NCBI RefSeq assembly: GCF_002843565.1
Contig: NZ_CP025257.1
Location: forward strand, 248,001 to 312,000
Reading direction: 5' to 3'
Origin: Mesoplasma syrphidae
GTDB lineage: Bacteria > Bacillota_I > Bacilli_A > Mycoplasmatales > Mycoplasmataceae
Length of the DNA stretch: 64,000 bases
Under the pieces are notes generated by a model that saw nothing but the letters and a program-made list of their open reading frames with translations, did no database searches and was not told where the DNA came from. Shown one piece after another: positions 1 to 64,000 of the stretch (position 1 is the first letter of the stretch; every line of letters starts with the position of its first letter). The translations under genes were made by a program, and so were the position numbers.

Positions 1-49
1 TATATGTTTGTAGTTTCATTCTTAAACCGTGCCAAGATATTGATCTAAG

Positions 50-80
50 TTTTTATTTGTAATACCCAAATAAAAATTTT
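50..80 (+). terminator. Hairpin, probable terminator of a gene left of the window
   Basis: A perfect 10-bp inverted repeat (TTTTTATTTG at 50-59, CAAATAAAAA at 67-76) has a 7-nt loop and is followed by TTTTG. It would end transcription of a gene that lies before the window. The first 169 bases hold nothing else I recognise. Confidence 0.5.
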
Positions 81-169
81 GTCTTTTGATAAAAAAACAA
101 AAAAAACAAAAAAATCACACTTTTATTTAATTTGTTGATACTATTACACATAAGATAAAGGAATCGCTT

Positions 170-349
170 ATGAAAAACACAGTTTTAAACAATGTTTATA
201 GTACTTATAAAATTTGTAAAAAATGTTTTTCTGCGTTCTGATTATCTGCGAAAAATAATTTTTTTAATAGTTTAATGAATTTTGGCGACATGCAAATGGC
301 ATTCATCAAATTCATTTTTAATATAAATAATATCATTAATTTTAAGTAA
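170..349 (+). CDS. Possible small protein of 59 residues, unrecognised
   Basis: The reading frame runs from ATG to TAA with one in-frame TGA (Trp). A purine-rich stretch AAAGGA lies 7 nt before the ATG, a reasonable ribosome-binding site. The product is basic, rich in Asn, Phe and Ile, and has a CKKC motif near residue 16. I recognise no family. It stands alone in about 570 bp of AT-rich DNA before the opp operon, so a chance frame is quite possible. The remaining bases, 350-551, hold no other gene and probably contain the opp promoter, but no clear -35/-10 pair stands out. Confidence 0.3.
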
Positions 350-551
350 TTAATTATATTGAAAAACTTTAGAGGGCTATTTTTTAGTAGATAATTGGTA
401 TTTTAGCATACAATTTTCAAAATATAAATTACATAAAAATACAGATAAAAAATATAAAAATATCTTTAATAACAAATAGTTACTCAAAAAGCACAAAAAA
501 TAATAATATTTTAAACTAATTAATAATTTTTTTCGTCTACAAAATAAAGAG

Positions 552-559
552 GGAAGGAG
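552..559 (+). promoter_or_regulatory. Shine-Dalgarno site that decides the oppB start
   Basis: GGAAGGAG ends directly against an in-frame ATG at 560, which leaves no spacing for that codon. The in-frame TTG at 569 is 9 nt downstream, the expected distance. TTG 569 is therefore the preferred start. Confidence 0.6.
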
Positions 560-568
560 ATGTTAGAT

Positions 569-1783
569 TTGACTGAAAAATCAAAAGAATTGGATATAGC
601 TCAATTAATTGATGAAGTTAGTTCATCAGTTCATGAAACAAAAAATGCCAACAGCATTTTCCAAAGAGTGCCGTATTATTTTAATAAATGAAAAGAAAAA
701 ATTGATGAATTTAAAAAGCACTATCCATTGCTAACTTATTCAGTAAAAAGAATTGTTCTTTCAATTATTACAGTTTATGTAACTATAGCCATTGTCTATT
801 GTATGTTAAATTTTATTATTTCGGATTCAACATTTACATTAGATTTAAATGACAAATTAATTGCGCAAAATGGTGGAGTAAATGGTGAATGATATCAAAA
901 CATCTTAAGAAGCCGAAAAGCTAAATTAGGTGTTGATAAACCATTAATTACACAAATATTATATTACTGAAGAAATATTACACCAATTATTCCCAAAAAG
1001 ATTGAAATAATTTCTTCTCAACCGGGAGATCCAATTACAACTTATGAAACAGTAACAAAATGATTTTACTTAGGTTTATCACTTAGCAGGGATGTTGCTG
1101 GCCAATTCGGAAAACCTATTTCAGGGATATTTGCAAAAGCAATGCCACTTTCATTTTTAGTAGGTGGTACGGGTACCCTATTATCATTTTTTGTTGGTAT
1201 ACCATTAGGTATTTTATTAGCAAGGAAAAAAGATAAGCCATTGGATACGATAATTACGACAATAACATTAGCACTAATAGCTATTCCTGTTTTGGTTATC
1301 ATAGTTCCATTCTATCAATTTACACTTATATTTTTAGGTAGCAAAACAAGTTGGGATAGTCTTTCAACAATACATAAAGCGTTTCCAATAATAGCAATTA
1401 TGTTACTAGTTACACCTGGAATAATTATTGAAACAAGAAGACTTGTTATTGACGAAATGACAGCTGACTATACCAAATTTGCAAACTCAAAAGGGTTAAG
1501 TGAAACTTATGTATTTTATGTTCACGTATTTAGAAATGCATTTATTAGAATGGTTAGAAATATACCAACAATATTTTTGTTCACAATTTTTGGTTCAAGT
1601 ATTTTAATTGAAACAATGTGACAAATGAAGGGTATGAGCTATTACATGGTTAGAGCCATCAAATTTACAGATGTCTTCACGGTTTTAGGTTTTGCTACAC
1701 TTTCAGCATCTTTAGGAATTATAACTACATTAATTGGAGATTTATTGCTAGCAATACTTGATCCAAGAGTTAGCTTGAAATAG
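569..1783 (+). CDS. oppB: Oligopeptide ABC transporter permease OppB
   Basis: One of the two membrane channel subunits of a peptide importer. About 404 residues with TGA read as Trp. A charged N-terminal region of about 53 residues is followed by a first membrane helix (about 53-83), a long outside loop to about 190, and then a five-helix block typical of BPD_transp_1. In that block the EAA-type loop lies near the segment TADYTKFANSKGLSETYVFYVHVFRNA. The gene is longer than typical OppB (about 310) because of the N-terminal extension and the loop, as in other mollicute homologues. The start is TTG, chosen by Shine-Dalgarno spacing; ATG at 560 in the same frame is the alternative. oppC follows after 8 nt. 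Confidence 0.9.
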
Positions 1784-1791
1784 GGGGATAA

Positions 1792-2751
1792 ATGAAAAAT
1801 ATTGACATTAAAAACATAGATATTAATAATTTAGACTCTAGATTATTTGAAGTTGTAGGTGATGATTTACAATCAGCAGAACAAATTTATACAAAGCCAT
1901 ACAAATACTGAAACACTGTATTAAAAAAAATATTAAAAAGTTATACTTTCATGATTTGCGCGTCTATACTATTAATTTTTATAATAATGACTTGCACAGT
2001 TGCTTTAGGAGAAAAAGCAGTGCCGGAAATAAACACTTCAAATGCCAATAAACTGCCATCTTGAGAGCATTGATTTGGAACTGGAAGTAAAGGTGAAGAT
2101 TTATGAAACAAAGTTTGAATAGGATCTAGAAGTACTATGATATTTGCATTACTTGTGTTTTCTATTCAAGCTGCATTGGGAATCTTAATTGGATCGATTT
2201 GAGGATTTTATAGAAAAGTGGATTTACTTTTTCTAGAAATTGTTAGATTCTTAACAGCAATACCAACACTTATTTTCTGATTGGTAATTATATTTATTTT
2301 TGACAAGGGTATGGCAACGATTGTTTTTGCTATTTCTATAACCAGTTGAATTGGTCTAGCCTCTTTAATCAGAATTCAAATTATTTTAACTAGAAATTCT
2401 GAATATAATACTGCTTCAAAGGTTTTGGGTTCAAATGGACCAAGAATTATTAGAAAAAATATTATGCCAAAAATATTACCAATAATAATACAAACATGTG
2501 CGTTTGTCATTCCTGAAGCTATTGCTATTGATTCAACATTAGCATATTTAGGTTTTGGATTTATTCCACAAAACAATAATTCAGTTGCATCACTTGGGTC
2601 TATTCTAAATGAAACACTTGAGGGTACAGCATGACAGTCATATCCGCACTTATTAATAATTCCACTAATGATAGTTGGGGGAATATCACTAGTATTTTAT
2701 TTAATTGGTAAAGTATTAGCGGATTCATTGGATCCAAAAACTCATAGATAA
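1792..2751 (+). CDS. oppC: Oligopeptide ABC transporter permease OppC
   Basis: Second membrane subunit of the peptide importer, 319 residues. The first helix is at about 47-68. A short outside segment with the GTGSKGEDLWNKVWIGSR motif, typical of OppC/DppC (usually FGTDxxGRDxxSR), precedes a five-helix permease domain. The EAA loop is at NTASKVLGSNGPRIIRKNIMP, and the C-terminus is VLADSLDPKTHR, close to the usual ADxLDPR ending. Shine-Dalgarno AGGGGG lies just before the ATG. It is co-transcribed with oppB and oppA. Confidence 0.93.
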
Positions 2752-2768
2752 TAAAAGGAGATAAAAAC

Positions 2769-5216
2769 ATGAGTCAATTAAACAATAAAAACAAATATCG
2801 TGGTCTTGCGTTCTTATTAGCAGCCAGTTTAGTAGTTTCTTCTGCATCAATTGCAGTAGTTTCTTGTGGCGGAGCTATTACTTTAGATAAAATTCTTCAA
2901 AGAAGAAGAGATACAACAAAATTAACATTAGCGTATAATACACCTGTTGAAAGTTGAAATACAGCTCACAGTCAAAACCAAGGTGATAGTGAATTTTTAG
3001 CTAACCTATATGCTGGAGCATTGGGAATTGATGAATATGGTAGAACATATGGTGATGTTTTCACATCAGGTTATGCTGATGAAAATGGAGATAGTCCTTA
3101 TGTTGGTAACCCTAAACCCGAAACAAAATTGACAGTTGCTGAAGATGAGGGTGCATCAACATTTGACCCAAGTGTTTGAAAATACGAAATTCGTGATAAT
3201 GCAAAATGATACAAAAAAGATGGGTCTGAAATTAGAAACATTAAATCATCTGATTTTGTAAATACAGCGAAATATGTTCTAGATAAATCAAAGGGGTCAG
3301 ATCTTACAATGCTTTGAGAAACATTTATTTTAAATGTTAAACCTGTTTCTGCACTGTATTCTGCTTACTTAGATTTACCAAAAGAAAACGGATTAGATGA
3401 AAAACTAACCGGTGAAGAATTAATTAGTGCTGCTTGAGAAAAAGCTATTAAAGCTGTTGAAGCAAAGCAAGATGTGGCATATAAATCAAAGGATAGCGAC
3501 GGGAAAGTTGAAAGTAGAACTATAAATGGGGATGATATCTCTGATGGTGGATTTGGTCTGAAAACATTTGCTGACGATGACAAAAAAGTTGAATTTCACT
3601 TAAGCAAACCTTCAACATACTTTGAAACAGTTTTAACATATGGATCATTCACTCCAATTTTTTCAGCGAATGTTGATAAGTTAGAGAATGGCCCAATTGA
3701 TGCTTATAGTGGAGCTTATTTACCTGATTCAATTGATGGAGATAACAAGAAACTAGTCAAAAATGAAAAATACCATTTTGCTTCAAAAACTTCAATAAAA
3801 GAAATTAATTGAAAATATTTAGCAAATCCATCATCATCAACTGCAAGACAAATGTTTGAAGCCGGTGAAATTGATGCATTCGGTGTTAAGCAAACTGATG
3901 AGAAAGGTTGAAGTACATACATTGGCAGCAATTCATTAGACCCAAGCTTTACAGGGGTTTTCTCAACAGAACCTGTTGAAGACTTCTCTTTTGGAATTAT
4001 TTACAATTTCTTTAATTCAGCAGGATCAGAAGGAAATAAAAAAGCAACATCTGCTTCAAAAGTTCTACAATTAACTGCTGCTAGAGAATTATTGGCGACA
4101 GGTATCAATAGAACTGACTTTGTTAAATATTACAGTGAAAAGTTTGACGAGCCAAATACCAAAGTGTCTAAAAACATTAGAAACATTTATACATCGCCAA
4201 ACTTTGCAATTAATCCAGAAGGAATAGATGCAAAAGGCGAAGTTATTGCAAAAGATTATACAGAATATGTAAAAGAGCAAGTTGAAACAATAACTGAATC
4301 AAAAGTAAAAGCAGCAGATGTAAATGAGGGTAATGATCCTCTATATGAAAACTCAGAAAATTTGAATGGTAAAACAAGAGGACAATTGGTTAAAGAAGTT
4401 AGAGACTTTATTGATAATGAAACTAACAAAATTCAAAAAACATCAGATGGCAAAGTTGAATTAGTTTGGTTGCTAAGTCCAGATAACGGTCCAATTAACC
4501 CTTATTTAGTTTCAATGTTTGATAGGTTCAATGGTATAACAGATAATCCCTTAAAAATTAATGGAGTTGTAACAAATACACAACAAGAATGAACTAAAAA
4601 AATGAGAGCTGGAGAGTTTGATTTAATGTCAAGTGGATGAGGACCAGATTACGCTGATCCATACAGTTACTTGGCAACTTATAAAATTGATGGTGATTAT
4701 AGTGCATATAGTGGAACAAGAAGACTTACTGACACAGTTGCTGGCAAAGACAAAAAAGAATATAATGAATCTCTTGCTAAAGATTCGCCTGTATATTCAA
4801 CAGCAACAAAAGAATTTTATGAAACATTATCAAAATATGATGAGGCAGTAGAACAAATTGATTTAGGTGAAACAGTTAGTGATGATGGTGTTCAAACAAC
4901 AGAAAATAGATATAAAGCTTTTGCTCAACAAGAAGTTAACTTAATTTATAAAGATTTCTTGATGACACCATTTTATAACAGAAACCAATACAAAGAATAC
5001 AAAGTTTCATACGTAAAACCATATACATATGGAAATGCGATTTTTGGCTTATCATCAGGTAGACTATTCACACAGCAAAAGTCATCTTCAATTGCAACAA
5101 AAGAAGAGTACGTATACCAAATTGAACAATACAAATTAGTTAAAGAAGCAATTGCTGCCAGACCTTCAACAGGTAAATCAAGCAACATATTCTATCAAGC
5201 TAAAAAAAATAATTAA
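2769..5216 (+). CDS. oppA: Oligopeptide-binding lipoprotein OppA
   Basis: Surface peptide receptor of the Opp importer, 815 residues. The lipoprotein signal ends in VVSC, with Cys33 as the lipidation site. The mature part starts with the SBP_bac_5 pattern (KLTLAYNTPVESWNTAHSQN, then NLYAGALGIDEYG). Residues in the 600s match the family's C-terminal lobe (MRAGEFDLMSSGWGPDYADP). It is larger than Gram-positive OppA (about 550), as mollicute homologues usually are. The Shine-Dalgarno AAAAGGAG is strong. It follows oppC by 17 nt and is followed by a strong terminator, so oppD and oppF, downstream past an opposite-strand gene, are not on this transcript. Confidence 0.92.
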
Positions 5217-5262
5217 TTTGTTGTTCCTATAATATAATAAAGCAAGATTTATAAAACTTGTT

Positions 5263-5310
5263 TTATTTTTCAATTATGTGATCTTAAATAATCGCACAAT
5301 TGAAAAATAA
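5263..5310 (+). terminator. Terminator after oppA (works on both strands)
   Basis: A 20-bp stem (5263-5282 with 5291-5310, two G-U pairs) has an 8-nt loop; the left arm begins TTATTTTT and the right arm ends AAAAATAA. It separates oppBCA from the convergent gene. Confidence 0.75.
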
Positions 5311-5311
5311 A

Positions 5312-5327
5312 AACACCATGAGGTGTT
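5312..5327 (-). terminator. Terminator of the leftward membrane-protein gene
   Basis: AACACC and GGTGTT (6-bp stem, ATGA loop) lie directly after the stop codon of the minus-strand gene. On the minus strand they are followed by a T-rich run (TTTATTTTTC). Confidence 0.65.
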
Positions 5328-5332
5328 AAAAA

Positions 5333-5815
5333 TTAAACAAGCAAACTTATAAGCATAGCTACAAATAAAATCGTAGAAATAAGAATAAATATTTTTGAAA
5401 TTCGTCTACTCAATCCCTCTTGTTCATCAAGAGTTGAATCATATCTTTTAAAAGTATTGTTAAAATACTTGGCTGTACGTTTGTTTCTAATAAAACCATT
5501 CAGTAAAAACAATGCCAAAAAAATTAAGAAGCCTGTAGTAAATAAAATTTCAATATAGTTTTTAGAACTATCAAATGCAAATTGATTTATTAGAATTGCA
5601 ATAGCTATATAAATTGCAGAAACAAATACAATAGTCAAATAATCATATCAGCGTAATTTTTTAGCAGAAAGAAATTTAATATGCTTATAATCAGATTTTG
5701 CTTCGTGCCTATCAATTTTCTCATTAATCTGCTGTTTTATACTATTTTTTCTAAATTCACTGATTTCTTTATTAATTTTTCTTGAACTAGAATTAGAACT
5801 TTTATTTTTACTCAT
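5333..5815 (-). CDS. Small membrane protein with three helices, unknown function
   Basis: 160 residues. The first 58 or so are hydrophilic, basic and Ser/Asn/Lys-rich (MSKNKSSNSSSRKINKE). Three hydrophobic segments follow at about 59-80, 87-108 and 139-160, with a charged stretch (RNKRTAKYFNNTFKRYDSTLDEQEGLSRR) between the second and third. The ATG at 5815 is in frame and has an AGGT-type ribosome site; the frame contains one TGA (Trp). I do not recognise a family. Its place between oppA and oppD on the opposite strand breaks the opp operon into two units; nothing in the sequence ties it to peptide uptake. Confidence 0.75.
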
Positions 5816-5880
5816 TTCATACCTCACTAAAACAATTTTAAATTAATTTAATATCAATCATTATAAAAAAGGAGAAAAAA

Positions 5881-7656
5881 ATGTCAAACAAAAGAAAAAA
5901 AATACTTTCAGTAAAAAATTTGGAAGTAAAATTTAGAGTTAGAAGTCGTGTCCTTACCGCCATTAGAAATGTTTCATTTGATTTGTATGATGGAGAAATA
6001 CTAGCTTTGGTTGGTGAATCTGGGTCAGGTAAATCAGTAATAACAAAAACATTTACAGGAATGTTAGAGTCTAATGGATGAATCAATGATGGGTCAATTG
6101 TTTATATGCCTAATCAAAAAACTATTGATGACAAAATTTCATATTTTAAAAAGCCATTAGATATTGTAAACATTGAAAAGAAGTTAGTTGCAAAAGATGT
6201 AATAAAATTTATTAAACAAAAAAATAATAAAAAAGTTAAAGAACTCAATGCTCAAATATCAAAACTTGAAAAGATCTCAACAAATAATTTTAGTCAGGCA
6301 AAGGAAATTAAATTAATTAATAGTGAAATTGAAAAATTAAGATTATCTATAGAAAAAAATAAGGACGCCGCGAAAGAATTTACAAAAAGAAATCAGGCAG
6401 CTAAAGTTACAAAAGACGAAAATAAACTTAAAGATTTGGAATTAAGAAAAACAACTATATTAGATCCTAGACTTCAAAAAGAAGAAATCAAAAAGTTACA
6501 AAAAAATGTGATTGATTTACAAGTTGAAATTGATAAGGTAACAGATCTGAGTTTTAAAGATCAGGCTATGATCAAAGAAATAATCGCTACTATCGAAAGT
6601 TTTATTGAAACAAGAAAGCAAGTTTCTTCAATTGAAGCTGAAAAAATTAATACTTATTTCAAAGAAAAACGCTATTCAACTAAATTTGAAATGGAGTTAA
6701 AAGAGCTTATAGAGTCAATAGTTCAAAGAAATGAAGTTGATGAAGAGCATTTTTCGAACATAATGTTTGATTGAAAAGAAGTTCTTAATACCAAGGCAAA
6801 AACCAAGGCAAATAAGTTAATTAGAGAGATTAGAGGGAAAACAATTGCAACAGTTTTTCAAGACCCAATGACATCATTAAATCCCTTATTGACAGTAGGA
6901 TTCCAGATTACTGAAGTACTTATTAAGCAATTAAAAATGACGCGTGAAGAAGCCAAGAAAGAAGCGATTAAATTATTAACTCAGGTGGGCATTTCAAATC
7001 CCAAATCACGTTATAAAGATGTTCCAGGTCAATATTCAGGTGGAATGAGACAACGTGTTGTTATTGCGATTGCATTAGCTTGTAGACCAAAAGTATTAAT
7101 TTGTGATGAACCGACAACGGCCCTAGATGTCACAATTCAAGCTCAAATTTTGAAACTAATTAAGGAATTGCAAAAGGAGTATAATTTTTCAGTTATTTTC
7201 ATTACTCACGATTTAGGAGTTGTTGCAAATATTTCTGATCGAGTTGCTGTTATGTATGCTGGACAAATTGTTGAAATTGGAACTACACAAGAAATATTTG
7301 AAAATGCTAAGCATCCATACACATGAGCACTATTATTATCGTTACCTCAATTAGGAACCAAAGGAGAGGATCTATATTCAATTGGGGGAGTTCCACCAAG
7401 TTTGTTTGCTCAAATTGAGGGAGATGCATTTGCACCAAGAAATAAATATGCCTTGGCAATCGATTATATTTTGGAACCCCCAATGTTTAAAGTTTCAGAA
7501 ACTCATTATGCAAAAACATGATTGTTACATGAAAAAGCAGATAAAAATATTGGTCCCAAAAACCAGATTAAAAAAACTCAAATTAATGGTTCTAAAAAAA
7601 CAGCTGAGACAAGATCAAAGAAAACCTCACCAGCGTCAAAAGGAGATACAAAATAA
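5881..7656 (+). CDS. oppD: Oligopeptide ABC transporter ATPase OppD with long insertion
   Basis: ATP-hydrolysing subunit of the peptide importer, 591 residues. Walker A GESGSGKS is at 45-52, the Q-loop at Gln327 (VFQDPMTSLNP), the signature SGGMRQR from 386, Walker B with DE at 409-410 (LICDEPTTALD), and the switch His443 (ITHD). The OppD/DppD C-terminal region (HPYTWALLLSLPQ, GGVPPSL) follows. Between Walker A and the Q-loop, where normal OppD has about 55 residues, there are about 275; residues 79-320 are Lys/Glu-rich and look coiled-coil. The tail after about 560 is Lys/Thr/Ser-rich. The Shine-Dalgarno AAGGAG precedes the ATG. The gene overlaps oppF by 1 nt. Confidence 0.92.
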
Positions 7657-9593
7657 TGTTAAAAAATGATAAAGACGTACTATTAAATGTTAGAGATCTA
7701 GTTATTGAATTCCGTAATAAAGGAAAGAAATTTAAAGCTGTTAAAGGGGCTAATTTTGACATTTATAAACAAGAAATATTTGGATTAGTTGGTGAATCAG
7801 GTTCTGGTAAGACAACAATTGGTAGAGCAATTGCTGGTGTGCAAGCAATTGCTGATGGTTCTGTTTATCTTGATGATGAATTGGTTGCTGGAGAGGCAAC
7901 TTCGCTATATAAACTTAATAAAGACATGTATAAAAAAATTAAACTAATACAATCTAAATACGCTGTTAATTCGCACTATATAGATAAAATTATTTTAAAG
8001 GTCAAAGATTCTTATCAAAATTTTAAAGGCAAGGAAGAGGGAATAAAAGATGTTAAATGGAGAACAGCATTTGCTTATTCAAATATTAGTCTTGTGCATA
8101 GGTTAACTAAGGATAATTTAAAATACGTTAATGAAATAATTAAAAATTTCAAAAGAATTAATCAGTTTGTAGTTAACATCCATGAATATATTCCTGAAAT
8201 ATCATCTAAATTAGAGGAATCCATTTTAGCAAAAAATACAGATACATTAGACATTGTGTTAAAGCTGAAAAATAAAATGAGTTTAGATTTTTTCGATTTG
8301 GATGAAATCAAAAAGAAAATTAAAGAATCAAGAAAAGCCAAAAATTATGCAAATTTTGAAAACTTAATCAAATTTGTTTTTGAAAAATTGAGACTGATTA
8401 AGGAAAATACCGATCGAATTTCAAGAAGAATTAAAATTGCTATAACCTTGGAAGAACAAAATTTGGACTTGTCTTCTCCTACAAAAAATAGGGGTAAATT
8501 GATTGAAAAGTATAAAAATAAAATTTATGTATCACATCAAGATTTAAATAAAGCCTATATTTCAATTAAAAAAAATTCTGAAATTAAAATATCAAGCAAA
8601 ATCAAAAAAGTTCTAGAAAATCAAAAAGATGATGATAAAGTCAAAGAAAAAATAAATGATTTGGATATAATTTTTGAATATAATAGTTGATTGGAACCAG
8701 AAAGGGTTTTAACAGAGAGACAAATCAACACAATTGTTGAATTGATTAATTATTTAAAATTACCGTCAATTGATGAATTAGTTAGTAATTCATACTTGCT
8801 TTCAAAACCATCAAAAGAACAGAAAAGAGCGAACAGAAAAAATATTCAAATGATTTTTCAAGATCCTGGTTCTTCGCTAAATGAAAGAATGTCAGTTGAG
8901 GAAGTCATTGCTGAAGGCTTAGAAAACTTTCCTGAATTGTACAAATCAGAAGAAGCTCGTTTAGATTATGTAAAATATTTTAATCAGCTGAATCCCGACA
9001 ATAAAATAACAATAGACAAAATTGAAAAAGATAATGACGTTAAAAAGCATATTATCTTAAAATTAATAAGATCTGTTGGATTATTGCCAGAGCACTTGTC
9101 ACGTTATCCTCATGAATTTTCAGGAGGACAAAAACAGCGTGTTGGAATAGCTAGAAGTCTAGCTTTGAAACCAAAAATTATTATTGCTGATGAACCAATT
9201 TCAGCACTAGATGTTTCAATTAGAGCTCAAGTCTTAAATTTATTTCAATTATTCAAAAAAGAGTACAATTTGACATATCTATTTGTTACTCATGATTTAT
9301 CGGTTGTCAAGTTTATTGCTGATAGAATTGCAGTTATCTATCATGGTGATATTGTTGAACTTGCGCAAGCAGAAGAATTATTTAAAAATCCTCTACACCC
9401 TTATACAAAATCGCTGTTGTCAGCAATTCCTCAACCAGATCCAAACTATAACTTTGATGAAAATTTAATAATTTACAACCCCGAAGTTGAGCATCATGAC
9501 TATATTTTTGATCTACCTGAGTTTACTGAAGTTAGAGAAAATCATTATGTCTTGGCCAATAAACGTGAGTTAAAAGAGTTACTTAAAAAATAA
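7656..9593 (+). CDS. oppF: Oligopeptide ABC transporter ATPase OppF with long insertion
   Basis: Second ATPase of the importer, 645 residues with TGA at 8688 read as Trp. Walker A GESGSGKTT is at 46-54, the Q-loop at Gln402 (MIFQDPGSSLNERM), the signature SGGQKQR from 489, Walker B DE at 512-513 (IIADEPISALD), and His546 (VTHD). The family's C-terminal HPYTKSLLSAIPQPDP is present. As in OppD, an insertion of roughly 300 residues (about 80-395, Lys/Glu/Ile-rich, largely helical) separates Walker A from the Q-loop. Its stop-start overlap with oppD (TAATG) indicates translational coupling. Confidence 0.92.
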
Positions 9594-9601
9594 GCAAAAA
9601 C

Positions 9602-9628
9602 AACGTCCTTGAGGCGTTTTTTATTTTT
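9602..9628 (+). terminator. Terminator of oppD-oppF
   Basis: AACG and CC pair with GG and CGTT around a TTGA loop (one bulged T), followed by TTTTTTATTTTT, 8 nt after the oppF stop. Confidence 0.7.
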
Positions 9629-9710
9629 CTTGCAGTGTTTGAAAAAAAACTTTATGCATAAAACTTGCTTGGCATATTTATGAAATTGATAATCAAGTTC
9701 ATTAATAGTA

Positions 9711-9764
9711 ACAAAAAAGTATCCTAATGAAAATAAGATTTATTCTTATTTTTATTAAAATACT
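9711..9764 (-). terminator. Terminator of rpmB
   Basis: A 20-bp stem with three wobble pairs (9718-9737 with 9745-9764, loop ATTTATT) is followed on the minus strand by TTTTTTGTT. It lies about 40 nt beyond the rpmB stop. Confidence 0.65.
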
Positions 9765-9769
9765 CATTG

Positions 9770-9797
9770 TTGTGGTATCCCACAATTAGCTTTTTTT
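9770..9797 (+). terminator. Second hairpin, plus-strand terminator type
   Basis: TTGTGG and CCACAA (6-bp stem, TATC loop, 9770-9785) are followed by a run of seven T at 9791-9797. It may stop oppF read-through into the antisense of rpmB. Confidence 0.5.
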
Positions 9798-9804
9798 ATT
9801 TTTA

Positions 9805-10005
9805 TTAACCTACAACTTTATCTTGCTTTTTAAGAGTTCTTAAAGTTCTAGCTGAAACTTTAATTGTGAAAACTCTACCATCTTCATCCATTACTTTAAT
9901 TTTTTGTAAATTTAAATTTCATTTTCTTCTGGTAGCGTTTAAAGCGTGTGATCTAGAATTCCCTGAAAGAGCACCTTTACCAGTTAATGTATCTTTTCTT
10001 GCCAT
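9805..10005 (-). CDS. rpmB: 50S ribosomal protein L28
   Basis: 66 residues, normal for bacterial L28. Large-subunit protein. Recognisable segments are [21 protein letters not shown] (about 10-29), [28 protein letters not shown] (33-60) and the C-terminal VVG. No zinc-binding Cys pair is present (C-minus form). The ATG at 10005 is preceded by an AGGTGA ribosome site. It is divergent from asp23-fakA, the same neighbourhood as rpmB-yloU-yloV in Bacillus. The 193 bp between the two start codons must hold both promoters. Confidence 0.95.
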
Positions 10006-10167
10006 GTTGTTTCACCTACACTTTTTCTTTTTATATACTTGTAGATATTACTAAATATATTTAATAAATACAATACCAAAACTGCTGTTTACAAAATATT
10101 TTTTAAAAAAAATAAAAACAACATTATTTTAAAACTATTTCGTATTATTTAATATATATAAATATGC

Positions 10168-10173
10168 TAAAAT
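10168..10173 (+). promoter_or_regulatory. Probable -10 of the asp23-fakA operon
   Basis: TAAAAT with an upstream TG (TGCTAAAAT) resembles an extended -10. It is 25 nt before the GTG start codon. No good -35 is seen. Confidence 0.4.
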
Positions 10174-10198
10174 AAATAAATGAAAGTCAGGTGATTTT

Positions 10199-10510
10199 GT
10201 GAATAATATTGATAAATCAGTTATAAAGGTTATCAAGGACGCTGTAGTTACAGTTCCTGGAGTCGCATCTTTTGCAAACTACAATGCAGAGAACACTTCA
10301 GAGCTTGCTTCTCGTGAAATTGATAATGCCATTGAATTCACAAACACAGACAACGTAACACGTTTTAGAATCCATGTGGTTTTAATTCAAGGAGTTAACA
10401 TTAGAGATGTAATGAACGAAATTCAAATTCGTGTAAAGTATGAGTTAGAAAAAATTTCAAAATTTACTGTTAAGTATATGGTCGATGTTGCCATAGATGA
10501 TTTAATGTAA
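10199..10510 (+). CDS. Asp23/Gls24 family protein (YloU-like)
   Basis: 103 residues, a full-length single Asp23/Gls24 domain: a helix ending VPGVASF, the strand region VTRFRIHVVLIQGVNIRDVMNEIQIRVKYELEK, and VKYMVDVAIDDLM. The family is linked to cell-envelope stress in Firmicutes; the YloU branch sits before fakA and its molecular role is not established. The start codon is GTG with AGGTGA upstream. It is followed by fakA after about 46 nt on the same strand, probably in one transcript. Confidence 0.88.
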   Translation: MNNIDKSVIKVIKDAVVTVPGVASFANYNAENTSELASREIDNAIEFTNTDNVTRFRIHVVLIQGVNIRDVMNEIQIRVKYELEKISKFTVKYMVDVAIDDLM

Positions 10511-10556
10511 TTTTAGTTTGTAAAAAAATAAAATAAAATATTTAGGTGAAGAAAAA

Positions 10557-12212
10557 ATGGAAAAAATAAATTTATTGATGAATATGATTGTAAGCGGTGT
10601 CAACAACTTGTATAACAATTATCCTCATATTGACAAGTTAAATGTTTTCCCAGTACCAGATGGAGATACAGGGACTAACATGAATTTGACAGCCAATAAT
10701 GGATATGATGATGTTAAAGATAATCACTATGAAACTATCGGGTCTTATTTATCGGCTTTTTCAAGAGGACTTATTATGGGAGCAAGAGGTAACTCAGGGG
10801 TTATCTTTTCACAAATTATTAAGGGACTATCAAGAGGAATGCAAGATTCAACTGAACTAAATGTTGAAGAATGACAGAATGGTTTTAGAGAAGCCAAAGA
10901 AATTGCTTACAAGGCAGTTATGAAGCCTGTTGAGGGAACAATTTTAACAGTGATTCGTGAAATTAGTGAGGCAGCTGATCAAATTGATCCAGCAATCGAT
11001 TTAAAGGATTTTTGAAATCAAATTATTGAGGCTGGTAACGTTTCACTTGAAAATACTCCCAATCTTTTGCAAGCTTTAAAAGATGTAGGAGTTGTTGACT
11101 CAGGAGCTTATGGATTAGTTAAATTTTTAGAAGGAATGAACAGCGTAGTTCAAACTGGTGAAATTGTTGAGCGTCTTTCAAAATTGGAGACAAATGAAGG
11201 TGGAAATATCGAAATGGATATTGAAGGCGAATTTGGATATTGTACTGAAGGAGTAATTATTTTAAATCCGGAGTGGATTGATAAATTGCAAATTAATACT
11301 ATTCGTGATCAACTACAAGTTTATGGAAATACATCTATGGTTGTTGTTATTGATGAAGAAATTTTAAAAGTGCATACTCATGCATTATCTCCGGGACAAG
11401 TTTTGATGTTTTTACAACAGTATGGAGATTTTAAAACTGTTAAAGTTGAAAATATGAATTTACAGGCTGACAAGCAGGTGCAAGGTGGAAATCCAAACGT
11501 TAATAAGTCATGAAAAGAAACAACAAGTATTAAAATTGAGCGTAATCTTAAAAATGCGGTTGCAACTATTGCAGTTGTTTCATCTGAAGAAATGAAGCGT
11601 TATTTTGAAAATGAACTAGGAGTTGATTTGGCAATTAATGGAGGATCAAAAATGAATCCTTCAACAAATGATTTCATTAAAGCAATTGAAGAAGTTGATG
11701 CTAAAACTGTGTTTATTATGCCAAATAATAGCAACGTTCTATTAACTGCTAAACAAGCAGAAAAAGAAGAAACTAAATCTAAAATTTATGTTATTCCAAC
11801 TAAAACAATTCAACAGGGAATGGCATCGGCTTTAAGTTTTGATCCAAGTGCTTCATCAATTAGAAATAGTACAGCACTATCAAAAGCAATTAAAAATGTA
11901 ACTTCATTTAGTGTTTCAAGAGCTGCTAAAGATTCTGTAGTTGACGGAATAAAAGTTAAAAAAAGCTCTCAAATGGCAATTGTTGATGGAAAAATTGTTG
12001 GAACTGCTTTAACTCTTAAAGCTTTATTTGAAAAAGAACTTGGTAAATGTATTACATCAAAAACCGAAATTTTGACAATTTTTATTGGTCAAGATGCTGA
12101 TGCAAAGAGCGTAAGTGAACTTAGAAAATATCTTGATGAAAACTTTGATGTTGAGTATGAAATTGTTGAAGGTGGTCAAAAAATTTATAGCTTCATTATT
12201 GGAATTGAATAA
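10557..12212 (+). CDS. fakA: Fatty acid kinase, catalytic subunit FakA (YloV)
   Basis: 551 residues. FakA phosphorylates fatty acids carried by a FakB binding protein to acyl-phosphate, the entry to phospholipid synthesis from host lipids. The N-terminal DhaL-type nucleotide domain shows FPVPDGDTGTNM at 31-42, with the metal-binding Asp residues, and MGARGNSGVIFSQI near 74-87. The second half is the YloV/FakA C-terminal domain (EGEFGYCTEGVIIL, KVHTHALSPGQVL, and the IVEGGQKIYSFIIGIE end). No fakB gene is visible in the window. plsX follows, which makes a functional pair. Confidence 0.93.
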
Positions 12213-12216
12213 TATT

Positions 12217-12242
12217 AAAACCCCTAATTTTTTAGGGGTTTT
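12217..12242 (+). terminator. Hairpin between fakA and plsX
   Basis: AAAACCCCTAA and TTAGGGGTTTT form an 11-bp stem with a 4-nt loop. The T-tail is short (the TTTT is inside the stem), so termination may be partial. TATAAT at 12247-12252 could start a plsX transcript. Confidence 0.6.
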
Positions 12243-12278
12243 AATATATAATTAAATAAAAAGAAAGAAGGTCTTTGT

Positions 12279-13280
12279 ATGTACAAAATTGCATTTGACG
12301 TAATGGGTTCAGATAAGGGAGCAACTGTTGCTATTCAAGCAGCTGTTGAGTTCTTAAAGACTAAAACTAACTTAAAATTAATTTTTATTGGAAATGAGCA
12401 AGAAATTAAGCAAGCTCTTGTAAATAATGGTGGATTAGATGATTCACAATACGAAATTTTAGCAACAACAGAAATAATTGATATGGATGGATCGATTATG
12501 GATGTTCGTCGTAAAAAAGATGCTTCACTTGTTAGAGCATTGGAACTCGTTAAAGAGCAAAAAGTAGACGCAATGTTAACTGGAGGAAATTCAGCAGCAT
12601 TTATTGCTGGAGCACATTTTATTTTAGGAGAATTTGAAGGTGTTACTCGACCTGGGTTCATGCCAACAATGCCAACCTTGACTCCAGGAGTAACAACATT
12701 AATGTTAGATGTTGGAGCAAATGTTGAAAATACGGCCGAGGATTTATTAGGTTACGCAAAAATGGCCTCAATATATTCTCGTGAAGTTCAAGGAGTTAAA
12801 AGTCCCCGAATTGGTTTAATGAATATTGGAGAAGAAGCATCAAAAGGACGGGACTTGCAAAAAGAAGCTTATCAGTTATTAAAAGCTGATAAAAGTTTAA
12901 ACTTTGTCGGAAATATTGAGTCAAGAGAAATGACAACAGGAGTTGTTGAGGTTTTAGTAGCAGACGGATATTCAGGAAACATTGCATTGAAAGCAATGGA
13001 AGGAATGGGTAAAAATATTTTAAGGGGAATTAAAGAATCTTTAACAAAAAATTTGTATCGCAAATTGCATGCTTTGGCTTTAAAAAAGGCTTTTAAAGAG
13101 TTTGGAAATCGTTTTGATTATAAAAATTACGCTGGAGCAATTTTAATTGGAGTCAACGGAATTATTTTTAAATCTCATGGTTCAAGTGATGTCCAATCTT
13201 TTAAGGCAACTTTAAGAATGACTTTGGAAGCCGTAGAAAATGATGTTTTAACAAAAATGAAAAAGGGTATGGCTGAGTAA
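12279..13280 (+). CDS. plsX: Phosphate acyltransferase PlsX
   Basis: 333 residues, normal length. PlsX interconverts acyl-ACP and acyl-phosphate at the membrane; PlsY then uses acyl-phosphate to acylate glycerol-3-phosphate. Family segments: [19 protein letters not shown] (4-22, usually DAMGGD), [37 protein letters not shown] and [16 protein letters not shown]. With FakA just upstream it fits a lipid route fed by scavenged fatty acids; no FASII gene (fabD, fabG, acpP) lies between plsX and rnc, unlike Bacillus. The start has AGAAGG upstream. Confidence 0.95.
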
Positions 13281-13283
13281 TTT

Positions 13284-13973
13284 ATGACAATTCAAGAGTT
13301 TTTACTAAGGTTTAAAATTATACCCAAAAATAATCGTTTGTATGAAGAAGCAGTTACACATAATTCTTATGCTAATGAAAGTCATTTAAAATATACTTAT
13401 CAAAGATTGGAATTTTTGGGAGACGCAATTTTACAAATGTATGTTAGTAAATATTTTTTTCTAAATCATCCCAAAAGTGCAGAAGGAATTTTGACAAAGA
13501 ATCGTTCAAATGTTGTTCGGGAAGAATCGCTTGCGACAGTTGCTCGAGAAATTAACTTGGGAAGAATTATTCGTTTGGGTCAAGGAGAAATAAATTCAAA
13601 GGGTTATGATAAAGATTCAATTTTGGCAGATGTTTTTGAAGCATTTACAGCAGCTATTTATTTGGATCAAGGTGAAAAGGTTTTGTTAGAATGATTAACA
13701 GCAACTTTATTTGAATATATTTCACGTCCAGATTTTATTAAACAAGTTAAAGATCACAAATCTGAATTGCAAGAATTATTGCAAGCTGATAATCGCTGTG
13801 ATCTAAAATACATTGTTGAAAAAGAACGTCATATTGAAAAAGATAATCGTACTGAATATACAGTTTCAGTTAATTTATCAGGTCAAAAATTTGGTTTTGG
13901 AAAAGGATTTTCAAAGCAGGAAGCTGAACAAAATGCAGCTAAGGATTGTTTACTAAAAATGAAAAAAGGCTAA
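13284..13973 (+). CDS. rnc: Ribonuclease III
   Basis: 229 residues; cleaves double-stranded RNA in rRNA processing and mRNA decay. The catalytic signature [10 protein letters not shown] is at 41-50, with further acidic residues in [20 protein letters not shown] (active-site Asp and Glu). The C-terminal dsRNA-binding domain (about 157-227) has [32 protein letters not shown]. Only 3 nt separate it from the plsX stop and no separate Shine-Dalgarno is clear, which suggests coupling to plsX translation. Confidence 0.95.
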
Positions 13974-13989
13974 CCTTAAAAGGAGTATT

Positions 13990-14784
13990 ATGAAAATTTT
14001 ATTTATTGGAGTTGGGCATATGGCTGGTAGTTTGATTAAGGGAATTACTAAATCGACAAGCAATAAGAAATATGAAATTTATATTAATAATCGTGAATCT
14101 ACAGTTGCTAAAGCTCAAGAATTAAATGTAAAACCGTTAGTTAACTTAGAAGATTTACAAAACGAGGGTATCGAAGTAATTGTTTTGGGAGTTCGTCCAG
14201 CACAACTAAAAGAAATTGCAATTGTTTTGGATCAATTTAATTTAACTAATGTAACAATCGTTTCAATGCTGAGTGGAATTTCTGCAGATAAGATTACTGA
14301 AGCTTTCGGAAGGCATCCAAAGTTGAAAATTGTTCGAATTATGCCAAATATTAACGCCGATATTACGAAATCTGTGACAGGAATTTGTGCCAATCACTAT
14401 GGTGAAAAAAGCATTGACGAAGTTTTTGATATTTTCAGCAATTGTGGAAGCGTTGAAAAAATTAATGAAGATATTTTTTCTGAATTTACAATTAGTGGTG
14501 GATGTACTCCAGCCTATATTTTATTTTTCTTAAAAGCATTTGTAGACGCCGCAGTTAAATCAGGTTTAGAATATCAAACAGCTTTACGAACTATAATTGG
14601 ATCATTTGAAGGAACAATTGCTAATTTAAAAAAATCTTCAAAAACCCCAGAAGCAATAATTGGTGAAATATGTGTACCAAATGGAGTAACAATTGAAGGA
14701 ATTAAAGTTTTTGAAAATAGTAATTTAGAGAAAATTGTTTTTGAGGCATTTAATAAAGCCTTAAAAAAAGATAAAGAGCACTAA
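13990..14784 (+). CDS. proC: Pyrroline-5-carboxylate reductase
   Basis: 264 residues; reduces pyrroline-5-carboxylate to proline with NAD(P)H. The N-terminal Rossmann motif GVGHMAGSLIKG (7-18) is followed by LGVRPAQLKEI, VSMLSGISADKI and VRIMPNINADI. The C-terminal signature ISGGCTPAYILFFLKAFVDAAVKSGL replaces the usual SGSGPAY with GGCTPAY, and the end GVTIEGIKVFE corresponds to the usual PGGTTIAGL. It lies in the rnc-smc interval, where Bacillus has no such gene. No other proline-pathway gene is visible here, so the P5C source (for example arginine/ornithine breakdown) is unknown. Confidence 0.92.
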   Translation: MKILFIGVGHMAGSLIKGITKSTSNKKYEIYINNRESTVAKAQELNVKPLVNLEDLQNEGIEVIVLGVRPAQLKEIAIVLDQFNLTNVTIVSMLSGISADKITEAFGRHPKLKIVRIMPNINADITKSVTGICANHYGEKSIDEVFDIFSNCGSVEKINEDIFSEFTISGGCTPAYILFFLKAFVDAAVKSGLEYQTALRTIIGSFEGTIANLKKSSKTPEAIIGEICVPNGVTIEGIKVFENSNLEKIVFEAFNKALKKDKEH

Positions 14785-14813
14785 AAGCAAAGGATTAACC
14801 TTTGTCTTTTTTT
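14784..14813 (+). terminator. Terminator of the plsX-rnc-proC transcript
   Basis: CAAAGG (14788-14793) pairs with CCTTTG (14799-14804) around ATTAA, with flanking AAAG/CTTT and the tail TCTTTTTTT. It begins at the proC stop codon. Confidence 0.75.
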
Positions 14814-14843
14814 ATTCAAATTTCCTTATAAGCAATATTGTTT

Positions 14844-14852
14844 TGGTATAAT
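14844..14852 (+). promoter_or_regulatory. Extended -10 promoter of smc
   Basis: TGGTATAAT, a consensus extended -10, lies 47 nt before the smc start, just after the proC terminator. Confidence 0.6.
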
Positions 14853-14899
14853 TAGACCAATAAGTTAAATTTTATTTGACTAAGTATAGGAGATTTTAC

Positions 14900-17869
14900 A
14901 TGTTATTTTTACGACAAATTAGAGCACACGGATTTAAGTCATTTGCAGATCCAACTACATTAGATTTTACTCATGATATGATCGGAGTAGTAGGGCCAAA
15001 TGGATCTGGTAAGTCAAATATTACTGATGCAATAAAATGAACACTTGCTGAACAATCAGCAAAATCATTGCGTGGTTCAAAAACTGATGATTTTGTTTTT
15101 TCGGGAAGTTCAGATCGTAAAGCAGCGGATTTTGCTGAAGTTACTTTGGTATTTGACAATCAAAAAAATATTTTTTCAACAGTTGATACTGAAATTGTAG
15201 AAATTACACGTAAATTTGTTAAAAAGACCCGTGAAAATGAATACTATATTAATGGACAAAGAGTAAAAACTCGTGATATTCAAGATATTGCTTTAGAATC
15301 TGGATTAACAAAGTCAAGTTTGGCAATTATTTCTCAAGGAACGATTTCTAATTTTGCAGAAGCCAAACCTGAAGCTCGTCGTGAAATTTTTGATGATGCT
15401 GCTGGAGTTGCTAAATACAAAAAACGTAAAAAGGAAACTTTGATTAAGTTAATTAGAACTCAAGAAAATTTAAATCGTTTGGAGGATATTACTTCTGAAA
15501 TTGGCCGTCGCTTACCTTCTTTAGAAAAACAAGCTAAAAAAGCAGAATTATACAAAGAAAAAATTAAGGAATTACAATCAATTGAAATTTCAATTCTAGT
15601 AAAAGACATTAAAACAATTAAAGAACGTATTCAAGATTTGAGTTCTCAACGTAGCGTATTTCAAGAAAAAATTAAAACTTTGTCAAATGAAATTAATTTA
15701 TCACAAGAAGAATTTGATTTAATGGTGAATGATTCATCTTCATCAGAAATGGAAATTAGTCAGCTAAATAATAAATTTCAAGAAATTATTCAACGCATTG
15801 GAAATTTAAAAGTTAAGAAACAAGAAGTTGAGGCACGTGAGGCTTCAAAAATTGATACAAAGGATGCTGATGAATTTAAAGCGATTCAGATTAAAAAGCA
15901 ATTTGAAGAAACAAGAGTTCAATTGTCTTCTGAAAAAGATAAGGCTTTTAGACTAGAAGCACAAATCAATGAATTAAAAGAGCAATATGATTACTTATCA
16001 TCAAAATATAATGATATTTATGATGAAATTGAGACAATTAGAAAAAATATCAGTCGTATTCAAATTCAAAAAGAACATAACGAAAATCAGCGTCAATCAA
16101 CTCAATATGGAGCTAATCAGGGAGCCGATAATGTTATTAAACACGCAAGTAATATTGGAGGAGTAGTTGGAACTTTATTAAGCTTAGTTAAAGTTGAGCA
16201 GGCATACCAAACAGCGATTTCTGTTGTTGCCGGAGCATCAATGAATTCAGTTGTTATGAAATCAAACGTTGATGTTAAAAAGGCTGTTGAATTTTTAAAA
16301 CGTAATAATGCTGGGCGTTGTACATTTTTACCTTTGGATTCTTTAAATCCTTCAGTAATTCAGGGAGCACAAAGAGCAGCAATTGAAAATGCTCGTGGTT
16401 TTATTGGTATTGCTAATGAGCTAGTAGCAATTGAAGCAAAATACCAAACAGCGCTGGACTATGCTTTAGGTACAATTATTGTTGTTGATACTTATGATTC
16501 AGCAACTGCTTTAGCAAAAAATATTAATTACCGTTTCAATATTGTAACTTTAGAAGGTGATAGAATTTTACCTCACGGAGCAATCGTTGGGGGAAAAACT
16601 AGAAGCCAAAATATTTTTAGTAGTCAATCTCAAACACAATCAAATTCTGAAGAATTAGAGCAAACTTTAGTGAGATTAGATGCTAAGGAAATTGAAAAAA
16701 CTCGCGAATTGAATGATTTAAAATTACAGCGTGATCAATTACGAGATAACTTGAATGATAATCAAGCAATTATTAGAAATGCTAAACAAAATATTGAACA
16801 ATACAGAGTGAAAACTAATGAGCTTTCAGAAGATTATCGAATTTTAACGGGCAATGACTTGTTGGGAAATAATCAAGACGATTCTAACGAATCTGAATCA
16901 ATTAAATTTTCAAGACAAATTGCTAAATTAGAAAATGAACGTGATGAAATACAAACACGTCTAAATTTATTGTCAACTTCTCGTAATAAATATGTTGATC
17001 GCCAACGTGAATTAAATGAGCAAAATTCTGGAAAGCGTGCAGAATTAGATCATTTAAAAGATCAATCAGCGGCTGTTAGTTCAGAGCTAAGCGCCTTACA
17101 AGAGCGTTACATTGCAATTCTAAAACGTTTAGCTGAAGGTTACGGATTAACTGAAGAAGCCGCATTGGAAATGGAAACTGATGCTATTGAAAATGAGCAA
17201 TATGCTCGTGAAAGAATTTTAGTTTTGGCATCAGAATTAAAAGATATTGGTAATATTAATATTGATGCAATTGAAGAATATAAAGTTGAGAAAGAGCGTT
17301 TTGACTATTATGATTTGCAAGTCAAAGAAATTCGTGAAGCAGCTGAAAAACTGCAAAGTATTATTATGGATATTGATATAGCGATGGAAACACAATTCAA
17401 GAAAGTTGTTGATGATGTTAACGCTGCATTACCAGAAGCCTTTGCTAAGTTGTTTGGCGGAGGAACTGCAGAGTTAATTTATACGGATCCAGAAAATATT
17501 TTAGAAACGGGAATTGATATTAAAGTTAATCCTCCCGGTAAAAAAATTAGCAACTTGAACTTGTTATCGGGTGGAGAAAAATCATTAGTTGCTTTATCAG
17601 TACTATTTTCAATTTTAAAAGTTAGACCACTTCCATTAGTTATTTTAGATGAGGCTGAAGCCCCTTTAGATCCAGCAAACGTTGAGCGTTTTGCTCGTTA
17701 TATTAAATTATTTACAAGTGAAACTCAGTTTATCGTTGTTACCCACCGTGAAGGAACAATGGAAAATTGTGACATTCTATTTGGAGTGACCATGGAAACT
17801 AAGGGAATTACAAAAATTGTTAAAATTAAGCTTGTTGATGCTAAGGAAATGGTATCAAAAGAGGACTAA
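14900..17869 (+). CDS. smc: Chromosome segregation SMC ATPase
   Basis: 989 residues, about 200 shorter than B. subtilis SMC through shorter coiled coils. The N-terminal half ATPase has Walker A GPNGSGKSN at 32-40. A coiled coil runs from about 165, a hinge domain at roughly 405-570 (GGVVGTLLSLVKVEQAYQTAISVVAGA to GGKTRSQN), and a second coiled coil follows. The C-terminal half has the signature LNLLSGGEKSLVALS and Walker B LVILDEAEAPLD. SMC dimers compact and separate the chromosome together with ScpA/ScpB, whose genes are not nearby. The order rnc-smc-ftsY of Bacillus is kept, but with the pst and lemA regions inserted before ftsY. Confidence 0.96.
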
Positions 17870-17888
17870 GCAAGTGCTTAGTTTTTAT
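17865..17888 (+). terminator. Terminator overlapping the smc stop codon
   Basis: ACTAAGCA (17865-17872) and TGCTTAGT (17875-17882) with a 2-nt centre are followed by TTTTATTT. The left arm contains the smc TAA. Confidence 0.7.
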
Positions 17889-17916
17889 TTCTTAAAAGTA
17901 TAAAATTACATATTTT

Positions 17917-17925
17917 TGATATAAT
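17917..17925 (+). promoter_or_regulatory. Extended -10 promoter of the pst operon
   Basis: TGATATAAT lies 30 nt before the pstS start. I see no PhoB-type repeats; mollicutes usually lack PhoBR. Confidence 0.55.
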
Positions 17926-17955
17926 TAAAATGTATGAAACTACAGGAGAACAGAC

Positions 17956-19158
17956 ATGAGTAAGAAAATATTTTTAGTGATTGTGGCTTTTTTAGGTACA
18001 ATTATTGGATTATGAGTCTGGACATTTGTAGCACCAAGTAATTCAATTAGCATTGGAGGTTCAGCGTCAGTTGATCCGCTTATGCAACGACTAACTAATC
18101 AATATAAAAAAAATAATAAAACAAAATTTTCATATAGTTCGACTGGATCGGGATCAGGAATTACCAATGTTAAAAATGGTGTTTACAAGGCTGGTTTTAT
18201 TTCAAAAGCGGTTCCGTCATCGGATAAGACATTTGAGGATTATAATTTAATTAATGATAATTCAAGTTTCTTCTTAAATAATGAAGAAAAAGATAAATCG
18301 CAAGAAGGATATTATAATTATTTAGTTAATAAACGTGAAAAAATTGAAAATGATAAAGAAAATATGCACTATGTAACTTTTGCACACGATTCAATTGTTT
18401 TTATTTATAACATTAAGGATTTAAATTTTGAGCCATTTGTTGGTCATCTAAAATTTGTGATTGATTCAGTGCAAACCTTTGAAGACAAGCAAAGTGAAGT
18501 CTTGCCAAAGCTAGATTCCCAAGCAATTGAAATTTTAAAAAGAATTTACGAAAACGATTCTCCAAATACTTTATGAACATGACAAGATCTAGCTTACTGA
18601 TTGGCTGAAAATGAAAAAGAATCAGAAACCAAAGAAGATTTGATGGCAAAAGCAAAAAAAGTTTCGTCAAAGAAAATCATTCCTTATACAACAACTCCGG
18701 GTTCAGGAACGCGTTCATCATTTCAAACTATTACAAATAATCAAGTAACTCCGGGAGCGGCATCGCATGCCTATAATTCAAATGGAGCAATCTTTTCTCA
18801 AATAAATTACTCAGCAGGATCATTTGGATATTTATCAATGAATTATGCAATTAATACTCGAGATCATCAAAAATTTTCTAACCTTAAAACTGCAATAATT
18901 GCCAAAGACGGGGAAGAATATAATATTGCAGATACTAATCAAAATAATTGAGAACGCTATCCATTATATCGACCTTTTATTGGATTATTCAAAAGTTCTT
19001 ACACAGAAGCAGAGTTAAAAATAATTGCCAACTTTATGTATTGGATGTCAAATTCTAAGGATGTTGAAGATATTTATGAACATGAATATTTAATCAAAGT
19101 TTTAAAATCGCAACCAATTGAGCAAAATGAAAATGTCTTATTGAATGAAAAGAAATAA
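17956..19158 (+). CDS. pstS: Phosphate ABC transporter, phosphate-binding protein PstS
   Basis: 400 residues. Phosphate receptor of the Pst importer. Phosphate-binding segments are visible: IGGSASVDPLM (33-43), YSSTGSGSGITNV (about 60-72), TPGSGTRSSFQ (about 249) and SAGSFGYLSMNYA. The N-terminus is one hydrophobic helix (about 4-26) without any Cys, so the protein is probably held by an uncleaved anchor instead of a lipid, unlike most Gram-positive and mollicute binding proteins. A Lys/Glu-rich insert lies between about 220 and 245. It is the first gene of pstS-pstCA-pstB-phoU. Confidence 0.93.
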
Positions 19159-19187
19159 TTTATATATTTTTATAGAAAGAGGACCAG

Positions 19188-21305
19188 ATGACGGAAACAA
19201 CGAAGCTCCCTGATAACAATCTCTCGATTTCAGGAAAACGAAAAAATCCCCGCACTAAAACACCATTTGCTGGTAGAGTAACACAAACATTTGTTTATAC
19301 TTTCACAGCAGTTGTCGCAATTATTTTGTTAATTTTGGTAGGTTTTGTAGCCTTAAAGTCTTCAAAATTATTTCAAAATACAAATTTTTGAGATTTTATT
19401 TTTAAAGGCAAATGAGATCCTGAAAACAATATTTTTGGAATAGGGACAATCATTTTAATGACAATTATGCTACTTTTAGTAGCAATGGTATTCGCTATTC
19501 CGATTACAATTTTTTCAACACTGTTTATTTCTGAATATTTATCAAAAAAGTATCAAAAAATTGTAATGACAATCGTTAAACTATTAGCAGGAATTCCATC
19601 AGTTGTATTTGGTTTATTTGCCAGAGAACATGTGGGAGCATTATTCCGTTTAATGGGAGCGCCTTCAAATGACAATTTAATGGTGGCAGGATTAACGATG
19701 GCCTTTATGGCGATTCCAACAATGGTAAGTCTAAGTTACAATGCCGTGCAAGCAGTTCCTGAGGGATACAGATTTGGATCATTAGGATTAGGAATTTCAA
19801 AAGAAAAAACAACATTTTCAATTGTTAGAAAGTCTGCATGAGCAAAAATTATTTCGGCAATCATTATGGGAATGAGTCGAGTAATTGGAGAAACAATGGC
19901 AATTATGATGATTGCTGGTAATTCAACTGGAGGCTTTAATACTACTGACGGAATTATTGGCTTCTTATTTTCATCAATTAGGACTTTAGCAGCAACCATT
20001 GGGTTGGAAATGTTAGAAAATAAGGGTCAACTTCATGAATCAGCATTATACGCAATTGGACTGTTCTTATTTATTTTAGTGTTTGTAATTAATTTATCAA
20101 TTCTAATAATTTCTAATATTGATAACTGAAAACGTAATCGTCGTGCCAAACAAGAAGAAAAAATGGTTGCGGCTGGAAAAACTTCTAAGGCTTATCGTAA
20201 TTATCGTAAGTACTCGTCATATGAACTTATTGAAATTGTCAATAACCGTTCGGAAAATAAAATATGCAAAAAAATGTATTCAGGATCGCTAATGATTGCA
20301 ATGTGACTTTCAACAGCTCTCGTTATTTCATTTACTTTTTGAATATTAGGAACGGTTGCAATTCGTGGATTGGGTGGATTGGTCTATTCAGATGCGTTTC
20401 TATCTATTAATGGCCAAGCTGGAATATTAGCAGCTTTGTTAACAACAGTAATGCTAATTCTTGCAACATTAGTGTTTGCAGTGCCGCTTGCTTTAGGTGC
20501 AGCAATTTATTTATCTGAATACTCTCGTTCAAATTCCAAAGTTGTTAAAACTTTAAGATTTTCAATTGGGTTATTGGCGTCAACGCCATCAATTGTATTT
20601 GGAATATTTGGGTTGTCAGTATTTATTGTTTGAATGAAAATTCCCTTTAGTATTTTGGCAGCAGCGTTGACAATGACAATTGTAGTTTTGCCAATGTTGA
20701 TTTCAAATTTTGAAGATGCTTTAACATCAGTGCCATCCTCGTATCGTGAAGCTGGAGCTGCTTTAGGAATGTCAAAAGTAAAAAGATTATTTAAAATTGT
20801 TTTACCAAATGCAATGGAAGGAATTATTACTGGAACAATTTTGGCAATGGCTAGAATTATTGGTGAATCCGCTCCAGTTTACTTAACGTTGGGAACTGCT
20901 ATGCAATTGCCAACAGAAGGTTTCTTATCGAGTGGAGCTACATTGACTACGGGAATCTATATGTTATCAGCTGAAGCTGGACCAGGTCGTGGAGAAGCAA
21001 TCGCTTATTTAATGTCATTAATGACAATTGTTTTAGTATTGACATTGAATTTTACTAGTGGACGTGTTTCAGCTCTTGTAACAGGGGCCAAGAGAACACC
21101 GTTAGTTTTAATTATTCGGGGTCAAATTTCTGCAGTGAAACATTATGACTATAAAATATCATTGGGACGTAAATTTAATAAGGTTAAGGCTGTTTATATT
21201 GTATTTATCAATCGATTGAAACCAAGTGTTGTTAAGGAAAAATGAACCAAATGAAGAGCTCGCAGAAAAGCATATAAAAAATTGAAAAAAGGAGAAAAAT
21301 CATAA
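19188..21305 (+). CDS. pstA: Fused phosphate ABC transporter permease PstC-PstA
   Basis: 705 residues in one uninterrupted frame (TGA as Trp). The first half is PstC-like (helices at about 32-58, 85-110, then [15 protein letters not shown] and [16 protein letters not shown]). A linker of about 60 mostly charged residues ([20 protein letters not shown]) leads to the PstA-like half ([51 protein letters not shown]). Both halves keep the permease EAA-type loop ([16 protein letters not shown] and [19 protein letters not shown] in outline). Normal bacteria make these as two proteins; fused forms are known in mycoplasmas. A basic tail ends the protein. The stop overlaps pstB by 1 nt. Confidence 0.92.
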
Positions 21306-22150
21306 TGAAAGATAATGCTACAGAAATGTTTGATCAAACTTTAGCAGTTACAACTCCAGAAAGAAAGCGCCCAATTGCTTTGTCAAAGCGTGATGATGTT
21401 ATTAAAATTAAAGATTTTGATTTTTTTTACAACAAAGGAAAAAAGCAAGCATTATTTGGCATTAATATGAACATTAAGGAAAATTCAATTACCACTTTTA
21501 TTGGACCTTCAGGATGTGGTAAATCAACATTACTTCGTTCAATTAACCGAATGAATGATTTAGTTGATGGATCAATGATTGGTGGAGAAATTAAAGTTTT
21601 TGATCAAGATATTTATGAACCGGGAATTGATGTTGCCAAGCTGAGAACTGAAGTTGGAATGGTTTTCCAAAAAGCGAATCCTTTTCCATTATCAATTTAT
21701 GAAAATATTGCCTATGGTCCAAAAACACAAGGAGTTCGCAATAAGAAAATGTTAGATCAAATTGTTGAGGATTCATTAACAAAAGCGGCACTTTGAGAAG
21801 AGGTCAAAGATATCCTTAGTTCTCCAGCATTAGGATTGAGTGGTGGACAACAACAACGTTTGTGTATTGCCCGAGCAATTGCAATGCATCCAAAAATTTT
21901 ATTAATGGATGAACCCACTTCAGCATTGGATCCAATTGCAACTTTAAAAGTAGAAGAATTAGTATTGGAACTTAAAAAGGAATATACTATTGTTATGGTA
22001 ACCCATTCATTGCAACAAGCTACAAGAATTAGTGATATGACGGGTTATTTCTTAAAAGGTGAGCTAGTGGAATATTCGACAACAAAGCGTTTATTCACTA
22101 ATCCAAAAGATGAAAGAACTGAAGATTATATTTCAGGAAGATATGGATAG
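21305..22150 (+). CDS. pstB: Phosphate ABC transporter ATPase PstB
   Basis: 281 residues. Walker [10 protein letters not shown] is at 67-75, the PstB-specific [21 protein letters not shown] follows, then signature [14 protein letters not shown], Walker [13 protein letters not shown], and H-loop MVTHSLQQA. It has an N-terminal extension of about 30 residues before the ATPase fold. The 1-nt overlap with pstCA gives coupled translation; phoU starts 11 nt after its stop. Confidence 0.95.
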
Positions 22151-22161
22151 GAGGAGTTTAT

Positions 22162-22872
22162 ATGTCATATAATAAAATATTAGACCGTGATTTAAAACAG
22201 TTAAGAGAAAGTATTGAAGATATGATCTTAGAAACAAAAGTCCAATATGCTGAAGCTTTTGAAGTTATCAAAAGTGGGGATCCAAATTCTGCTGAAATGA
22301 TTTTAGATCATGACAAAATTATTGATAATATGCAAAATGAATTTACATCAACAGCATTGTGAAAAATTGCTAAACAGCAATTGGTTGCCAAAGATTTACG
22401 TCTAGCAGTTGGAGGAATTTTAATTTCTCGTGAAATTGAACGAATTGCAGATTATGCCAAAAAAATTACCAAGTTTTATGTTCAGTATAAACCGACTAAA
22501 AAGTATACAAATTCAATTATTAAAATGTTTCAAATCATTATTGACATGTTAGATGCAATTTCAATAATTTTTGAAGCTTACTCAATTGATAATGCGAAAG
22601 TTGTTTATAAACTCGAACAATCATTGAATAATGAATTTCAAGAAGTTTATAAATATCTAATTAAAATTTTGCGTAAAGTTGAAGCAAATGAGGAAGCTGA
22701 AGAAATTGGGGAAGCAATGAAGCAGGTTAAAAACTTGGAAAGAGCAGGAGACCACTTATTAAATGTCCAAGAAATTGTTACTTTTGTACGAACAGGAAAA
22801 TTTGAAGATGCTTCACAAATTCAAGAATTGATCGAAGAACAAATGAGTTTTACAGCAGTTTTAGAAAAATAA
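22162..22872 (+). CDS. phoU: Phosphate transport regulator PhoU
   Basis: 236 residues, two tandem PhoU helical domains. Characteristic metal-binding patterns are REIERIADYAKKI (first domain) and VKNLERAGDHLLNVQEIV (second). PhoU restrains Pst transport when phosphate is plentiful and, where present, signals to PhoR; no two-component genes are seen here, so a direct effect on the transporter is likelier. The ATG has a strong GGAGG upstream. Confidence 0.94.
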
Positions 22873-22894
22873 TTGTTAAACATAGAGAACTTTG

Positions 22895-22925
22895 AAATTA
22901 AACTACGGTTTAATTTTTTTTGTTT
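22895..22925 (+). terminator. Terminator of the pst operon
   Basis: AAATTAAAC (22895-22903) and GTTTAATTT (22908-22916) around a TACG tetraloop, followed by a T-run. Confidence 0.78.
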
Positions 22926-22993
22926 TTAAATCCCAAGAACTTTTTTGGCTTAACAAGGTAAAATATTTGTAATATGAAAGAATAGGTGAAGCA

Positions 22994-24865
22994 ATGAGTA
23001 AGTATCAAGAAATCGAAGATCCAGTTAATTCTTATCGATCTCAGTATCAAGAACAAGCGAATAATAATATTGAAAATTATTTTGAAAATTTGGTTAAGAC
23101 TTCACGGATTGATATTCAAGCTAATCGCGAAACAGTCGGAAAAATTAATAAGCTGCTTTTAAAAATTTCTCAATTGGACAGTTTAATATCTAAGCTTCGC
23201 AAGCAAAAATCACTACTGACAATTTTGAATATTTTACTATTGATTACAGGCATTGTTGGCTTCATTTTTGGAATTGTAAATTGACAAACTTGATCTCTTG
23301 GAGTTATTTCAGGAGTTGTGATTGGGAGTTGTGTCGGATTTAGTTTAATTTTTGTATTTTGAAGGATAATTAAAAGAAGGATTAATCCTAAAATTCAAAA
23401 TCATAGTATTGAACGTCAAAAGCTTGATACTGAAAAGCAACAATTTGAAGATGAAGCTTGAATTCAAATGGCCAATTTAAATTCGCTATTTGAATTTGAT
23501 GATACTACAAAAATATTTAGTAAAACTTTACCATCAATTGTATTTGATTCATATTTAACAGAAAACCGTTTGCAGCAATTTCTTAACCGAGGTCTAGAAG
23601 ATTATTCAAAATATTCTGATACCAGTGTAATTTTTGCCCAATCAGGAACAATCGGTCAAAATCCTTTTTTAATTTTAAAAACTTTGGAAAAAAAGATCAT
23701 TAATAAAACATACACTGGATCTTTGGTAATCACTTACACAGAACGAGTTCGCGATTCTCAGGGTAAGATGGTTTCACAAATGAGAACCCAAACGCTGTTT
23801 GCTTCGGTTGTTAAACCCTGCCCAAATTATTATGTCGATAGTGAGCTGATTTTTGCAAATGATGCAGCCCCAAATTTGAAATTTTCTAGAGTTCCTAGTA
23901 AAAAAGTTGATTCTGAAAATAACAAAAGCTATCAAAAGTTTATTGAAAAACGTGCTAAAAAAATTGACAAAGCAGCTGCCTCAGCTTCTTTGAAGGGATC
24001 AAATTTTAATGTTATGGCTAATAAGGAGTTTGAAGTAATGTTCAATGCTTTGGATAGAAATCATGAAATTGAATTTCGACTATTATTTAGTGCTTTAGCG
24101 CAACAACAATTGTTGAATTTAATTAAAAATCAAGATGATGGCTATGGTGATCATTTTTCATGAAATAAACATGATAACTTAAATTATCTTTTCAGCCCAC
24201 TAATGGAAAAAGATCTAGCAACTTATCCCGAGCGCTATATTTCTTATGACTATAATTATACCAAAAAAACTTTTATTGATTTTAACACTCAATTTTTTAA
24301 AGATGTTTATTTTGCATTAGCACCATTGCTAGCAGTTCCTTTATACCAGCAATTAGGAGTTGATGATAAATATGATTTCAAATTTGGAGATCAAATGTCT
24401 AGTTGGGAACTAGAAGTTTTAGCATACGGACATGAGAATGAACTTAAAAAAGTGATTGCAAGTGATGTCAATGCAATTATTAAAACTCAAGTTGTGGAAA
24501 CCACTGAAAACGGTCAAGAAATTGAAGCTCATGTTAGTGGGTATGAAACTTATCAACGAGTGGAATACGTTCCAATGTTTGGAAGAGACGGATTTTTACA
24601 TAATGTTCCAGTACCATGAGTTGAATACATTTCTGTTTCAAATGCTCAAAATATTGTTATTAAAACGATACCAAATTTAAAACGTGCCGATTATATTAAA
24701 GCTCTAAAGATTAACGATAGCAATGATGAGCAATCAGCCAATCAGTTTGGGATTAATCCTCAGCAAGTTCGTCTCTACAATAAACGAGTGTCAGTTATTA
24801 AAAATGATAATAGTAGTGAAAATATATATGAATACTTAAACAAGACTTTATGTCTTGAAAAATAA
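22994..24865 (+). CDS. DUF3137-type membrane protein paired with LemA
   Basis: 623 residues. The N-terminus is hydrophilic; two membrane helices lie at about 76-96 and 103-119, then a long cytoplasmic part. The segment FEVMFNALDRNHEIEFRLLF followed by SALAQQQLLNLIKN matches in pattern the DUF3137 core (F..F.V...D..EARY.LTP....LL.L), and DUF3137 genes often sit beside lemA, as here. The biochemical role of that family is unknown. Later parts (about 390-620) are not recognised. The end of the gene contains a CAAGAC/GTCTTG hairpin (24841-24857) without a T-tail. The assignment rests on the motif plus the neighbour. Confidence 0.7.
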
Positions 24866-24868
24866 TTG

Positions 24869-24874
24869 TATAAT
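24869..24874 (+). promoter_or_regulatory. Possible -10 before lemA
   Basis: TATAAT lies just after the preceding stop codon and 29 nt before the lemA start. It could give lemA a transcript of its own in addition to read-through. Confidence 0.4.
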
Positions 24875-24903
24875 CAAAATAACAATCAAAGGAGATTATA
24901 AAA

Positions 24904-25566
24904 ATGGCAAATGAATTAGATGAGTTAACAGGTCCAATTAATCAAGAGGGACGTGATATTAATGTTATTAATAAACAACTTAAAATGGAAGTTGGAACTG
25001 GGTCATTAGTATTTGAAATTATTTTATGAGTATTGTTTATCATTCCAGGGTTAGTTTTTTTAATGAAAAAGGTTAAGGCAAGAAATTATTTAAGTCAATT
25101 ACAACAGCGAATTAACGGAGCTGCTTCAGAAATTGATTCAATTATGGAGCAAAAAGTTATCATTTTAAGTGATGTTGTTAATTTAGTTAACCGTTCTGTT
25201 GATTTGGACAAATCAACTTTTATTGAAATTGCAAAGCAACGTTCAGGAAATCATTCTGACGCAGAGAGAAACGAGCTTTCAAAACAGCTTGATGTGAATC
25301 AGCGTAATATTAATTTGGCGTTTGAAAACTATCCACAATTAAAATCACAAGATACTATTATGAATGCTATGCAACAAAATAGTTATTTACAAAGAGAAAT
25401 TACAGCTGCAAGATCAAATTATAATGATTTAGTAACAACTTGAAATGAAAAAGTTAATACTTGGCCATCTTATAAAATTGTTGCTGCTAAAAAAGGATAT
25501 ACAACAAGAATTCCTTTTATTACTTCAACTGAAATAAAAGAAAGATCAAGAGAAACATTTTTTTAA
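24904..25566 (+). CDS. lemA: LemA family membrane protein
   Basis: 220 residues. A short N-terminal part is followed by one membrane helix (about 33-55, SLVFEIILWVLFIIPGLVFL) and the LemA helical domain (YLSQLQQRINGAASEIDSIMEQKVIILSDVVNLVNR, then YPQLKSQDTIMNAMQQNSYLQREITAARSNYNDLVTTWNEKVNTWPS), where the typical N-x-x-YP-L and E-x-x-I/L-x-x-A-R-x-x-YN patterns are clear. LemA proteins are single-helix inner-membrane proteins of unknown function, often partnered with DUF3137 proteins like the gene upstream. Shine-Dalgarno AAAGGAGA. Confidence 0.88.
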
Positions 25567-25574
25567 AATAAACT

Positions 25575-25598
25575 GAACCATTGGGTTCTTTTTATTTG
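25575..25598 (+). terminator. Terminator of lemA
   Basis: GAACC and GGTTC with an ATTG loop, then TTTTTATTT. Confidence 0.65.
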
Positions 25599-25631
25599 CC
25601 AAAATAGGCAGCAATTAATTATAGATAGATT

Positions 25632-25640
25632 TGGTATAAT
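25632..25640 (+). promoter_or_regulatory. Extended -10 promoter of ftsY
   Basis: TGGTATAAT, the same extended -10 as at smc, 28 nt before the ftsY start. Confidence 0.6.
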
Positions 25641-25667
25641 ATAACAAATAGCGAAAGAGGATGTTTT

Positions 25668-27065
25668 ATGGGATTTTGATCAAAGTTGAAAGAAAAAGTT
25701 TCTAAAAAAGATAATATTGTTGACGATAAATTGGATAAGCAAGCAATTGAAAAAAAAGTGAAAAGCTTATCAGATGAAAGTGAAATTAAAAAACCACCAC
25801 ATATTGAAGAATGTGAACCGCCAACTCCAGAATTTGGCATACCACCGAAAAAAGTAATTTGTCCAGCTAAACCAAAATCAATTTTAGATAAGGAAACGGT
25901 TACTGAAATAACTCCTTCATATGATTCAATTATTTTAGATACAGCTCCAACATATCAATTGGATGAAAATTCATCTAATTTAGTTTTGGAAGTTCAAGAT
26001 TCTAGCAATAAACCGGCTGAATTTGAGGAAACTCAATTTAATGAGCCACGTTTTTCTCCAACTAAAAAAGCTTTAAAAAAAACTCAAAGAGATTTAAAAA
26101 GAAAGCAAAAAGAGGCCGTTAAAAAAGAAAAAGCTGAAAAAGCAATGTTGAAATCAGCATTAGATTTTTCTAAAGATATTAAAAAATTATCAAAGAAATA
26201 TAAGGAAGCTGATGATGAGTTTTTTGAAGATCTAGAAGAAGTGCTAATTAAAACTGATATGGGAATGAAAATGGTTTTGCAAATTTCAAAAGCAATGCAA
26301 AAGCGTGTTAAAAAAACTACCGATTTTAATGAAATTAAAGAGCTGTTAATTGAAGAACTTTATGAAGCATATTTAGACAAAGATAAAAAGCCATATTATT
26401 TAAATTTTGTTGAAGGTCGCTTAAATATTTTTATGGTTGTTGGGGTTAATGGAACTGGAAAAACAACTTCACTGTCTAAAATTGCTAACTTTTATGCTGA
26501 ACAAGGTTATAAGGTTTTAATTGCTGCTGGCGATACTTTTAGGGCCGGAGCAGTTGAACAATTAGAAGAATGAGTTAAAACTCGCTTAGATAATAAAGTT
26601 GACTTAATTAAAGGTAAAAAGGCTCATCAAGATCCTTCTAGTGTTATTTTTGATGCAATTGAGCAAGCACAGGTTGGTAAGTATGATTTGCTATTAATTG
26701 ATACTGCTGGTCGTTTACAAAATAAAGTAAACTTAATGAAGGAACTTGAAAAAATGCATCAAATTGTGCATCGTTTTGATAAGGCAGCACCGCATGAATT
26801 ATTATTAGTGATTGATGCAACAACTGGCCAAAATGGAGTTATTCAAGCACAACAATTTGGTGAAGTTACAAAAGTAAGTGGAATCGTGTTAACAAAAATG
26901 GATGGAACCAGCAAGGGTGGAATTGCTTTAGCTATTAAAGACCAGTTAAATATCCCAGTTAAATTAATGGGTATTGGAGAGCAAGTCGATGATATTATTG
27001 AATTTGATTTGGAAAAATATATCTATGGATTGGTCGCAGGATTTATGGAAGAAACCGAAGAATAG
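25668..27065 (+). CDS. ftsY: Signal recognition particle receptor FtsY
   Basis: 465 residues. GTPase that receives ribosome-SRP complexes at the membrane. The first 160 or so residues are an acidic, then Lys-rich, low-complexity A domain. The NG domain follows: N helices with SKKYKEADDEFFEDLEEVLIKTDMG, P-loop GVNGTGKTT near 258, AAGDTFRAGAVEQL, DTAGRLQNKVNL, and TKMDGTSKGG (guanine specificity, TKxD). The end GEQVDDIIEFDLEKYIYGLV is typical of FtsY. The start MGFWSKLKEK includes one TGA codon and probably forms the membrane-targeting helix. It heads an operon with ylxM and ymdB. Confidence 0.96.
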
Positions 27066-27074
27066 AGGAATAAT

Positions 27075-27407
27075 ATGACAAACATGACAAATGGATTAAA
27101 CAATAAAGTGGAGTTATCAGTGTTATTTCGTTTGTATAAAAATTTATTAACTTCAAAACAAATAGACTATTTTGAATTATATAATGAAGAAGATTTGTCC
27201 CTACAAGAAATTGCCTTAGAATTAAATGTATCTCGAGCAGCTGTTCATGACTCAATCACCAAAACAACTAAACTTTTATACGAATTTGAAGAAAAATTAA
27301 GATTGCACCAACAAGTAAATATGATCCAGGAAATTGTTAAATCAGCGAGTCAATCTGAAAATGAAGAGGTTAAAAAAATTATTGAGAAATTGGAGAAAAT
27401 TATATAA
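27075..27407 (+). CDS. ylxM: YlxM/p13-like SRP-associated DNA-binding-type protein
   Basis: 110 residues, UPF0122 family. Sigma-factor region 4-like helix-turn-helix: VLFRLYKNLLTSKQIDYFELYNEEDLSLQEIALELNVSRAAVHDSI. In Firmicutes it is encoded next to ffh/ftsY and affects SRP function. Here it lies between ftsY (9 nt gap) and ymdB (1-nt overlap), so it is clearly co-expressed. Two possible ATGs (27075 and 27084) are in frame; the first has GAGG at a suitable distance. Confidence 0.9.
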   Translation: MTNMTNGLNNKVELSVLFRLYKNLLTSKQIDYFELYNEEDLSLQEIALELNVSRAAVHDSITKTTKLLYEFEEKLRLHQQVNMIQEIVKSASQSENEEVKKIIEKLEKII

Positions 27408-28174
27408 TGAATATATTAATGATTGGGGATGTTTATGCCAGATCAGGAAGAGAATGTTTTGAAATGAATATTGCTAAAATTGTAGCAGATCATAAGATTG
27501 ATTTTATTGTAGTAAATGGTGAGAACACTTCACATGGCAAATCGCTTTTGAAGGAACATTATCATTTTTATAAAAATTTAGGTGTTGATGTTATCACAAG
27601 TGGAAATCATATTTTTAAGCACAAGCAAGTTTTAGAATACATTGATCAAACTCCTGATTTATTAAAACCACTTAATATGAGCGCTTATACTCCTGGAAAC
27701 GGGTATGTTATTGTTGAAAAACAAAATAAGAGAGTTTGTGTTTTGAATTTGATGGGAACTACATTTATGGATAAGGCAAATAGTACTTATGAAGCAATGG
27801 ATCAATTCCTGGACTTAAATTTACAATATGATATTTTACTAGTTGATTTTCATGCTGAAGCCAGCGCTGAAAAGTTGGCTTTTGCTTGGAACTATGATGG
27901 TATTATTACTGGTTTCGTAGGAACTCATACGCACGTTCAAACAGCTGATGAACGCCTGTTACCTAAAGGTACTGCTTATATAACTGATTTAGGAATGACA
28001 GGAGCAATTAATTCAATTATTGGAGCGGAACCAGAACCCGTTATATGAAAAGAAAAAACTGGCCTGCCTACTCGTTTTGAGCCAGCCAAAGGTCCAAGTA
28101 GTTTAACTGGAGCGGTTATAAAAATTGATAATGTAACCAATAACGCTGTCTCTATTATTAGAATAAAATATTAA
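27407..28174 (+). CDS. ymdB: YmdB-type metallophosphodiesterase
   Basis: 255 residues, TIGR00282 family. Metal-binding motifs: MIGDVYARSGR (start), VVNGENTSHG, TSGNHIFKHKQ, VDFHAEASAEK and FVGTHTHVQTADE. B. subtilis YmdB hydrolyses cyclic nucleotides in vitro and controls late-growth gene expression; the mollicute substrate is not known. The ATG overlaps the ylxM stop (TAATG). Confidence 0.92.
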
Positions 28175-28197
28175 AAGGCTATGAAAATAGCTTTTTT
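28173..28197 (+). terminator. Terminator of ftsY-ylxM-ymdB
   Basis: GCTAT (28178-28182) and ATAGC (28187-28191) with a GAAA loop, flanked by AAAAG and CTTTTTT; it begins at the ymdB stop. Confidence 0.75.
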
Positions 28198-28265
28198 ATT
28201 GCTTTATAGTGATTGGCAAAATACTAATTCAAACTAATTCTATAGTTAGTTATTTTAGGTTAAGG

Positions 28266-28271
28266 TATAAT
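28266..28271 (+). promoter_or_regulatory. -10 promoter element of metK
   Basis: TATAAT, 49 nt before the metK start. The leader is far too short for a SAM-I riboswitch. Confidence 0.5.
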
Positions 28272-28319
28272 AATATAGTATGAAAATACGCATTAACGTA
28301 AAAGGAAAAATAGAGAAAT

Positions 28320-29459
28320 ATGAGAAATTTATTTACTAGTGAAAGTGTGTCTGAAGGGCATCCAGATAAAATTTGCGATCAAATATCAGACGCAATTTTA
28401 GATGAAGTTTTAAAACAAGACCCTAATGCAAAAGTTGCATGTGAAACTTTTGCAACAACTAATTATTTATTAATTGGAGGACAAATATCAACAACGGCAA
28501 TTGTTGATTATGAAAAAGTTGCGCGTGACGTTTTGAGAAAAATTGGATACAACAACGATGATTATGGAATCAATGCTGAGACATGCAGAATTGAGCTGCG
28601 AATTGAAGAGCAATCTCATGATATTGCATTAGGAATTGATTTAACTGAACAACTGATTGGTGCCGGAGACCAAGGAATTATGTTTGGATATGCAACAAAC
28701 GAATCAAAAACTTATTTGCCCTTAGCAATTACCATTGCGCATGAATTGGTTTATACAGCATCAAAATTGCGCAAGCAAAAAACTTTTAAATGAGCACGAC
28801 CTGATATGAAATCTCAAGTAACAATTGACTATACAGATTTGGAAAATCCTAAAATTAATACAATTTTAATGTCAATTCAACATGATGCTGATTTTAATGA
28901 TGCGGAGTTTAAAGCTTATATTAAATCTAATATTATGGACAAAGTGGCCTTAGACTTTGGCTTAAACACGGATTTTAAAGTCTTAATTAATCCAACAGGA
29001 AGATTTGTTATTGGAGGACCCCAAGGAGACACAGGTTTAACTGGGCGTAAAATAATTGTTGATACTTATGGAGGATATGCTCGTCATGGTGGAGGAGCAT
29101 TTTCAGGCAAGGATTCGACAAAAGTTGATCGCTCAGCAGCGTATATGGCACGTTATGCAGCGAAAAATTTAGTTGCTGCAGGACTAGCAGATAAAATAGA
29201 AATTCAAGTAAGCTATGCAATTGGAGTAGCTGAACCAGTTTCAATCTTTGTTGAAACATTTGGTACTGAAAAAATTGCTAAGGAATCAATTTTAAAAGCG
29301 CTAGATGAAAACTTTGATTTTTCAGTTTATAACTTAATTAAGGAATTAGATTTGAGAAAACCGGTTTTTTTAAAAACATCAACTTATGGACATTTTGGTA
29401 AAGCTGACTTTAGCTGGGAAAAACTTGACAAAGTTGAAGTATTACGAAAATATCTATAA
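28320..29459 (+). CDS. metK: S-adenosylmethionine synthetase
   Basis: 379 residues; makes SAM from methionine and ATP, a methyl donor for RNA and the type I methylase encoded further right. Motifs: SVSEGHPDKICDQISDAILD at the N-terminus, GAGDQGIMFGYATNES in the middle, GRFVIGGPQGDTGLTGRKIIVDTYGG, and GGGAFSGKDSTKVDRSAAYMARY with the catalytic Lys/Asp pattern. Length and motifs are normal. Confidence 0.97.
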
Positions 29460-29483
29460 AATAGTATGAAAGGGGACAAAAAT

Positions 29484-30152
29484 ATGAAATTAGAAGTGAT
29501 AGCTGCTAGTATTGAAGATATCGATATGATTAATCAATCATCAGCAGATAGAATTGAATTTTGCAAAAATTTAGAAGTCGGTGGACTAACTCCATCATAT
29601 ACTGATATTGAAATTGCCGGAAACATTTCGAAATTGCCAGTAAATATTATGTTGCGTCCAACAGCAAGAGATTTCTTCTATAGTGAAGAAGAATTTCAAA
29701 TAATGCTTCAAGATTTAGAATTTATAGTAACTACAAAAGTTGCGGGAGTGGTTGTAGGAATTATTACGCCAGAAGGGGAAATTAATGTTGAAAGAATGAA
29801 ACAAATTACCGCTAAACGTGGTAATAAAACAGTTACTTTTCATAAGGCCTTTGATAACTTAGTAGACTTTAAAAAATCTTTAGATATTTTACAAGAACTA
29901 GGAGTTGAAACTGTTTTAACATCAGGGGGTAGTGATATTAATAAAAATCTTGAAATTTTACAAGAATTAAAAGATTATAATAAAGTTACTGTATTAGTTG
30001 GTGGCGGTGTTAATTTTGACAATATTGAAAAAGTTGTTGAAGCTGCTAATGAAATTCATGTAGGAACTGCAATTAGAGAAAAAAAATCATGAAGTTCACC
30101 AATTTCGATTGATAAAATTAATGAGATGAAAACATTTTTAACAGAAAGTTAA
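29484..30152 (+). CDS. cutC: CutC family protein
   Basis: 222 residues, a TIM-barrel family named for copper homeostasis although its enzymatic role is unsettled. Typical segments: EVIAASIEDIDMINQSSADRIEFCKNLEVGGLTPS, NIMLRPTARDFFYS, VTFHKAFD, VLTSGGSD and VHVGTAIR-like EIHVGTAIREKK. The ATG at 29484 is preferred because AAAGGGGA lies 8 nt upstream; an in-frame ATG at 29466 precedes that site. It follows metK after 24 nt and is probably co-transcribed. Confidence 0.88.
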
Positions 30153-30171
30153 TTATAAATTCCAAAATTTT

Positions 30172-30195
30172 AAAAGCACTTAGGTGCTTTTTTAT
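30172..30195 (+). terminator. Terminator of metK-cutC
   Basis: AAAAGCAC and GTGCTTTT (8 bp) with a TTAG loop and further T. Confidence 0.75.
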
Positions 30196-30219
30196 ATACA
30201 ATAATTGAAAGAGGTAATT

Positions 30220-31536
30220 ATGGGAAAAGTTGTCAAAATAATTGGAGCAGGATTAGCAGGAACAGAGGCAGCTTATCAATTGGCAAAACACGGTGTTAAA
30301 GTTAAACTATATGAATCAAAATTTATAAATCCAAATCCTGTTCAAAAAACTGACCAACTAGCTGAATTGGTATGTTCAAATACACTTCGTAGTCGTTCAA
30401 AAACTAATGCTGTTGGGATTTTAAAAACAGAGTTAGAAGCTTTTGATTCATTGGTAATTAGAGCAGCTTATGCAAATCAAATTCCCGGTGACGATGCTTT
30501 AGCAGTTGATCGTTTAGAATTTTCTCAATACATTACAAAAATGATTAATAATGAACCAAATATTGAAATAATTTCTGAAGATGTCTTAGCAATTGACGAT
30601 GAAAATGAAATTACTATTATTGCTTCAGGACCATTAACAACTGATAACTTAAAAGCTGAAATTCAACGATTAATTGGTAATCAAAAGCTTTACTTTATGG
30701 ATGCTTCAGCACCAATTATTGAAAAGGCCTCAATTGATTTCTCCCAAGTTTATTTAAATTCGCGCCATAAAACCGGGGATGGTGAATACATCTGTATTCC
30801 ATTAACTGAACATCAATTTAATGAATTTCATAACGCATTAGTAAGTGCTGAAGTTGTTAAAACTAAAGAGTTTGAAAAGGAAATTTTCTTTAGAGGATGT
30901 CAACCGATTGAACAAATGGCAAAACAAGGTAAAAGGGTTTTATTAAATGGCCCAATGTCACCAAATAATTTACCAATGCCAAATGGTGAAATTCCCTTTG
31001 CGGTTGTTCAACTTCGTCAAGACAATGCAATTGATACTTTGTATAATTTTGTTGGTTTTCAAACAAATTTGAAATGACCCGAGCAAAAACGAATTTTAAA
31101 AACTTTGCCCGGAATGAATAATCTTGAAATTGTTCGTTATGGAGTTATGCATAAAAATTATTATATTAATTCTCCTAAAATCTTAAACCATAAACTGCAA
31201 GTGATGCGTAAGAAAAATGTCTTTTTTGCTGGTCAAATTACTGGAGTTGAAGGATATGTTGAATCTACAGCATTAGGTGTTGTAGCAGCATTGGGAGTAT
31301 TAAGCATATTAAATAACAAGAAACTTCCAAAAATGCCAAATACTACTGTTATTGGGGCTTTAACAAACTATGTGACAAATGAAAAACTTAAGAAATTTAA
31401 TCCAATGAAAGCTAATATGGGTATTCTTGATCGTAGCGCTAGTGATCAGAGTGAATTATTTTCTTATAATCAATCAGTTATTGACTTGAACGCTTATCTT
31501 GAAGAAATAAAAGATATAATAAAACCAGTGGAGTAA
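30220..31536 (+). CDS. trmFO: Folate/FAD-dependent uridine methyltransferase (TrmFO/RlmFO)
   Basis: 438 residues. Uses methylene-THF and FAD to make 5-methyluridine in RNA. N-terminal FAD-binding Rossmann motif [40 protein letters not shown] with a conserved Cys, [12 protein letters not shown] with the second conserved Cys, and [18 protein letters not shown] near the C-terminus. In Bacillus the target is U54 of tRNA; an M. capricolum homologue (RlmFO) modifies U1939 of 23S rRNA instead, so the target here is open. The ATG at 30220 is supported by GAGG 6 nt upstream. manA follows closely. Confidence 0.92.
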
Positions 31537-31563
31537 CACTATACAAAGGATGAGATGAGATAT

Positions 31564-32481
31564 ATGCAAATTGTTAAATTAAAGCCATTCTTTTCTGAAA
31601 AAATTTGAGGTTGTTCAAAGTTAAAAGATTTTGGATTTGAAATTCCTGAAAATAAAAAAATTGGAGAGGCTTGAGTTATTTCAGCTCATAACAACGGAAT
31701 GAGTTATCTAACAGATGGTTTATTTAAAGATCAAGCTTTGAAAACAGTATTTGAAAATAATCGAAACTTATTTGGTAACTATCAAGGAGAATATCCGTTG
31801 TTGGCCAAAATTATTACAGCTGATGATTATTTATCAGTTCAAGTTCATCCTGATGATCAATATGCGATGGCTAAACACAAACAATTGGGAAAACCTGAAA
31901 GTTGATATATTTTAGATTGTCCTAAAGATGCTAAAATTATTTATGGTCACACTGCTCAATCAAAAGCAGAATTAGAATCAATGATTGAAAATGGAAAATG
32001 ACAAGAGTTATTAAAAGAAGAATCTATTAAGCCAGGAGATTTTTTATTTGTAGATACAGGTAAAATTCACGCGATTACTCCAGGAGTAACAGTTTATGAA
32101 TTGCAACGTTCAAGTGATATAACATACAGATTATATGATTATGATCGTTTAGATGACCAAAGCCAACCAAGAAGATTGGATTTGCAAGATTCAATTAATT
32201 GTACGATTGTTCCTGATTCTAAGAGTTTAATTATTCAGAATGCTGAAAAAAAGATTTTTTCTTCTTCTGTATTTTCAATTTATATACTAAATGCTGATCA
32301 AGAAAGTGAATTTATTCTTGATGAAGAAGCTAGTTGATTGCAGTTTACAGTTATTAGTGGAACAGGAACTATTAATGACCAACATTTTAAAGCAGGCGAA
32401 TCAGCAATATCTTTGGGAAAACTTGAACCAATTAAAGTTACTGGTAATTTACAAGTAATTATTTCGTGAATAAAAAAATAA
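31564..32481 (+). CDS. manA: Mannose-6-phosphate isomerase, class I
   Basis: 305 residues; interconverts mannose-6-P and fructose-6-P, feeding PTS-imported mannose to glycolysis. Motifs: KPFFSEKIWGCSKLKDFG, IGEAWVIS, PLLAKIITADDYLSVQVHPDD with zinc ligands (Gln, His), PESWYILDC, GDFLFVDTGKIHAI (zinc His) and YELQRSSDITYRLYDYDR. An alternative start (ATG 31555, in frame) is closer to the AAAGGA ribosome site; either adds or removes three residues. Confidence 0.94.
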
Positions 32482-32500
32482 ACCAAAAGGTTTATTTTTT
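32476..32500 (+). terminator. Terminator overlapping the manA stop
   Basis: AAATAAACC and GGTTTATTT with an AAAA loop followed by TTT; the left arm contains the TAA. Confidence 0.7.
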
Positions 32501-32546
32501 TATTGACAATTTAAATGTAAAATTAAACATAAAGGAAGTGCAAGAA

Positions 32547-33530
32547 ATGTTAAAACTTAAAGATATTTCAACCGAATTAAATTCAGTTGAACTTCTAGCA
32601 AGGGTTGAGCGAGTAATTGTTTCAACTGGAAGTAACGGAAGTAATTATATGATTGTTCATTTAGCTGATGCAACCGGAAGAGTTGAAGCGCGTAAATGAG
32701 TAGTAACTGATCAAGATCGTGAACTTATTAAACCAAATAGCTATATTTATTTTAAAGAAATCATTCCAAATGAGTTTAGAGGAATTTTACAATTGAAAAT
32801 TGGAGATTATGAAATTTGAGATGAAGAGAAAGTTGCACAAAAAGGATTTCAAAATTCTGATTTCTTTGTAGTAGCACCGGTCAATATTGAAAAGCAATAT
32901 GCTAATTTAATGGAATTATTAGAAAAAGTTTCAAATCCAACTTTCAAAGCATTGACAATTGGATTAATTAAGAAATATGAAAAAGAATTTTTAATTTATC
33001 CAGCAGCAATGACAATTCACCATAATGTAACTGGGGGATTATTTTGACATAGTTATACATTAGTTAAAAATTGTTTAGCAATTAGAGAAAATTATTTGTA
33101 TGCAGCTATTGATTGAGATTTGTTAATCTGTGGAGCAATTCTTCATGATATTGGAAAAATCTTTGAACTTGTAGATCAAACAGCTACTGATTATAGTTTA
33201 GAAGGTAAACTATTAGGTCATATTAGTATTGGAAATGCGGAATTATACAAAATGGCTGAAGAATTAAACATTGCCAAAGATGAATCAGGGAAAATTAATT
33301 CTGATTTAACATTATTACAACATATGATTTTGGCAAGTCATGGGAAAAAAGAGTATGGTTCACCAACTGAACCTAATATTATTGAAGCTGTTATTTTATC
33401 AACATTTGATAATTTGGATGCAAGAATTTTTAAAATCAACGATGAGTTAACTAAAGTTGAGCAAGGATCTTGAACAGGAAGAATTTTAAGTGAAGATGGG
33501 AAAATGTATTTAAAACATTATAAAAAATAA
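32547..33530 (+). CDS. yhaM: 3'-5' exoribonuclease YhaM-like (OB + HD domain)
   Basis: 327 residues. An N-terminal OB-fold (VERVIVSTGSNGSNYMIVHLADATGRVEARKW) is followed by an HD phosphohydrolase domain (HHNVTGGLFWHSYTLVKNC, then the HD pair in CGAILHDIGKI, LLGHISIG, LLQHMILASHGKKEYGSP). This order is that of YhaM/CbfA, an RNA and ssDNA 3'-5' exonuclease. ATG chosen after AAAGGAAG; an in-frame GTG lies 9 nt upstream. TTGACA at 32503-32508, directly after the manA terminator, may belong to its promoter. Confidence 0.92.
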
Positions 33531-33587
33531 GTGTTATTAAAGCAAAATAAAGCTTATTAAAAACTTTTACACAGTAATTTAAATAAG

Positions 33588-33619
33588 AAAAGACTTTTAA
33601 AATATAAAGGTCTTTTTTT
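33588..33619 (+). terminator. Terminator of yhaM
   Basis: An 11-bp stem (33588-33598 with 33606-33616, one G-U pair) with a 7-nt loop and a run of seven T. The next 150 bp up to 33770 hold no gene; they presumably carry the promoter of the ABC cassette. Confidence 0.72.
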
Positions 33620-33770
33620 ATGTATAAGTTTAGGTTTTAAGATATACTCTATTTAAATTACTGGTACCTATTAAAAATTAACTTTTGTTCGATTTTTATA
33701 AAATACGAGTGCACTTTTATTTAATTTAAATTGTATAAAAAAAGAATGTAGATTCAAAGGAGCATATTTT

Positions 33771-34259
33771 ATGACTAAAAAAAGTTTCTATTTGTTTTTG
33801 CTTTTATTAATTAGCAATTTTGTATCTTTTTTTGGGTTCATGTTTGTTTGTACAGTTGCTTTTATATTTTTAAATATGATTATACAAACGACACGATTTT
33901 TATTATATAAAAATAAATATTTAAGTTTTAAAAAGAGTTTTTTAACTTTTATTTTGTTAATGTTCATTTGAACGTTGACAGTGTTATTTATATTTGGGAT
34001 TTTATGCTGAATTTCAGTATCTAATTCAAATATTTTTAAAAAATATGACCTTATATTTAAATATAATATGGTCCCGCTTACATTTCTTTTATTTCTAATA
34101 AATTTTGCGTTTTTTAATAAGAATAATATTTTGCAGTTTCAAATCCTTGATAAGTTTTCTTTTTCTTCTAATAAAAAAAGTGTTGTTAATGAACAACAAG
34201 AATTTAGTTTGATTTTTTCTGCCACGATTTTGTATATACAAAAAATAACTTCTACGTAA
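33771..34259 (+). CDS. Small polytopic membrane protein next to an ABC exporter
   Basis: 162 residues with about four hydrophobic segments (7-30, 34-50, 60-92, 101-116) and short charged ends. I recognise no family. Strong ribosome site AAAGGAG 10 nt before ATG. It precedes an ABC ATPase and permease on the same strand (37 nt to the ATPase), so it probably belongs to that transport or resistance unit. All three genes are extremely Asn/Lys/Ile/Phe-rich compared with the metabolic genes to the left. Confidence 0.72.
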
Positions 34260-34296
34260 TTTCTTTTTTTAAAGTCAATAAAAAAGGAGAAATAAA

Positions 34297-35007
34297 ATGA
34301 AGGAAATTATTCAAATTAAAAAAATTACTAAAAAAAATATATTACAAGAAATTACTATTACCATAAATGAAGGTGATTGTATTGGGATTATGGGAAATAG
34401 CGGAGCTGGTAAATCAACGCTTTTAAATATTATTTCAGGATTAGAAAAGCCAACAACGGGATCTGTTGTTATTAATAAGGTTAATATCACTAATTTAAAA
34501 GAACCAAAACTAACAAAATTTAGGGCAACTAACATATCATATATTTTTCAAGATTATAAATTAGTGGACTATCTTACAGTTGAAGAAAATATCAAGCTGA
34601 TTGAAAAAAATAACAAAGCAAAAATTAATTTAAATAAGTATGACACTATAGTTAATTCTTTAGGTCTTCAAGATAAACTAAAAATGAATGTAAAAAAACT
34701 GTCTGGTGGACAAAAACAGCGTGTTGCAATTGCAAGATCACTAATTGGTCGATCAAAAATTATTTTTGCTGATGAGCCAACAGGAGCATTAGACTTAGTT
34801 AATAAGAAAATTGTTCTTAACGAACTAATTACAAATAGTAAATTAAATAATAAAACATTAATTATCGTAACCCATGATCCAGATGTAGCTTTAACAACTG
34901 ATCAAATTCTTTTTATAAGTAATGGTAAACTAGATGAAATTATCAAAACAAAAGATATTGATATAGCTAAAATAGAAGCAAGGTTATTTAATAATTATGA
35001 GAAATAA
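34297..35007 (+). CDS. ABC transporter ATP-binding protein (MacB/BceA/LolD type)
   Basis: 236 residues, a complete ATPase. Walker A GNSGAGKST (about 33-41), Q-loop YIFQDYKLVDYLTVEEN, signature LSGGQKQRVAIARS, Walker B IIFADEPTGALD, and H-loop VTHDPD. The ADEPTGALD spelling is typical of the exporters that work with FtsX-type permeases (antimicrobial peptide export or sensing, lipoprotein release). Substrate cannot be told from sequence. It overlaps the permease gene by 11 nt if the latter starts at 34997. Confidence 0.9.
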   Translation: MKEIIQIKKITKKNILQEITITINEGDCIGIMGNSGAGKSTLLNIISGLEKPTTGSVVINKVNITNLKEPKLTKFRATNISYIFQDYKLVDYLTVEENIKLIEKNNKAKINLNKYDTIVNSLGLQDKLKMNVKKLSGGQKQRVAIARSLIGRSKIIFADEPTGALDLVNKKIVLNELITNSKLNNKTLIIVTHDPDVALTTDQILFISNGKLDEIIKTKDIDIAKIEARLFNNYEK

Positions 35008-36286
35008 TATGATCATTAAACAAATGAAATACTATAAAAAATATAACATAGCTACAGCGATTGCCTTTTTTATAAGTTCAATGTTTATAACGTCATCATT
35101 GTTTTTATTGTTATCAAATTCATCTATAAAAAACAATGGCGAATCAAATATGACATTAATTTTTATTATTTCATTTGGTTTAACTTTTATAACTTGTAGT
35201 TTATTATCTTTATCGATTATGAAACTTAATCTAGAAGTGCGCCGAGCAGATTTAAATGAAAGACGTCTTTTAGGAATTTCGCATAAACAAATCTTTATAG
35301 ACTTATTAAAAGAGCAATTACTAATTTTAATGCCAGTATTCATTTTGGGATTTTTATCTTCAATTTTACTGAACAGTATTTTAGTTAAAGAACTGCAAGT
35401 AAAAGAAATTCTTGATTTGTCGTTTAAAATTAATTTAAGTGCAGCCAGCATTTTTATAACTATGATATGTGGTTTATTATTTTTAATAGCAGTTGTTTTT
35501 ATAAGCACTAGAGGATATAAACAACTTTTAGTATCAGATTTAAATTCTGAAAAAAGTAGCAAGAAAACAACTATATTTAAACTAGCTTTTGGTTTAGGAT
35601 TTATTGCTGGATATTTTTGCCTAATAACATTTACAAGAGCAGAAGTTATTTATTTGTTTGGAGGAATATTTTTGGCAGTTGGGATTTTTATATTAGGAGA
35701 TATTTTAGTTTCATGACTTATGAAAGTGCTGATAGTTATTTTCAAAAAAAATTATTTTTCAAAAATAATTTTTGCCAACATTAAAAATAATATAAAGAAA
35801 ATAACACCAATGTTGTTTATAATAACATTATCATTTGCTCTGCTAAATTTTAATGTAAATGTAATTGGGAAAATGGGTATTGCAAATCCTGAAAACCCCG
35901 AACTTATTAAATATATGCAGGGATTAAATTTTCTAGCTGTTTATTTAAATATTGTAATAATCACGTTTGGTTTACTAATGATAATAAATAGTTTAATTAT
36001 GTATTCAACTTTCGTTAAAAATATAAATGATGATTTAAGAATTTTAGGATTCACTAAAGAAAAAATTTTGTTAAAAAATGTTAGTGAAAATCTTGCAATT
36101 TTATTAATTGGAGTTATTTTTAGCTTTCTAGGTTCTTATATGATTTCAATAATTTGAAATGATCAAGAAAGTTTAAAAAACTGGATCATTTGAGTTTGTT
36201 GTTATACTTTATTGAGCGGAATATTTATTTCCATACCGTTGATCAATTTTCTAATATCAAAACTTCAAAAAAATTTAACTGCTTAA
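34997..36286 (+). CDS. ABC transporter permease, FtsX-like
   Basis: 429 residues. About eight membrane helices: 16-38, 50-72, 108-130, 145-170, 190-210, 213-237, then a second FtsX-like block (265-285, 310-335, 360-385, 395-420). Short loops with KLNLEVRRADLNERRLLGISHKQIFIDLLKEQ and NINDDLRILGFTKEKIL resemble the coupling segments of FtsX/BceB permeases (RRKEIAILRAIGM type). No large extracellular sensor domain is present, so it is smaller than BceB (about 640). ATG 34997 overlaps the ATPase gene; ATG 35009 is an in-frame alternative. Confidence 0.82.
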
Positions 36287-36333
36287 GTTTCTGAAACCAA
36301 TGACTGGTTTTAGAAACTTTTTTTTTTTTTTTT
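36285..36333 (+). terminator. Strong terminator with T16 tract
   Basis: AAGTTTCT.AAACCA pairs with TGGTTT.AGAAACTT (36285-36317) and is followed by sixteen T at 36318-36333. The left arm starts in the permease stop codon. The long T-run ends directly before the promoter region of the next lipoprotein gene. Confidence 0.8.
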
Positions 36334-36402
36334 GAACCTTTTAAAAGAGTTTTGTTGTATTAATTATTTGTGTTTAAAAAATAATAAAAGAGGAGTATAA
36401 AA

Positions 36403-38139
36403 ATGAAAAAACTATTAGCAATATTAGGAGGAATGAGTTTAGTTGCAACAACAAGTATTTCTGCTGTAGCATGCACTAACGGTGATCAAAATAACAAAAA
36501 AATCGCTTTAAAAGATGGTGAATCTGCATATCAAATAGCTGTAAGAAATGGTTTTGAAGGAACTGAAGAAGAGTGATTAGAATCATTAATTGGAAAAGAG
36601 GGTAAAAGTGCATATGATGTTGCCAAAGAAAATGGATTTAAAGGGACACCTTCAGAATGATTGAAATCTTTAATTGGTGACAAAGGTAATAAAGGTGACA
36701 AGGGTGATCAAGGAGTAGCTGGAATCAACGGAAAAGATGGAGCCAAGGGTGAAAAAGGTGACAAAGGTGACAAAGGTGACAAAGGTGACAAAGGTGATCA
36801 AGGGATTGCTGGTGAAAAAGGTAAAGACGGTAAAGACGGAACTGACGGAACTAATGGAACTAATGGAACTAATGGTAAAAGTGCCTATGAAGTAGCTAAA
36901 GAAAAAGGTTTCAAAGGAACTGAAGAACAATGATTAGAATCATTAATTGGTAAAGATGGTAAGAGTGCTTTTGATCTTGCTAAAGAAGATGGATTCAAAG
37001 GAACTATTCAAGACTGATTAAAAACTTTAGTTGGTGAAAAAGGTGACAAAGGTGACAAAGGTGACAAAGGTGATCAAGGGATTGCTGGTGAAAAAGGTAA
37101 AGACGGTAAAGACGGAACTGACGGAACTAACGGAACTAATGGTAAAAGTGCCTATGAAGTAGCTAAAGAAAAAGGTTTCAAAGGAACTGAAGAACAATGA
37201 TTAGAATCATTAATTGGTAAAGATGGTAAGAGTGCTTTTGATCTTGCTAAAGAAGATGGATTCAAAGGAACTATTCAAGACTGATTAAAAACTTTAGTTG
37301 GTGAAAAAGGTGACAAAGGTGATCAAGGGATTGCTGGTGAAAAAGGTAAAGACGGTAAAGACGGAACTGACGGAACTAATGGTAAAAGTGCCTATGAAGT
37401 AGCTAAAGAAAAAGGTTTCAAAGGAACTGAAGAACAATGATTAGAATCATTAATTGGTAAAGATGGTAAGAGTGCTTTTGATCTTGCTAAAGAAGATGGA
37501 TTCAAAGGAACTATTCAAGACTGATTAAAAACTTTAGTTGGTGAAAAAGGTGACAAAGGTGACAAAGGTGACAAAGGTGATCAAGGGATTGCTGGTGAAA
37601 AAGGTAAAGATGGAGCCAAAGGTGATAAAGGTGACAAAGGTGATCAAGGGATTGCTGGTGAAAAAGGTAAAGATGGAGCCAAAGGTGATAAAGGAGCCAA
37701 GGGTGACAAAGGTGATCAAGGAGTAGTTAGTCTTGACGATATTAAAAAAGTTGTTAATGACTTTTTTAAAGAGCGAGAAAAAGACGAACAAATTCTTAAA
37801 AATAAAGTTAGTACTTTAGAACAACAAGTAAGTGCAATTTTTACAGTTTTAGAAAATATGGTTAAAGAAATTTTTTCAAAAATTGTTAAGAAAGTTGAAT
37901 TAAAACTTGTACCTTATCCATATAAAGGAGAAAAAGATTATGAACGAGTAAAAGGTATATTTGATAAAATTCTTGCAGAAGTTAATTTTAAAGAAAAATA
38001 TCCTTGAGCAGATTTTTATTGAGACATGTATGGTAGTTCATTAAGAATACAAATAATAACAAGACAAAGTGAAGAGCTTATTCGAAATAATATGCGTATT
38101 CTTGCAGAAAAAGAATGAATGGATTGGGTAAAGCAATAA
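36403..38139 (+). CDS. Collagen-like repeat surface lipoprotein
   Basis: 578 residues. Lipoprotein signal [24 protein letters not shown], Cys24. The mature part alternates short units of the type [22 protein letters not shown] / [22 protein letters not shown] with collagen-like Gly-X-Y runs ([18 protein letters not shown]). Residues about 450-578 form a non-repetitive, partly coiled-coil C-terminal domain ([27 protein letters not shown], then [23 protein letters not shown]). The lipid-anchored Gly-X-Y design suggests a surface-exposed triple-helical stalk, perhaps for host binding; that is an inference. All TGA codons fall on the conserved Trp of each unit. Good ribosome site AAGAGGAG. Confidence 0.88.
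36689..37726 (+). repeat. Tandem repeats of the collagen-like gene
   Basis: Three copies of a 187-bp block (36874-37060, 37141-37327, 37381-37567) look identical at the DNA level; they are spaced 267 and 240 bp apart. Between them lie 9-bp units (GGTGACAAA; GGAACTAAT) in different numbers. Such direct repeats should recombine or slip in frame and change protein length. Confidence 0.88.
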
Positions 38140-38177
38140 AAAATGCGTTATTCGATTGCTAACAGAAAATGAATTAG

Positions 38178-38183
38178 TATAAT
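38178..38183 (+). promoter_or_regulatory. -10-like site before the IS element
   Basis: TATAAT lies 12 nt outside the left inverted repeat and could drive the transposase frame. Confidence 0.35.
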
Positions 38184-38194
38184 ACGAAAAGCAA

Positions 38195-39458
38195 TTTAAA
38201 AACACAGACATAATTAAACTGGGAAAAATAAAATCTACACTTCTGCAAGGAAAGGTAGATTTTTTATGTCTAAACATTTAACGAAACAAGAATGAATTGA
38301 AATTATAAAAATAAAAAATGAAATAAGTATGAACAAGGCTTTCAGAGAATATTTAAAAATAACTGGTAAACAAGTTAAAATTTATGATTTAATTCGAAGA
38401 ATTAGAAATAAAAGTAATTTAATAGATAATATAGGTATGGAAGCATTAAAAAGAAATCAAGGAAGCGGCAGACCTCCAAAAAGAGACGATTCTGATATAC
38501 CTTCAATTATCAATGATTTAACTGATGAACAAAAAAATGAAATTGTTGAAAGTTAAATCAAAGAACAACGTGATAAAAAGGATAAAGACAAAGTTAAAAA
38601 AATCAAATCATTAAACAATACTTTAAGATCAAGAATTTCAATGATACATAGAACAACTTTTTATCTCACTAAAAAAGAAAGGATTTATAAATTTGATTAT
38701 TTAAAAAGCAAAGTTTTTGAAATTTTTAACACAAGTAAAGGAATTTATGGAAGTAGAAAAATAGCTGTAATTTTATTTGAAAGTGGTGTAAAAATAAGCG
38801 ATAGAACTTTACGAAATTATATGGTTAGATGAAAAATAATATCACTTACACGTAAAAAGAAACGTAAGATAGAAATTAAAAATATAAATGCTAGATATAA
38901 TGATTTAGTTAAAAGAAATTATAATCCCAACATTGACAATATAATAGCAACTGATGTTTCTTATATACCTGCAAATGCAGCACAAAATCATGTTTATTTA
39001 TCAGTGGCAATTAGTCACAAAACTAAAAAAATAGAATCTTGGAAATTATCTGAGCATAACGACATAAAATTAGTCATAGATACTTTAAATAAACTTGATA
39101 GAAAAAATTTTATTTTGCATTCTGATCATGGTTTTCAATACTCTTCATACAATGTTATGGAAAAAGTAAAAAATATGAACGCAAAAATATCTATGAGCAG
39201 AATAGGAAATTCTTTAGATAACAGAGAAGTCGAATATTTCTTTGGGTGCTTAAAGGGAGAATATTTAAATAAAATAAATACTCAAAGAATGAAAATAAAA
39301 GAAATTTATCAGCATATAAAATGATATATAAGTTGATATAATAACGAAAGAATACAGAAGGTTTTAAATTGAAAAACGCCAGCATTCGCTAGCGTTAATT
39401 AATTATTAAACTGTAGATTTTATTTTTCCCAGTTTATAATTGTCTGTGTTTTTAAATT
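38195..39458 (+). mobile_element. IS3-type insertion sequence
   Basis: About 1.26 kb bounded by a 47-bp imperfect inverted repeat (38195-38241 and 39412-39458), identical over most of its length with a few mismatches around the AATTA stretch. The exact ends and target duplication cannot be set because both flanks are A/T only. It encodes one transposase frame (IS3/IS150 type), which is interrupted by a stop codon. The right end is 9 nt from the stop codon of the leftward HIT gene; the left end is 55 bp from the collagen-like gene. Confidence 0.85.
38266..39402 (+). pseudogene. IS3-family transposase interrupted by an in-frame TAA
   Basis: The first part (38266-38556, 96 residues) is a DNA-binding segment starting MSKHLTKQEWIEIIKIKNE. 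It ends in TAA at 38554. The same frame continues without a break: basic helical stretch IKEQRDKKDKDKVKKIKS, then the IS150-type HTH_21 segment (SKGIYGSRKIAVILFESGVKISDRTLRNYM) and an rve DDE integrase core with Asp in IATDVSY, Asp in LHSDHGFQYSS and Glu in NREVEYFFGCLKGEYL. Total about 378 codons. Because both parts are in one frame this is not the usual -1 frameshift arrangement; a nonsense mutation is the simplest reading. A downstream piece could still be made from an internal start. Confidence 0.82.
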
Positions 39459-39467
39459 AAAAAATTC

Positions 39468-39863
39468 TTAGTAAAATTTGTTAAACGTATTTTCCAATGG
39501 TTCAACATTGACTTGTTTTGTTCCATGAATATATCCTTCGTTTGCATCATATTTAGGAATTATGTGTTCATGGTAATGGAAAACCATTTGACCAGCAATT
39601 TGATTTTGATTAGAAATAAAGTTATAACCAGCTGGCTTTAATTTATTGTCCAATAAAGCAATAATTTCTTGCTTTGCTTTTACAACTTCAATAATATCAG
39701 CTTGCTTAGCATCAGAAAAATTCTCACTGTGATTTTTTGGAATCACTAATGTATGGCCATTAGAAGCAGGATTAATATCCAGAAAAGCATACACGAATTC
39801 ATTTTCATAAATCTTATACGATGGAATTTCTTGATTGATTATTTTACAAAATAAGCAATTCAT
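39468..39863 (-). CDS. HIT (histidine triad) family hydrolase, HinT-like
   Basis: 131 residues. N-terminal CLFCKIINQEIPSYKIYENE, middle NPASNGHTLVIPKNHSENF, and the triad VFHYHEHIIPKY near 95-106. HIT/HinT proteins hydrolyse purine nucleoside phosphoramidates. The ATG overlaps the stop of the lipoprotein gene upstream (TAATG), so translation is coupled. In M. hominis HinT binds the membrane lipoproteins P60/P80 encoded in the same operon, and the present arrangement matches that. Confidence 0.92.
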   Translation of the reverse strand: MNCLFCKIINQEIPSYKIYENEFVYAFLDINPASNGHTLVIPKNHSENFSDAKQADIIEVVKAKQEIIALLDNKLKPAGYNFISNQNQIAGQMVFHYHEHIIPKYDANEGYIHGTKQVNVEPLENTFNKFY

Positions 39864-41824
39864 TAATCAGTTTGATCTTCGCTATCTTTAATATATTTAG
39901 AAATTGCGTCGTATAGTCCTTGGTATTTAATACCATCTTCACTTAAGTATTCTTTGTACAATACTGTTTTAGCGTTATCTATAGCTTGATCTTCTTTTGA
40001 AGCCATAAACTGCAATTCTGATAACAAAGTTTGCTTTTTGCTACTGTTTAAATTAGCAATATCAGTACTTTGTTTACGAGTGTCGCTTCAATTAATACTG
40101 TATTCAGCATTTTGATAGGGATCTTTAGTTCCAGTAATTGAAACGTTATATGCCAAAGAATCATCTTTTGATGCTCCTGGTAATTGTCCAATCACACTTT
40201 CATCCAACTTGTCGATTAAATCAAATGAATTCATTGATTCAGCAGCAGTTACAGTAATTGTTTTGTCATTAACTCTAAAACTTCCAGTATCAGCAGTTAA
40301 TTTAAAATATGGAACATTACTTATTTTGGCAATTTGCAAACCAGCAACTTCAGTAACTTCAGAATTTCAATCAAATACTTCAAAGCTGTTATTAATAAAT
40401 TTGTCATTTAAAGATACTCAAGTGTTTTTATGAGCTTTCATTGAATATTCTTGACCTGTTTTAGTTATTTGTGAATCTGACGAATTTAGTAGATCTTGCA
40501 TATATACTGGAACAGCTAAAATATAATCTACATTATTATCAGTATCTGATGAATAACCGTTACCATTATTTGTCAAGACTAGGGGACGGTCGTTGTAAGA
40601 ACTTTTTGCCAAAGCTGTTTTAGCATCATCTTTAAGAATTAAGTTACCGCTAATACTTGAAACTGATTCACCATCTGGTTTAACAAATCCATTAAACCCT
40701 GTTAAGTTAAAGTAAGGATCTAATCCAGCTTTACTATTGTTATTTTTATCCCCAGTTTTTTCCAAAGCTGCTCAAACATCAACAATTGATCTTTCAGTAT
40801 TTAAAGCTCCATTGTTGTTAATTATTCCTTCCAAAGCTTTTTGAGCGGCCTCTTTGTCGTCTTTTTTATTGTTAACAGAAAAGTTTCAAACCATCATTAC
40901 TTTTGACTTCATTTTTCTAGCATCTGAATTTCATGTTTGAACAGTTTTTGCTAACTCTGAAGAAGTATCAAAAGTAACCATTTTTCTTGACAAATCTTTT
41001 GAAGTCGATGGTGATTTATAAATTCTTCCGTTTATGTATGAAGCAGCTAGTAGGTTATCAAAGTATTTTGGACGAATGCTTGAAGTGAAATAATCTTGGA
41101 AACGATATTGCAGAATTTCTGAAGCTGATAGATCTTTTTTGAAAATCTTATTTTCATCTCACTTAACGTCATTCAAATTATCATTTCCACCTATCATTAC
41201 TGCAAAATTTTTATTATTGCGATCTGACATTAATGCCATTGTTGGAACATTAGTTGCAGTAGCTTGTTTTCCAAACTCGTAAGAGGTTTGTCATCTTTTT
41301 CAAGTTCCGGTTCCGTCAGCTTTATCGTTAAATCAAACTGTATAGTTGTTATCGTTTTTATCTTTACCATTTTCAATATCAAGATTAAAAGGATTTAGCT
41401 TATATTTTTTTCAAACACTATTGTCAAATGATGCATTGTCGTTACCCTTTGTTAAAGAAGCTGTGTATTCGTTGAATAATTCATTTGAGACAATTCGATT
41501 CATAATTTGATCACTTGTTAATTTTGAAGTAGCTTGTAAACCCAATTTTAAGTATAAATCAGTTTGCTGAGAATCAACATACTGTTTACTAATTTCTTCA
41601 TTAATCATTTTCAATAAAATATCTTTAAAATCTAATGAATCAAAACCTTGGCCTTGAGTTCAACTAAAACCAGAATCGTTTTTTAAACCAGCGATAATTT
41701 TGTTATACAATGCAGTTGTGATATCTGGTGTTTCAAAACGCTTAACTTTTGGAGAGCAAGCAACAACTGTTCCAGAAGAAGCCATTATTGTAACAGCTCC
41801 CAATATTGAAAGTAATTTTTTCAT
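39863..41824 (-). CDS. Large surface lipoprotein (P60-like position)
   Basis: 653 residues. Lipoprotein signal MKKLLSILGAVTIMASSGTVVAC with Cys23. The mature protein is hydrophilic, Asn/Asp/Ser/Lys-rich and without clear domains; several TGA-encoded Trp occur in a conserved-looking segment (NGKDKNDNYTVWFNDKADGTGTWKRW). It lies between a larger lipoprotein gene (1 nt upstream) and the HIT gene (1-nt overlap), as p60 does in the hit-p60-p80 cluster. The function assignment rests on gene order, not on a recognised domain. Confidence 0.8.
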
Positions 41825-41825
41825 A

Positions 41826-44759
41826 TTATTCGCCTGCCTTTCTCATAGAATCAACATTTAGTGTTGAATATTGAAATTCAACTTGACGACCCACCTTATT
41901 TATTCACATTGCAGCTTTAAGAGTTTTAGATTCAGATTTTTTATATGCATCAAATTTATTTGATGTTAGTAATGCAATTGTTTTTGCATCAGTGTTCAAA
42001 ATAGTTGCATTGGGTGTAAATTTCAATTGCTCTTTATTAATTTGTGAGTTTTCTAATGCCTTGTAAGCATTTAAAACAGTTTTATTTCATTCTTTCATTC
42101 CAGAAGTATAGGCATCAGCTGGCCCTTTATAGTTACTAATTGAAACTTTTGACACAGCTTCTTTAATTTTTAAAGCGGTAGTTGAATCTGGGATATCAAA
42201 GTAGCGGCTCAATAAGTCTTCACTCTTTTTGCCATCACCCATAACTTCTGCAAAATAGTCTCACATTCATGAGGCATACCCAGGTAGGGAAGTATCACTG
42301 TCAGTTGTTAATGTTTTTGTGACATTATCAAAAATATTAAAATCATAGAATGACCCAACTGCTGTTGATTTGGCATATTCAGTTGCAATTGAACTGTTAA
42401 CCAAAAACTTTTGATATTTATTTGAAATTGATTGGTTCATATTTGCAATATTTTTAATTCCATATGCTCCATATAGATTATCTTTTAATTCTTGAGAATT
42501 TGCTTTTGGTTTTTCAGTTTCGCCATTACCACTTTCATCGTCACTCTCAGAAGACAAATTCTGCTGACCAGTTGTGCTTGTTCCTAATAAAGAACCGTTA
42601 ACAAGGAATGGTAAAGCTTCTTGTCCTGTGCTGGTTTCAGAAAGAGCAGCTAAATTTTTAAAACTTTCTACTTCTTTTAAATAAGTCGCTTCATTTTCTT
42701 TAAAAGTAACTTTTTTTTGATTTTCAACAACGTCTTTATCATTTAATAATTTGTAACCATCAATTCGTGAGAAATGTAATCCTGCACTATCAATAAAAGC
42801 AATAATTCCTTGTTCAGAATTTAAAACAACATAGTTTTTATGTTTAATAGGATCTTCGCCATCTTTTGCTTCAACAGGTGCTTCTGCTTCTATATGTTGA
42901 TTAATTTCTTGTAGCAAGTTATCCAAAAAGCTAATTGCCTTTGTAGCCTCTTTACGACGATTCTGAACTTTTTCACTTTCCCCAGGATTATTTCCAATAA
43001 TTGCACTTGCAATTGATTTAGCATCTTCAGTTCCAAAAGCATTTTTAATTAAAATTTCAGTAATTTCTTGCTCTGAAAGTTCTTTAGAGTCAATTGTTTT
43101 AGTTTCAGGACTTTCACTATTAATAAAATCGTATATAGAATACTTATATTCATTAGTGAAATCTTCAGTACTGCTATCCAATGTTAACAACTTTGTTTTT
43201 TTAGCAGCTGTATAGTATTCACTATTTCATTTATTAGCCAAATCTTCAGTTAACGAGCTTTGATCGATAATTCCACGATCATCACTTTTTCCTCGCATGA
43301 TTGTATCTCAATCTGTCATTCCTGCTTGAGCTAATGTCAAACTTGCACCACTAACTGAATTTGCTTCACCTTCAAGTGGATTTTGTGAGGCTTCAGAAGA
43401 AACACTAATATAATTTTGATAAAAATTTACAATTCCAGCTAAACGGTCAATATGTGCTTTAGTTTCATCGCTTGTTCCATCCATCTTATTTGGAATAAAG
43501 TTTTTTAATGAAATTGTTTTTGAATCAGCCACTGACCCTTTAAATGGAATTAATATTTCACTTAAAGCTACCGGTTTTTTATTTTGGTAGTAATTATCGA
43601 CTAAGAACTTTTGTGAATTTTTCATAAAACCAAAAACTCCAGAATCTGTGATTTGTTGTTCAATTCCATTAACTATTTTAGGAACGCTAGTTAGCAATTG
43701 AAAGTAATTTTCAGCTTCTTCATTTTTAGTATTTTTAAATTTTTTCTGACCTTCTTCGTATTTAAATTTTTTCAAAGAGCTTAAATTAGCTTTAAAGAAT
43801 TTTGAATTTCCATTAACAACAAGAGGTCCACTTGCTTCAGATTCATTAAAATTTTCGTCCATATGGTTTAACAAAACTTTAACATTATCAGTTGTTAAAG
43901 ACTTTGCTTGTTCAGCTGTGATAAATTCAAGTTCTGATAAGTCCAAAGTTGATGTCTTAACTTTATTTTCAAAAGCCGTCTCGTTTTTTATTGCTCCTAA
44001 ACCTCCAGAAGCATTAACAAGTTGAGATATCAAACTTGCAGCCCCATTATCAGTTTGAATTGCCTCAGTAATTTTTGTAGATAAAGTACTCATTTCAAAA
44101 GTTGCAAAAGTCGATGTAAAGTTTGCAAATAATGCTTTAAAGTCAAAGCTTTGTCACTCAACACCATTTTCTCAACTTGATGCAGCATATGAACTATTAA
44201 AACCAATAATGCGCTTTAAAGTTGCAAAGGCACTATTATCACTATCAGTAAGAATAAAATTATTTTTAAAAGCCTTTTCTAATGCGTCATTTTTAACATT
44301 AGGAAATAAGCCTTTTAAATATTTTCTTAAACCTTTTTCATCGTCTTTATAAGTAACATTTTTTAAAGTTTTATATTTATCATTAGCACGCCCCCAAATT
44401 GACACGGAATCATTGCTATTTGGAGTTCCTAAAAGAGTTTTTAGTTTATCTTGAAGCCCCTCATTAATATATAAACTTTTGTTATCATCGGTAAGCAATT
44501 TGCCTTCAGCAGCGTCTTGCAAAACCGCAACAGCAAAAAGATTATAAATATTTTTTAAATATTGATTAGAATCGTTAACAAATCCTCCATTATTTTGGTA
44601 TCATTCTAACAGTTTTTCTGAGTCAATTTTCAAATTTCCATTTTCATCAATAAAAATTGAATTTTCATCTTTTTCCTTTTCTGGACCACAAGCAACAACA
44701 AGCACACTGGTTGAGGCAGTGACTGATAATGCTCCTAAAATAGTTAATAGTTTTTTCAT
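41826..44759 (-). CDS. Large surface lipoprotein (P80-like position)
   Basis: 977 residues. Signal MKKLLTILGALSVTASTSVLVVAC with Cys24. Hydrophilic, helix-rich mature part with an acidic Glu/Ser/Gly stretch (SESDDESGNGETEKPKANSQELKDN). No catalytic motif was recognised. Its signal peptide is nearly the same as that of the next lipoprotein. First gene of a three-gene leftward operon ending in the HIT protein; by position it corresponds to P80 of M. hominis. Ribosome site is weak (AAGTGGTG). Confidence 0.8.
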
Positions 44760-44797
44760 ATTAAAACACCACTTTACTTTCTACAATATATAAAAAG

Positions 44798-44803
44798 ATT
44801 ATA
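44798..44803 (-). promoter_or_regulatory. -10 element of the lipoprotein-HIT operon
   Basis: TATAAT on the minus strand, 38 nt before the first start codon. Confidence 0.45.
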
Positions 44804-44844
44804 AAGTATTTTTAACTAAAAAGTTTAGTTTATTAATAATTGGT

Positions 44845-44850
44845 TATAAT
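44845..44850 (+). promoter_or_regulatory. -10 element of sufS-sufU
   Basis: TATAAT on the plus strand, back-to-back with the leftward promoter. It would give a leader of about 105 nt in which I see no recognisable structure. Confidence 0.45.
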
Positions 44851-44963
44851 TACTTTATAGGAATATATAACGCTTTTGAGCCACTTATTTTTTAAAGAAT
44901 GATATTAAATTATCAACAATATAAAATTAATAAAAATAACTAGAAAGGAGAAATGTCTTTTAT

Positions 44964-46190
44964 ATGAATAAAATTCGTAAACAATTTCCGATATTAACTC
45001 GAGAATCTAAGCTAATCTACTTTGATAATGGAGCTACAACTTTGAAGCCTAAATCAGTGATTGAAGCCGAAGAATATTATCTAAAAACAATTAGTGCAAA
45101 TCCTCATACAAATGATTATCAAATTGCATATCAAGCTAATGAAATAATTGCTCAAACTCGCCAACAAACTGCAAAATTTATTAATGCTGCTAGCTGTCAA
45201 GAAATCGTATTTACAAGTGGAACAACATTTGCAATTAACCAAATTGCTCAGGGAATTAAGAAAATTCTTAAACCCGGTGATGAAATTTTGACCACTAGTC
45301 TCGAACACTCAGCTAATCTTTTGCCTTGAATTGTTGTTGCTAAGCAAGTTCAAGCAAAAGTTAAAACTTTAGAATTAAATAGTGACGGAGGAATCAACCT
45401 TGAGGCATTGAAGCAAAAGATCACTTTGCAAACAAAAATTGTTACTTTTGCTCATGTTTCAAATACTTTTGGATATGAAAACAATGTTTTAGAAATTTCT
45501 AAAGTTATACGTAAAATTAATCCAAATGTCATTATTGTTGTTGATGCAGCCCAATCAGTTGCGCACACTGAAATTGACGTTCAAAAATGAGATATTGATT
45601 TTTTAGCATTTTCAGCTCATAAAATGTACGGTCCTTTTGGATTGGGAATCTTATGAGGAAAAATGGCGCTCTTAGATCAACTCGAACCACTGTTATATGG
45701 AGGTGGAATGAGTCTAACAATTGATGAAAATTTAGAGGACTATTATCTTGCAACAACACCTGAAAAATTTGAAGGTGGAACACCGAATATTTCAGCAATC
45801 TATGCTTTTCAAAAAAGCTTGGACTTTATTGAGAGTATTTCAATAAAAGAAATTAAAAGCTATGAAAAAATGCTAAAGCATTATTTTATTGATCAAGTTA
45901 AGCAAGCAAACTTGCAAGCAAAAATTGATTTTTACAATTTGGATAGTCTGTCGCCAATAGTAATTTTAAATGTTAAGGGAATTAATCCTCAAGATATTGC
46001 GACTTTTTTAGATTTAAAATATCATATTGCGGCACGTTCAGGCTCACATTGTGCTCGTCGAACTGTTGATTTAATTAATACCAAGGTCTCGTTAAGAATA
46101 AGTTTTGCAGTTTACAATACTGTTGAAGAAATTGATGTTCTAATTGAAGCACTTAAACATACTGATGAGTTTTTGGATGTATTATTTTAA
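44964..46190 (+). CDS. sufS: Cysteine desulfurase SufS/Csd
   Basis: 408 residues. PLP enzyme that takes sulfur from cysteine for Fe-S cluster or thio-modification. Motifs: IYFDNGATTLKPKSVIEA (usually LDNAATTQKP), NPHTNDYQIAYQANE, FTSGTTFAINQIA, SLEHSANLLPW, VDAAQSVAHTEIDVQ, the PLP Lys in FLAFSAHKMYGPFGLGILWGK, and the active Cys in RSGSHCARR. The enzyme belongs to group II. AAAGGAG lies 13 nt before the ATG, a long spacing. It is followed by sufU after 14 nt; no sufB, sufC or sufD is visible, as in other mollicutes. Confidence 0.95.
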
Positions 46191-46204
46191 ACAAAGGAGG
46201 AAAT

Positions 46205-46636
46205 ATGATTGATATAACAAATGATCAGCTTTTGCGAGACATTATTATGCAACATTTTGTAAATTCTAGAAATAGAGGTTTTGAACAAAAACCTCAAAGT
46301 TTTTATCAAGATTTACGCTCTGAAAGTTGTAGCGATGAACTCACTTTAGAAATTTTTAAAACAGATAATGATGGTTTTGAAATTAAATTTGAAGGGAGTG
46401 CTTGTGCAATTTCAACTGCTGCAACTGATATTTTAATTTCAATGATTTTTCAAAAATCTGATCTTGAAATTAAGACCCTGTTAGCAACTTATGAAAAAAT
46501 GATTGAGACTGGTGAAATTACTAATTTAAATTTATTAGGAGAGTTAATAGCTTTTAAAAATATTTTCAAACAAAAAAATCGAAAGACTTGTGCTTTGTTG
46601 GGAAGTAAAGGGCTTAAAAGTTTATTTAATTTTTAA
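46205..46636 (+). CDS. sufU: Fe-S scaffold / sulfur acceptor SufU (IscU/NifU N-terminal family)
   Basis: 143 residues. Three conserved Cys are present: Cys42 (ESCSDEL), Cys67 (GSACAIS) and Cys129 (RKTCALLG). The family's NPxCGD motif here is SESCSD, so Gly is replaced by Ser while the Asp is kept. SufU takes sulfur from SufS through a zinc site. Only sufS and sufU remain of the suf operon, so the pair probably serves a reduced Fe-S or tRNA-thiolation need. Confidence 0.92.
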   Translation: MIDITNDQLLRDIIMQHFVNSRNRGFEQKPQSFYQDLRSESCSDELTLEIFKTDNDGFEIKFEGSACAISTAATDILISMIFQKSDLEIKTLLATYEKMIETGEITNLNLLGELIAFKNIFKQKNRKTCALLGSKGLKSLFNF

Positions 46637-46684
46637 TAATAAAAAGAATTTCAAAATTAGTGGTTTTTAGGTAATAAAATTTAT

Positions 46685-46690
46685 TATAAT
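46685..46690 (+). promoter_or_regulatory. -10 element before the cyclo-ligase gene
   Basis: TATAAT, 40 nt before the start codon. No terminator was seen after sufU, so read-through is also possible. Confidence 0.4.
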
Positions 46691-46729
46691 AATATTTATG
46701 AACTGCCATAACATAAGGAGCTATTTCAA

Positions 46730-47383
46730 ATGACAAATAAACCACAATTAAGAGAGCGCTATTTGAAAGTTCGTTCAATGTTGTCTCAAAAATACTTAGA
46801 AGAATGTAATAAAAAGATTACTAGAAAAGTAATATTTTTCATCGAACATTATAAATTAAAGCGTATTGGAATTTTTTTGTCATCTAAAAATGAACCAGAA
46901 ACTCGTGAAATCATCAAGTGATGTTTTAATAATCAAATTGAGGTTTACGTACCCCGTTGCTTGACTGGAATATTAGAAATGAATTTTCGCTTAATTAAAA
47001 ATTTTGATACTGATATTGAATATAATCCGGAGTATAAAATTTATGATGGTAGTGCCAATACACCAATTTTAAAAAATTCTAATGACCTGGACGCATTATT
47101 TATGCCGTTAGTAACTTATGATAATAAATTGGCTCGAATTGGAAATGGTAAAAGTTTTTATGATATTTGAATTGAAAAAATGAATTATCAAGGTTACAAA
47201 ATTGGATTAAGTCAGTCAACTCAATTGACAAATACCCCAATTATTACTGAAGAGCATGATTTTAATATGAATTTTGTAATTACTGAAAAAGAAGTTAATG
47301 TTGCTATGGTTGAAGAAGCGGAAGAAGAATTTGATTATGATGTGACGCTTTGAAGATTTAATGATGAAACAATTGATAATTAA
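46730..47383 (+). CDS. 5-formyltetrahydrofolate cyclo-ligase
   Basis: 217 residues, slightly long for the family because of an acidic C-terminal tail (EEAEEEFDYDVTLW). ATP-dependent conversion of 5-formyl-THF to methenyl-THF. Motifs: LRERYLKVRSMLS at the start (K/R-ATP contact), IGIFLSSKNEPETREII, VYVPRCLTG, DALFMPLVTYDNKLARIGNGKSFYD, the last matching the G-x-G-x-G-x-YD loop. The product feeds the folate used by TrmFO-type and formylation enzymes. Confidence 0.88.
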
Positions 47384-47390
47384 GGATTAA

Positions 47391-47418
47391 GAAGTGCACC
47401 AAGTAGTGCATTTTTTTT
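47391..47418 (+). terminator. Terminator of the cyclo-ligase gene
   Basis: TGCAC (47395-47399) and GTGCA (47406-47410) followed by eight T. Confidence 0.72.
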
Positions 47419-47427
47419 GTTTTGGAA

Positions 47428-47433
47428 TATAAT
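47428..47433 (+). promoter_or_regulatory. -10 element of pgi
   Basis: TATAAT, 40 nt before the pgi start. Confidence 0.5.
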
Positions 47434-47472
47434 TTATTAATATAAAAGATTTACAGAAAGAAGAAAATAGGG

Positions 47473-48759
47473 ATGATTAAAGTCGATTTACAATACAGTG
47501 GGTTAAAAGATCTAAAAACTGAAATTAGTGAAAGCAAAATTATAGAAATTCATAACATGATTCAAAACAAAAGTGGTCGTGGAAATGATTTTCTAGGATG
47601 AGTTGAATGACCAGAAACTTTTGACAAAGAAGAATATAATGCAATGAAGCAAGCAGCAAACCAATTACGTTCAAAAATTGACACGTTGGTAGTAATTGGA
47701 ATCGGGGGATCATATTTGGGAGCTCGTGCAGCTGATGAAATGATTCGTGGATTAAATCACATTGATAAAGTTAAAGTAATTTATGCTGGGCATACAATGA
47801 GTTCAACATACGTAGCACAATTAACTAAATATTTAAAAGATAAAAACTTTGGAATTTGTGTTGTTTCTAAATCGGGAACAACAACTGAACCAGGAATTGC
47901 TTTTAGAAGGTTAGAAGAACAATTAATTTCTCAAGTGGGGTTGGTAAAAGCAAAGGACTTGATTGTTGCAGTAACTGATGCTAGTCGCGGAGCATTAAAA
48001 ACTTTAGCAGATCAAAAAGGTTATCAAACGTTTACAATTCCCGACGATATTGGAGGGCGCTTCTCTGTCTTAACACCAGTAGGAATTTTCCCATTGTTAG
48101 TAGCCGGAGTTAATACTGATAATATTTTTGCTGGAGCATTGGCAGCTAAAAAAACTTTAAATGCTAATGATTTGTCAAACCCAGCTTATCAATATGCTGC
48201 TGCTCGTTATTTAATGAATCAAAAAGGTTATAAAGCTGAAGCACTAGTGACTTATGAGTTACAAATGCAATTACTGAATGAATGATGAAAACAGTTATTT
48301 GGTGAATGTGAAGGTAAAGAAGGCAAAGGACTATATCCAACATCAATGGTATTTTCAACTGATTTACATTCATTGGGTCAATGAATTCAAGAAGGTACTC
48401 GTAATGTTTTATTTGAGACAGTTATAAAAGTTAAAACTCCTGTTTTAGATGCAAATGTTCCAGTTGATCAAGCCAACTATGATGGATTAAATTATTTAAC
48501 AAATAAAACTTTCCATGAAATTAATTCAATTGCGATTGAAGGAGTAATTGATGCTCATGTTAATGTTGGTAAAATGCCAAATATCGTTCTGGAATTTGAA
48601 AAAATGGATGATGTCCAATTTGGATACTTAGTTTATTTTTTTGAGTTAGCAGTGGCAATGAGTGGATATTTATTAGATATTAATCCATTTGATCAACCTG
48701 GAGTTGAAGTTTATAAATATAATATGTTTAAACTATTGGGAAAACCTGGGGTTAAATAG
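47473..48759 (+). CDS. pgi: Glucose-6-phosphate isomerase
   Basis: 428 residues, typical of the shorter Firmicute form. Second step of glycolysis. Motifs: [19 protein letters not shown] (sugar-phosphate-binding SIS fold), [48 protein letters not shown] with the catalytic His/Glu environment, and the C-terminal Lys region [14 protein letters not shown]. The Shine-Dalgarno is weak (AGGG next to the ATG). Confidence 0.96.
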
Positions 48760-48778
48760 TTTAAGAAAAGAAATGATA

Positions 48779-48810
48779 AAAAGTGTGAAATTCTTCACGC
48801 TTTTTTGTTT
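48779..48810 (+). terminator. Terminator of pgi
   Basis: AAAAGTGTGAA (48779-48789) and TTCACGCTTTT (48794-48804), loop ATTC, one G-U pair, tail TTGTTTT. Confidence 0.75.
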
Positions 48811-48913
48811 TCAAAAACTTTTTTCAAAACTAAAACTTTTTCTTACAAATAATATAGTTTGTTTCTTATTTAAATGTTTTGCTTATTATGAGGATAACAA
48901 AAGGGGGCAAGGA

Positions 48914-50329
48914 ATGCGTAAATTTACAATATCAATGCAAGCTGTTTTATTAGGTTCGATTGTTTCAACAAGTGTTGTTAGTTGTATTAAACCAAAATAT
49001 GCTCATGGACCTGCTGGACAACGAGTGCTATTAGTAACTGATGGAGGAAATTTAAAAGACAAGTCTTTTAATGAAAGTTCTCATAACGCTATTATCAAAT
49101 ATGCCAATGAAATTGACCAATGAAATAATACCAAAGGACTTAGTTATAATGCTGAACCCAACTATGTTGAAGCAACAGATCATAATGCAAGTGCATTTAT
49201 TTCTGGATATAAAATGGCTTCGTTTAAAGGAGCAGATGCGATGGTTTTAGCAGGATTTATGCATGCTGGAACAATTGAAACTGCCTCTAAGTTGATGAAA
49301 GATAAAACAGTAATTTTAGCTGACGGAGTTGCTGATTATTCAAATGGGAAAAATCAAAATGTTATTAGCATTAGTTTTAATTCTGAATTGGCGGGATTTG
49401 CAGCTGCTTATGATGCTGCAATTTGGGCTAATCAAAATTTGGATAAAGTAGATCATCATAATAAAGGAGTTATTGCAATCGGAACTTTTGGGGGAATGTC
49501 TTCAAAATATTCAGTTGATAACTATTTATGAGGCTTGATGTTAGGAATTGAAGTATTCAATCGCATTCATCAAAGCGATATTGAAGCAAAACTCTATAAA
49601 AAAGTTGTCTTAGCAAATAACTATATTAATAATAAGTATGCAGATGTCAAGGACACAAAAGTTATGGGTCCCAATGATTCACGTTGATTTACCCAAAGTT
49701 TTGCATTAGGTGGAGCCACACGTTCAGGAATTTTAAATCGGTTAATTGAACACCAAAAAGCTGATGTGATTTTCCCTGTAGCTGGACCTCAAATTTTGGA
49801 TGTTATGAGTTATAGTAATACCAAATATTTACCATATATCATTGGAGTTGATACAGACCAAGTCAATTCATTTCCTGGTTACAAAAATCGTTTTATTAAT
49901 AGTGCTGTTAAGCATCTTCCAAATGCTATTAGTGACGAACTAAAACGTAGCCGTTCGTTAAAAACGGCACAAACTAAAACGGGAGCAACTATAAAAGTTA
50001 ATCAAATTGATATCGATAATTTACAAGACTTTCCAGCTGATGATGGAACAGTTGCCAAGACTCGTGCATCTTGATCAGTTTCTTCTTTTGGAGGTGCCAA
50101 TTTATCACAAAAAACATATATCAAAATATCTGAAATACCAGATAAGGATGCTAACTATACTCCAATCAAATTATTATCAGAAACAATTAAAGATGAGTTT
50201 GCTAGAACAGGAAGTGAGACTTCTCAATATTTAGATGGAAGTACCATTGCTAAAGCTACAGAAGCAATTTTTAAACTTCCAAACTATCAAAAATATATTC
50301 ATAAAATAACTGAAAACGGCTTTGAATAA
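48914..50329 (+). CDS. BMP/PnrA-type substrate-binding lipoprotein
   Basis: 471 residues. Signal MRKFTISMQAVLLGSIVSTSVVSC with Cys24. The mature part begins with the BMP family pattern VLLVTDGGNLKDKSFNESSHNAI and has GADAMVLAGFMHAGTIETA, SFNSELAGFAAAYDAAIW, GVIAIGTFGGMSS and VIFPVAGPQILDVMSY. The family binds nucleosides (PnrA, BmpA) or related ligands for ABC import; the partner ATPase and permeases are not in the window. A longer-than-usual C-terminal part after about 330 is present. Strong GGGGGCAAGG upstream. Stop is 17 nt from the GH18 gene, so one operon is likely. Confidence 0.88.
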
Positions 50330-50346
50330 TAGGAGGGAAAAGCATA

Positions 50347-53300
50347 ATGAAAAAAATTTTGACACTTTTGGGAGCAATCAGTTTAGCCACAACCACTGGA
50401 CTTGCTGTTGTTGCATGTAATAATCAAAAAGAAAGTTTAAAAGAACGAGAATTAGAAAAAGAAGTTCAAACCCTTAAAGATAAAATTAAAAAACTTGAGT
50501 TTGATCTTGAAGCTAATAAAGAACAGTTGGATTCAACTAAGTCTAAACTTAAAGATTTGGTAACAAAGTTGGATGAATTAAAAAATAACCAAAAAGGTGG
50601 TTATGGAAAAATTAGCATTGAGGCAAGTGAAGCTAGAAAAAAAGCAATTGCCAATCAGGAATGACAATCTGTGCTTCAACAAGATTATTCGTTAAGTAAA
50701 AAATCACAAAAAGCTTTGAATTATTCTCCAACTAAAGATACTTTTAGTATTGCTAAACTAATGAACAATCAAAATGACGTTTCAACTTTAGCACATAAAA
50801 ATATAATTCAAATAAAAGACCGCTTAGAGTTTACTCCATATGCTGATATTGGGATTGTTGAAGACACGGTCGAATATTTACTTAAAGAAAAAGGACGTCC
50901 CGGAGCATATCGACAAATTGCAAAAGACGAATTGCAGAAAAATAATTCTTCAATCATTAATTATAATCATTTAGGGAAAATTGCCACAAACAGTAAAGTG
51001 ATTACTGAAGCTAGTGAAGTAACATTAGGATTTATGCAAAATGCCTCTGATACTGGTGAGTTAGTACCAATGTGAAATGCAGCTCCAGCAAAAGATAATT
51101 TAGGAATTTTAGCAGATCAAGCAAATGAAACTGAATATGCAAAATGGTTTAATGATCGCTACAGAAGTTGAACCAATCAAACTGAAACTGGTAAGTTACA
51201 ACCAAATAATGTTCGAATTTCATTTGGACCATTTGCTAATGCGTTATGACACAATGCGTGACTTAACAATAAAACTCCAGAGCAATTGGCCAGCGTTTTA
51301 GAAAAGATTGCTAAAAAATATAATACTAAAAAATTTGACTTTTATTTTGCTGCACCATACTTATCAAAAAATGGAGATCATGCCTCTTCACAGCGACTAT
51401 TAGCTGCAGCATTAAAAATTTTAATTGAACGTGACAATAAATTTGATGTTCAACTATCATTGGTTGTTTCAACAAAATGAGGAATTTCAATTAATCCAGG
51501 TTTATCTTCATCAAGAGATTTAAAACTTTTAGGGGATGAAGCTTATCCATTGTATAACTTTACAAAATATTTAGGGCTAAATTTTAGACTAAATCTAGTA
51601 ACTGGTTATTTAACCGAAACTGATTCACTTCAACTTGGTCAAAGATGAGAAGTTGAAATTATGAAAGAAGCAATTCTCGCTTCACGTAAAAATTGAGTTG
51701 AAATGCATCAAGCTTTTAATTCAGTTTCAAAAAGTGACTTACCATCCGAAAAAGAAATTTCTCGAAGAATTAAGGTCACACCATGAATTGGCCGAAGAGC
51801 TGAAAAAGCAAGCTATAACTTTACTCCTGAAAGTGCAATTGAGTTGCGCGAGTTTGCAGAACAACAAAATTTAGGTGGTATTGGAATGTTTTACATTTCC
51901 CGTGATGTTCCAAGCGAATTTCAAAAGAAAGGTAATTCTATTTATAACTTAAGCGATGATAATGCTTTAAATCAAAATATTCGTTCAGGTTCAGGATTTA
52001 AACAGTTTACTTATGCAAAGGCCCTAAATGGAACTTTAAAACGTGAGCACTTGGTTCCCGAAGCTCAAACAAAAGCTGAAATTAGGGTAATTGGGGGAAT
52101 AGATTATCAAGAAGACATTGAAAAAGTTAAAGCTTTAGACAATATTGAAAATGACAGTCATGTAATTGTTAGTGAAGTTGGTGGCGGCATCTCTGATGAC
52201 AAAAATCCACCCAATTGAGAACCACCAAGTGGCCAAAATACTAGCATGTATAAAACTTGAAAAGATGCTAATCCAAATCGTTCAGAAAAAATAGTTCGCA
52301 AAGCTGTTAAAAATAAAAATACCTATTATTCACCATATTTAGATGCTGGTTTATATCAAGGTAATGATATTGTCAAAATTATAGAAGAAGTTCCAGCAAT
52401 GGATCACTTAACATTAGCGTTTGTTCAGCAGGTTAATCAACATGGAAATAAACTTGAAATGTCAATTGCTGGACAAGCTAAAAATAACGAGGGATATGCA
52501 TGATGAGAAGAAACACAATTATGAGCAAAAATGCTTAAACCATTAGTTGATAAAAATGCTTTTGAAAATATTAAAGTTGCTTATGGAGGAGCTATAACTG
52601 GAGGATTTACTGAAAAAAATCCATGAACTTTAGCTAATAAGCTTCACTCCAATGATTCTGCTAGAGCTCAAGAAGTTTTAACTGAAGCTTTAGTTGGATA
52701 TCAACAAGAACTTGTTGATATTGTTCAAAAATATAACAATAAAACTGTGCAAATGCCTAAAGCAATTGACTTTGACATTGAAGGGCATGCTCAAAGTTTA
52801 GATGCTGATAATCGTTTATTGGCAAAAACGTTAGCCGATATGAAAAAAGCAGATTCTAGTTGAGATTTCTCAATTACGTTACCAGTATTGCCTACAGGAT
52901 TAACTGTTGTTGGTTACCATGTAATGGATATTTTTATTGAAGAATATCATAAAGCAGGGCTTGCCCAAAAAGACTTACCAATTATTAATTTAATGTTAAT
53001 GGATTATGGTGATGGATTTTATAGACATGCTAGAGATGTTCGCAAAGTAACTAATTTCCAATTAGCAAAAGAGGCCGTTGAAGCAACTAAAGTTAATCTA
53101 GAAAATAGCATTATTAAGCATTTTAAAACAGTTGAATTAAAGAATTTGTATTCTAAATTGGCAGGAACACCAATGATTGGAGTTAATGATACGATTCAAG
53201 GAGTATTTACTCTAGAAGATGCCAAAGAAATGTATAATTGAGCTCATGAAATTGAATTAGCATATGTTTCAATTTGATCAATGAATGATGATCGTGGATT

Positions 53301-53418
53301 TAATTTAGATTCTAAAAAACCAAGTGCCAAAACTTTAACTAGTCATGGTTTGACTTATCTCAAAGAATACGATTTTTCAAAAGCTTTTGCTGGTAATTGA
53401 AACAAAATTGGAAAATAA
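50347..53418 (+). CDS. Lipoprotein with two GH18 (chitinase-like) domains
   Basis: 1023 residues. Signal MKKILTLLGAISLATTTGLAVVAC, Cys24; a Lys/Glu coiled coil at about 30-85. The C-terminal GH18 barrel (about 685-1015) has an intact catalytic DxDxE: Asp808-Phe-Asp810-Ile-Glu812 (IDFDIEG), preceded by VAYGGAITGG, and ends with AYVSIWSMNDD (the GH18 W strand). A first, related domain (about 275-580) shows the same landmarks, VRISFGPFANALW and GGIGMFYISRD, but the motif reads Asp331-Phe-Tyr333-Phe-Ala335, so the acid/base Glu is lost. The protein probably degrades or binds chitin or related N-acetylglucosamine glycans at the cell surface. AGGAGGG precedes the ATG. Confidence 0.82.
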
Positions 53419-53423
53419 CTTAC

Positions 53424-53450
53424 AAAAAATGAGGTAAGCCTCATTTTTTA
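53424..53450 (+). terminator. Terminator of the BMP-GH18 operon
   Basis: AAAAAATGAGG and CCTCATTTTTT with a TAAG loop, just after the stop codon. Confidence 0.8.
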
Positions 53451-53451
53451 T

Positions 53452-53457
53452 TATAAT
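53452..53457 (+). promoter_or_regulatory. -10 element of the dUTPase gene
   Basis: TATAAT directly after the terminator and 19 nt before the start codon, giving a very short leader. Confidence 0.45.
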
Positions 53458-53476
53458 CTTGATAAGAGGTGTAGAA

Positions 53477-53980
53477 ATGATTACTAAAGAAACAATAATT
53501 TGATTAAGCGAGCAGCAAAAAAAATTAGACAACTATATTGGCCAAAAATGAAATTTACAAAATGATGAAACTATTTTGAAAAAACGAATGGTTGCCTTTT
53601 TAGTTGAACTTGGTGAATATGCCAATGAAGAGCGCAGTTTTAAATTTTGATCTCAAAAGCCTGAAGCTGAATTAAATGTTCAACTTGACGAGTATATTGA
53701 CGGAATTCATTTTTTAATTAGTATTGGAAATCAAATTGGCTATGATTTTAATACTTATCAAAGTACAGATTTTGGAATTGATAATAATATAGATATTTAT
53801 TTGACTTTAATTAGTATGTTTAGTGAATTTATCAAAACCCGTGATTTTGAAACTTATGAAGATTTATTAAATATTTATTTACAAATTTGTGAAGCCAAAA
53901 TTTATAGTGAAACAGAGATCATTGAAGCCTATAAATTAAAAAATGCCATTAACTTTAAACGTCAAGACAATAATTATTAA
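53477..53980 (+). CDS. Dimeric dUTP diphosphatase (all-alpha NTPase)
   Basis: 167 residues. Pattern of dUTPase_2: LSEQQKKLDNYI, metal-binding helix VAFLVELGEYANEERSFKFW (E-L-x-E-x-x-N-E) and second helix LDEYIDGIHFLISIG (E-x-x-D). It hydrolyses dUTP to dUMP, keeping uracil out of DNA. Ribosome site AAGAGGTG. It is a single gene between two terminators. Confidence 0.88.
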
Positions 53981-54004
53981 TAATTTATTAAATATATTAT
54001 TTTG

Positions 54005-54030
54005 AAAAGTAGTTTTAAACTACTTTTTTA
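54005..54030 (+). terminator. Terminator of the dUTPase gene
   Basis: AAAAGTAGTTT (54005-54015) and AAACTACTTTT (54017-54027) followed by TT; a nearly perfect palindrome. Confidence 0.72.
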
Positions 54031-54040
54031 ATTTTTCGTA

Positions 54041-54071
54041 TTGCCTTAAACTTACTTGAACCTTATATAAT
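54041..54071 (+). promoter_or_regulatory. Promoter with 19-bp spacer and MerR-type dyad
   Basis: TTGCCT (54041-54046) and TATAAT (54066-54071) are 19 bp apart. The spacer contains the imperfect dyad CCTTAAACTTACTTGAACC (54044-54062; TT.AA.T and A.TT.AA half-sites). A 19-bp spacer with a central dyad is the hallmark of promoters controlled by MerR-family activators, and a MerR-type gene lies just beyond the gene this promoter serves. Confidence 0.6.
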
Positions 54072-54149
54072 TTATTTGTCAACTAAGTTAGAAGTAATTA
54101 AGGTTGTCAAAAAACATTCAAATATAAAAAATTTGAATTAAGGAGATCA

Positions 54150-55136
<987 letters not shown>

Positions 55137-55162
55137 AATTGAGTATTAAATAATTAAAAAAC

Positions 55163-55192
55163 AATTTCACTGCTAAATGTGAAATTTTTTTA
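55163..55192 (+). terminator. Bidirectional terminator between the reductase and merR-type genes
   Basis: AATTTCAC and GTGAAATT with an 8-nt loop; T-runs lie on both strands. Confidence 0.72.
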
Positions 55193-55208
55193 TATAAAGA
55201 TATTTGCC

Positions 55209-55583
55209 TTATTTCTTATTTTTAATAGCTTGCTCATAAAAATCTTTTTTGTAGTTAATAAAAGCTATTTGTTCTTCAAGATCATGTTGTTTTTTTAAAA
55301 CAACTTTTTCTTGTTTCAAAATCATTGCTTGCCTTGATTCTAAAGTTATCTCTCCCTGATCAACTAATTCAATATATTTTATAATTTCTTTTAAAGGCAT
55401 ATTAGTTTTTTTTAAACAAAGGACTGTTTTAACAAAAATTAGATCGTCTTCAAACATATATCGGTAGTCATTTTCATCTCGCTTAAATTTTGTAATGACT
55501 CCTTTTTCATCATAGTAGCGAAGCAAATATTCAGGAATATTAAATTTATTCGCTATTTCTTTTATATAGTATCTTTTAGGCAT
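55209..55583 (-). CDS. MerR-family transcription regulator
   Basis: 124 residues. N-terminal winged helix: YYIKEIANKFNIPEYLLRYYDEKGVITKFKRDENDYRYMFEDDLIFVKTVLCLKKTNMPLKEIIKYIEL, the standard MerR layout (IxExAxxxxxxxxTLRYYxxxGLL), then a long dimerisation helix (LEEQ, about 75-115). No Cys pairs for metal sensing; one Cys (about 56) only. This size and lack of a ligand domain fit the NmlR/AdhR group that controls aldehyde-detoxification genes. Convergent to the aldo/keto reductase, whose promoter has a matching 19-bp spacer. Confidence 0.88.
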   Translation of the reverse strand: MPKRYYIKEIANKFNIPEYLLRYYDEKGVITKFKRDENDYRYMFEDDLIFVKTVLCLKKTNMPLKEIIKYIELVDQGEITLESRQAMILKQEKVVLKKQHDLEEQIAFINYKKDFYEQAIKNKK

Positions 55584-55614
55584 AAATATTTATTCTCCTT
55601 GATTGTCTACCTTT

Positions 55615-55620
55615 ATTATA
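55615..55620 (-). promoter_or_regulatory. -10 element of the merR-type gene
   Basis: TATAAT on the minus strand, 31 nt before the start codon. The rest of 55621-55736 shows no gene. Confidence 0.4.
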
Positions 55621-55736
55621 AAACTTTGTTTTACTACTATATTTTTTATTTAATATTATTAAAAAAAATCTAAGAAAGTTTTTTATAGTCTAAAAGTTGA
55701 AAATATAAAGAAATTAGTTGCTTTTTCATTTTAAAT

Positions 55737-56945
55737 TTATCTAACAAGCATTTTTATTGTGGCATTAATTAACTTATCTAATTCATTATCAATTTTTGAG
55801 GAAATTGATAATGTCTCAAATAGCTTTTCTAATAATGTCTCGCTTTCAAGGTCATGAATTATTTCGACTTCACTTATTATTTTTTTAAGTCCTTGATCAT
55901 TTAATCCAACCATTGTTGTTCCTGTTGAAAATAGCTTTTTTTTGTTATAAAAATAATCAGACATAAAAAATGACAAATTTGAAAACTTAAAGTCTGAGTC
56001 ACTTTTTATTCCTCACATTCCATTTGAAATTATTAAATTTTTATCTGAATTCGAAAATAAAAATTTTCTTTCTCCTAATAATTTGCAAATATATAACGTA
56101 TTTAATTGTACTTTTAATCTTGCTCTTGAAGGCAATTTGGAATAGTATTCTTGTTTCTTTATTTTGTTGCTGAAATTTCCAATGTCTGCTGTTTGAGAAT
56201 AAATTCCTTTTTCAATTTTTTCTTCTCTTTGTTGATATATGTTTAGCTTTTTCCCAATTGCTTTTTTTGTTATTAATTTTTGTCCAATTTGTGCAATTAA
56301 TTTTATTGATGAATTTAAAATTTCTTTATTCTTGGCAATTACAATTTCAATAGGTTCAATAATATCAATTATTTTCTTAACATCATCTTCACAATTTTTA
56401 AAAGTATCAATTCTTATACAATTACTGTATTTTAAAAATAAATTTTCAATAGGTTCAATAATATCAATTATTTTTTGCTGTTCTTCTAAGGATGGTAATG
56501 AAATGTCTATATGACTAAAATCTGCCCTTTTAAACCTATATACCTTTATACCTGTAGCAAATTTTGCAAAAATATTTTGATTCATTTTTAATCAATAAAA
56601 AAGTCATCTATTCAAAACTTTTGTGTTATCTGGAATAATTTTTATTTGCTCTCCGCCTAAGATGCCTTCTTTGTCAGCATTATAAAAAATTACTTTACCC
56701 AATTCCTTTACTGTTTCAGAAGTAGAAATTAAGAAAACATCATTTTTAGACATCAGGGAATTAGTTTTTAAAAAAGATTTATCTACAAAAAAAGAAAAAT
56801 CATTATCTATGATTTCAAGTTTGTATGTTTTTCCGTAATGAAGTGCTAAGTATTCCAAGTTTTTATCGTGAGATAAATCGTTCTTTTTAAAACTGCCGTT
56901 TCCACGTTCAGTTTTACAAATCTCATTAAGTTTATAAATAGCCAT
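55737..56945 (-). CDS. hsdS: Type I restriction-modification specificity subunit HsdS (expressed copy)
   Basis: 402 residues. First target-recognition domain about 1-145 (MAIYKLNEICKTERGNGS to HIDISLPSLEEQQ), first conserved helix region with QQKIIDIIEPIENLFLKYS, a repeat of that module (KKIIDIIEPIEIVIAKN), second recognition domain about 230-360 and a final conserved helix. HsdS directs HsdM and HsdR to a bipartite DNA site. GGAGG stands 7 nt before the ATG and an extended -10 (TGATAAAAT) lies about 31 nt upstream, so this copy can be expressed. Its start codon is inside a 25-bp repeat shared in inverted orientation with the second hsdS. Confidence 0.88.
56345..56375 (-). repeat. 31-bp copy of the internal hsdS repeat
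   Basis: Identical on the minus strand to 31 bases of the 35-bp repeat at 56443-56477 and 58181-58215; encodes KIIDIIEPIE. Confidence 0.85.
56443..56477 (-). repeat. 35-bp internal hsdS repeat, left copy
   Basis: Encodes QKIIDIIEPIEN. Perfect inverted copy at 58181-58215 in the second hsdS. Confidence 0.88.
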
Positions 56946-56953
56946 TAAAAAAC
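56929..56953 (-). repeat. 25-bp inverted repeat over the hsdS start codon, left copy
   Basis: Reads GTTTTTTAATGGC followed by TATTTATAAACT on the minus strand, spanning the start codon and first residues MAIYKL. Perfect inverted partner at 57756-57780. Likely recombination site of the adjacent tyrosine recombinase. Confidence 0.88.
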
Positions 56954-56975
56954 CTCCATTTTTTTATTTATAGTA

Positions 56976-56984
56976 ATTTTATCA
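56976..56984 (-). promoter_or_regulatory. Extended -10 for hsdS (leftward)
   Basis: TGATAAAAT on the minus strand, within AAATGATAAAAT. The same 12 bases occur before hsdR (63425-63436), which supports a shared promoter type. Confidence 0.5.
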
Positions 56985-57025
56985 TTTTATTAAAAAGAAA
57001 AGATAATAAATTTTGGAGGTATATT

Positions 57026-57748
57026 ATGAAAAAAAATGAGTATTTAAAATTTTTAAAGAAAAATAACTATTCTGCAAACACAATATCTACTTATAAAAGT
57101 ATTTTAAGTATTTATCAAAACGATTTTGTGAATATAGCGAGAATTAAAAAACATATGTTAAAGTATTTTAGTTCGCCAAATACTGTATGAACACATTACA
57201 ATGTAATTTGTTCATACATGAAATGAAGCAAGGATAAAAGGTTGGGTAATTTTAAAGAAATGAAACTGCCCAAAATTCCAAAGACATATATGAAAGTTTT
57301 TAAAAAAGATTTCTTGATAAAAAAAACAAATATAAATGATGAAGATTCGGAATTGTTAAAACAAAAGAAAATTGTAATCAGATTTTTGTTTGAGACAGGA
57401 ATAAGAGCTGCAGAACTAAATTCTATATTAGAAATAAATTCTAAAACTATTAAAGTTGTTGGTAAGGGAAATAAAGTAAGAGAAATATTCCATAGAAATG
57501 ATACAACTAAGCAATTAAAAGAATTTATATATACAACAAAAACATTACGTTTTTGGGTAAAGGAAATATTAGGAGAGAATTTTACTCCACACTCAATTAG
57601 AAGATCATATGCTACTCATATGCTACTAGGTGGTGCAAATCCGAAGATGGTAATGATGCAATTAGGGCATGAAAAAATTGAAACAACTTTCAGATATTTA
57701 AATTTATCATTAGAAGAAAATTGAAAAATTTACAGTAAGTTTTTATAG
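57026..57748 (+). CDS. Tyrosine site-specific recombinase (XerC/D-HvsR type)
   Basis: 240 residues, shorter than XerC/D (about 300). N-terminal SAM-like core-binding part (FLKKNNYSANTISTYKSIL, about 9-27). Catalytic residues: Arg127 (ETGIRAAEL), Lys148 region (VVGKGNK), His189 and Arg192 (HSIRRSYATH), His215 (QLGHEKIETT) and nucleophile Tyr224 (FRYL). All are present. Position between two oppositely oriented hsdS genes with inverted repeats argues that it shuffles them, as recombinases do at hsd loci of M. pulmonis and streptococci. Divergent from the left hsdS; strong site TGGAGG before its ATG. Confidence 0.9.
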
Positions 57749-57762
57749 ACTTACTGTTTTTT
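57733..57762 (+). terminator. Terminator of the recombinase gene, abutting the silent hsdS
   Basis: CAGTAAGT (57733-57740) and ACTTACTG (57749-57756), 8-nt loop, then TTTTTT (57757-57762). The last stem base and the T-run belong to the 25-bp repeat; the ATG of the next hsdS comes 1 nt after the T-run. Confidence 0.78.
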
Positions 57763-57780
57763 AATGGCTATTTATAAACT
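57756..57780 (+). repeat. 25-bp inverted repeat over the hsdS start codon, right copy
   Basis: Identical to the minus-strand sequence at 56929-56953. Contains the ATG of the rightward hsdS. Confidence 0.88.
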
Positions 57781-58780
57781 AGGCGATATATCAATAATAC
57801 AAAACGGCAGTACACCAAGTACTAAAAATGAAAGTTTATGAAAAAAGGAAATACCCTTTTTAGGTCCTTCAGACATTGAAGCTAATCGCGCTTCACGATA
57901 TGTAACTAAAAATAAGGCAAAAAGGCCTGGAACCATTTTAATTTCAACAACAGCTACAATTGGGAATATAGGAATACTTGAAGTGGAGTCTTGATTTAAT
58001 CAACAAATTACATCGATTGAAGCCAACCCTAATTTTGTTAAAGATAAATTTTTATTTTACTATTTTTTAACTCAAAAAAATAAAATAAAAAAAATATCAG
58101 ATGGGGGATCAGTATTTAGCATAATACATGTAAATACTTTTAGAAATTGAATAATTGATTTATCTTCTTTAGAAGAGCAACAAAAAATAATTGATATTAT
58201 TGAACCTATTGAAAAAATGAAAAATAAATTTATGACTTTAAATAAAACAGTTTTGGAACTAATAAAAAAAATTGAGTTGTCTGATGAAAAAATAAGAATA
58301 ATTGATTTTTTTTATGAAGTAAGAGAGAAACCAAAAAATATAAAGCAAATTTCTGCAAAAGTGCTTTCTGAAAATAAAGGTTTAATTTTAAAAGCGGAAA
58401 GTCCAAATACATATAAAACAAATACTTTTTATTGCAATGAGGGAACTTTCATTTTTTGTTCAATAAGAACTTATTTACAAAAATGAGGAATTACTCCGTT
58501 TGATGCTGATGTTAATGGAACTCTTTTTCAGTTTGAAATCAAAAAAAATTTGACTCCTTTAATAAATTATTTGAAAAATGAAAGTTCATGATCAACATTT
58601 AATTTATTATCCAAAGGAACTAAAATGCCTGTTCTTTCCAAAAAAGATTTTTTAAACATTGAAATCAATAAAACTAAATTTGAAATTAAGAAAATTGACT
58701 TAATCTTAAAAAATATTAATAAAATAATTATTGATATGGAAAGTTTAATTGAGAAGAGCGTTAGTCTTTTGGTAAAATAA
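57764..58780 (+). CDS. hsdS: Type I specificity subunit HsdS, probably silent copy
   Basis: 338 residues. Recognition domain 1 (MAIYKLGDISIIQNGSTPSTKNESLW to FRNWIIDLSSLEEQQ), conserved helix QQKIIDIIEPIEKMKNKF, recognition domain 2 (about 190-310, ISAKVLSENKGLILKAESP to KMPVLSKKDFLNIEIN) and a final helix. Apart from the shared first six residues and the helical repeat, it differs from the other hsdS, so it would recognise another site. The ATG follows a transcription terminator directly and has no Shine-Dalgarno, so it should be off in this orientation. Convergent with hsdM. Confidence 0.85.
58181..58215 (+). repeat. 35-bp internal hsdS repeat, right copy
   Basis: Perfect inverted partner of 56443-56477; encodes QKIIDIIEPIEK at the first recognition-domain boundary. 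Confidence 0.88.
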
Positions 58781-58790
58781 AAAAATAAAA

Positions 58791-58828
58791 AACACTTAAA
58801 ATCTATTTAGATTCAAGTGTTTTTTTTA
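58791..58828 (+). terminator. Bidirectional terminator between silent hsdS and hsdM
   Basis: AACACTT and AAGTGTT enclose a second stem AATCTA/TAGATT; T-runs flank both sides. It overlaps the last codons of hsdM. Confidence 0.72.
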
Positions 58829-60320
58829 TTGCCTCATGAAGTTTTGGTTTTAATTCGTCAAATTCTTTAAGCAAGTCTGATAATTCTAATGATAATTGCA
58901 TAATATCTTTTTGAGTTTGCTCTTTATCAATCTTTTCCTCTTTAGATTCTACATATCTTCCCGGAACAAATGAAAAGTCATTTTCTACTAAATTTGTAAA
59001 TTTAATTGTTTTTGCTAATCCTTGTTCGTTAATTTCTTCACCAGCTAAATGTTTATCATACAGGGTTTGAATTATCGAAATATTTTCGTCAGTTAGTTCT
59101 CTTAGTTTTTTAGAAATCATATTACCTTCAATATTTGATCCTGAAACCATTAAAATATTTTTATTAACTTTTTTATTATTAAATACTCAAATACAAGCAG
59201 GAATTCCAGTCGTATAAAATAATTTATCTGGTAATTCAATAATAGCATCAACTTTGTTTTCTTTAACAAAGTTTTCTCTAATAGCTTTTTCTTCTTTTTG
59301 AGATGAAGATAATGAACCATTAGCTAAAACTATAGCCATTTTTCCTTGATTTGAAAGCTTTGAAAGCATATGAGATAACCAAGCATAGTTTGCATTTCCT
59401 GAAGGTGGTAAACCTCACTTAAATCTCATATCTTCTTCTAAAGCATCTCTGCCTCAGTTTTTCATATTAAATGGAGGATTTGCCATTACAAAGTCAAATT
59501 TTTTATTTTTATGTTGATCATTTGTAAAAGTATCAGCGTTTGTCTGTCCCAAAACACCGTTATCATCGGTATCAAAAAGTGAAAATCCATTTAAGACCAA
59601 ATTCAATTTTGCCAATTTTCAAGTCACATTATTATACTCTTGCCCATAAACTGTGATATCTTCAATTTTACCTTTATGTTCTTGAATATATCTCTTAGCT
59701 TGAACAAGAATCCCACCAGTTCCGCAAGCAGGATCATAAATTGTTCCTTTTAAAGGTTTAATTAAGTTAACCATAAGTTTAACTATTGATGTAGGAGTAT
59801 AAAATTCTCCTCCTTTTTGTCCTCGATCTTTAAAAAATTTGCCTAAGAAATATTCATAAACTCTTCCAATCATATCTTCATTATCTTCTTCAGATAAATC
59901 TTCATCAGAAAATATTTTAATAACATTACCAAGTTTAATTTGATCTAGTCCCTCTCTATTAAAGTTTTTGTTAAAAATTCCTCTTAAAATTTCATTTTGC
60001 AATTCTAATTTCATGAATGCTTCATCAAGCTTTTCGCCAATTTTCTCAGTATTTGAAAAGTTCATTAAGTACTCTCACTTAGACTCTTCATGAACAATAA
60101 AAGTTTTATAAGAATAATATAATTCATTGGGAGAAAACATCTCAATTTTCATACCCTCGTCTGATATTTTTTGTAATGCAACTTTGTTTCTATCTGATAT
60201 ATATTTAAGTGTTAAAATTCCTAGAATTGTATGCATATATTCTTCTGCTGAAGTATTACCACGTAAAACGTTTGATGCTTCTCATAGTTTACTTTCAATA
60301 TCTTTAATTTTTTTTGCCAT
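58803..60320 (-). CDS. hsdM: Type I restriction-modification methyltransferase subunit HsdM
   Basis: 505 residues. N-terminal HsdM_N helices (IESKLWEASNVLRGNTSAEEYMHTILGILTLKYIS), then the N6-adenine methylase fold: GGEFYTPTSIVKLMV, SAM-binding YDPACGTGGIL near 195, catalytic NPPF near 281, and C-terminal VLANGSLSSSQKEEKAIRE and AIIELPDKLFYTTGIPACIWV. Start ATG 60320 chosen because AAAGG lies 9 nt upstream; ATG 60329 is an in-frame alternative inside that site. 1 nt separates it from hsdR, so the two are coupled. No hsdS in this transcript. Confidence 0.95.
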
Positions 60321-60321
60321 T

Positions 60322-63300
60322 TTAGTCATCCTTTCTGAATGCGTTTTTGTTCGTTTTTATTGTATTTGTTATTTCTTTTATCAAATTTTCAGATAATGTA
60401 TATAAACCTTCTGGTGGATATTGATATTTAGTAGTTAGTAGTTTTTTTAATGTTGTTGTTATGTTAGATTGAACCATTGGATTAAACAAGAATTGATCAG
60501 TATTATTTTCGCGAATAGCTTCTCAAAGGTCTTGAGCTATAGCTCTCAGTGTTTCAGAGCTTTTGTTATATTGTAAAAACTTGTCATTAGATAGGATATC
60601 AAAGAAAACTTGCAATTCAATATTATCAAATTCTAAAGGTTTATCTTTTTCTTCTTTCATTTCTTTTGACAACTTAATCAAAAATTCAATAAATTCTTCA
60701 ATATCTCTAGAATTTTCCAATTCTAAGATTAGTTCTTTTAATTTTTCAGAAGCCAATTTTGCAAAATATGGCTTAATTTTGGCAATTTCATCAATCTGCA
60801 TTTGAATGGAATTTGCATATAATTGGGCAGCCACTCTTGGTCTAGACTTAACTAATTTTTCAGCTTCTGATTCTAAAATGTTTGCAACTTTATTAATATC
60901 TTTTGTCATAGTTGATTCATCAATTTTGATGCTTGTATCTGCAGTCATAACAGCTTTTCGAATTGCTTCTTTAACGCTCTCAATAGTTCATGTTAATTTT
61001 GAATCATTTCCAATTGTAGAACTGGTAATTAATGAATTTATTGTTTCTATGCATTTTGCAATTAATGTTTCTCTTTCAGAAATGTTTGTGTAAGATATTT
61101 TGTAAAATCTTTTTGCCTTTCTTGCTAATTTGATAAATTTATTTTTTTCATCAGTATTGAATTTATTAACGTCTAGTAATTTGTCATATGCACCCATAAC
61201 AAATTGATATTGCTCTTTTAAGTTAAGGTTTGGAAATTTTAAGATATTCTCAATATAATTATTATCAATTATTTCAAAAAGCTCGTTTAACTTTTCTTTT
61301 GCTTTCTCTATATCTTCAATTTCAATATCAAGTTTTGTATCAGAACCATTTGCATACTGAATTAAAGCATCAGAAATATATTTTCAAATTCCTATATAAT
61401 CAACAATTAATCCAGATTCTTTCGTCTTGTTTGTTTTTTTATCTTCAAAAGTTCGGTTAACTCTGGCAATTGCTTGCATTAGATTATGTCACTTAACAAT
61501 TTTATCCATATACATAACATCAAGATCAGGTACATCAAATCCAGTTAGTCACATGTCTACTACAATTGCTATTTTATATTTTGAGTCAGATTTTCTAAAT
61601 TCACTTGCAACTTTATTCATGTCACTTTTTGGAACTATTGCGTTTGCCATTTCTTTTGAATCTTTATTAGAATCTGTTGTCATCACTAAAATTGTTTTAT
61701 CCTTATATTCAGGATATTTTGTAGTTATATTTAAGTAATATTCATATGCAGAGTTTCTACTATTTGCTACAATCATTGCTTTACCATTTAGTATTCTTTT
61801 TCTTTTATTTAAATGTTCAATCATTTTGTCCGCTTTAGCTGCAATAATTTTTTTATCCTCAAAAATTATTGACTTATTGACTGCTTTTAATAATGCTTCC
61901 ATTTTTTGCTCTGATGCTATGTCGTTTGGATCTAAAGTATTTTTATATTCACTTTGAATTTTATCCATTTCTTCTAAATATTTTTTGTCAAGTGTGATAT
62001 TTGGTTTTCACATTTCATAATAAATTGGAACAGTTGCACCATCTTCAACTGCTTGATTCATAGGATATGTATCAATATAATCTCCGAAAATATTTCTCGT
62101 ATCTTTTTCGTTACCCATTAAAGGAGTACCGGTAAAACCTGTTATTTTTGCATTTGGGAATGCTTCTCTCATATATCTTGCATAACCAAATTTAATAATA
62201 AATTCTTCTTGCTCTCTTGAAAGCTTTCTTTCTCCGTTAATATTATTTTGAGTTCTATGTGCTTCATCAACAAGAATAAAAATATCAGAACGATTAGTCA
62301 AAATACCGGTCTGCTCAGCAAATTTCTGAACAGTTGAAAAATAAATACCAAAATGCTTTTTGTCATTTAATTCTTGAATTAAATCATTTCTTGAAGAAAT
62401 ATTTTTAGATTTGTTTCGCAAAAATGTTTCAGCATTTAAAAATCTTTTATATAATTGTTGGTCCAAATCTCTTCTATCAGTAACAAGTAAAATAGTAGAA
62501 GTTCCGAATTGCTTTATAATTGCTTTTGTTAAAAATACCATAGTCACAGATTTTCCTGATCCTTGAGTATGCCAAATTATTCCGCCACGATTATCTTTAA
62601 TATTTTTTAAATGTTCAATAGTTTTATTAACTGCTCTTATTTGATGAGGAGCTGCCAAATATTTAATAGGACTTTGATCATCAGAATAAAATGAGAAATT
62701 AAATATTATGTCTATTATATTTTTTTGTGAGAATAACATTTTGATTGGGTTCATTTTATTGCTTATTTCTCATTTGTTTCATCCATAAAAATGTCGAAAA
62801 CCGGCTGTAGTAGAACCGTACTTGGTTGAAATTCTATTTGATACAAAATTTATTATATTAAAATATCAAAGTTCAGGTTTAAAAAATTTTAATGATTCAT
62901 TCTGCAAAAATGCCTCATTTAATCCTTCGCTTCCTAATGGTTGTTTTAATTCCAATACAGCTATTGGTAACCCATTTATGAAAAGAACTATATCTGGTAT
63001 TCTTTTTTTATCGACGCCGTTTGTTATTTCAAATTGTCTAAAATAGCCAAACTTATTTAGATTTGAATCTTCAGAAATTAATTTAATTGTCAAGTTTCTT
63101 TCTTCATTTTCATCATATATTTTTATTCCGTCAAATAAAAATTGCATTCCTTTAAAATTCAGTTTTTCAAAAGAGTCAACATTTTTGATAATTTCATAAA
63201 TGACTTTATCTGCTTTTTGTTCATCTATATTATTTATTCTTTGAATAGAATTTTTTAAAATATCAAAATTAATAACTTCAGAGTAATCTTTTCTTTTAAA

Positions 63301-63384
63301 ATTTTTATATGTAAGTTTTTCTCATCCCAAATTTTGCAATTCTTCTTCTACATTGTCTTCAAAAAGTTTTTCATTAATAATCAT
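60322..63384 (-). CDS. hsdR: Type I restriction enzyme subunit HsdR
   Basis: 1020 residues. N-terminal nuclease domain with RIPDIVLFINGLPIAVLELKQP (the D...ExK endonuclease pattern), then the SF2 motor: HTQGSGKSVTM (Walker A, near 270), LVTDRRDLDQQL, DEAH box VDEAHRTQ near 371, TGFTGTPLMG, and IVVDMWLTGFDVPDLDVMYMDK with QAIARVNR (motifs V and VI). A helical C-terminal part (about 760-1020) contacts the methylase. Complete, with no disruption. It cleaves unmodified DNA after translocation; together with two alternative HsdS proteins the system could change its target sequence. Confidence 0.95.
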
Positions 63385-63424
63385 TTCATAACCTCTTTTA
63401 TTTTCATAACTTTTTATTTTTATT

Positions 63425-63450
63425 ATTTTATCATTTACTAACTTGTTAGT
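63425..63450 (-). promoter_or_regulatory. hsdR promoter with overlapping dyad
   Basis: Extended -10 TGATAAAAT (minus, 63433-63425). Just upstream, in the -35/-10 spacer, lies the perfect dyad ACTAAC-TT-GTTAGT (63437-63450). The dyad could be an operator or part of a weak promoter. Confidence 0.45.
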
Positions 63451-63489
63451 TCTTTAAATAATAAAATATTTAAGTAAAATATTTGGTAG

Positions 63490-63495
63490 TATAAT
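63490..63495 (+). promoter_or_regulatory. -10 element of the GH53 gene
   Basis: TATAAT, 24 nt before the start codon. Confidence 0.5.
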
Positions 63496-63518
63496 TTAAT
63501 AAATAAATTTGGAGAAAT

Positions 63519-64000
63519 ATGAAAAATATAAAATTGAAACCATTAATGATATCAATCTTTATTTTGCTGACATCATTTTTAGCTACATTTGCTAGTAGTT
63601 GTACACCATCATCTTTAAGAGAAGATTTTCCTGCAAATGGAAAAATTATTACTAATGAAAAATTTATAAAAGGTGTTGATGTTTCTTCTTATGCAGAAAT
63701 TATTGAGCAGAGTACATTAGATAATGGAGAAGTAAAATCTTATAGTAATTTAACAGATGACGAGCAAAAAATTTATTACAATTTTGCTGGTGAAAAAGAA
63801 AACTTATTCAAGATACTCGCAGACAATGGCGCTAATTCAATTAGATTAAGAGTTTGAAATGACCCTTATGAAAATGGCCAAACCTATGGTGGAGGACATA
63901 ACGACATAGATACTAATATTTGGATAGCAAATCAGGCTAAGAAAAATGGAATCAATGATGTCTTATTAAACTTTCATTATTCTGATTTCTGAGCTGATCC
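63519..64000 (+). CDS. GH53 endo-beta-1,4-galactanase-like lipoprotein (cut by window end)
   Basis: The first 160 codons are visible. Signal MKNIKLKPLMISIFILLTSF...SSC with Cys28 as lipid site. The mature part begins with GH53 landmarks: FIKGVDVSSYAEI, then LADNGANSIRLRVWNDPYENGQTYGGGHNDID, and NDVLLNFHYSDFWADP. GH53 enzymes cut beta-1,4-galactan in plant pectin side chains. The catalytic Glu residues lie beyond the window, so activity cannot be judged. GGAG lies 5 nt before the ATG. Divergent from hsdR. Confidence 0.85.

What the first reader, a model, noticed from the sequence alone, without database searches (positions are those of the whole stretch)
50347..53418. Tandem GH18 lipoprotein with one dead catalytic domain
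The C-terminal barrel keeps DFDIE (808-812) while the N-terminal related domain has DFYFA (331-335), losing the acid/base Glu. The dead copy may have become a glycan-binding module. A lipid-anchored chitinase-like protein in a wall-less, probably arthropod-associated bacterium could act on the gut peritrophic matrix or on chitin-derived sugars. Its co-transcription with a BMP-type receptor hints at uptake of a linked nutrient.
Basis: partly seen in the sequence, partly recalled or inferred. Interest (0 to 1): 0.6.

Follow-up and report, generated by a model that had tools for sequence, protein, structure and literature searches.

The report
Half-dead twin chitinase on cell surface
A wall-less, probably insect-associated bacterium carries a membrane-anchored protein made of two related chitin-cutting barrels, of which the second looks active and the first lost its cutting residues once, long ago, yet has been preserved about as carefully ever since, so it probably grips a sugar chain rather than cuts it.

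Summary
Window 50347-53418 (+, code 4, 1023 aa) is a lipoprotein of two homologous GH18 barrels. The C-half is a GH18 chitinase domain of the Pyrococcus AD2/Streptomyces Chi1 type, with DFDIE at 808-812. The N-half is also a GH18-type barrel: profile match to the C-half E about 1e-8, to PDB chitinase 3a4w E 6e-8, top fold matches all GH18 (Z 21.4). At the catalytic strand it reads DFYFA. The loss is ancient and fixed: Tyr and Ala/Ser replace the second Asp and the Glu in all 26 intact two-domain homologues sampled. The tree favours one duplication (N-clade support 100, stem 6.25 changes per site). The N-half is under about the same purifying selection as the live half (dN/dS 0.08-0.30), and its pocket face is five times more invariant than its back. 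The N-domain was found only in one Mollicutes family and not without the C-domain. Best reading: a former chitinase barrel that became a binding module acting in cis; its ligand is unproven. The BMP-receptor link is weak (two sister species only), and a chitin-feeding route looks incomplete. New variant of a known kind, moderate interest.

The parts
50331..50337 (+). ribosome-binding site AGGAGGG, 9 nt before ATG
   Evidence: read directly
50347..53418 (+). tandem GH18 lipoprotein gene (1023 aa, code 4)
50347..50418 (+). lipoprotein signal, Cys24 lipidation site
   Evidence: NCBIfam LP_plasma above cut-off; C24 nearly invariant
50428..50586 (+). helical hairpin / coiled-coil stalk (residues 28-80), present in the M. 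seiffertii orthologue, absent in M. seiffertii's second copy and in Spiroplasma TIUS-1
   Evidence: DSSP of model; alignment gaps
50809..52032 (+). N-terminal pseudo-GH18 barrel (residues 155-562)
51337..51351 (+). DFYFA (331-335): position of the GH18 DxDxE motif, second Asp and Glu lost
52033..52293 (+). low-confidence linker between the barrels (residues 563-649)
   Evidence: low pLDDT
52294..53400 (+). C-terminal GH18 catalytic barrel (residues 650-1018)
52768..52782 (+). DFDIE (808-812): DxDxE catalytic motif, Glu812 predicted acid/base
   Evidence: invariant in 26 homologues
48914..50329 (+). BMP/PnrA-type substrate-binding lipoprotein, 17 nt upstream; neighbour only in this genus
   Evidence: PF02608 E 4e-13
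53477..53980 (+). dUTPase, downstream neighbour
   Evidence: PF08761 E 1e-47

Best explanation
A surface lipoprotein with a GH18 chitinase barrel predicted to be active (C) held behind a GH18-derived barrel (N) that should no longer hydrolyse by the GH18 mechanism. Shown by sequence: N and C are homologous; N forms one clade that lost the catalytic Asp/Glu before its members diverged, changed greatly, and was then conserved. N keeps a conserved pocket face and was not found without C in intact genes. Inferred: C cuts chitin or chito-oligosaccharides by the usual GH18 substrate-assisted mechanism (Glu812 as acid/base, Asp810 assisting). N binds a GlcNAc-containing chain in its altered cleft and presents it to C at the cell surface, the role that a carbohydrate-binding module plays in other chitinases. 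The released sugars could feed the GlcNAc PTS and nagA/nagB, or the action could loosen host chitin barriers.
For: C-domain GH18 by sequence and fold with DxDxE intact. N homologous to C and to PDB GH18, GH18 fold. Tyr333 and Ala/Ser335 in 26 of 26 intact two-domain homologues. N one clade, support 100, stem 6.25 changes per site, then within-clade branches like those of C, with N and C trees roughly parallel. dN/dS of N 0.08-0.30, like C at 0.04-0.29. Pocket-face positions of N 52% invariant against 10% on the opposite face; C 66% and 8%. N profile found only in family f1 among 296 genomes of the class, whereas C-type domains occur alone. Lipid anchor. nagA, nagB and a GlcNAc-like PTS present.
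Against: No binding or activity data. The two models are of modest confidence (pLDDT 58 and 57.5; four-sequence alignment). A biochemically tested GH18-like pseudo-endoglycosidase of Bacteroidales (BT1284) showed no measurable binding to the glycans tried (PMC11180146), so conservation does not prove lectin activity. The N-cleft is least conserved at strands beta5 and beta6, where C is conserved. A route from chitobiose to GlcNAc is missing from the families tested. A cultured Mesoplasma annotated with chitin-degradation genes made acid from GlcNAc but not from chitin (PMC12239587).
Confidence: 0.58

Rival explanations
1. The N-barrel is a structural or protein-binding scaffold: it positions the catalytic barrel away from the membrane or docks onto a partner (another lipoprotein or a host protein), and its conserved cleft is a protein interface.
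For: Not found without C; single-domain paralogues carry a different N-terminal extension of about 220 residues in its place; the tested pseudo-GH18 BT1284 does not bind the glycans tried.
Against: Conservation concentrates on the barrel face that holds the sugar cleft in GH18, in much the same pattern as the active domain, including aromatic and polar side chains (W480, R484, E486, Y516, R519, D520).
Confidence: 0.25
2. The N-barrel is a re-purposed enzyme with another catalytic apparatus (invariant acids such as D167, E486, D520 at the strand ends).
For: Very long stem followed by strong constraint, and a set of new invariant acidic and basic residues on the pocket face.
Against: The GH18 acid/base and its assisting Asp are lost; nothing tested shows a replacement geometry; the model is too coarse to place side chains.
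Confidence: 0.09
3. The N-half is a decaying pseudo-copy without function.
For: Loss of catalytic residues; the gene as a whole has decayed in some genomes (G007, G017, G036, G378).
Against: dN/dS 0.08-0.30, like the live half; 88 of 408 N positions invariant over 21 homologues; substitutions fixed across genera. In the broken genes both halves are affected.
Confidence: 0.03
4. Uptake module: the gene works with the adjacent BMP receptor as a linked nutrient system.
For: 17-nt gap, own RBS, no terminator-like site between the two genes.
Against: The neighbour is present only in the sister species; Pfam places the receptor in the PnrA-like (Bmp) family, whose characterised members bind nucleosides (general knowledge); the second two-domain copy in the same genome lies elsewhere without one.
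Confidence: 0.05

Closest known systems
Pyrococcus furiosus chitinase AD2 (2dsk, 3a4w) and Streptomyces venezuelae chitinase 1 (9buf), GH18
   Same: Nearest solved relatives of both halves by sequence and fold; the C-half keeps DxDxE, MDY and the TPMIGVND segment
   Different: The N-half has Tyr and Ala where these have Asp and Glu. In the 3a4w mutant, whose motif reads DFDIA, the engineered Ala sits where the N-half has a natural one
Tandem GH18 chitinases: Thermococcus kodakarensis ChiA, Paenibacillus ChiW
   Same: Two GH18 barrels in one polypeptide; ChiW is cell-surface expressed (title of 5gzt)
   Different: Both T. kodakarensis domains are catalytic, exo and endo (PMC3575233)
Bacteroidales GH18-like proteins (BT1284, B. 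faecium GH18-like)
   Same: GH18 homologues with both catalytic acids replaced, conserved across species, encoded next to an active GH18 (PMC11180146)
   Different: Separate genes, endoglycosidase type, Gram-negative; no binding measured to the glycans tried
Chi-lectins (YKL-39, YKL-40, Ym1, plant chitinase-like lectins)
   Same: GH18 fold without the catalytic Glu; some bind chito-oligosaccharides (YKL-39, title of 4ay1; PMC1945033, PMC3662789)
   Different: Eukaryotic, and not fused to a live barrel of this subfamily
Insect group II/III multi-domain chitinases
   Same: Several GH18 domains in one chain (structures); group II includes inactive domains (from memory, not checked here)
   Different: Eukaryotic, another GH18 branch

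Membership tests
GH18 hydrolase (C-half, 650-1018) | Sequence homology to characterised GH18 | tested here: met
   9buf E 3e-29, 2dsk E 3e-15
GH18 hydrolase (C-half, 650-1018) | (beta/alpha)8 barrel of GH18 type | tested here: met
   VIA Z 26.1 to 9buf, 276 residues, rmsd 2.9
GH18 hydrolase (C-half, 650-1018) | DxDxE with catalytic Glu | tested here: met
   DFDIE 808-812, invariant in 26 homologues
GH18 hydrolase (C-half, 650-1018) | Pfam PF00704 above cut-off (a detection model, not a defining biochemical feature) | tested here: not met
   No match. Its nearest PDB relatives are nonetheless deposited as chitinases, so it is placed in GH18 by homology, fold and motif
GH18 hydrolase (C-half, 650-1018) | Chitin hydrolysis | not testable with these tools
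   needs assay
GH18 hydrolase (N-half, 155-562) | Sequence homology to characterised GH18 | tested here: met
   3a4w E 6e-8 as profile; N-C profile match E 2-5e-8
GH18 hydrolase (N-half, 155-562) | (beta/alpha)8 barrel of GH18 type | tested here: met
   eight strands, Foldseek E 1e-7, VIA Z 21.4, 272 residues, rmsd 3.4; model pLDDT 58
GH18 hydrolase (N-half, 155-562) | DxDxE with catalytic Glu | tested here: not met
   DFYFA in P0001; [DE]FYF[AS] in 26 of 26
Chi-lectin / GH18 binding module (N-half) | GH18 fold without catalytic Glu | tested here: met
Chi-lectin / GH18 binding module (N-half) | Binds a glycan | not testable with these tools
   needs glycan array or chitin pull-down
Mollicute lipoprotein | Signal peptide with lipobox Cys | tested here: met
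   NF038029 32.7 bits against cut-off 24

The most novel reading that the evidence does not exclude
The N-barrel is a GH18-derived module with a new job, either a family-specific lectin for a host glycan other than chitin that fastens the bacterium to arthropod tissue, or an enzyme with a new catalytic set on the GH18 barrel.
Probability: 0.25. Interest if true: 0.7.

Novelty: new variant of a known kind. Interest (0 to 1): 0.42.

Why it matters
Catalytically dead GH18 proteins are well known in animals and plants, and separate ones in Bacteroidales. A bacterial family in which a dead and a live GH18 barrel are fused, inherited together and about equally constrained gives a natural paired design in which the function of a pseudo-glycosidase can be tested in cis. 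It also bears on how wall-less arthropod symbionts, whose chitinases are listed as putative virulence or protection factors (PMC5874924, PMC6716498), use such proteins. Whether those annotated chitinases are two-domain proteins of this family was not checked.

Tried and rejected
PF00704 search of the own genome and Pfam scan of the protein: no GH18 match, so Pfam alone would have missed both halves. Viral and phage collections: no relative; plasmid matches, where listed, cover the C-half only, 25 of 37 records being Lactococcus. The genome-contig scan found only M. seiffertii and Spiroplasma sp. TIUS-1, so wider sampling came from the genome search. For structure prediction only window sequence and the search for related loci sequences were used, hence a shallow four-row alignment. 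Conserved gene neighbourhood as a clue to function: none; apart from the gene itself no neighbour family recurs in more than 6 of 18 neighbourhoods, and most of those that recur follow genus lines. Literature searches found no description of this tandem arrangement in Mollicutes, in an open-licence library only.

Full report
Observation. The ORF at 50347-53418 (+) is a 1023-residue protein only under code 4, with 19 TGA codons read as Trp. It starts 9 nt after AGGAGGG and has a mollicute lipoprotein signal with Cys24.

Identity of the halves. Pfam does not see either half as GH18. The C-half matches solved GH18 chitinases: 9buf E 1e-14 by single sequence and E 3e-29 by profile, Pyrococcus AD2 E 3e-15; its part of the full-length model matches 9buf at Z 26.1. 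The N-half profile matches the C-half profile (prob. 95, E 2-5e-8) and PDB chitinase 3a4w (E 6e-8). Its model, though of modest confidence (pLDDT 58, pTM 0.67), has the eight strands of the barrel. The best ten Foldseek matches are all GH18 or GH18-like, and the best VIA matches are Pyrococcus AD2 and 9buf at Z 21. The motif segment lies at strand beta4, where GH18 keeps DxDxE.

The loss. In the ungapped alignment D331 matches D808, Y333 matches D810 and A335 matches E812; the HH alignment puts E812 in a gap, and either way no Glu is present. 3a4w, an engineered catalytic-site mutant, reads DFDIA, so the N-half carries naturally an Ala like that mutant's. All 26 intact two-domain homologues read [DE]FYF[AS] in N and DFDIE in C. 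In the domain tree N is one clade (SH-aLRT 100) on a stem of 6.25 changes per site, and the branching of N and C runs roughly parallel; this was a quick tree without bootstraps, and such a long stem leaves the placing of N against the single-domain relatives uncertain. The simplest reading is one duplication, one loss, rapid change, then constraint.

Constraint. Pairwise dN/dS is 0.08-0.30 in N and 0.04-0.29 in C over seven pairs (simple NG86, dS near saturation in some pairs). Mean pairwise identity is 57% in N and 63% in C. Positions at the C-terminal ends of the strands, the side of the GH18 cleft, are 52% invariant in N against 10% at the opposite ends (C: 66% and 8%). In N the face is conserved at beta1-beta4, beta7 and beta8 but less at beta5 and beta6, where C has its MDYG motif. 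This is what an altered but used cleft would look like; a protein interface is not excluded.

Distribution. Two-domain proteins occur in several genera of one Mollicutes family; the N profile matched 12 of 296 genomes of the class, all in that family. The own genome has a second two-domain copy (61%) and a single-domain one. C-type domains occur alone; N was not found alone in intact genes. Broken remnants exist in G007, G017, G036 and G378.

Context. A BMP/PnrA-type receptor gene ends 17 nt upstream, with no terminator-like site between, but this order recurs only in M. seiffertii. nagA, nagB and a GlcNAc-like PTS are present; the nagB match spans 2 TAA and may be broken or include flanking sequence. 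GH3, GH20 and Lac/Cel PTS IIA gave no match. So GlcNAc use is likely, while a complete chitin-feeding route is not shown. A cultured Mesoplasma with annotated chitin-degradation genes made acid from GlcNAc but not from chitin (PMC12239587).

Comparison and verdict. It probably works like a chitinase with a binding module, where the module is itself a dead chitinase barrel. Tandem GH18 enzymes with two live domains are known (PMC3575233), as are dead GH18 lectins (PMC1945033) and separate dead GH18-like proteins in Bacteroidales, of which the one tested bound none of the glycans tried (PMC11180146). The fusion of dead and live barrels as a conserved bacterial family was not found described in the open-licence library, which misses most subscription journals. 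I file it as a new variant of a known kind. What N binds, and whether C cuts chitin, are inferred.

Noticed in passing
window 55737-58780: Two type I hsdS genes in opposite orientation flank a tyrosine recombinase (57026-57748), with perfect inverted repeats of 31 nt (56345-56375 / 58184-58214) and 25 nt (56929-56953 / 57756-57780), next to hsdM: by anatomy an invertible, phase-variable specificity locus.
   Followed up: partly
L041, L042, L043 (genomes G041, G013, G030): Tandem two-domain copies: N-domains group by gene copy, but C-domains partly group by genome, as if the live domain were homogenised by gene conversion.
   Followed up: no
L048:14265-16943: An 892-aa protein with two C-type GH18 domains, both with intact DFDIE: a second, live-live tandem in the same family.
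   Followed up: no
L052, L062, L061, L094: Broken remnants of the two-domain gene (in-frame TAA, split ORFs) in four genomes: repeated loss.
   Followed up: no
L038:1-10547 (own genome 643-654 kb): Four similar lipoproteins of about 690 aa in tandem beside the two GH18 paralogues and near an ABC transporter ATPase.
   Followed up: no
window 41826-44759 (-): 977-aa lipoprotein without any Pfam match.
   Followed up: no

Follow-up and report, generated by a model that had tools for sequence, protein, structure and literature searches.

Mesoplasma syrphidae is a mollicute, a small bacterium without a cell wall; its genome is a single contig of 908,214 bp in which TGA encodes tryptophan. Within the 64,000-nucleotide stretch analysed here (the window, to which all positions refer), the interval from 55.7 to 63.4 kb holds hsdS-L on the minus strand, a recombinase gene and hsdS-R on the plus strand, and hsdM and hsdR on the minus strand. 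The features of this locus are as follows.

55737–56945, minus strand: hsdS-L, 402 aa, code 4 open reading frame (Methylase_S, PF01420, E 1.2e-11, Pfam); owner, in the present state, of the predicted promoter and ribosome site
56929–56953, unstranded: left start-site arm, 25 bp, spanning the hsdS-L start codon (repeat search)
56953–56957, minus strand: Shine-Dalgarno GGAGG of hsdS-L, inside the predicted invertible segment, its last G within the arm
56954–57755, unstranded: predicted invertible segment, 802 bp, lying between the arms
56976–56984, minus strand: predicted extended -10 TGATAAAAT facing hsdS-L (from sequence)
57015–57019, plus strand: Shine-Dalgarno GGAGG of the recombinase (from sequence)
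57026–57748, plus strand: tyrosine recombinase, 240 aa (Phage_integrase, PF00589, E 6e-16, Pfam)
57732–57757, plus strand: intrinsic terminator of the recombinase, directly before hsdS-R, its T-run in the right arm
57756–57780, unstranded: right start-site arm, 25 bp, spanning the hsdS-R start codon (repeat search)
57764–58780, plus strand: hsdS-R, 338 aa (Methylase_S, PF01420, E 2e-24, Pfam); in the present state without promoter or ribosome site
58803–60329, minus strand: hsdM, 508 aa, convergent with hsdS-R (MTase_I, E 3e-115)
60322–63384, minus strand: hsdR, 1020 aa (REase_I, E 2e-160)

All five genes are open under code 4, and the correct reading of hsdS-L, the recombinase and hsdS-R depends on TGA as tryptophan. 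The recombinase is the only PF00589 match in the genome and the two hsdS genes are the only PF01420 matches (E ≤ 0.001 for both). The locus has the composition of inverting Type I restriction-modification systems: hsdR and hsdM together with two oppositely oriented hsdS genes that share inverted repeats.

A first-pass annotation of this DNA had described perfect 25-bp inverted repeats that cover both hsdS starts and enclose the recombinase. Our repeat search confirmed them: the arms are identical at 25 of 25 bp, inverted and 802 bp apart. Each arm comprises an hsdS start codon, the eight bases 5' of it and most of the codons for MAIYKL, and a search of the whole 908,214-bp genome for the 25-mer with up to three mismatches returned only these two copies. 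The same arm, GTTTTTTA, separates ribosome site from start codon at one end of the segment and forms the tail of the terminator at the other.

The two ends of the segment carry different expression signals. On the 5' side of the recombinase, TGATAAAAT ... GGAGGTTTTTTA ATG leads into hsdS-L; on the 3' side, ACAGTAAGT...ACTTACTGTTTTTTA ATG leads into hsdS-R. The GGAGG (56957–56953) and extended -10 (56984–56976) previously ascribed to the left hsdS are both present, but a sigma-70 pattern scan did not place the hsdS-L promoter among its sites and returned promoter-like sites at about the expected number (7 versus 6.8). Because this generic scan gave no excess, we treat the hsdS promoter as a prediction, made from the extended -10, the ribosome site and conservation, the -10 being a short motif in AT-rich DNA. 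The companion claim, that the right hsdS has no ribosome site and starts just after a T-run, stands: the sequence upstream of hsdS-R reads CTTACTG TTTTTT A ATG, in which the T-run of the terminator is the hsdS-R leader. The region 57712–57768, which contains the hairpin at 57732–57757, folds at -15.3 kcal/mol (z = -5.2), and the only hairpin that a terminator scan reported was this one, on both strands, with 0.1 expected. Since the two hsdS genes diverge and hsdM and hsdR lie on the strand opposite to hsdS-R, these 802 bp are the natural place for an hsdS promoter.

A recurring cassette in two orientations

The window recombinase carries R127, K147, H189, R192, H215 and Y224, corresponding to the R-K-H-R-H-Y catalytic residues of the tyrosine recombinase family. 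The K, H, R, H and Y are invariant in 25 of 25 aligned recombinases, as is R127. The protein scores below the NCBIfam Xer cut-offs (92 bits against 220 for XerA, 81 against 335 for XerC), and with relatives of 55–73% identity it forms a group of 17 (SH-aLRT 99 in a quick tree). Across the order, 43 of 320 genomes match the recombinase at E ≤ 1e-15; in a sample of the class, matches at E ≤ 1e-25 occur in 5 of 395 genomes, all inside the order.

Wide neighbourhoods were taken for 20 of the 48 matching places in the order, eight of those 20 at no more than 48% identity, and 25 loci were annotated, including the window and L004–L007. Thirteen of the 25 have hsdS on both sides of the recombinase and a start-site pair, and these are the basis of all 13-locus counts: the window, L004, L005 (Spiroplasma platyhelix), L006 and L007 (two other spiroplasmas), L038–L042, L044, L046 and L049. 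Four loci (L043, L045, L047 and L048) stay out of the arm counts although they belong to the recombinase clade, L047 and L048 because contig ends are near. Genome G199 has a full cassette and, at L043, another recombinase of this group, near which no hsdS was found.

The layout hsdR-hsdM-hsdS-rec-hsdS recurs in all 13 loci (the window and 12 relatives), whose recombinases belong to the group of 17, and the span between the two start codons measures 780–818 bp. Ten loci have the recombinase directed toward hsdM; in three (L006, L007 and L042) it is directed away. Both orientations are found even within the group of three spiroplasmas, where L005 is oriented opposite to its nearest kin, L006 and L007. 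The comparison drew on one genome per species; the three flipped loci belong to other species, and the flips may be old and rare.

Twelve of the 13 loci have a ribosome site of at least five bases on the promoter side, and none has one on the terminator side. For a hairpin with T-run the sides are reversed, with 12 loci having it on the terminator side and none on the promoter side; L042 has a four-base AGGT on its silent side. TAAAAT, a motif common in AT-rich DNA, lies 29–49 nt before the promoter-side hsdS start in 11 of 13 loci. The locus missing from the ribosome-site and terminator counts is L004, which by the same tests has neither signal on either side. An in-frame TAG stops its silent hsdS 10 nt ahead of the predicted crossover core (below), and the next possible start (ATG, GTG or TTG) comes 47 nt past that core; its promoter-side gene has its ATG within the cassette, 19 nt ahead of the core. 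Judged by its sequence, the L004 cassette supplies the hsdS start codon itself. The contig that holds L004 is titled as an Elusimicrobiota MAG; it is probably a misbinned mollicute, since it has 26.6% GC and reads TGA as tryptophan.

Two further arrangements were seen among the annotated loci. At L006:9871–12300 a second divergent hsdS pair has 22-bp repeats (core ATGATT) around a 126-bp segment that lacks a recombinase; GAGAGG was seen by eye on one side only, and both proteins match PF01420. This promoter-only segment may be served in trans. At L045:8022–11254 the recombinase lies outside, and 34-bp start-site repeats frame two convergent hsdS genes, so arranged that inversion would swap genes behind a fixed promoter. 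Both look like alternative uses of the same recombinase-site pair.

Predicted crossover sites at the start codon and in the central region

Tyrosine recombinases need a narrow identical core between half-sites. In each of the 13 loci the two start-site arms match base for base from -2 to +9. The bases at +5 and +6 vary from species to species, giving ATGGCT, ATGGCA, ATGGGT or ATGGGA, and still match within each locus; these matches extend to codon choices (GCT, GCA) and to Ala/Gly changes. All 13 loci have equal start 6-mers in their two arms; shuffling gave a mean of 5.8, and one of 20,000 partner shuffles scored as high (the permutation trials take no account of relatedness among loci). From -5 to -3 the arms agree in 8–11 of 13 loci, where 4.5–7 are expected from other loci. 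From +10 onwards within-locus agreement is near the between-locus background, and the last eight arm positions (+10 to +17) show no excess identity (0.68 versus 0.62 shuffled; 1089/5000).

Because the arms match within each locus even at positions that vary between species, we predict that crossover takes place at the start codon. In five loci (L005, L006, L007, L038 and L039) no more than 11–17 bp around that codon are identical, and the narrow identical core is short for homologous recombination. The 11-bp zone that is identical within each locus amounts to a precise prediction of the crossover site.

The earlier description of the hsd system was right about the start-site pair; it had missed a second pair of inverted repeats, in the central regions of the two hsdS genes.

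56443–56477, unstranded: central repeat 1 of hsdS-L, 35 bp identical to hsdS-R, a predicted second recombination site
56345–56375, unstranded: central repeat 2 of hsdS-L, 99 bp (33 codons) from repeat 1
58181–58215, unstranded: central repeat of hsdS-R, inverted relative to the hsdS-L copies

The central repeat encodes IIDIIEP in both hsdS genes. On the antisense strand its consensus is GGTTCAATAATGTCAATTATTTTTT, which resembles the start site GTTCAATAATGGCTATT of L004 and L042; in L049 the start site is GATTATGG, and the central site likewise reads GATTATG. Start and central sites form two classes, similar in form and different in core. When the first central site of each gene is compared, every one of the 13 loci has the same central core in both genes; shuffling gave a mean of 3.3, and none of 20,000 trials scored as high. 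In five loci (the window, L038, L041, L044 and L049) one hsdS contains two copies of the central site at a distance of 99 bp. The doubling in hsdS-L is in frame, and a change of 33 codons in domain spacing is possible.

The longest run common to the two hsdS genes has a mean of 36.5 within loci and 16.4 between loci. With start and central sites masked, the figures are 11.3 and 12.4. The excess identity is thus confined to the sites and their edges, because masking removes it.

Inversion in silico at the start sites, the central sites or both yields four arrangements. Both hsdS genes stay open throughout, and in each state GGAGG faces one hsdS, the driven proteins being 402, 338, 355 and 385 aa. 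We lean slightly towards the view that inversion at the central sites, by the same recombinase or by homologous recombination, exchanges the first recognition domains and would yield four HsdS proteins. Homologous recombination stays a candidate for this central layer because the identity there is longer.

The proposed expression switch and its alternatives

In the switch we propose, the recombinase would cross over between the two start sites, each built as half-site, ATGGCT and half-site, with the hsdS start codon as core. Crossover would invert the 802 bp that hold a putative divergent promoter pair (for hsdS and for the recombinase) together with the ribosome site of hsdS and the terminator of the recombinase gene. 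Each orientation would give promoter and ribosome site to one hsdS and the terminator to the other. HsdM and HsdR, encoded on the opposite strand beyond hsdS-R, would use one specificity subunit at a time, because each orientation would drive one hsdS and terminate the other. The either/or reading was already part of the first-pass annotation, and several results now speak for it: the recurrence in 13 loci, the occurrence of both orientations, the matched arms, the placement of ribosome site and terminator on opposite sides, and L004. We assign a probability of about 0.85 to an either/or switch of hsdS expression, worked by inversion of a segment that carries its recombinase. We infer that the inversion occurs, that the window recombinase performs it and that methylation changes as a result.

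A formerly active switch, now locked in one state, would have the same design, and its probability overlaps with that of the active switch. Decayed members of the family would fit it: the reading frame of L040's promoter-side hsdS is broken after 56 codons and that of L049's silent copy after 115, and a related recombinase fragment in genome G162 carries a TAA stop. In M. syrphidae, however, the recombinase, both hsdS genes, hsdM and hsdR are open, the catalytic residues are intact and the arms are perfect, and we consider a locked state unlikely.

Another reading has the recombinase shuffle recognition domains only, at the central repeats and in the manner of streptococcal systems, with the start repeats a side effect of common N-terminal coding. 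It would explain why the longest run common to the two hsdS genes lies at or beside the central site (beside it in L006), at 29–60 bp in 12 of 13 loci and 15 in L007. Common coding would not, however, account for start-site identity that in 6 of 13 loci continues for 8 nt or more ahead of the ATG, for codon choices that match within each locus, for the opposite placement of ribosome site and terminator (12 of 13 loci), or for the silent copy in L004 that has no start codon. Domain shuffling as the sole function is in our judgement quite improbable.

Less probable still is that the 802 bp are a recombinase-bearing mobile element, small and bounded by terminal inverted repeats, which inserted between hsdS genes. 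A recombinase between inverted repeats and a patchy distribution would suit such an element; three congeneric species yielded neither a PF01420 match nor, at E ≤ 1e-15, a match to the recombinase. Against it, the genome has a single arm pair, the cassette occupies the same place in 13 loci, and the repeats belong to the hsdS coding sequence. A short-peptide-pattern scan of viral contigs, which can detect only close relatives, yielded none among 32 pattern matches, and the 140 matching plasmid records are all below 60% identity.

In 500 dinucleotide shuffles of 55737–58780, inverted repeats whose arms lay 300 bp or more apart reached 18 bp at most (mean of the longest, 13.4 bp), compared with 25 bp at the start site and 35 bp at the central site of the actual DNA; on these shuffles we reject a chance origin of the repeats. 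A looser test, which also admitted palindromes and any spacing, reached at least 25 bp in 2 of 1000 shuffles. A repeat left by chance or gene duplication, with no recombination, is hardly credible: some coding identity is expected where both HsdS proteins begin MAIYKL, but common runs outside the sites are no longer within loci than between them, and the cores co-vary within each locus.

Beyond the either/or expression switch we entertain, at somewhat below even odds, a wider scheme in which one recombinase would work on two kinds of site. Start sites (ATGGCT) would pick the hsdS and central sites (ATATCA, within the IIDIIEP codons) would pick the first domain, the two having similar half-sites and deliberately different cores. 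The result would be a compact four-state methylation switch across mollicute families, in which the 33-codon repeat could change spacing and one species would drive a second, promoter-only cassette in trans.

Relation to known inversion systems

The Salmonella Hin switch has its promoter and recombinase gene inside about 1 kb between short inverted sites. Hin is a serine recombinase with an enhancer, controls flagellin and has one target operon. The window locus has a like layout, with recombinase and ribosome site inside the segment and a promoter predicted there, but its enzyme is an unrelated PF00589 tyrosine recombinase and two genes at both ends would be used either/or. In M. pulmonis the hsdS genes flank hsdR and hsdM. 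Regulation of the M. pulmonis hsd system by DNA inversion has been reported, going by the title of a 1994 paper by Dybvig and Yu. Because Hin inversion and M. pulmonis hsd inversion were already known, we regard the cassette as a new variant and not a new kind. The first-pass view that the arrangement is unusual holds for the layout, whereas inversion of promoter plus recombinase and inversion at hsd were each known in principle. According to the excerpts available, the M. pulmonis recombinase HvsR is reported to act on vsa and hsd (PMC2268961), and the recombinase gene is located elsewhere in the genome (PMC2824730). In M. syrphidae, by contrast, the sole PF00589 match of the genome lies between the hsdS genes, and recombinase, predicted promoter and ribosome site share one 802-bp segment between divergent hsdS starts.

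Two of the other hsd loci, L059 and L061, we take to be those of M. agalactiae and M. bovis; their int proteins (307–310 aa) are very distant from the window recombinase in the tree. The longest repeats at these loci measure 373, 195 and 122 bp and fall within hsdS genes, int begins directly after an hsdS 3' end, and the repeats of at least 18 bp listed for them (no more than eight per locus) include no start-codon pair round a recombinase. What they have in common with the window is a mollicute host, an integrase-like gene and repeated hsdS, as far as the accessible parts of the sources go (PMC9465063, PMC2824730). In M. agalactiae, rearrangement of hsd was sought and, in the accessible part of that report, not shown (PMC2824730).

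The S. pneumoniae cod (SpnIII) system resembles the window in having a tyrosine recombinase gene in the hsd locus and inverted repeats in hsdS, and PsrA catalyses inversion at IR1 there, according to the partial text (PMC4948785). Inversion at cod swaps hsdS A coding regions with the other hsdS, and the same partial text describes no switch of promoter or start codon (PMC4948785). Unlike in PsrA/cod, both window hsdS genes are full length with their own start codons, and the promoter side would move; the central-region repeats are the point of likeness.

The recombinase at L055 (genome G073) is 38% identical to that of the window and may, we assume, be Xer1. The M. agalactiae vpma/Xer1 system, as described in the available excerpt, likewise has one promoter, sites just 5' of alternative genes and an adjacent tyrosine recombinase (PMC2268961). 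It differs, within the same excerpt, in that it serves surface lipoproteins, comprises many genes and has its sites in the untranslated region.

Other hsd loci have a different recombinase between hsdS genes in other orientations (L060, L062). In one mollicute genome (G036; L063, L064) there are 24 Methylase_S matches, many in a same-strand hsdS array, and the array at L063 has no inverted repeats of at least 18 bp. In the parts of the literature available, inversions at hsdS are called frequent by a genome-wide survey (PMC5903667), and Type I loci that contain repeats and recombinases are described in a survey of REBASE (PMC7394358). Among the open-licence papers listed by the literature searches, none, in the parts covered, described a promoter-plus-recombinase cassette between two hsdS genes.

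Known inverting Type I systems, as represented in these partly available sources, swap recognition domains, whereas the cassette family appears to switch expression at the start codon; a cell would therefore not run two specificity subunits at once. Mycoplasmas are said, in the available part of one report, to lack most known transcription factors (PMC9465063). The cassette packs its predicted promoter, ribosome site, recombinase and terminator into 0.8 kb, and it raises the question of how a cell bearing HsdR survives when its methylation target changes. If active, it would be a self-contained epigenetic switch whose state could be read by one PCR.
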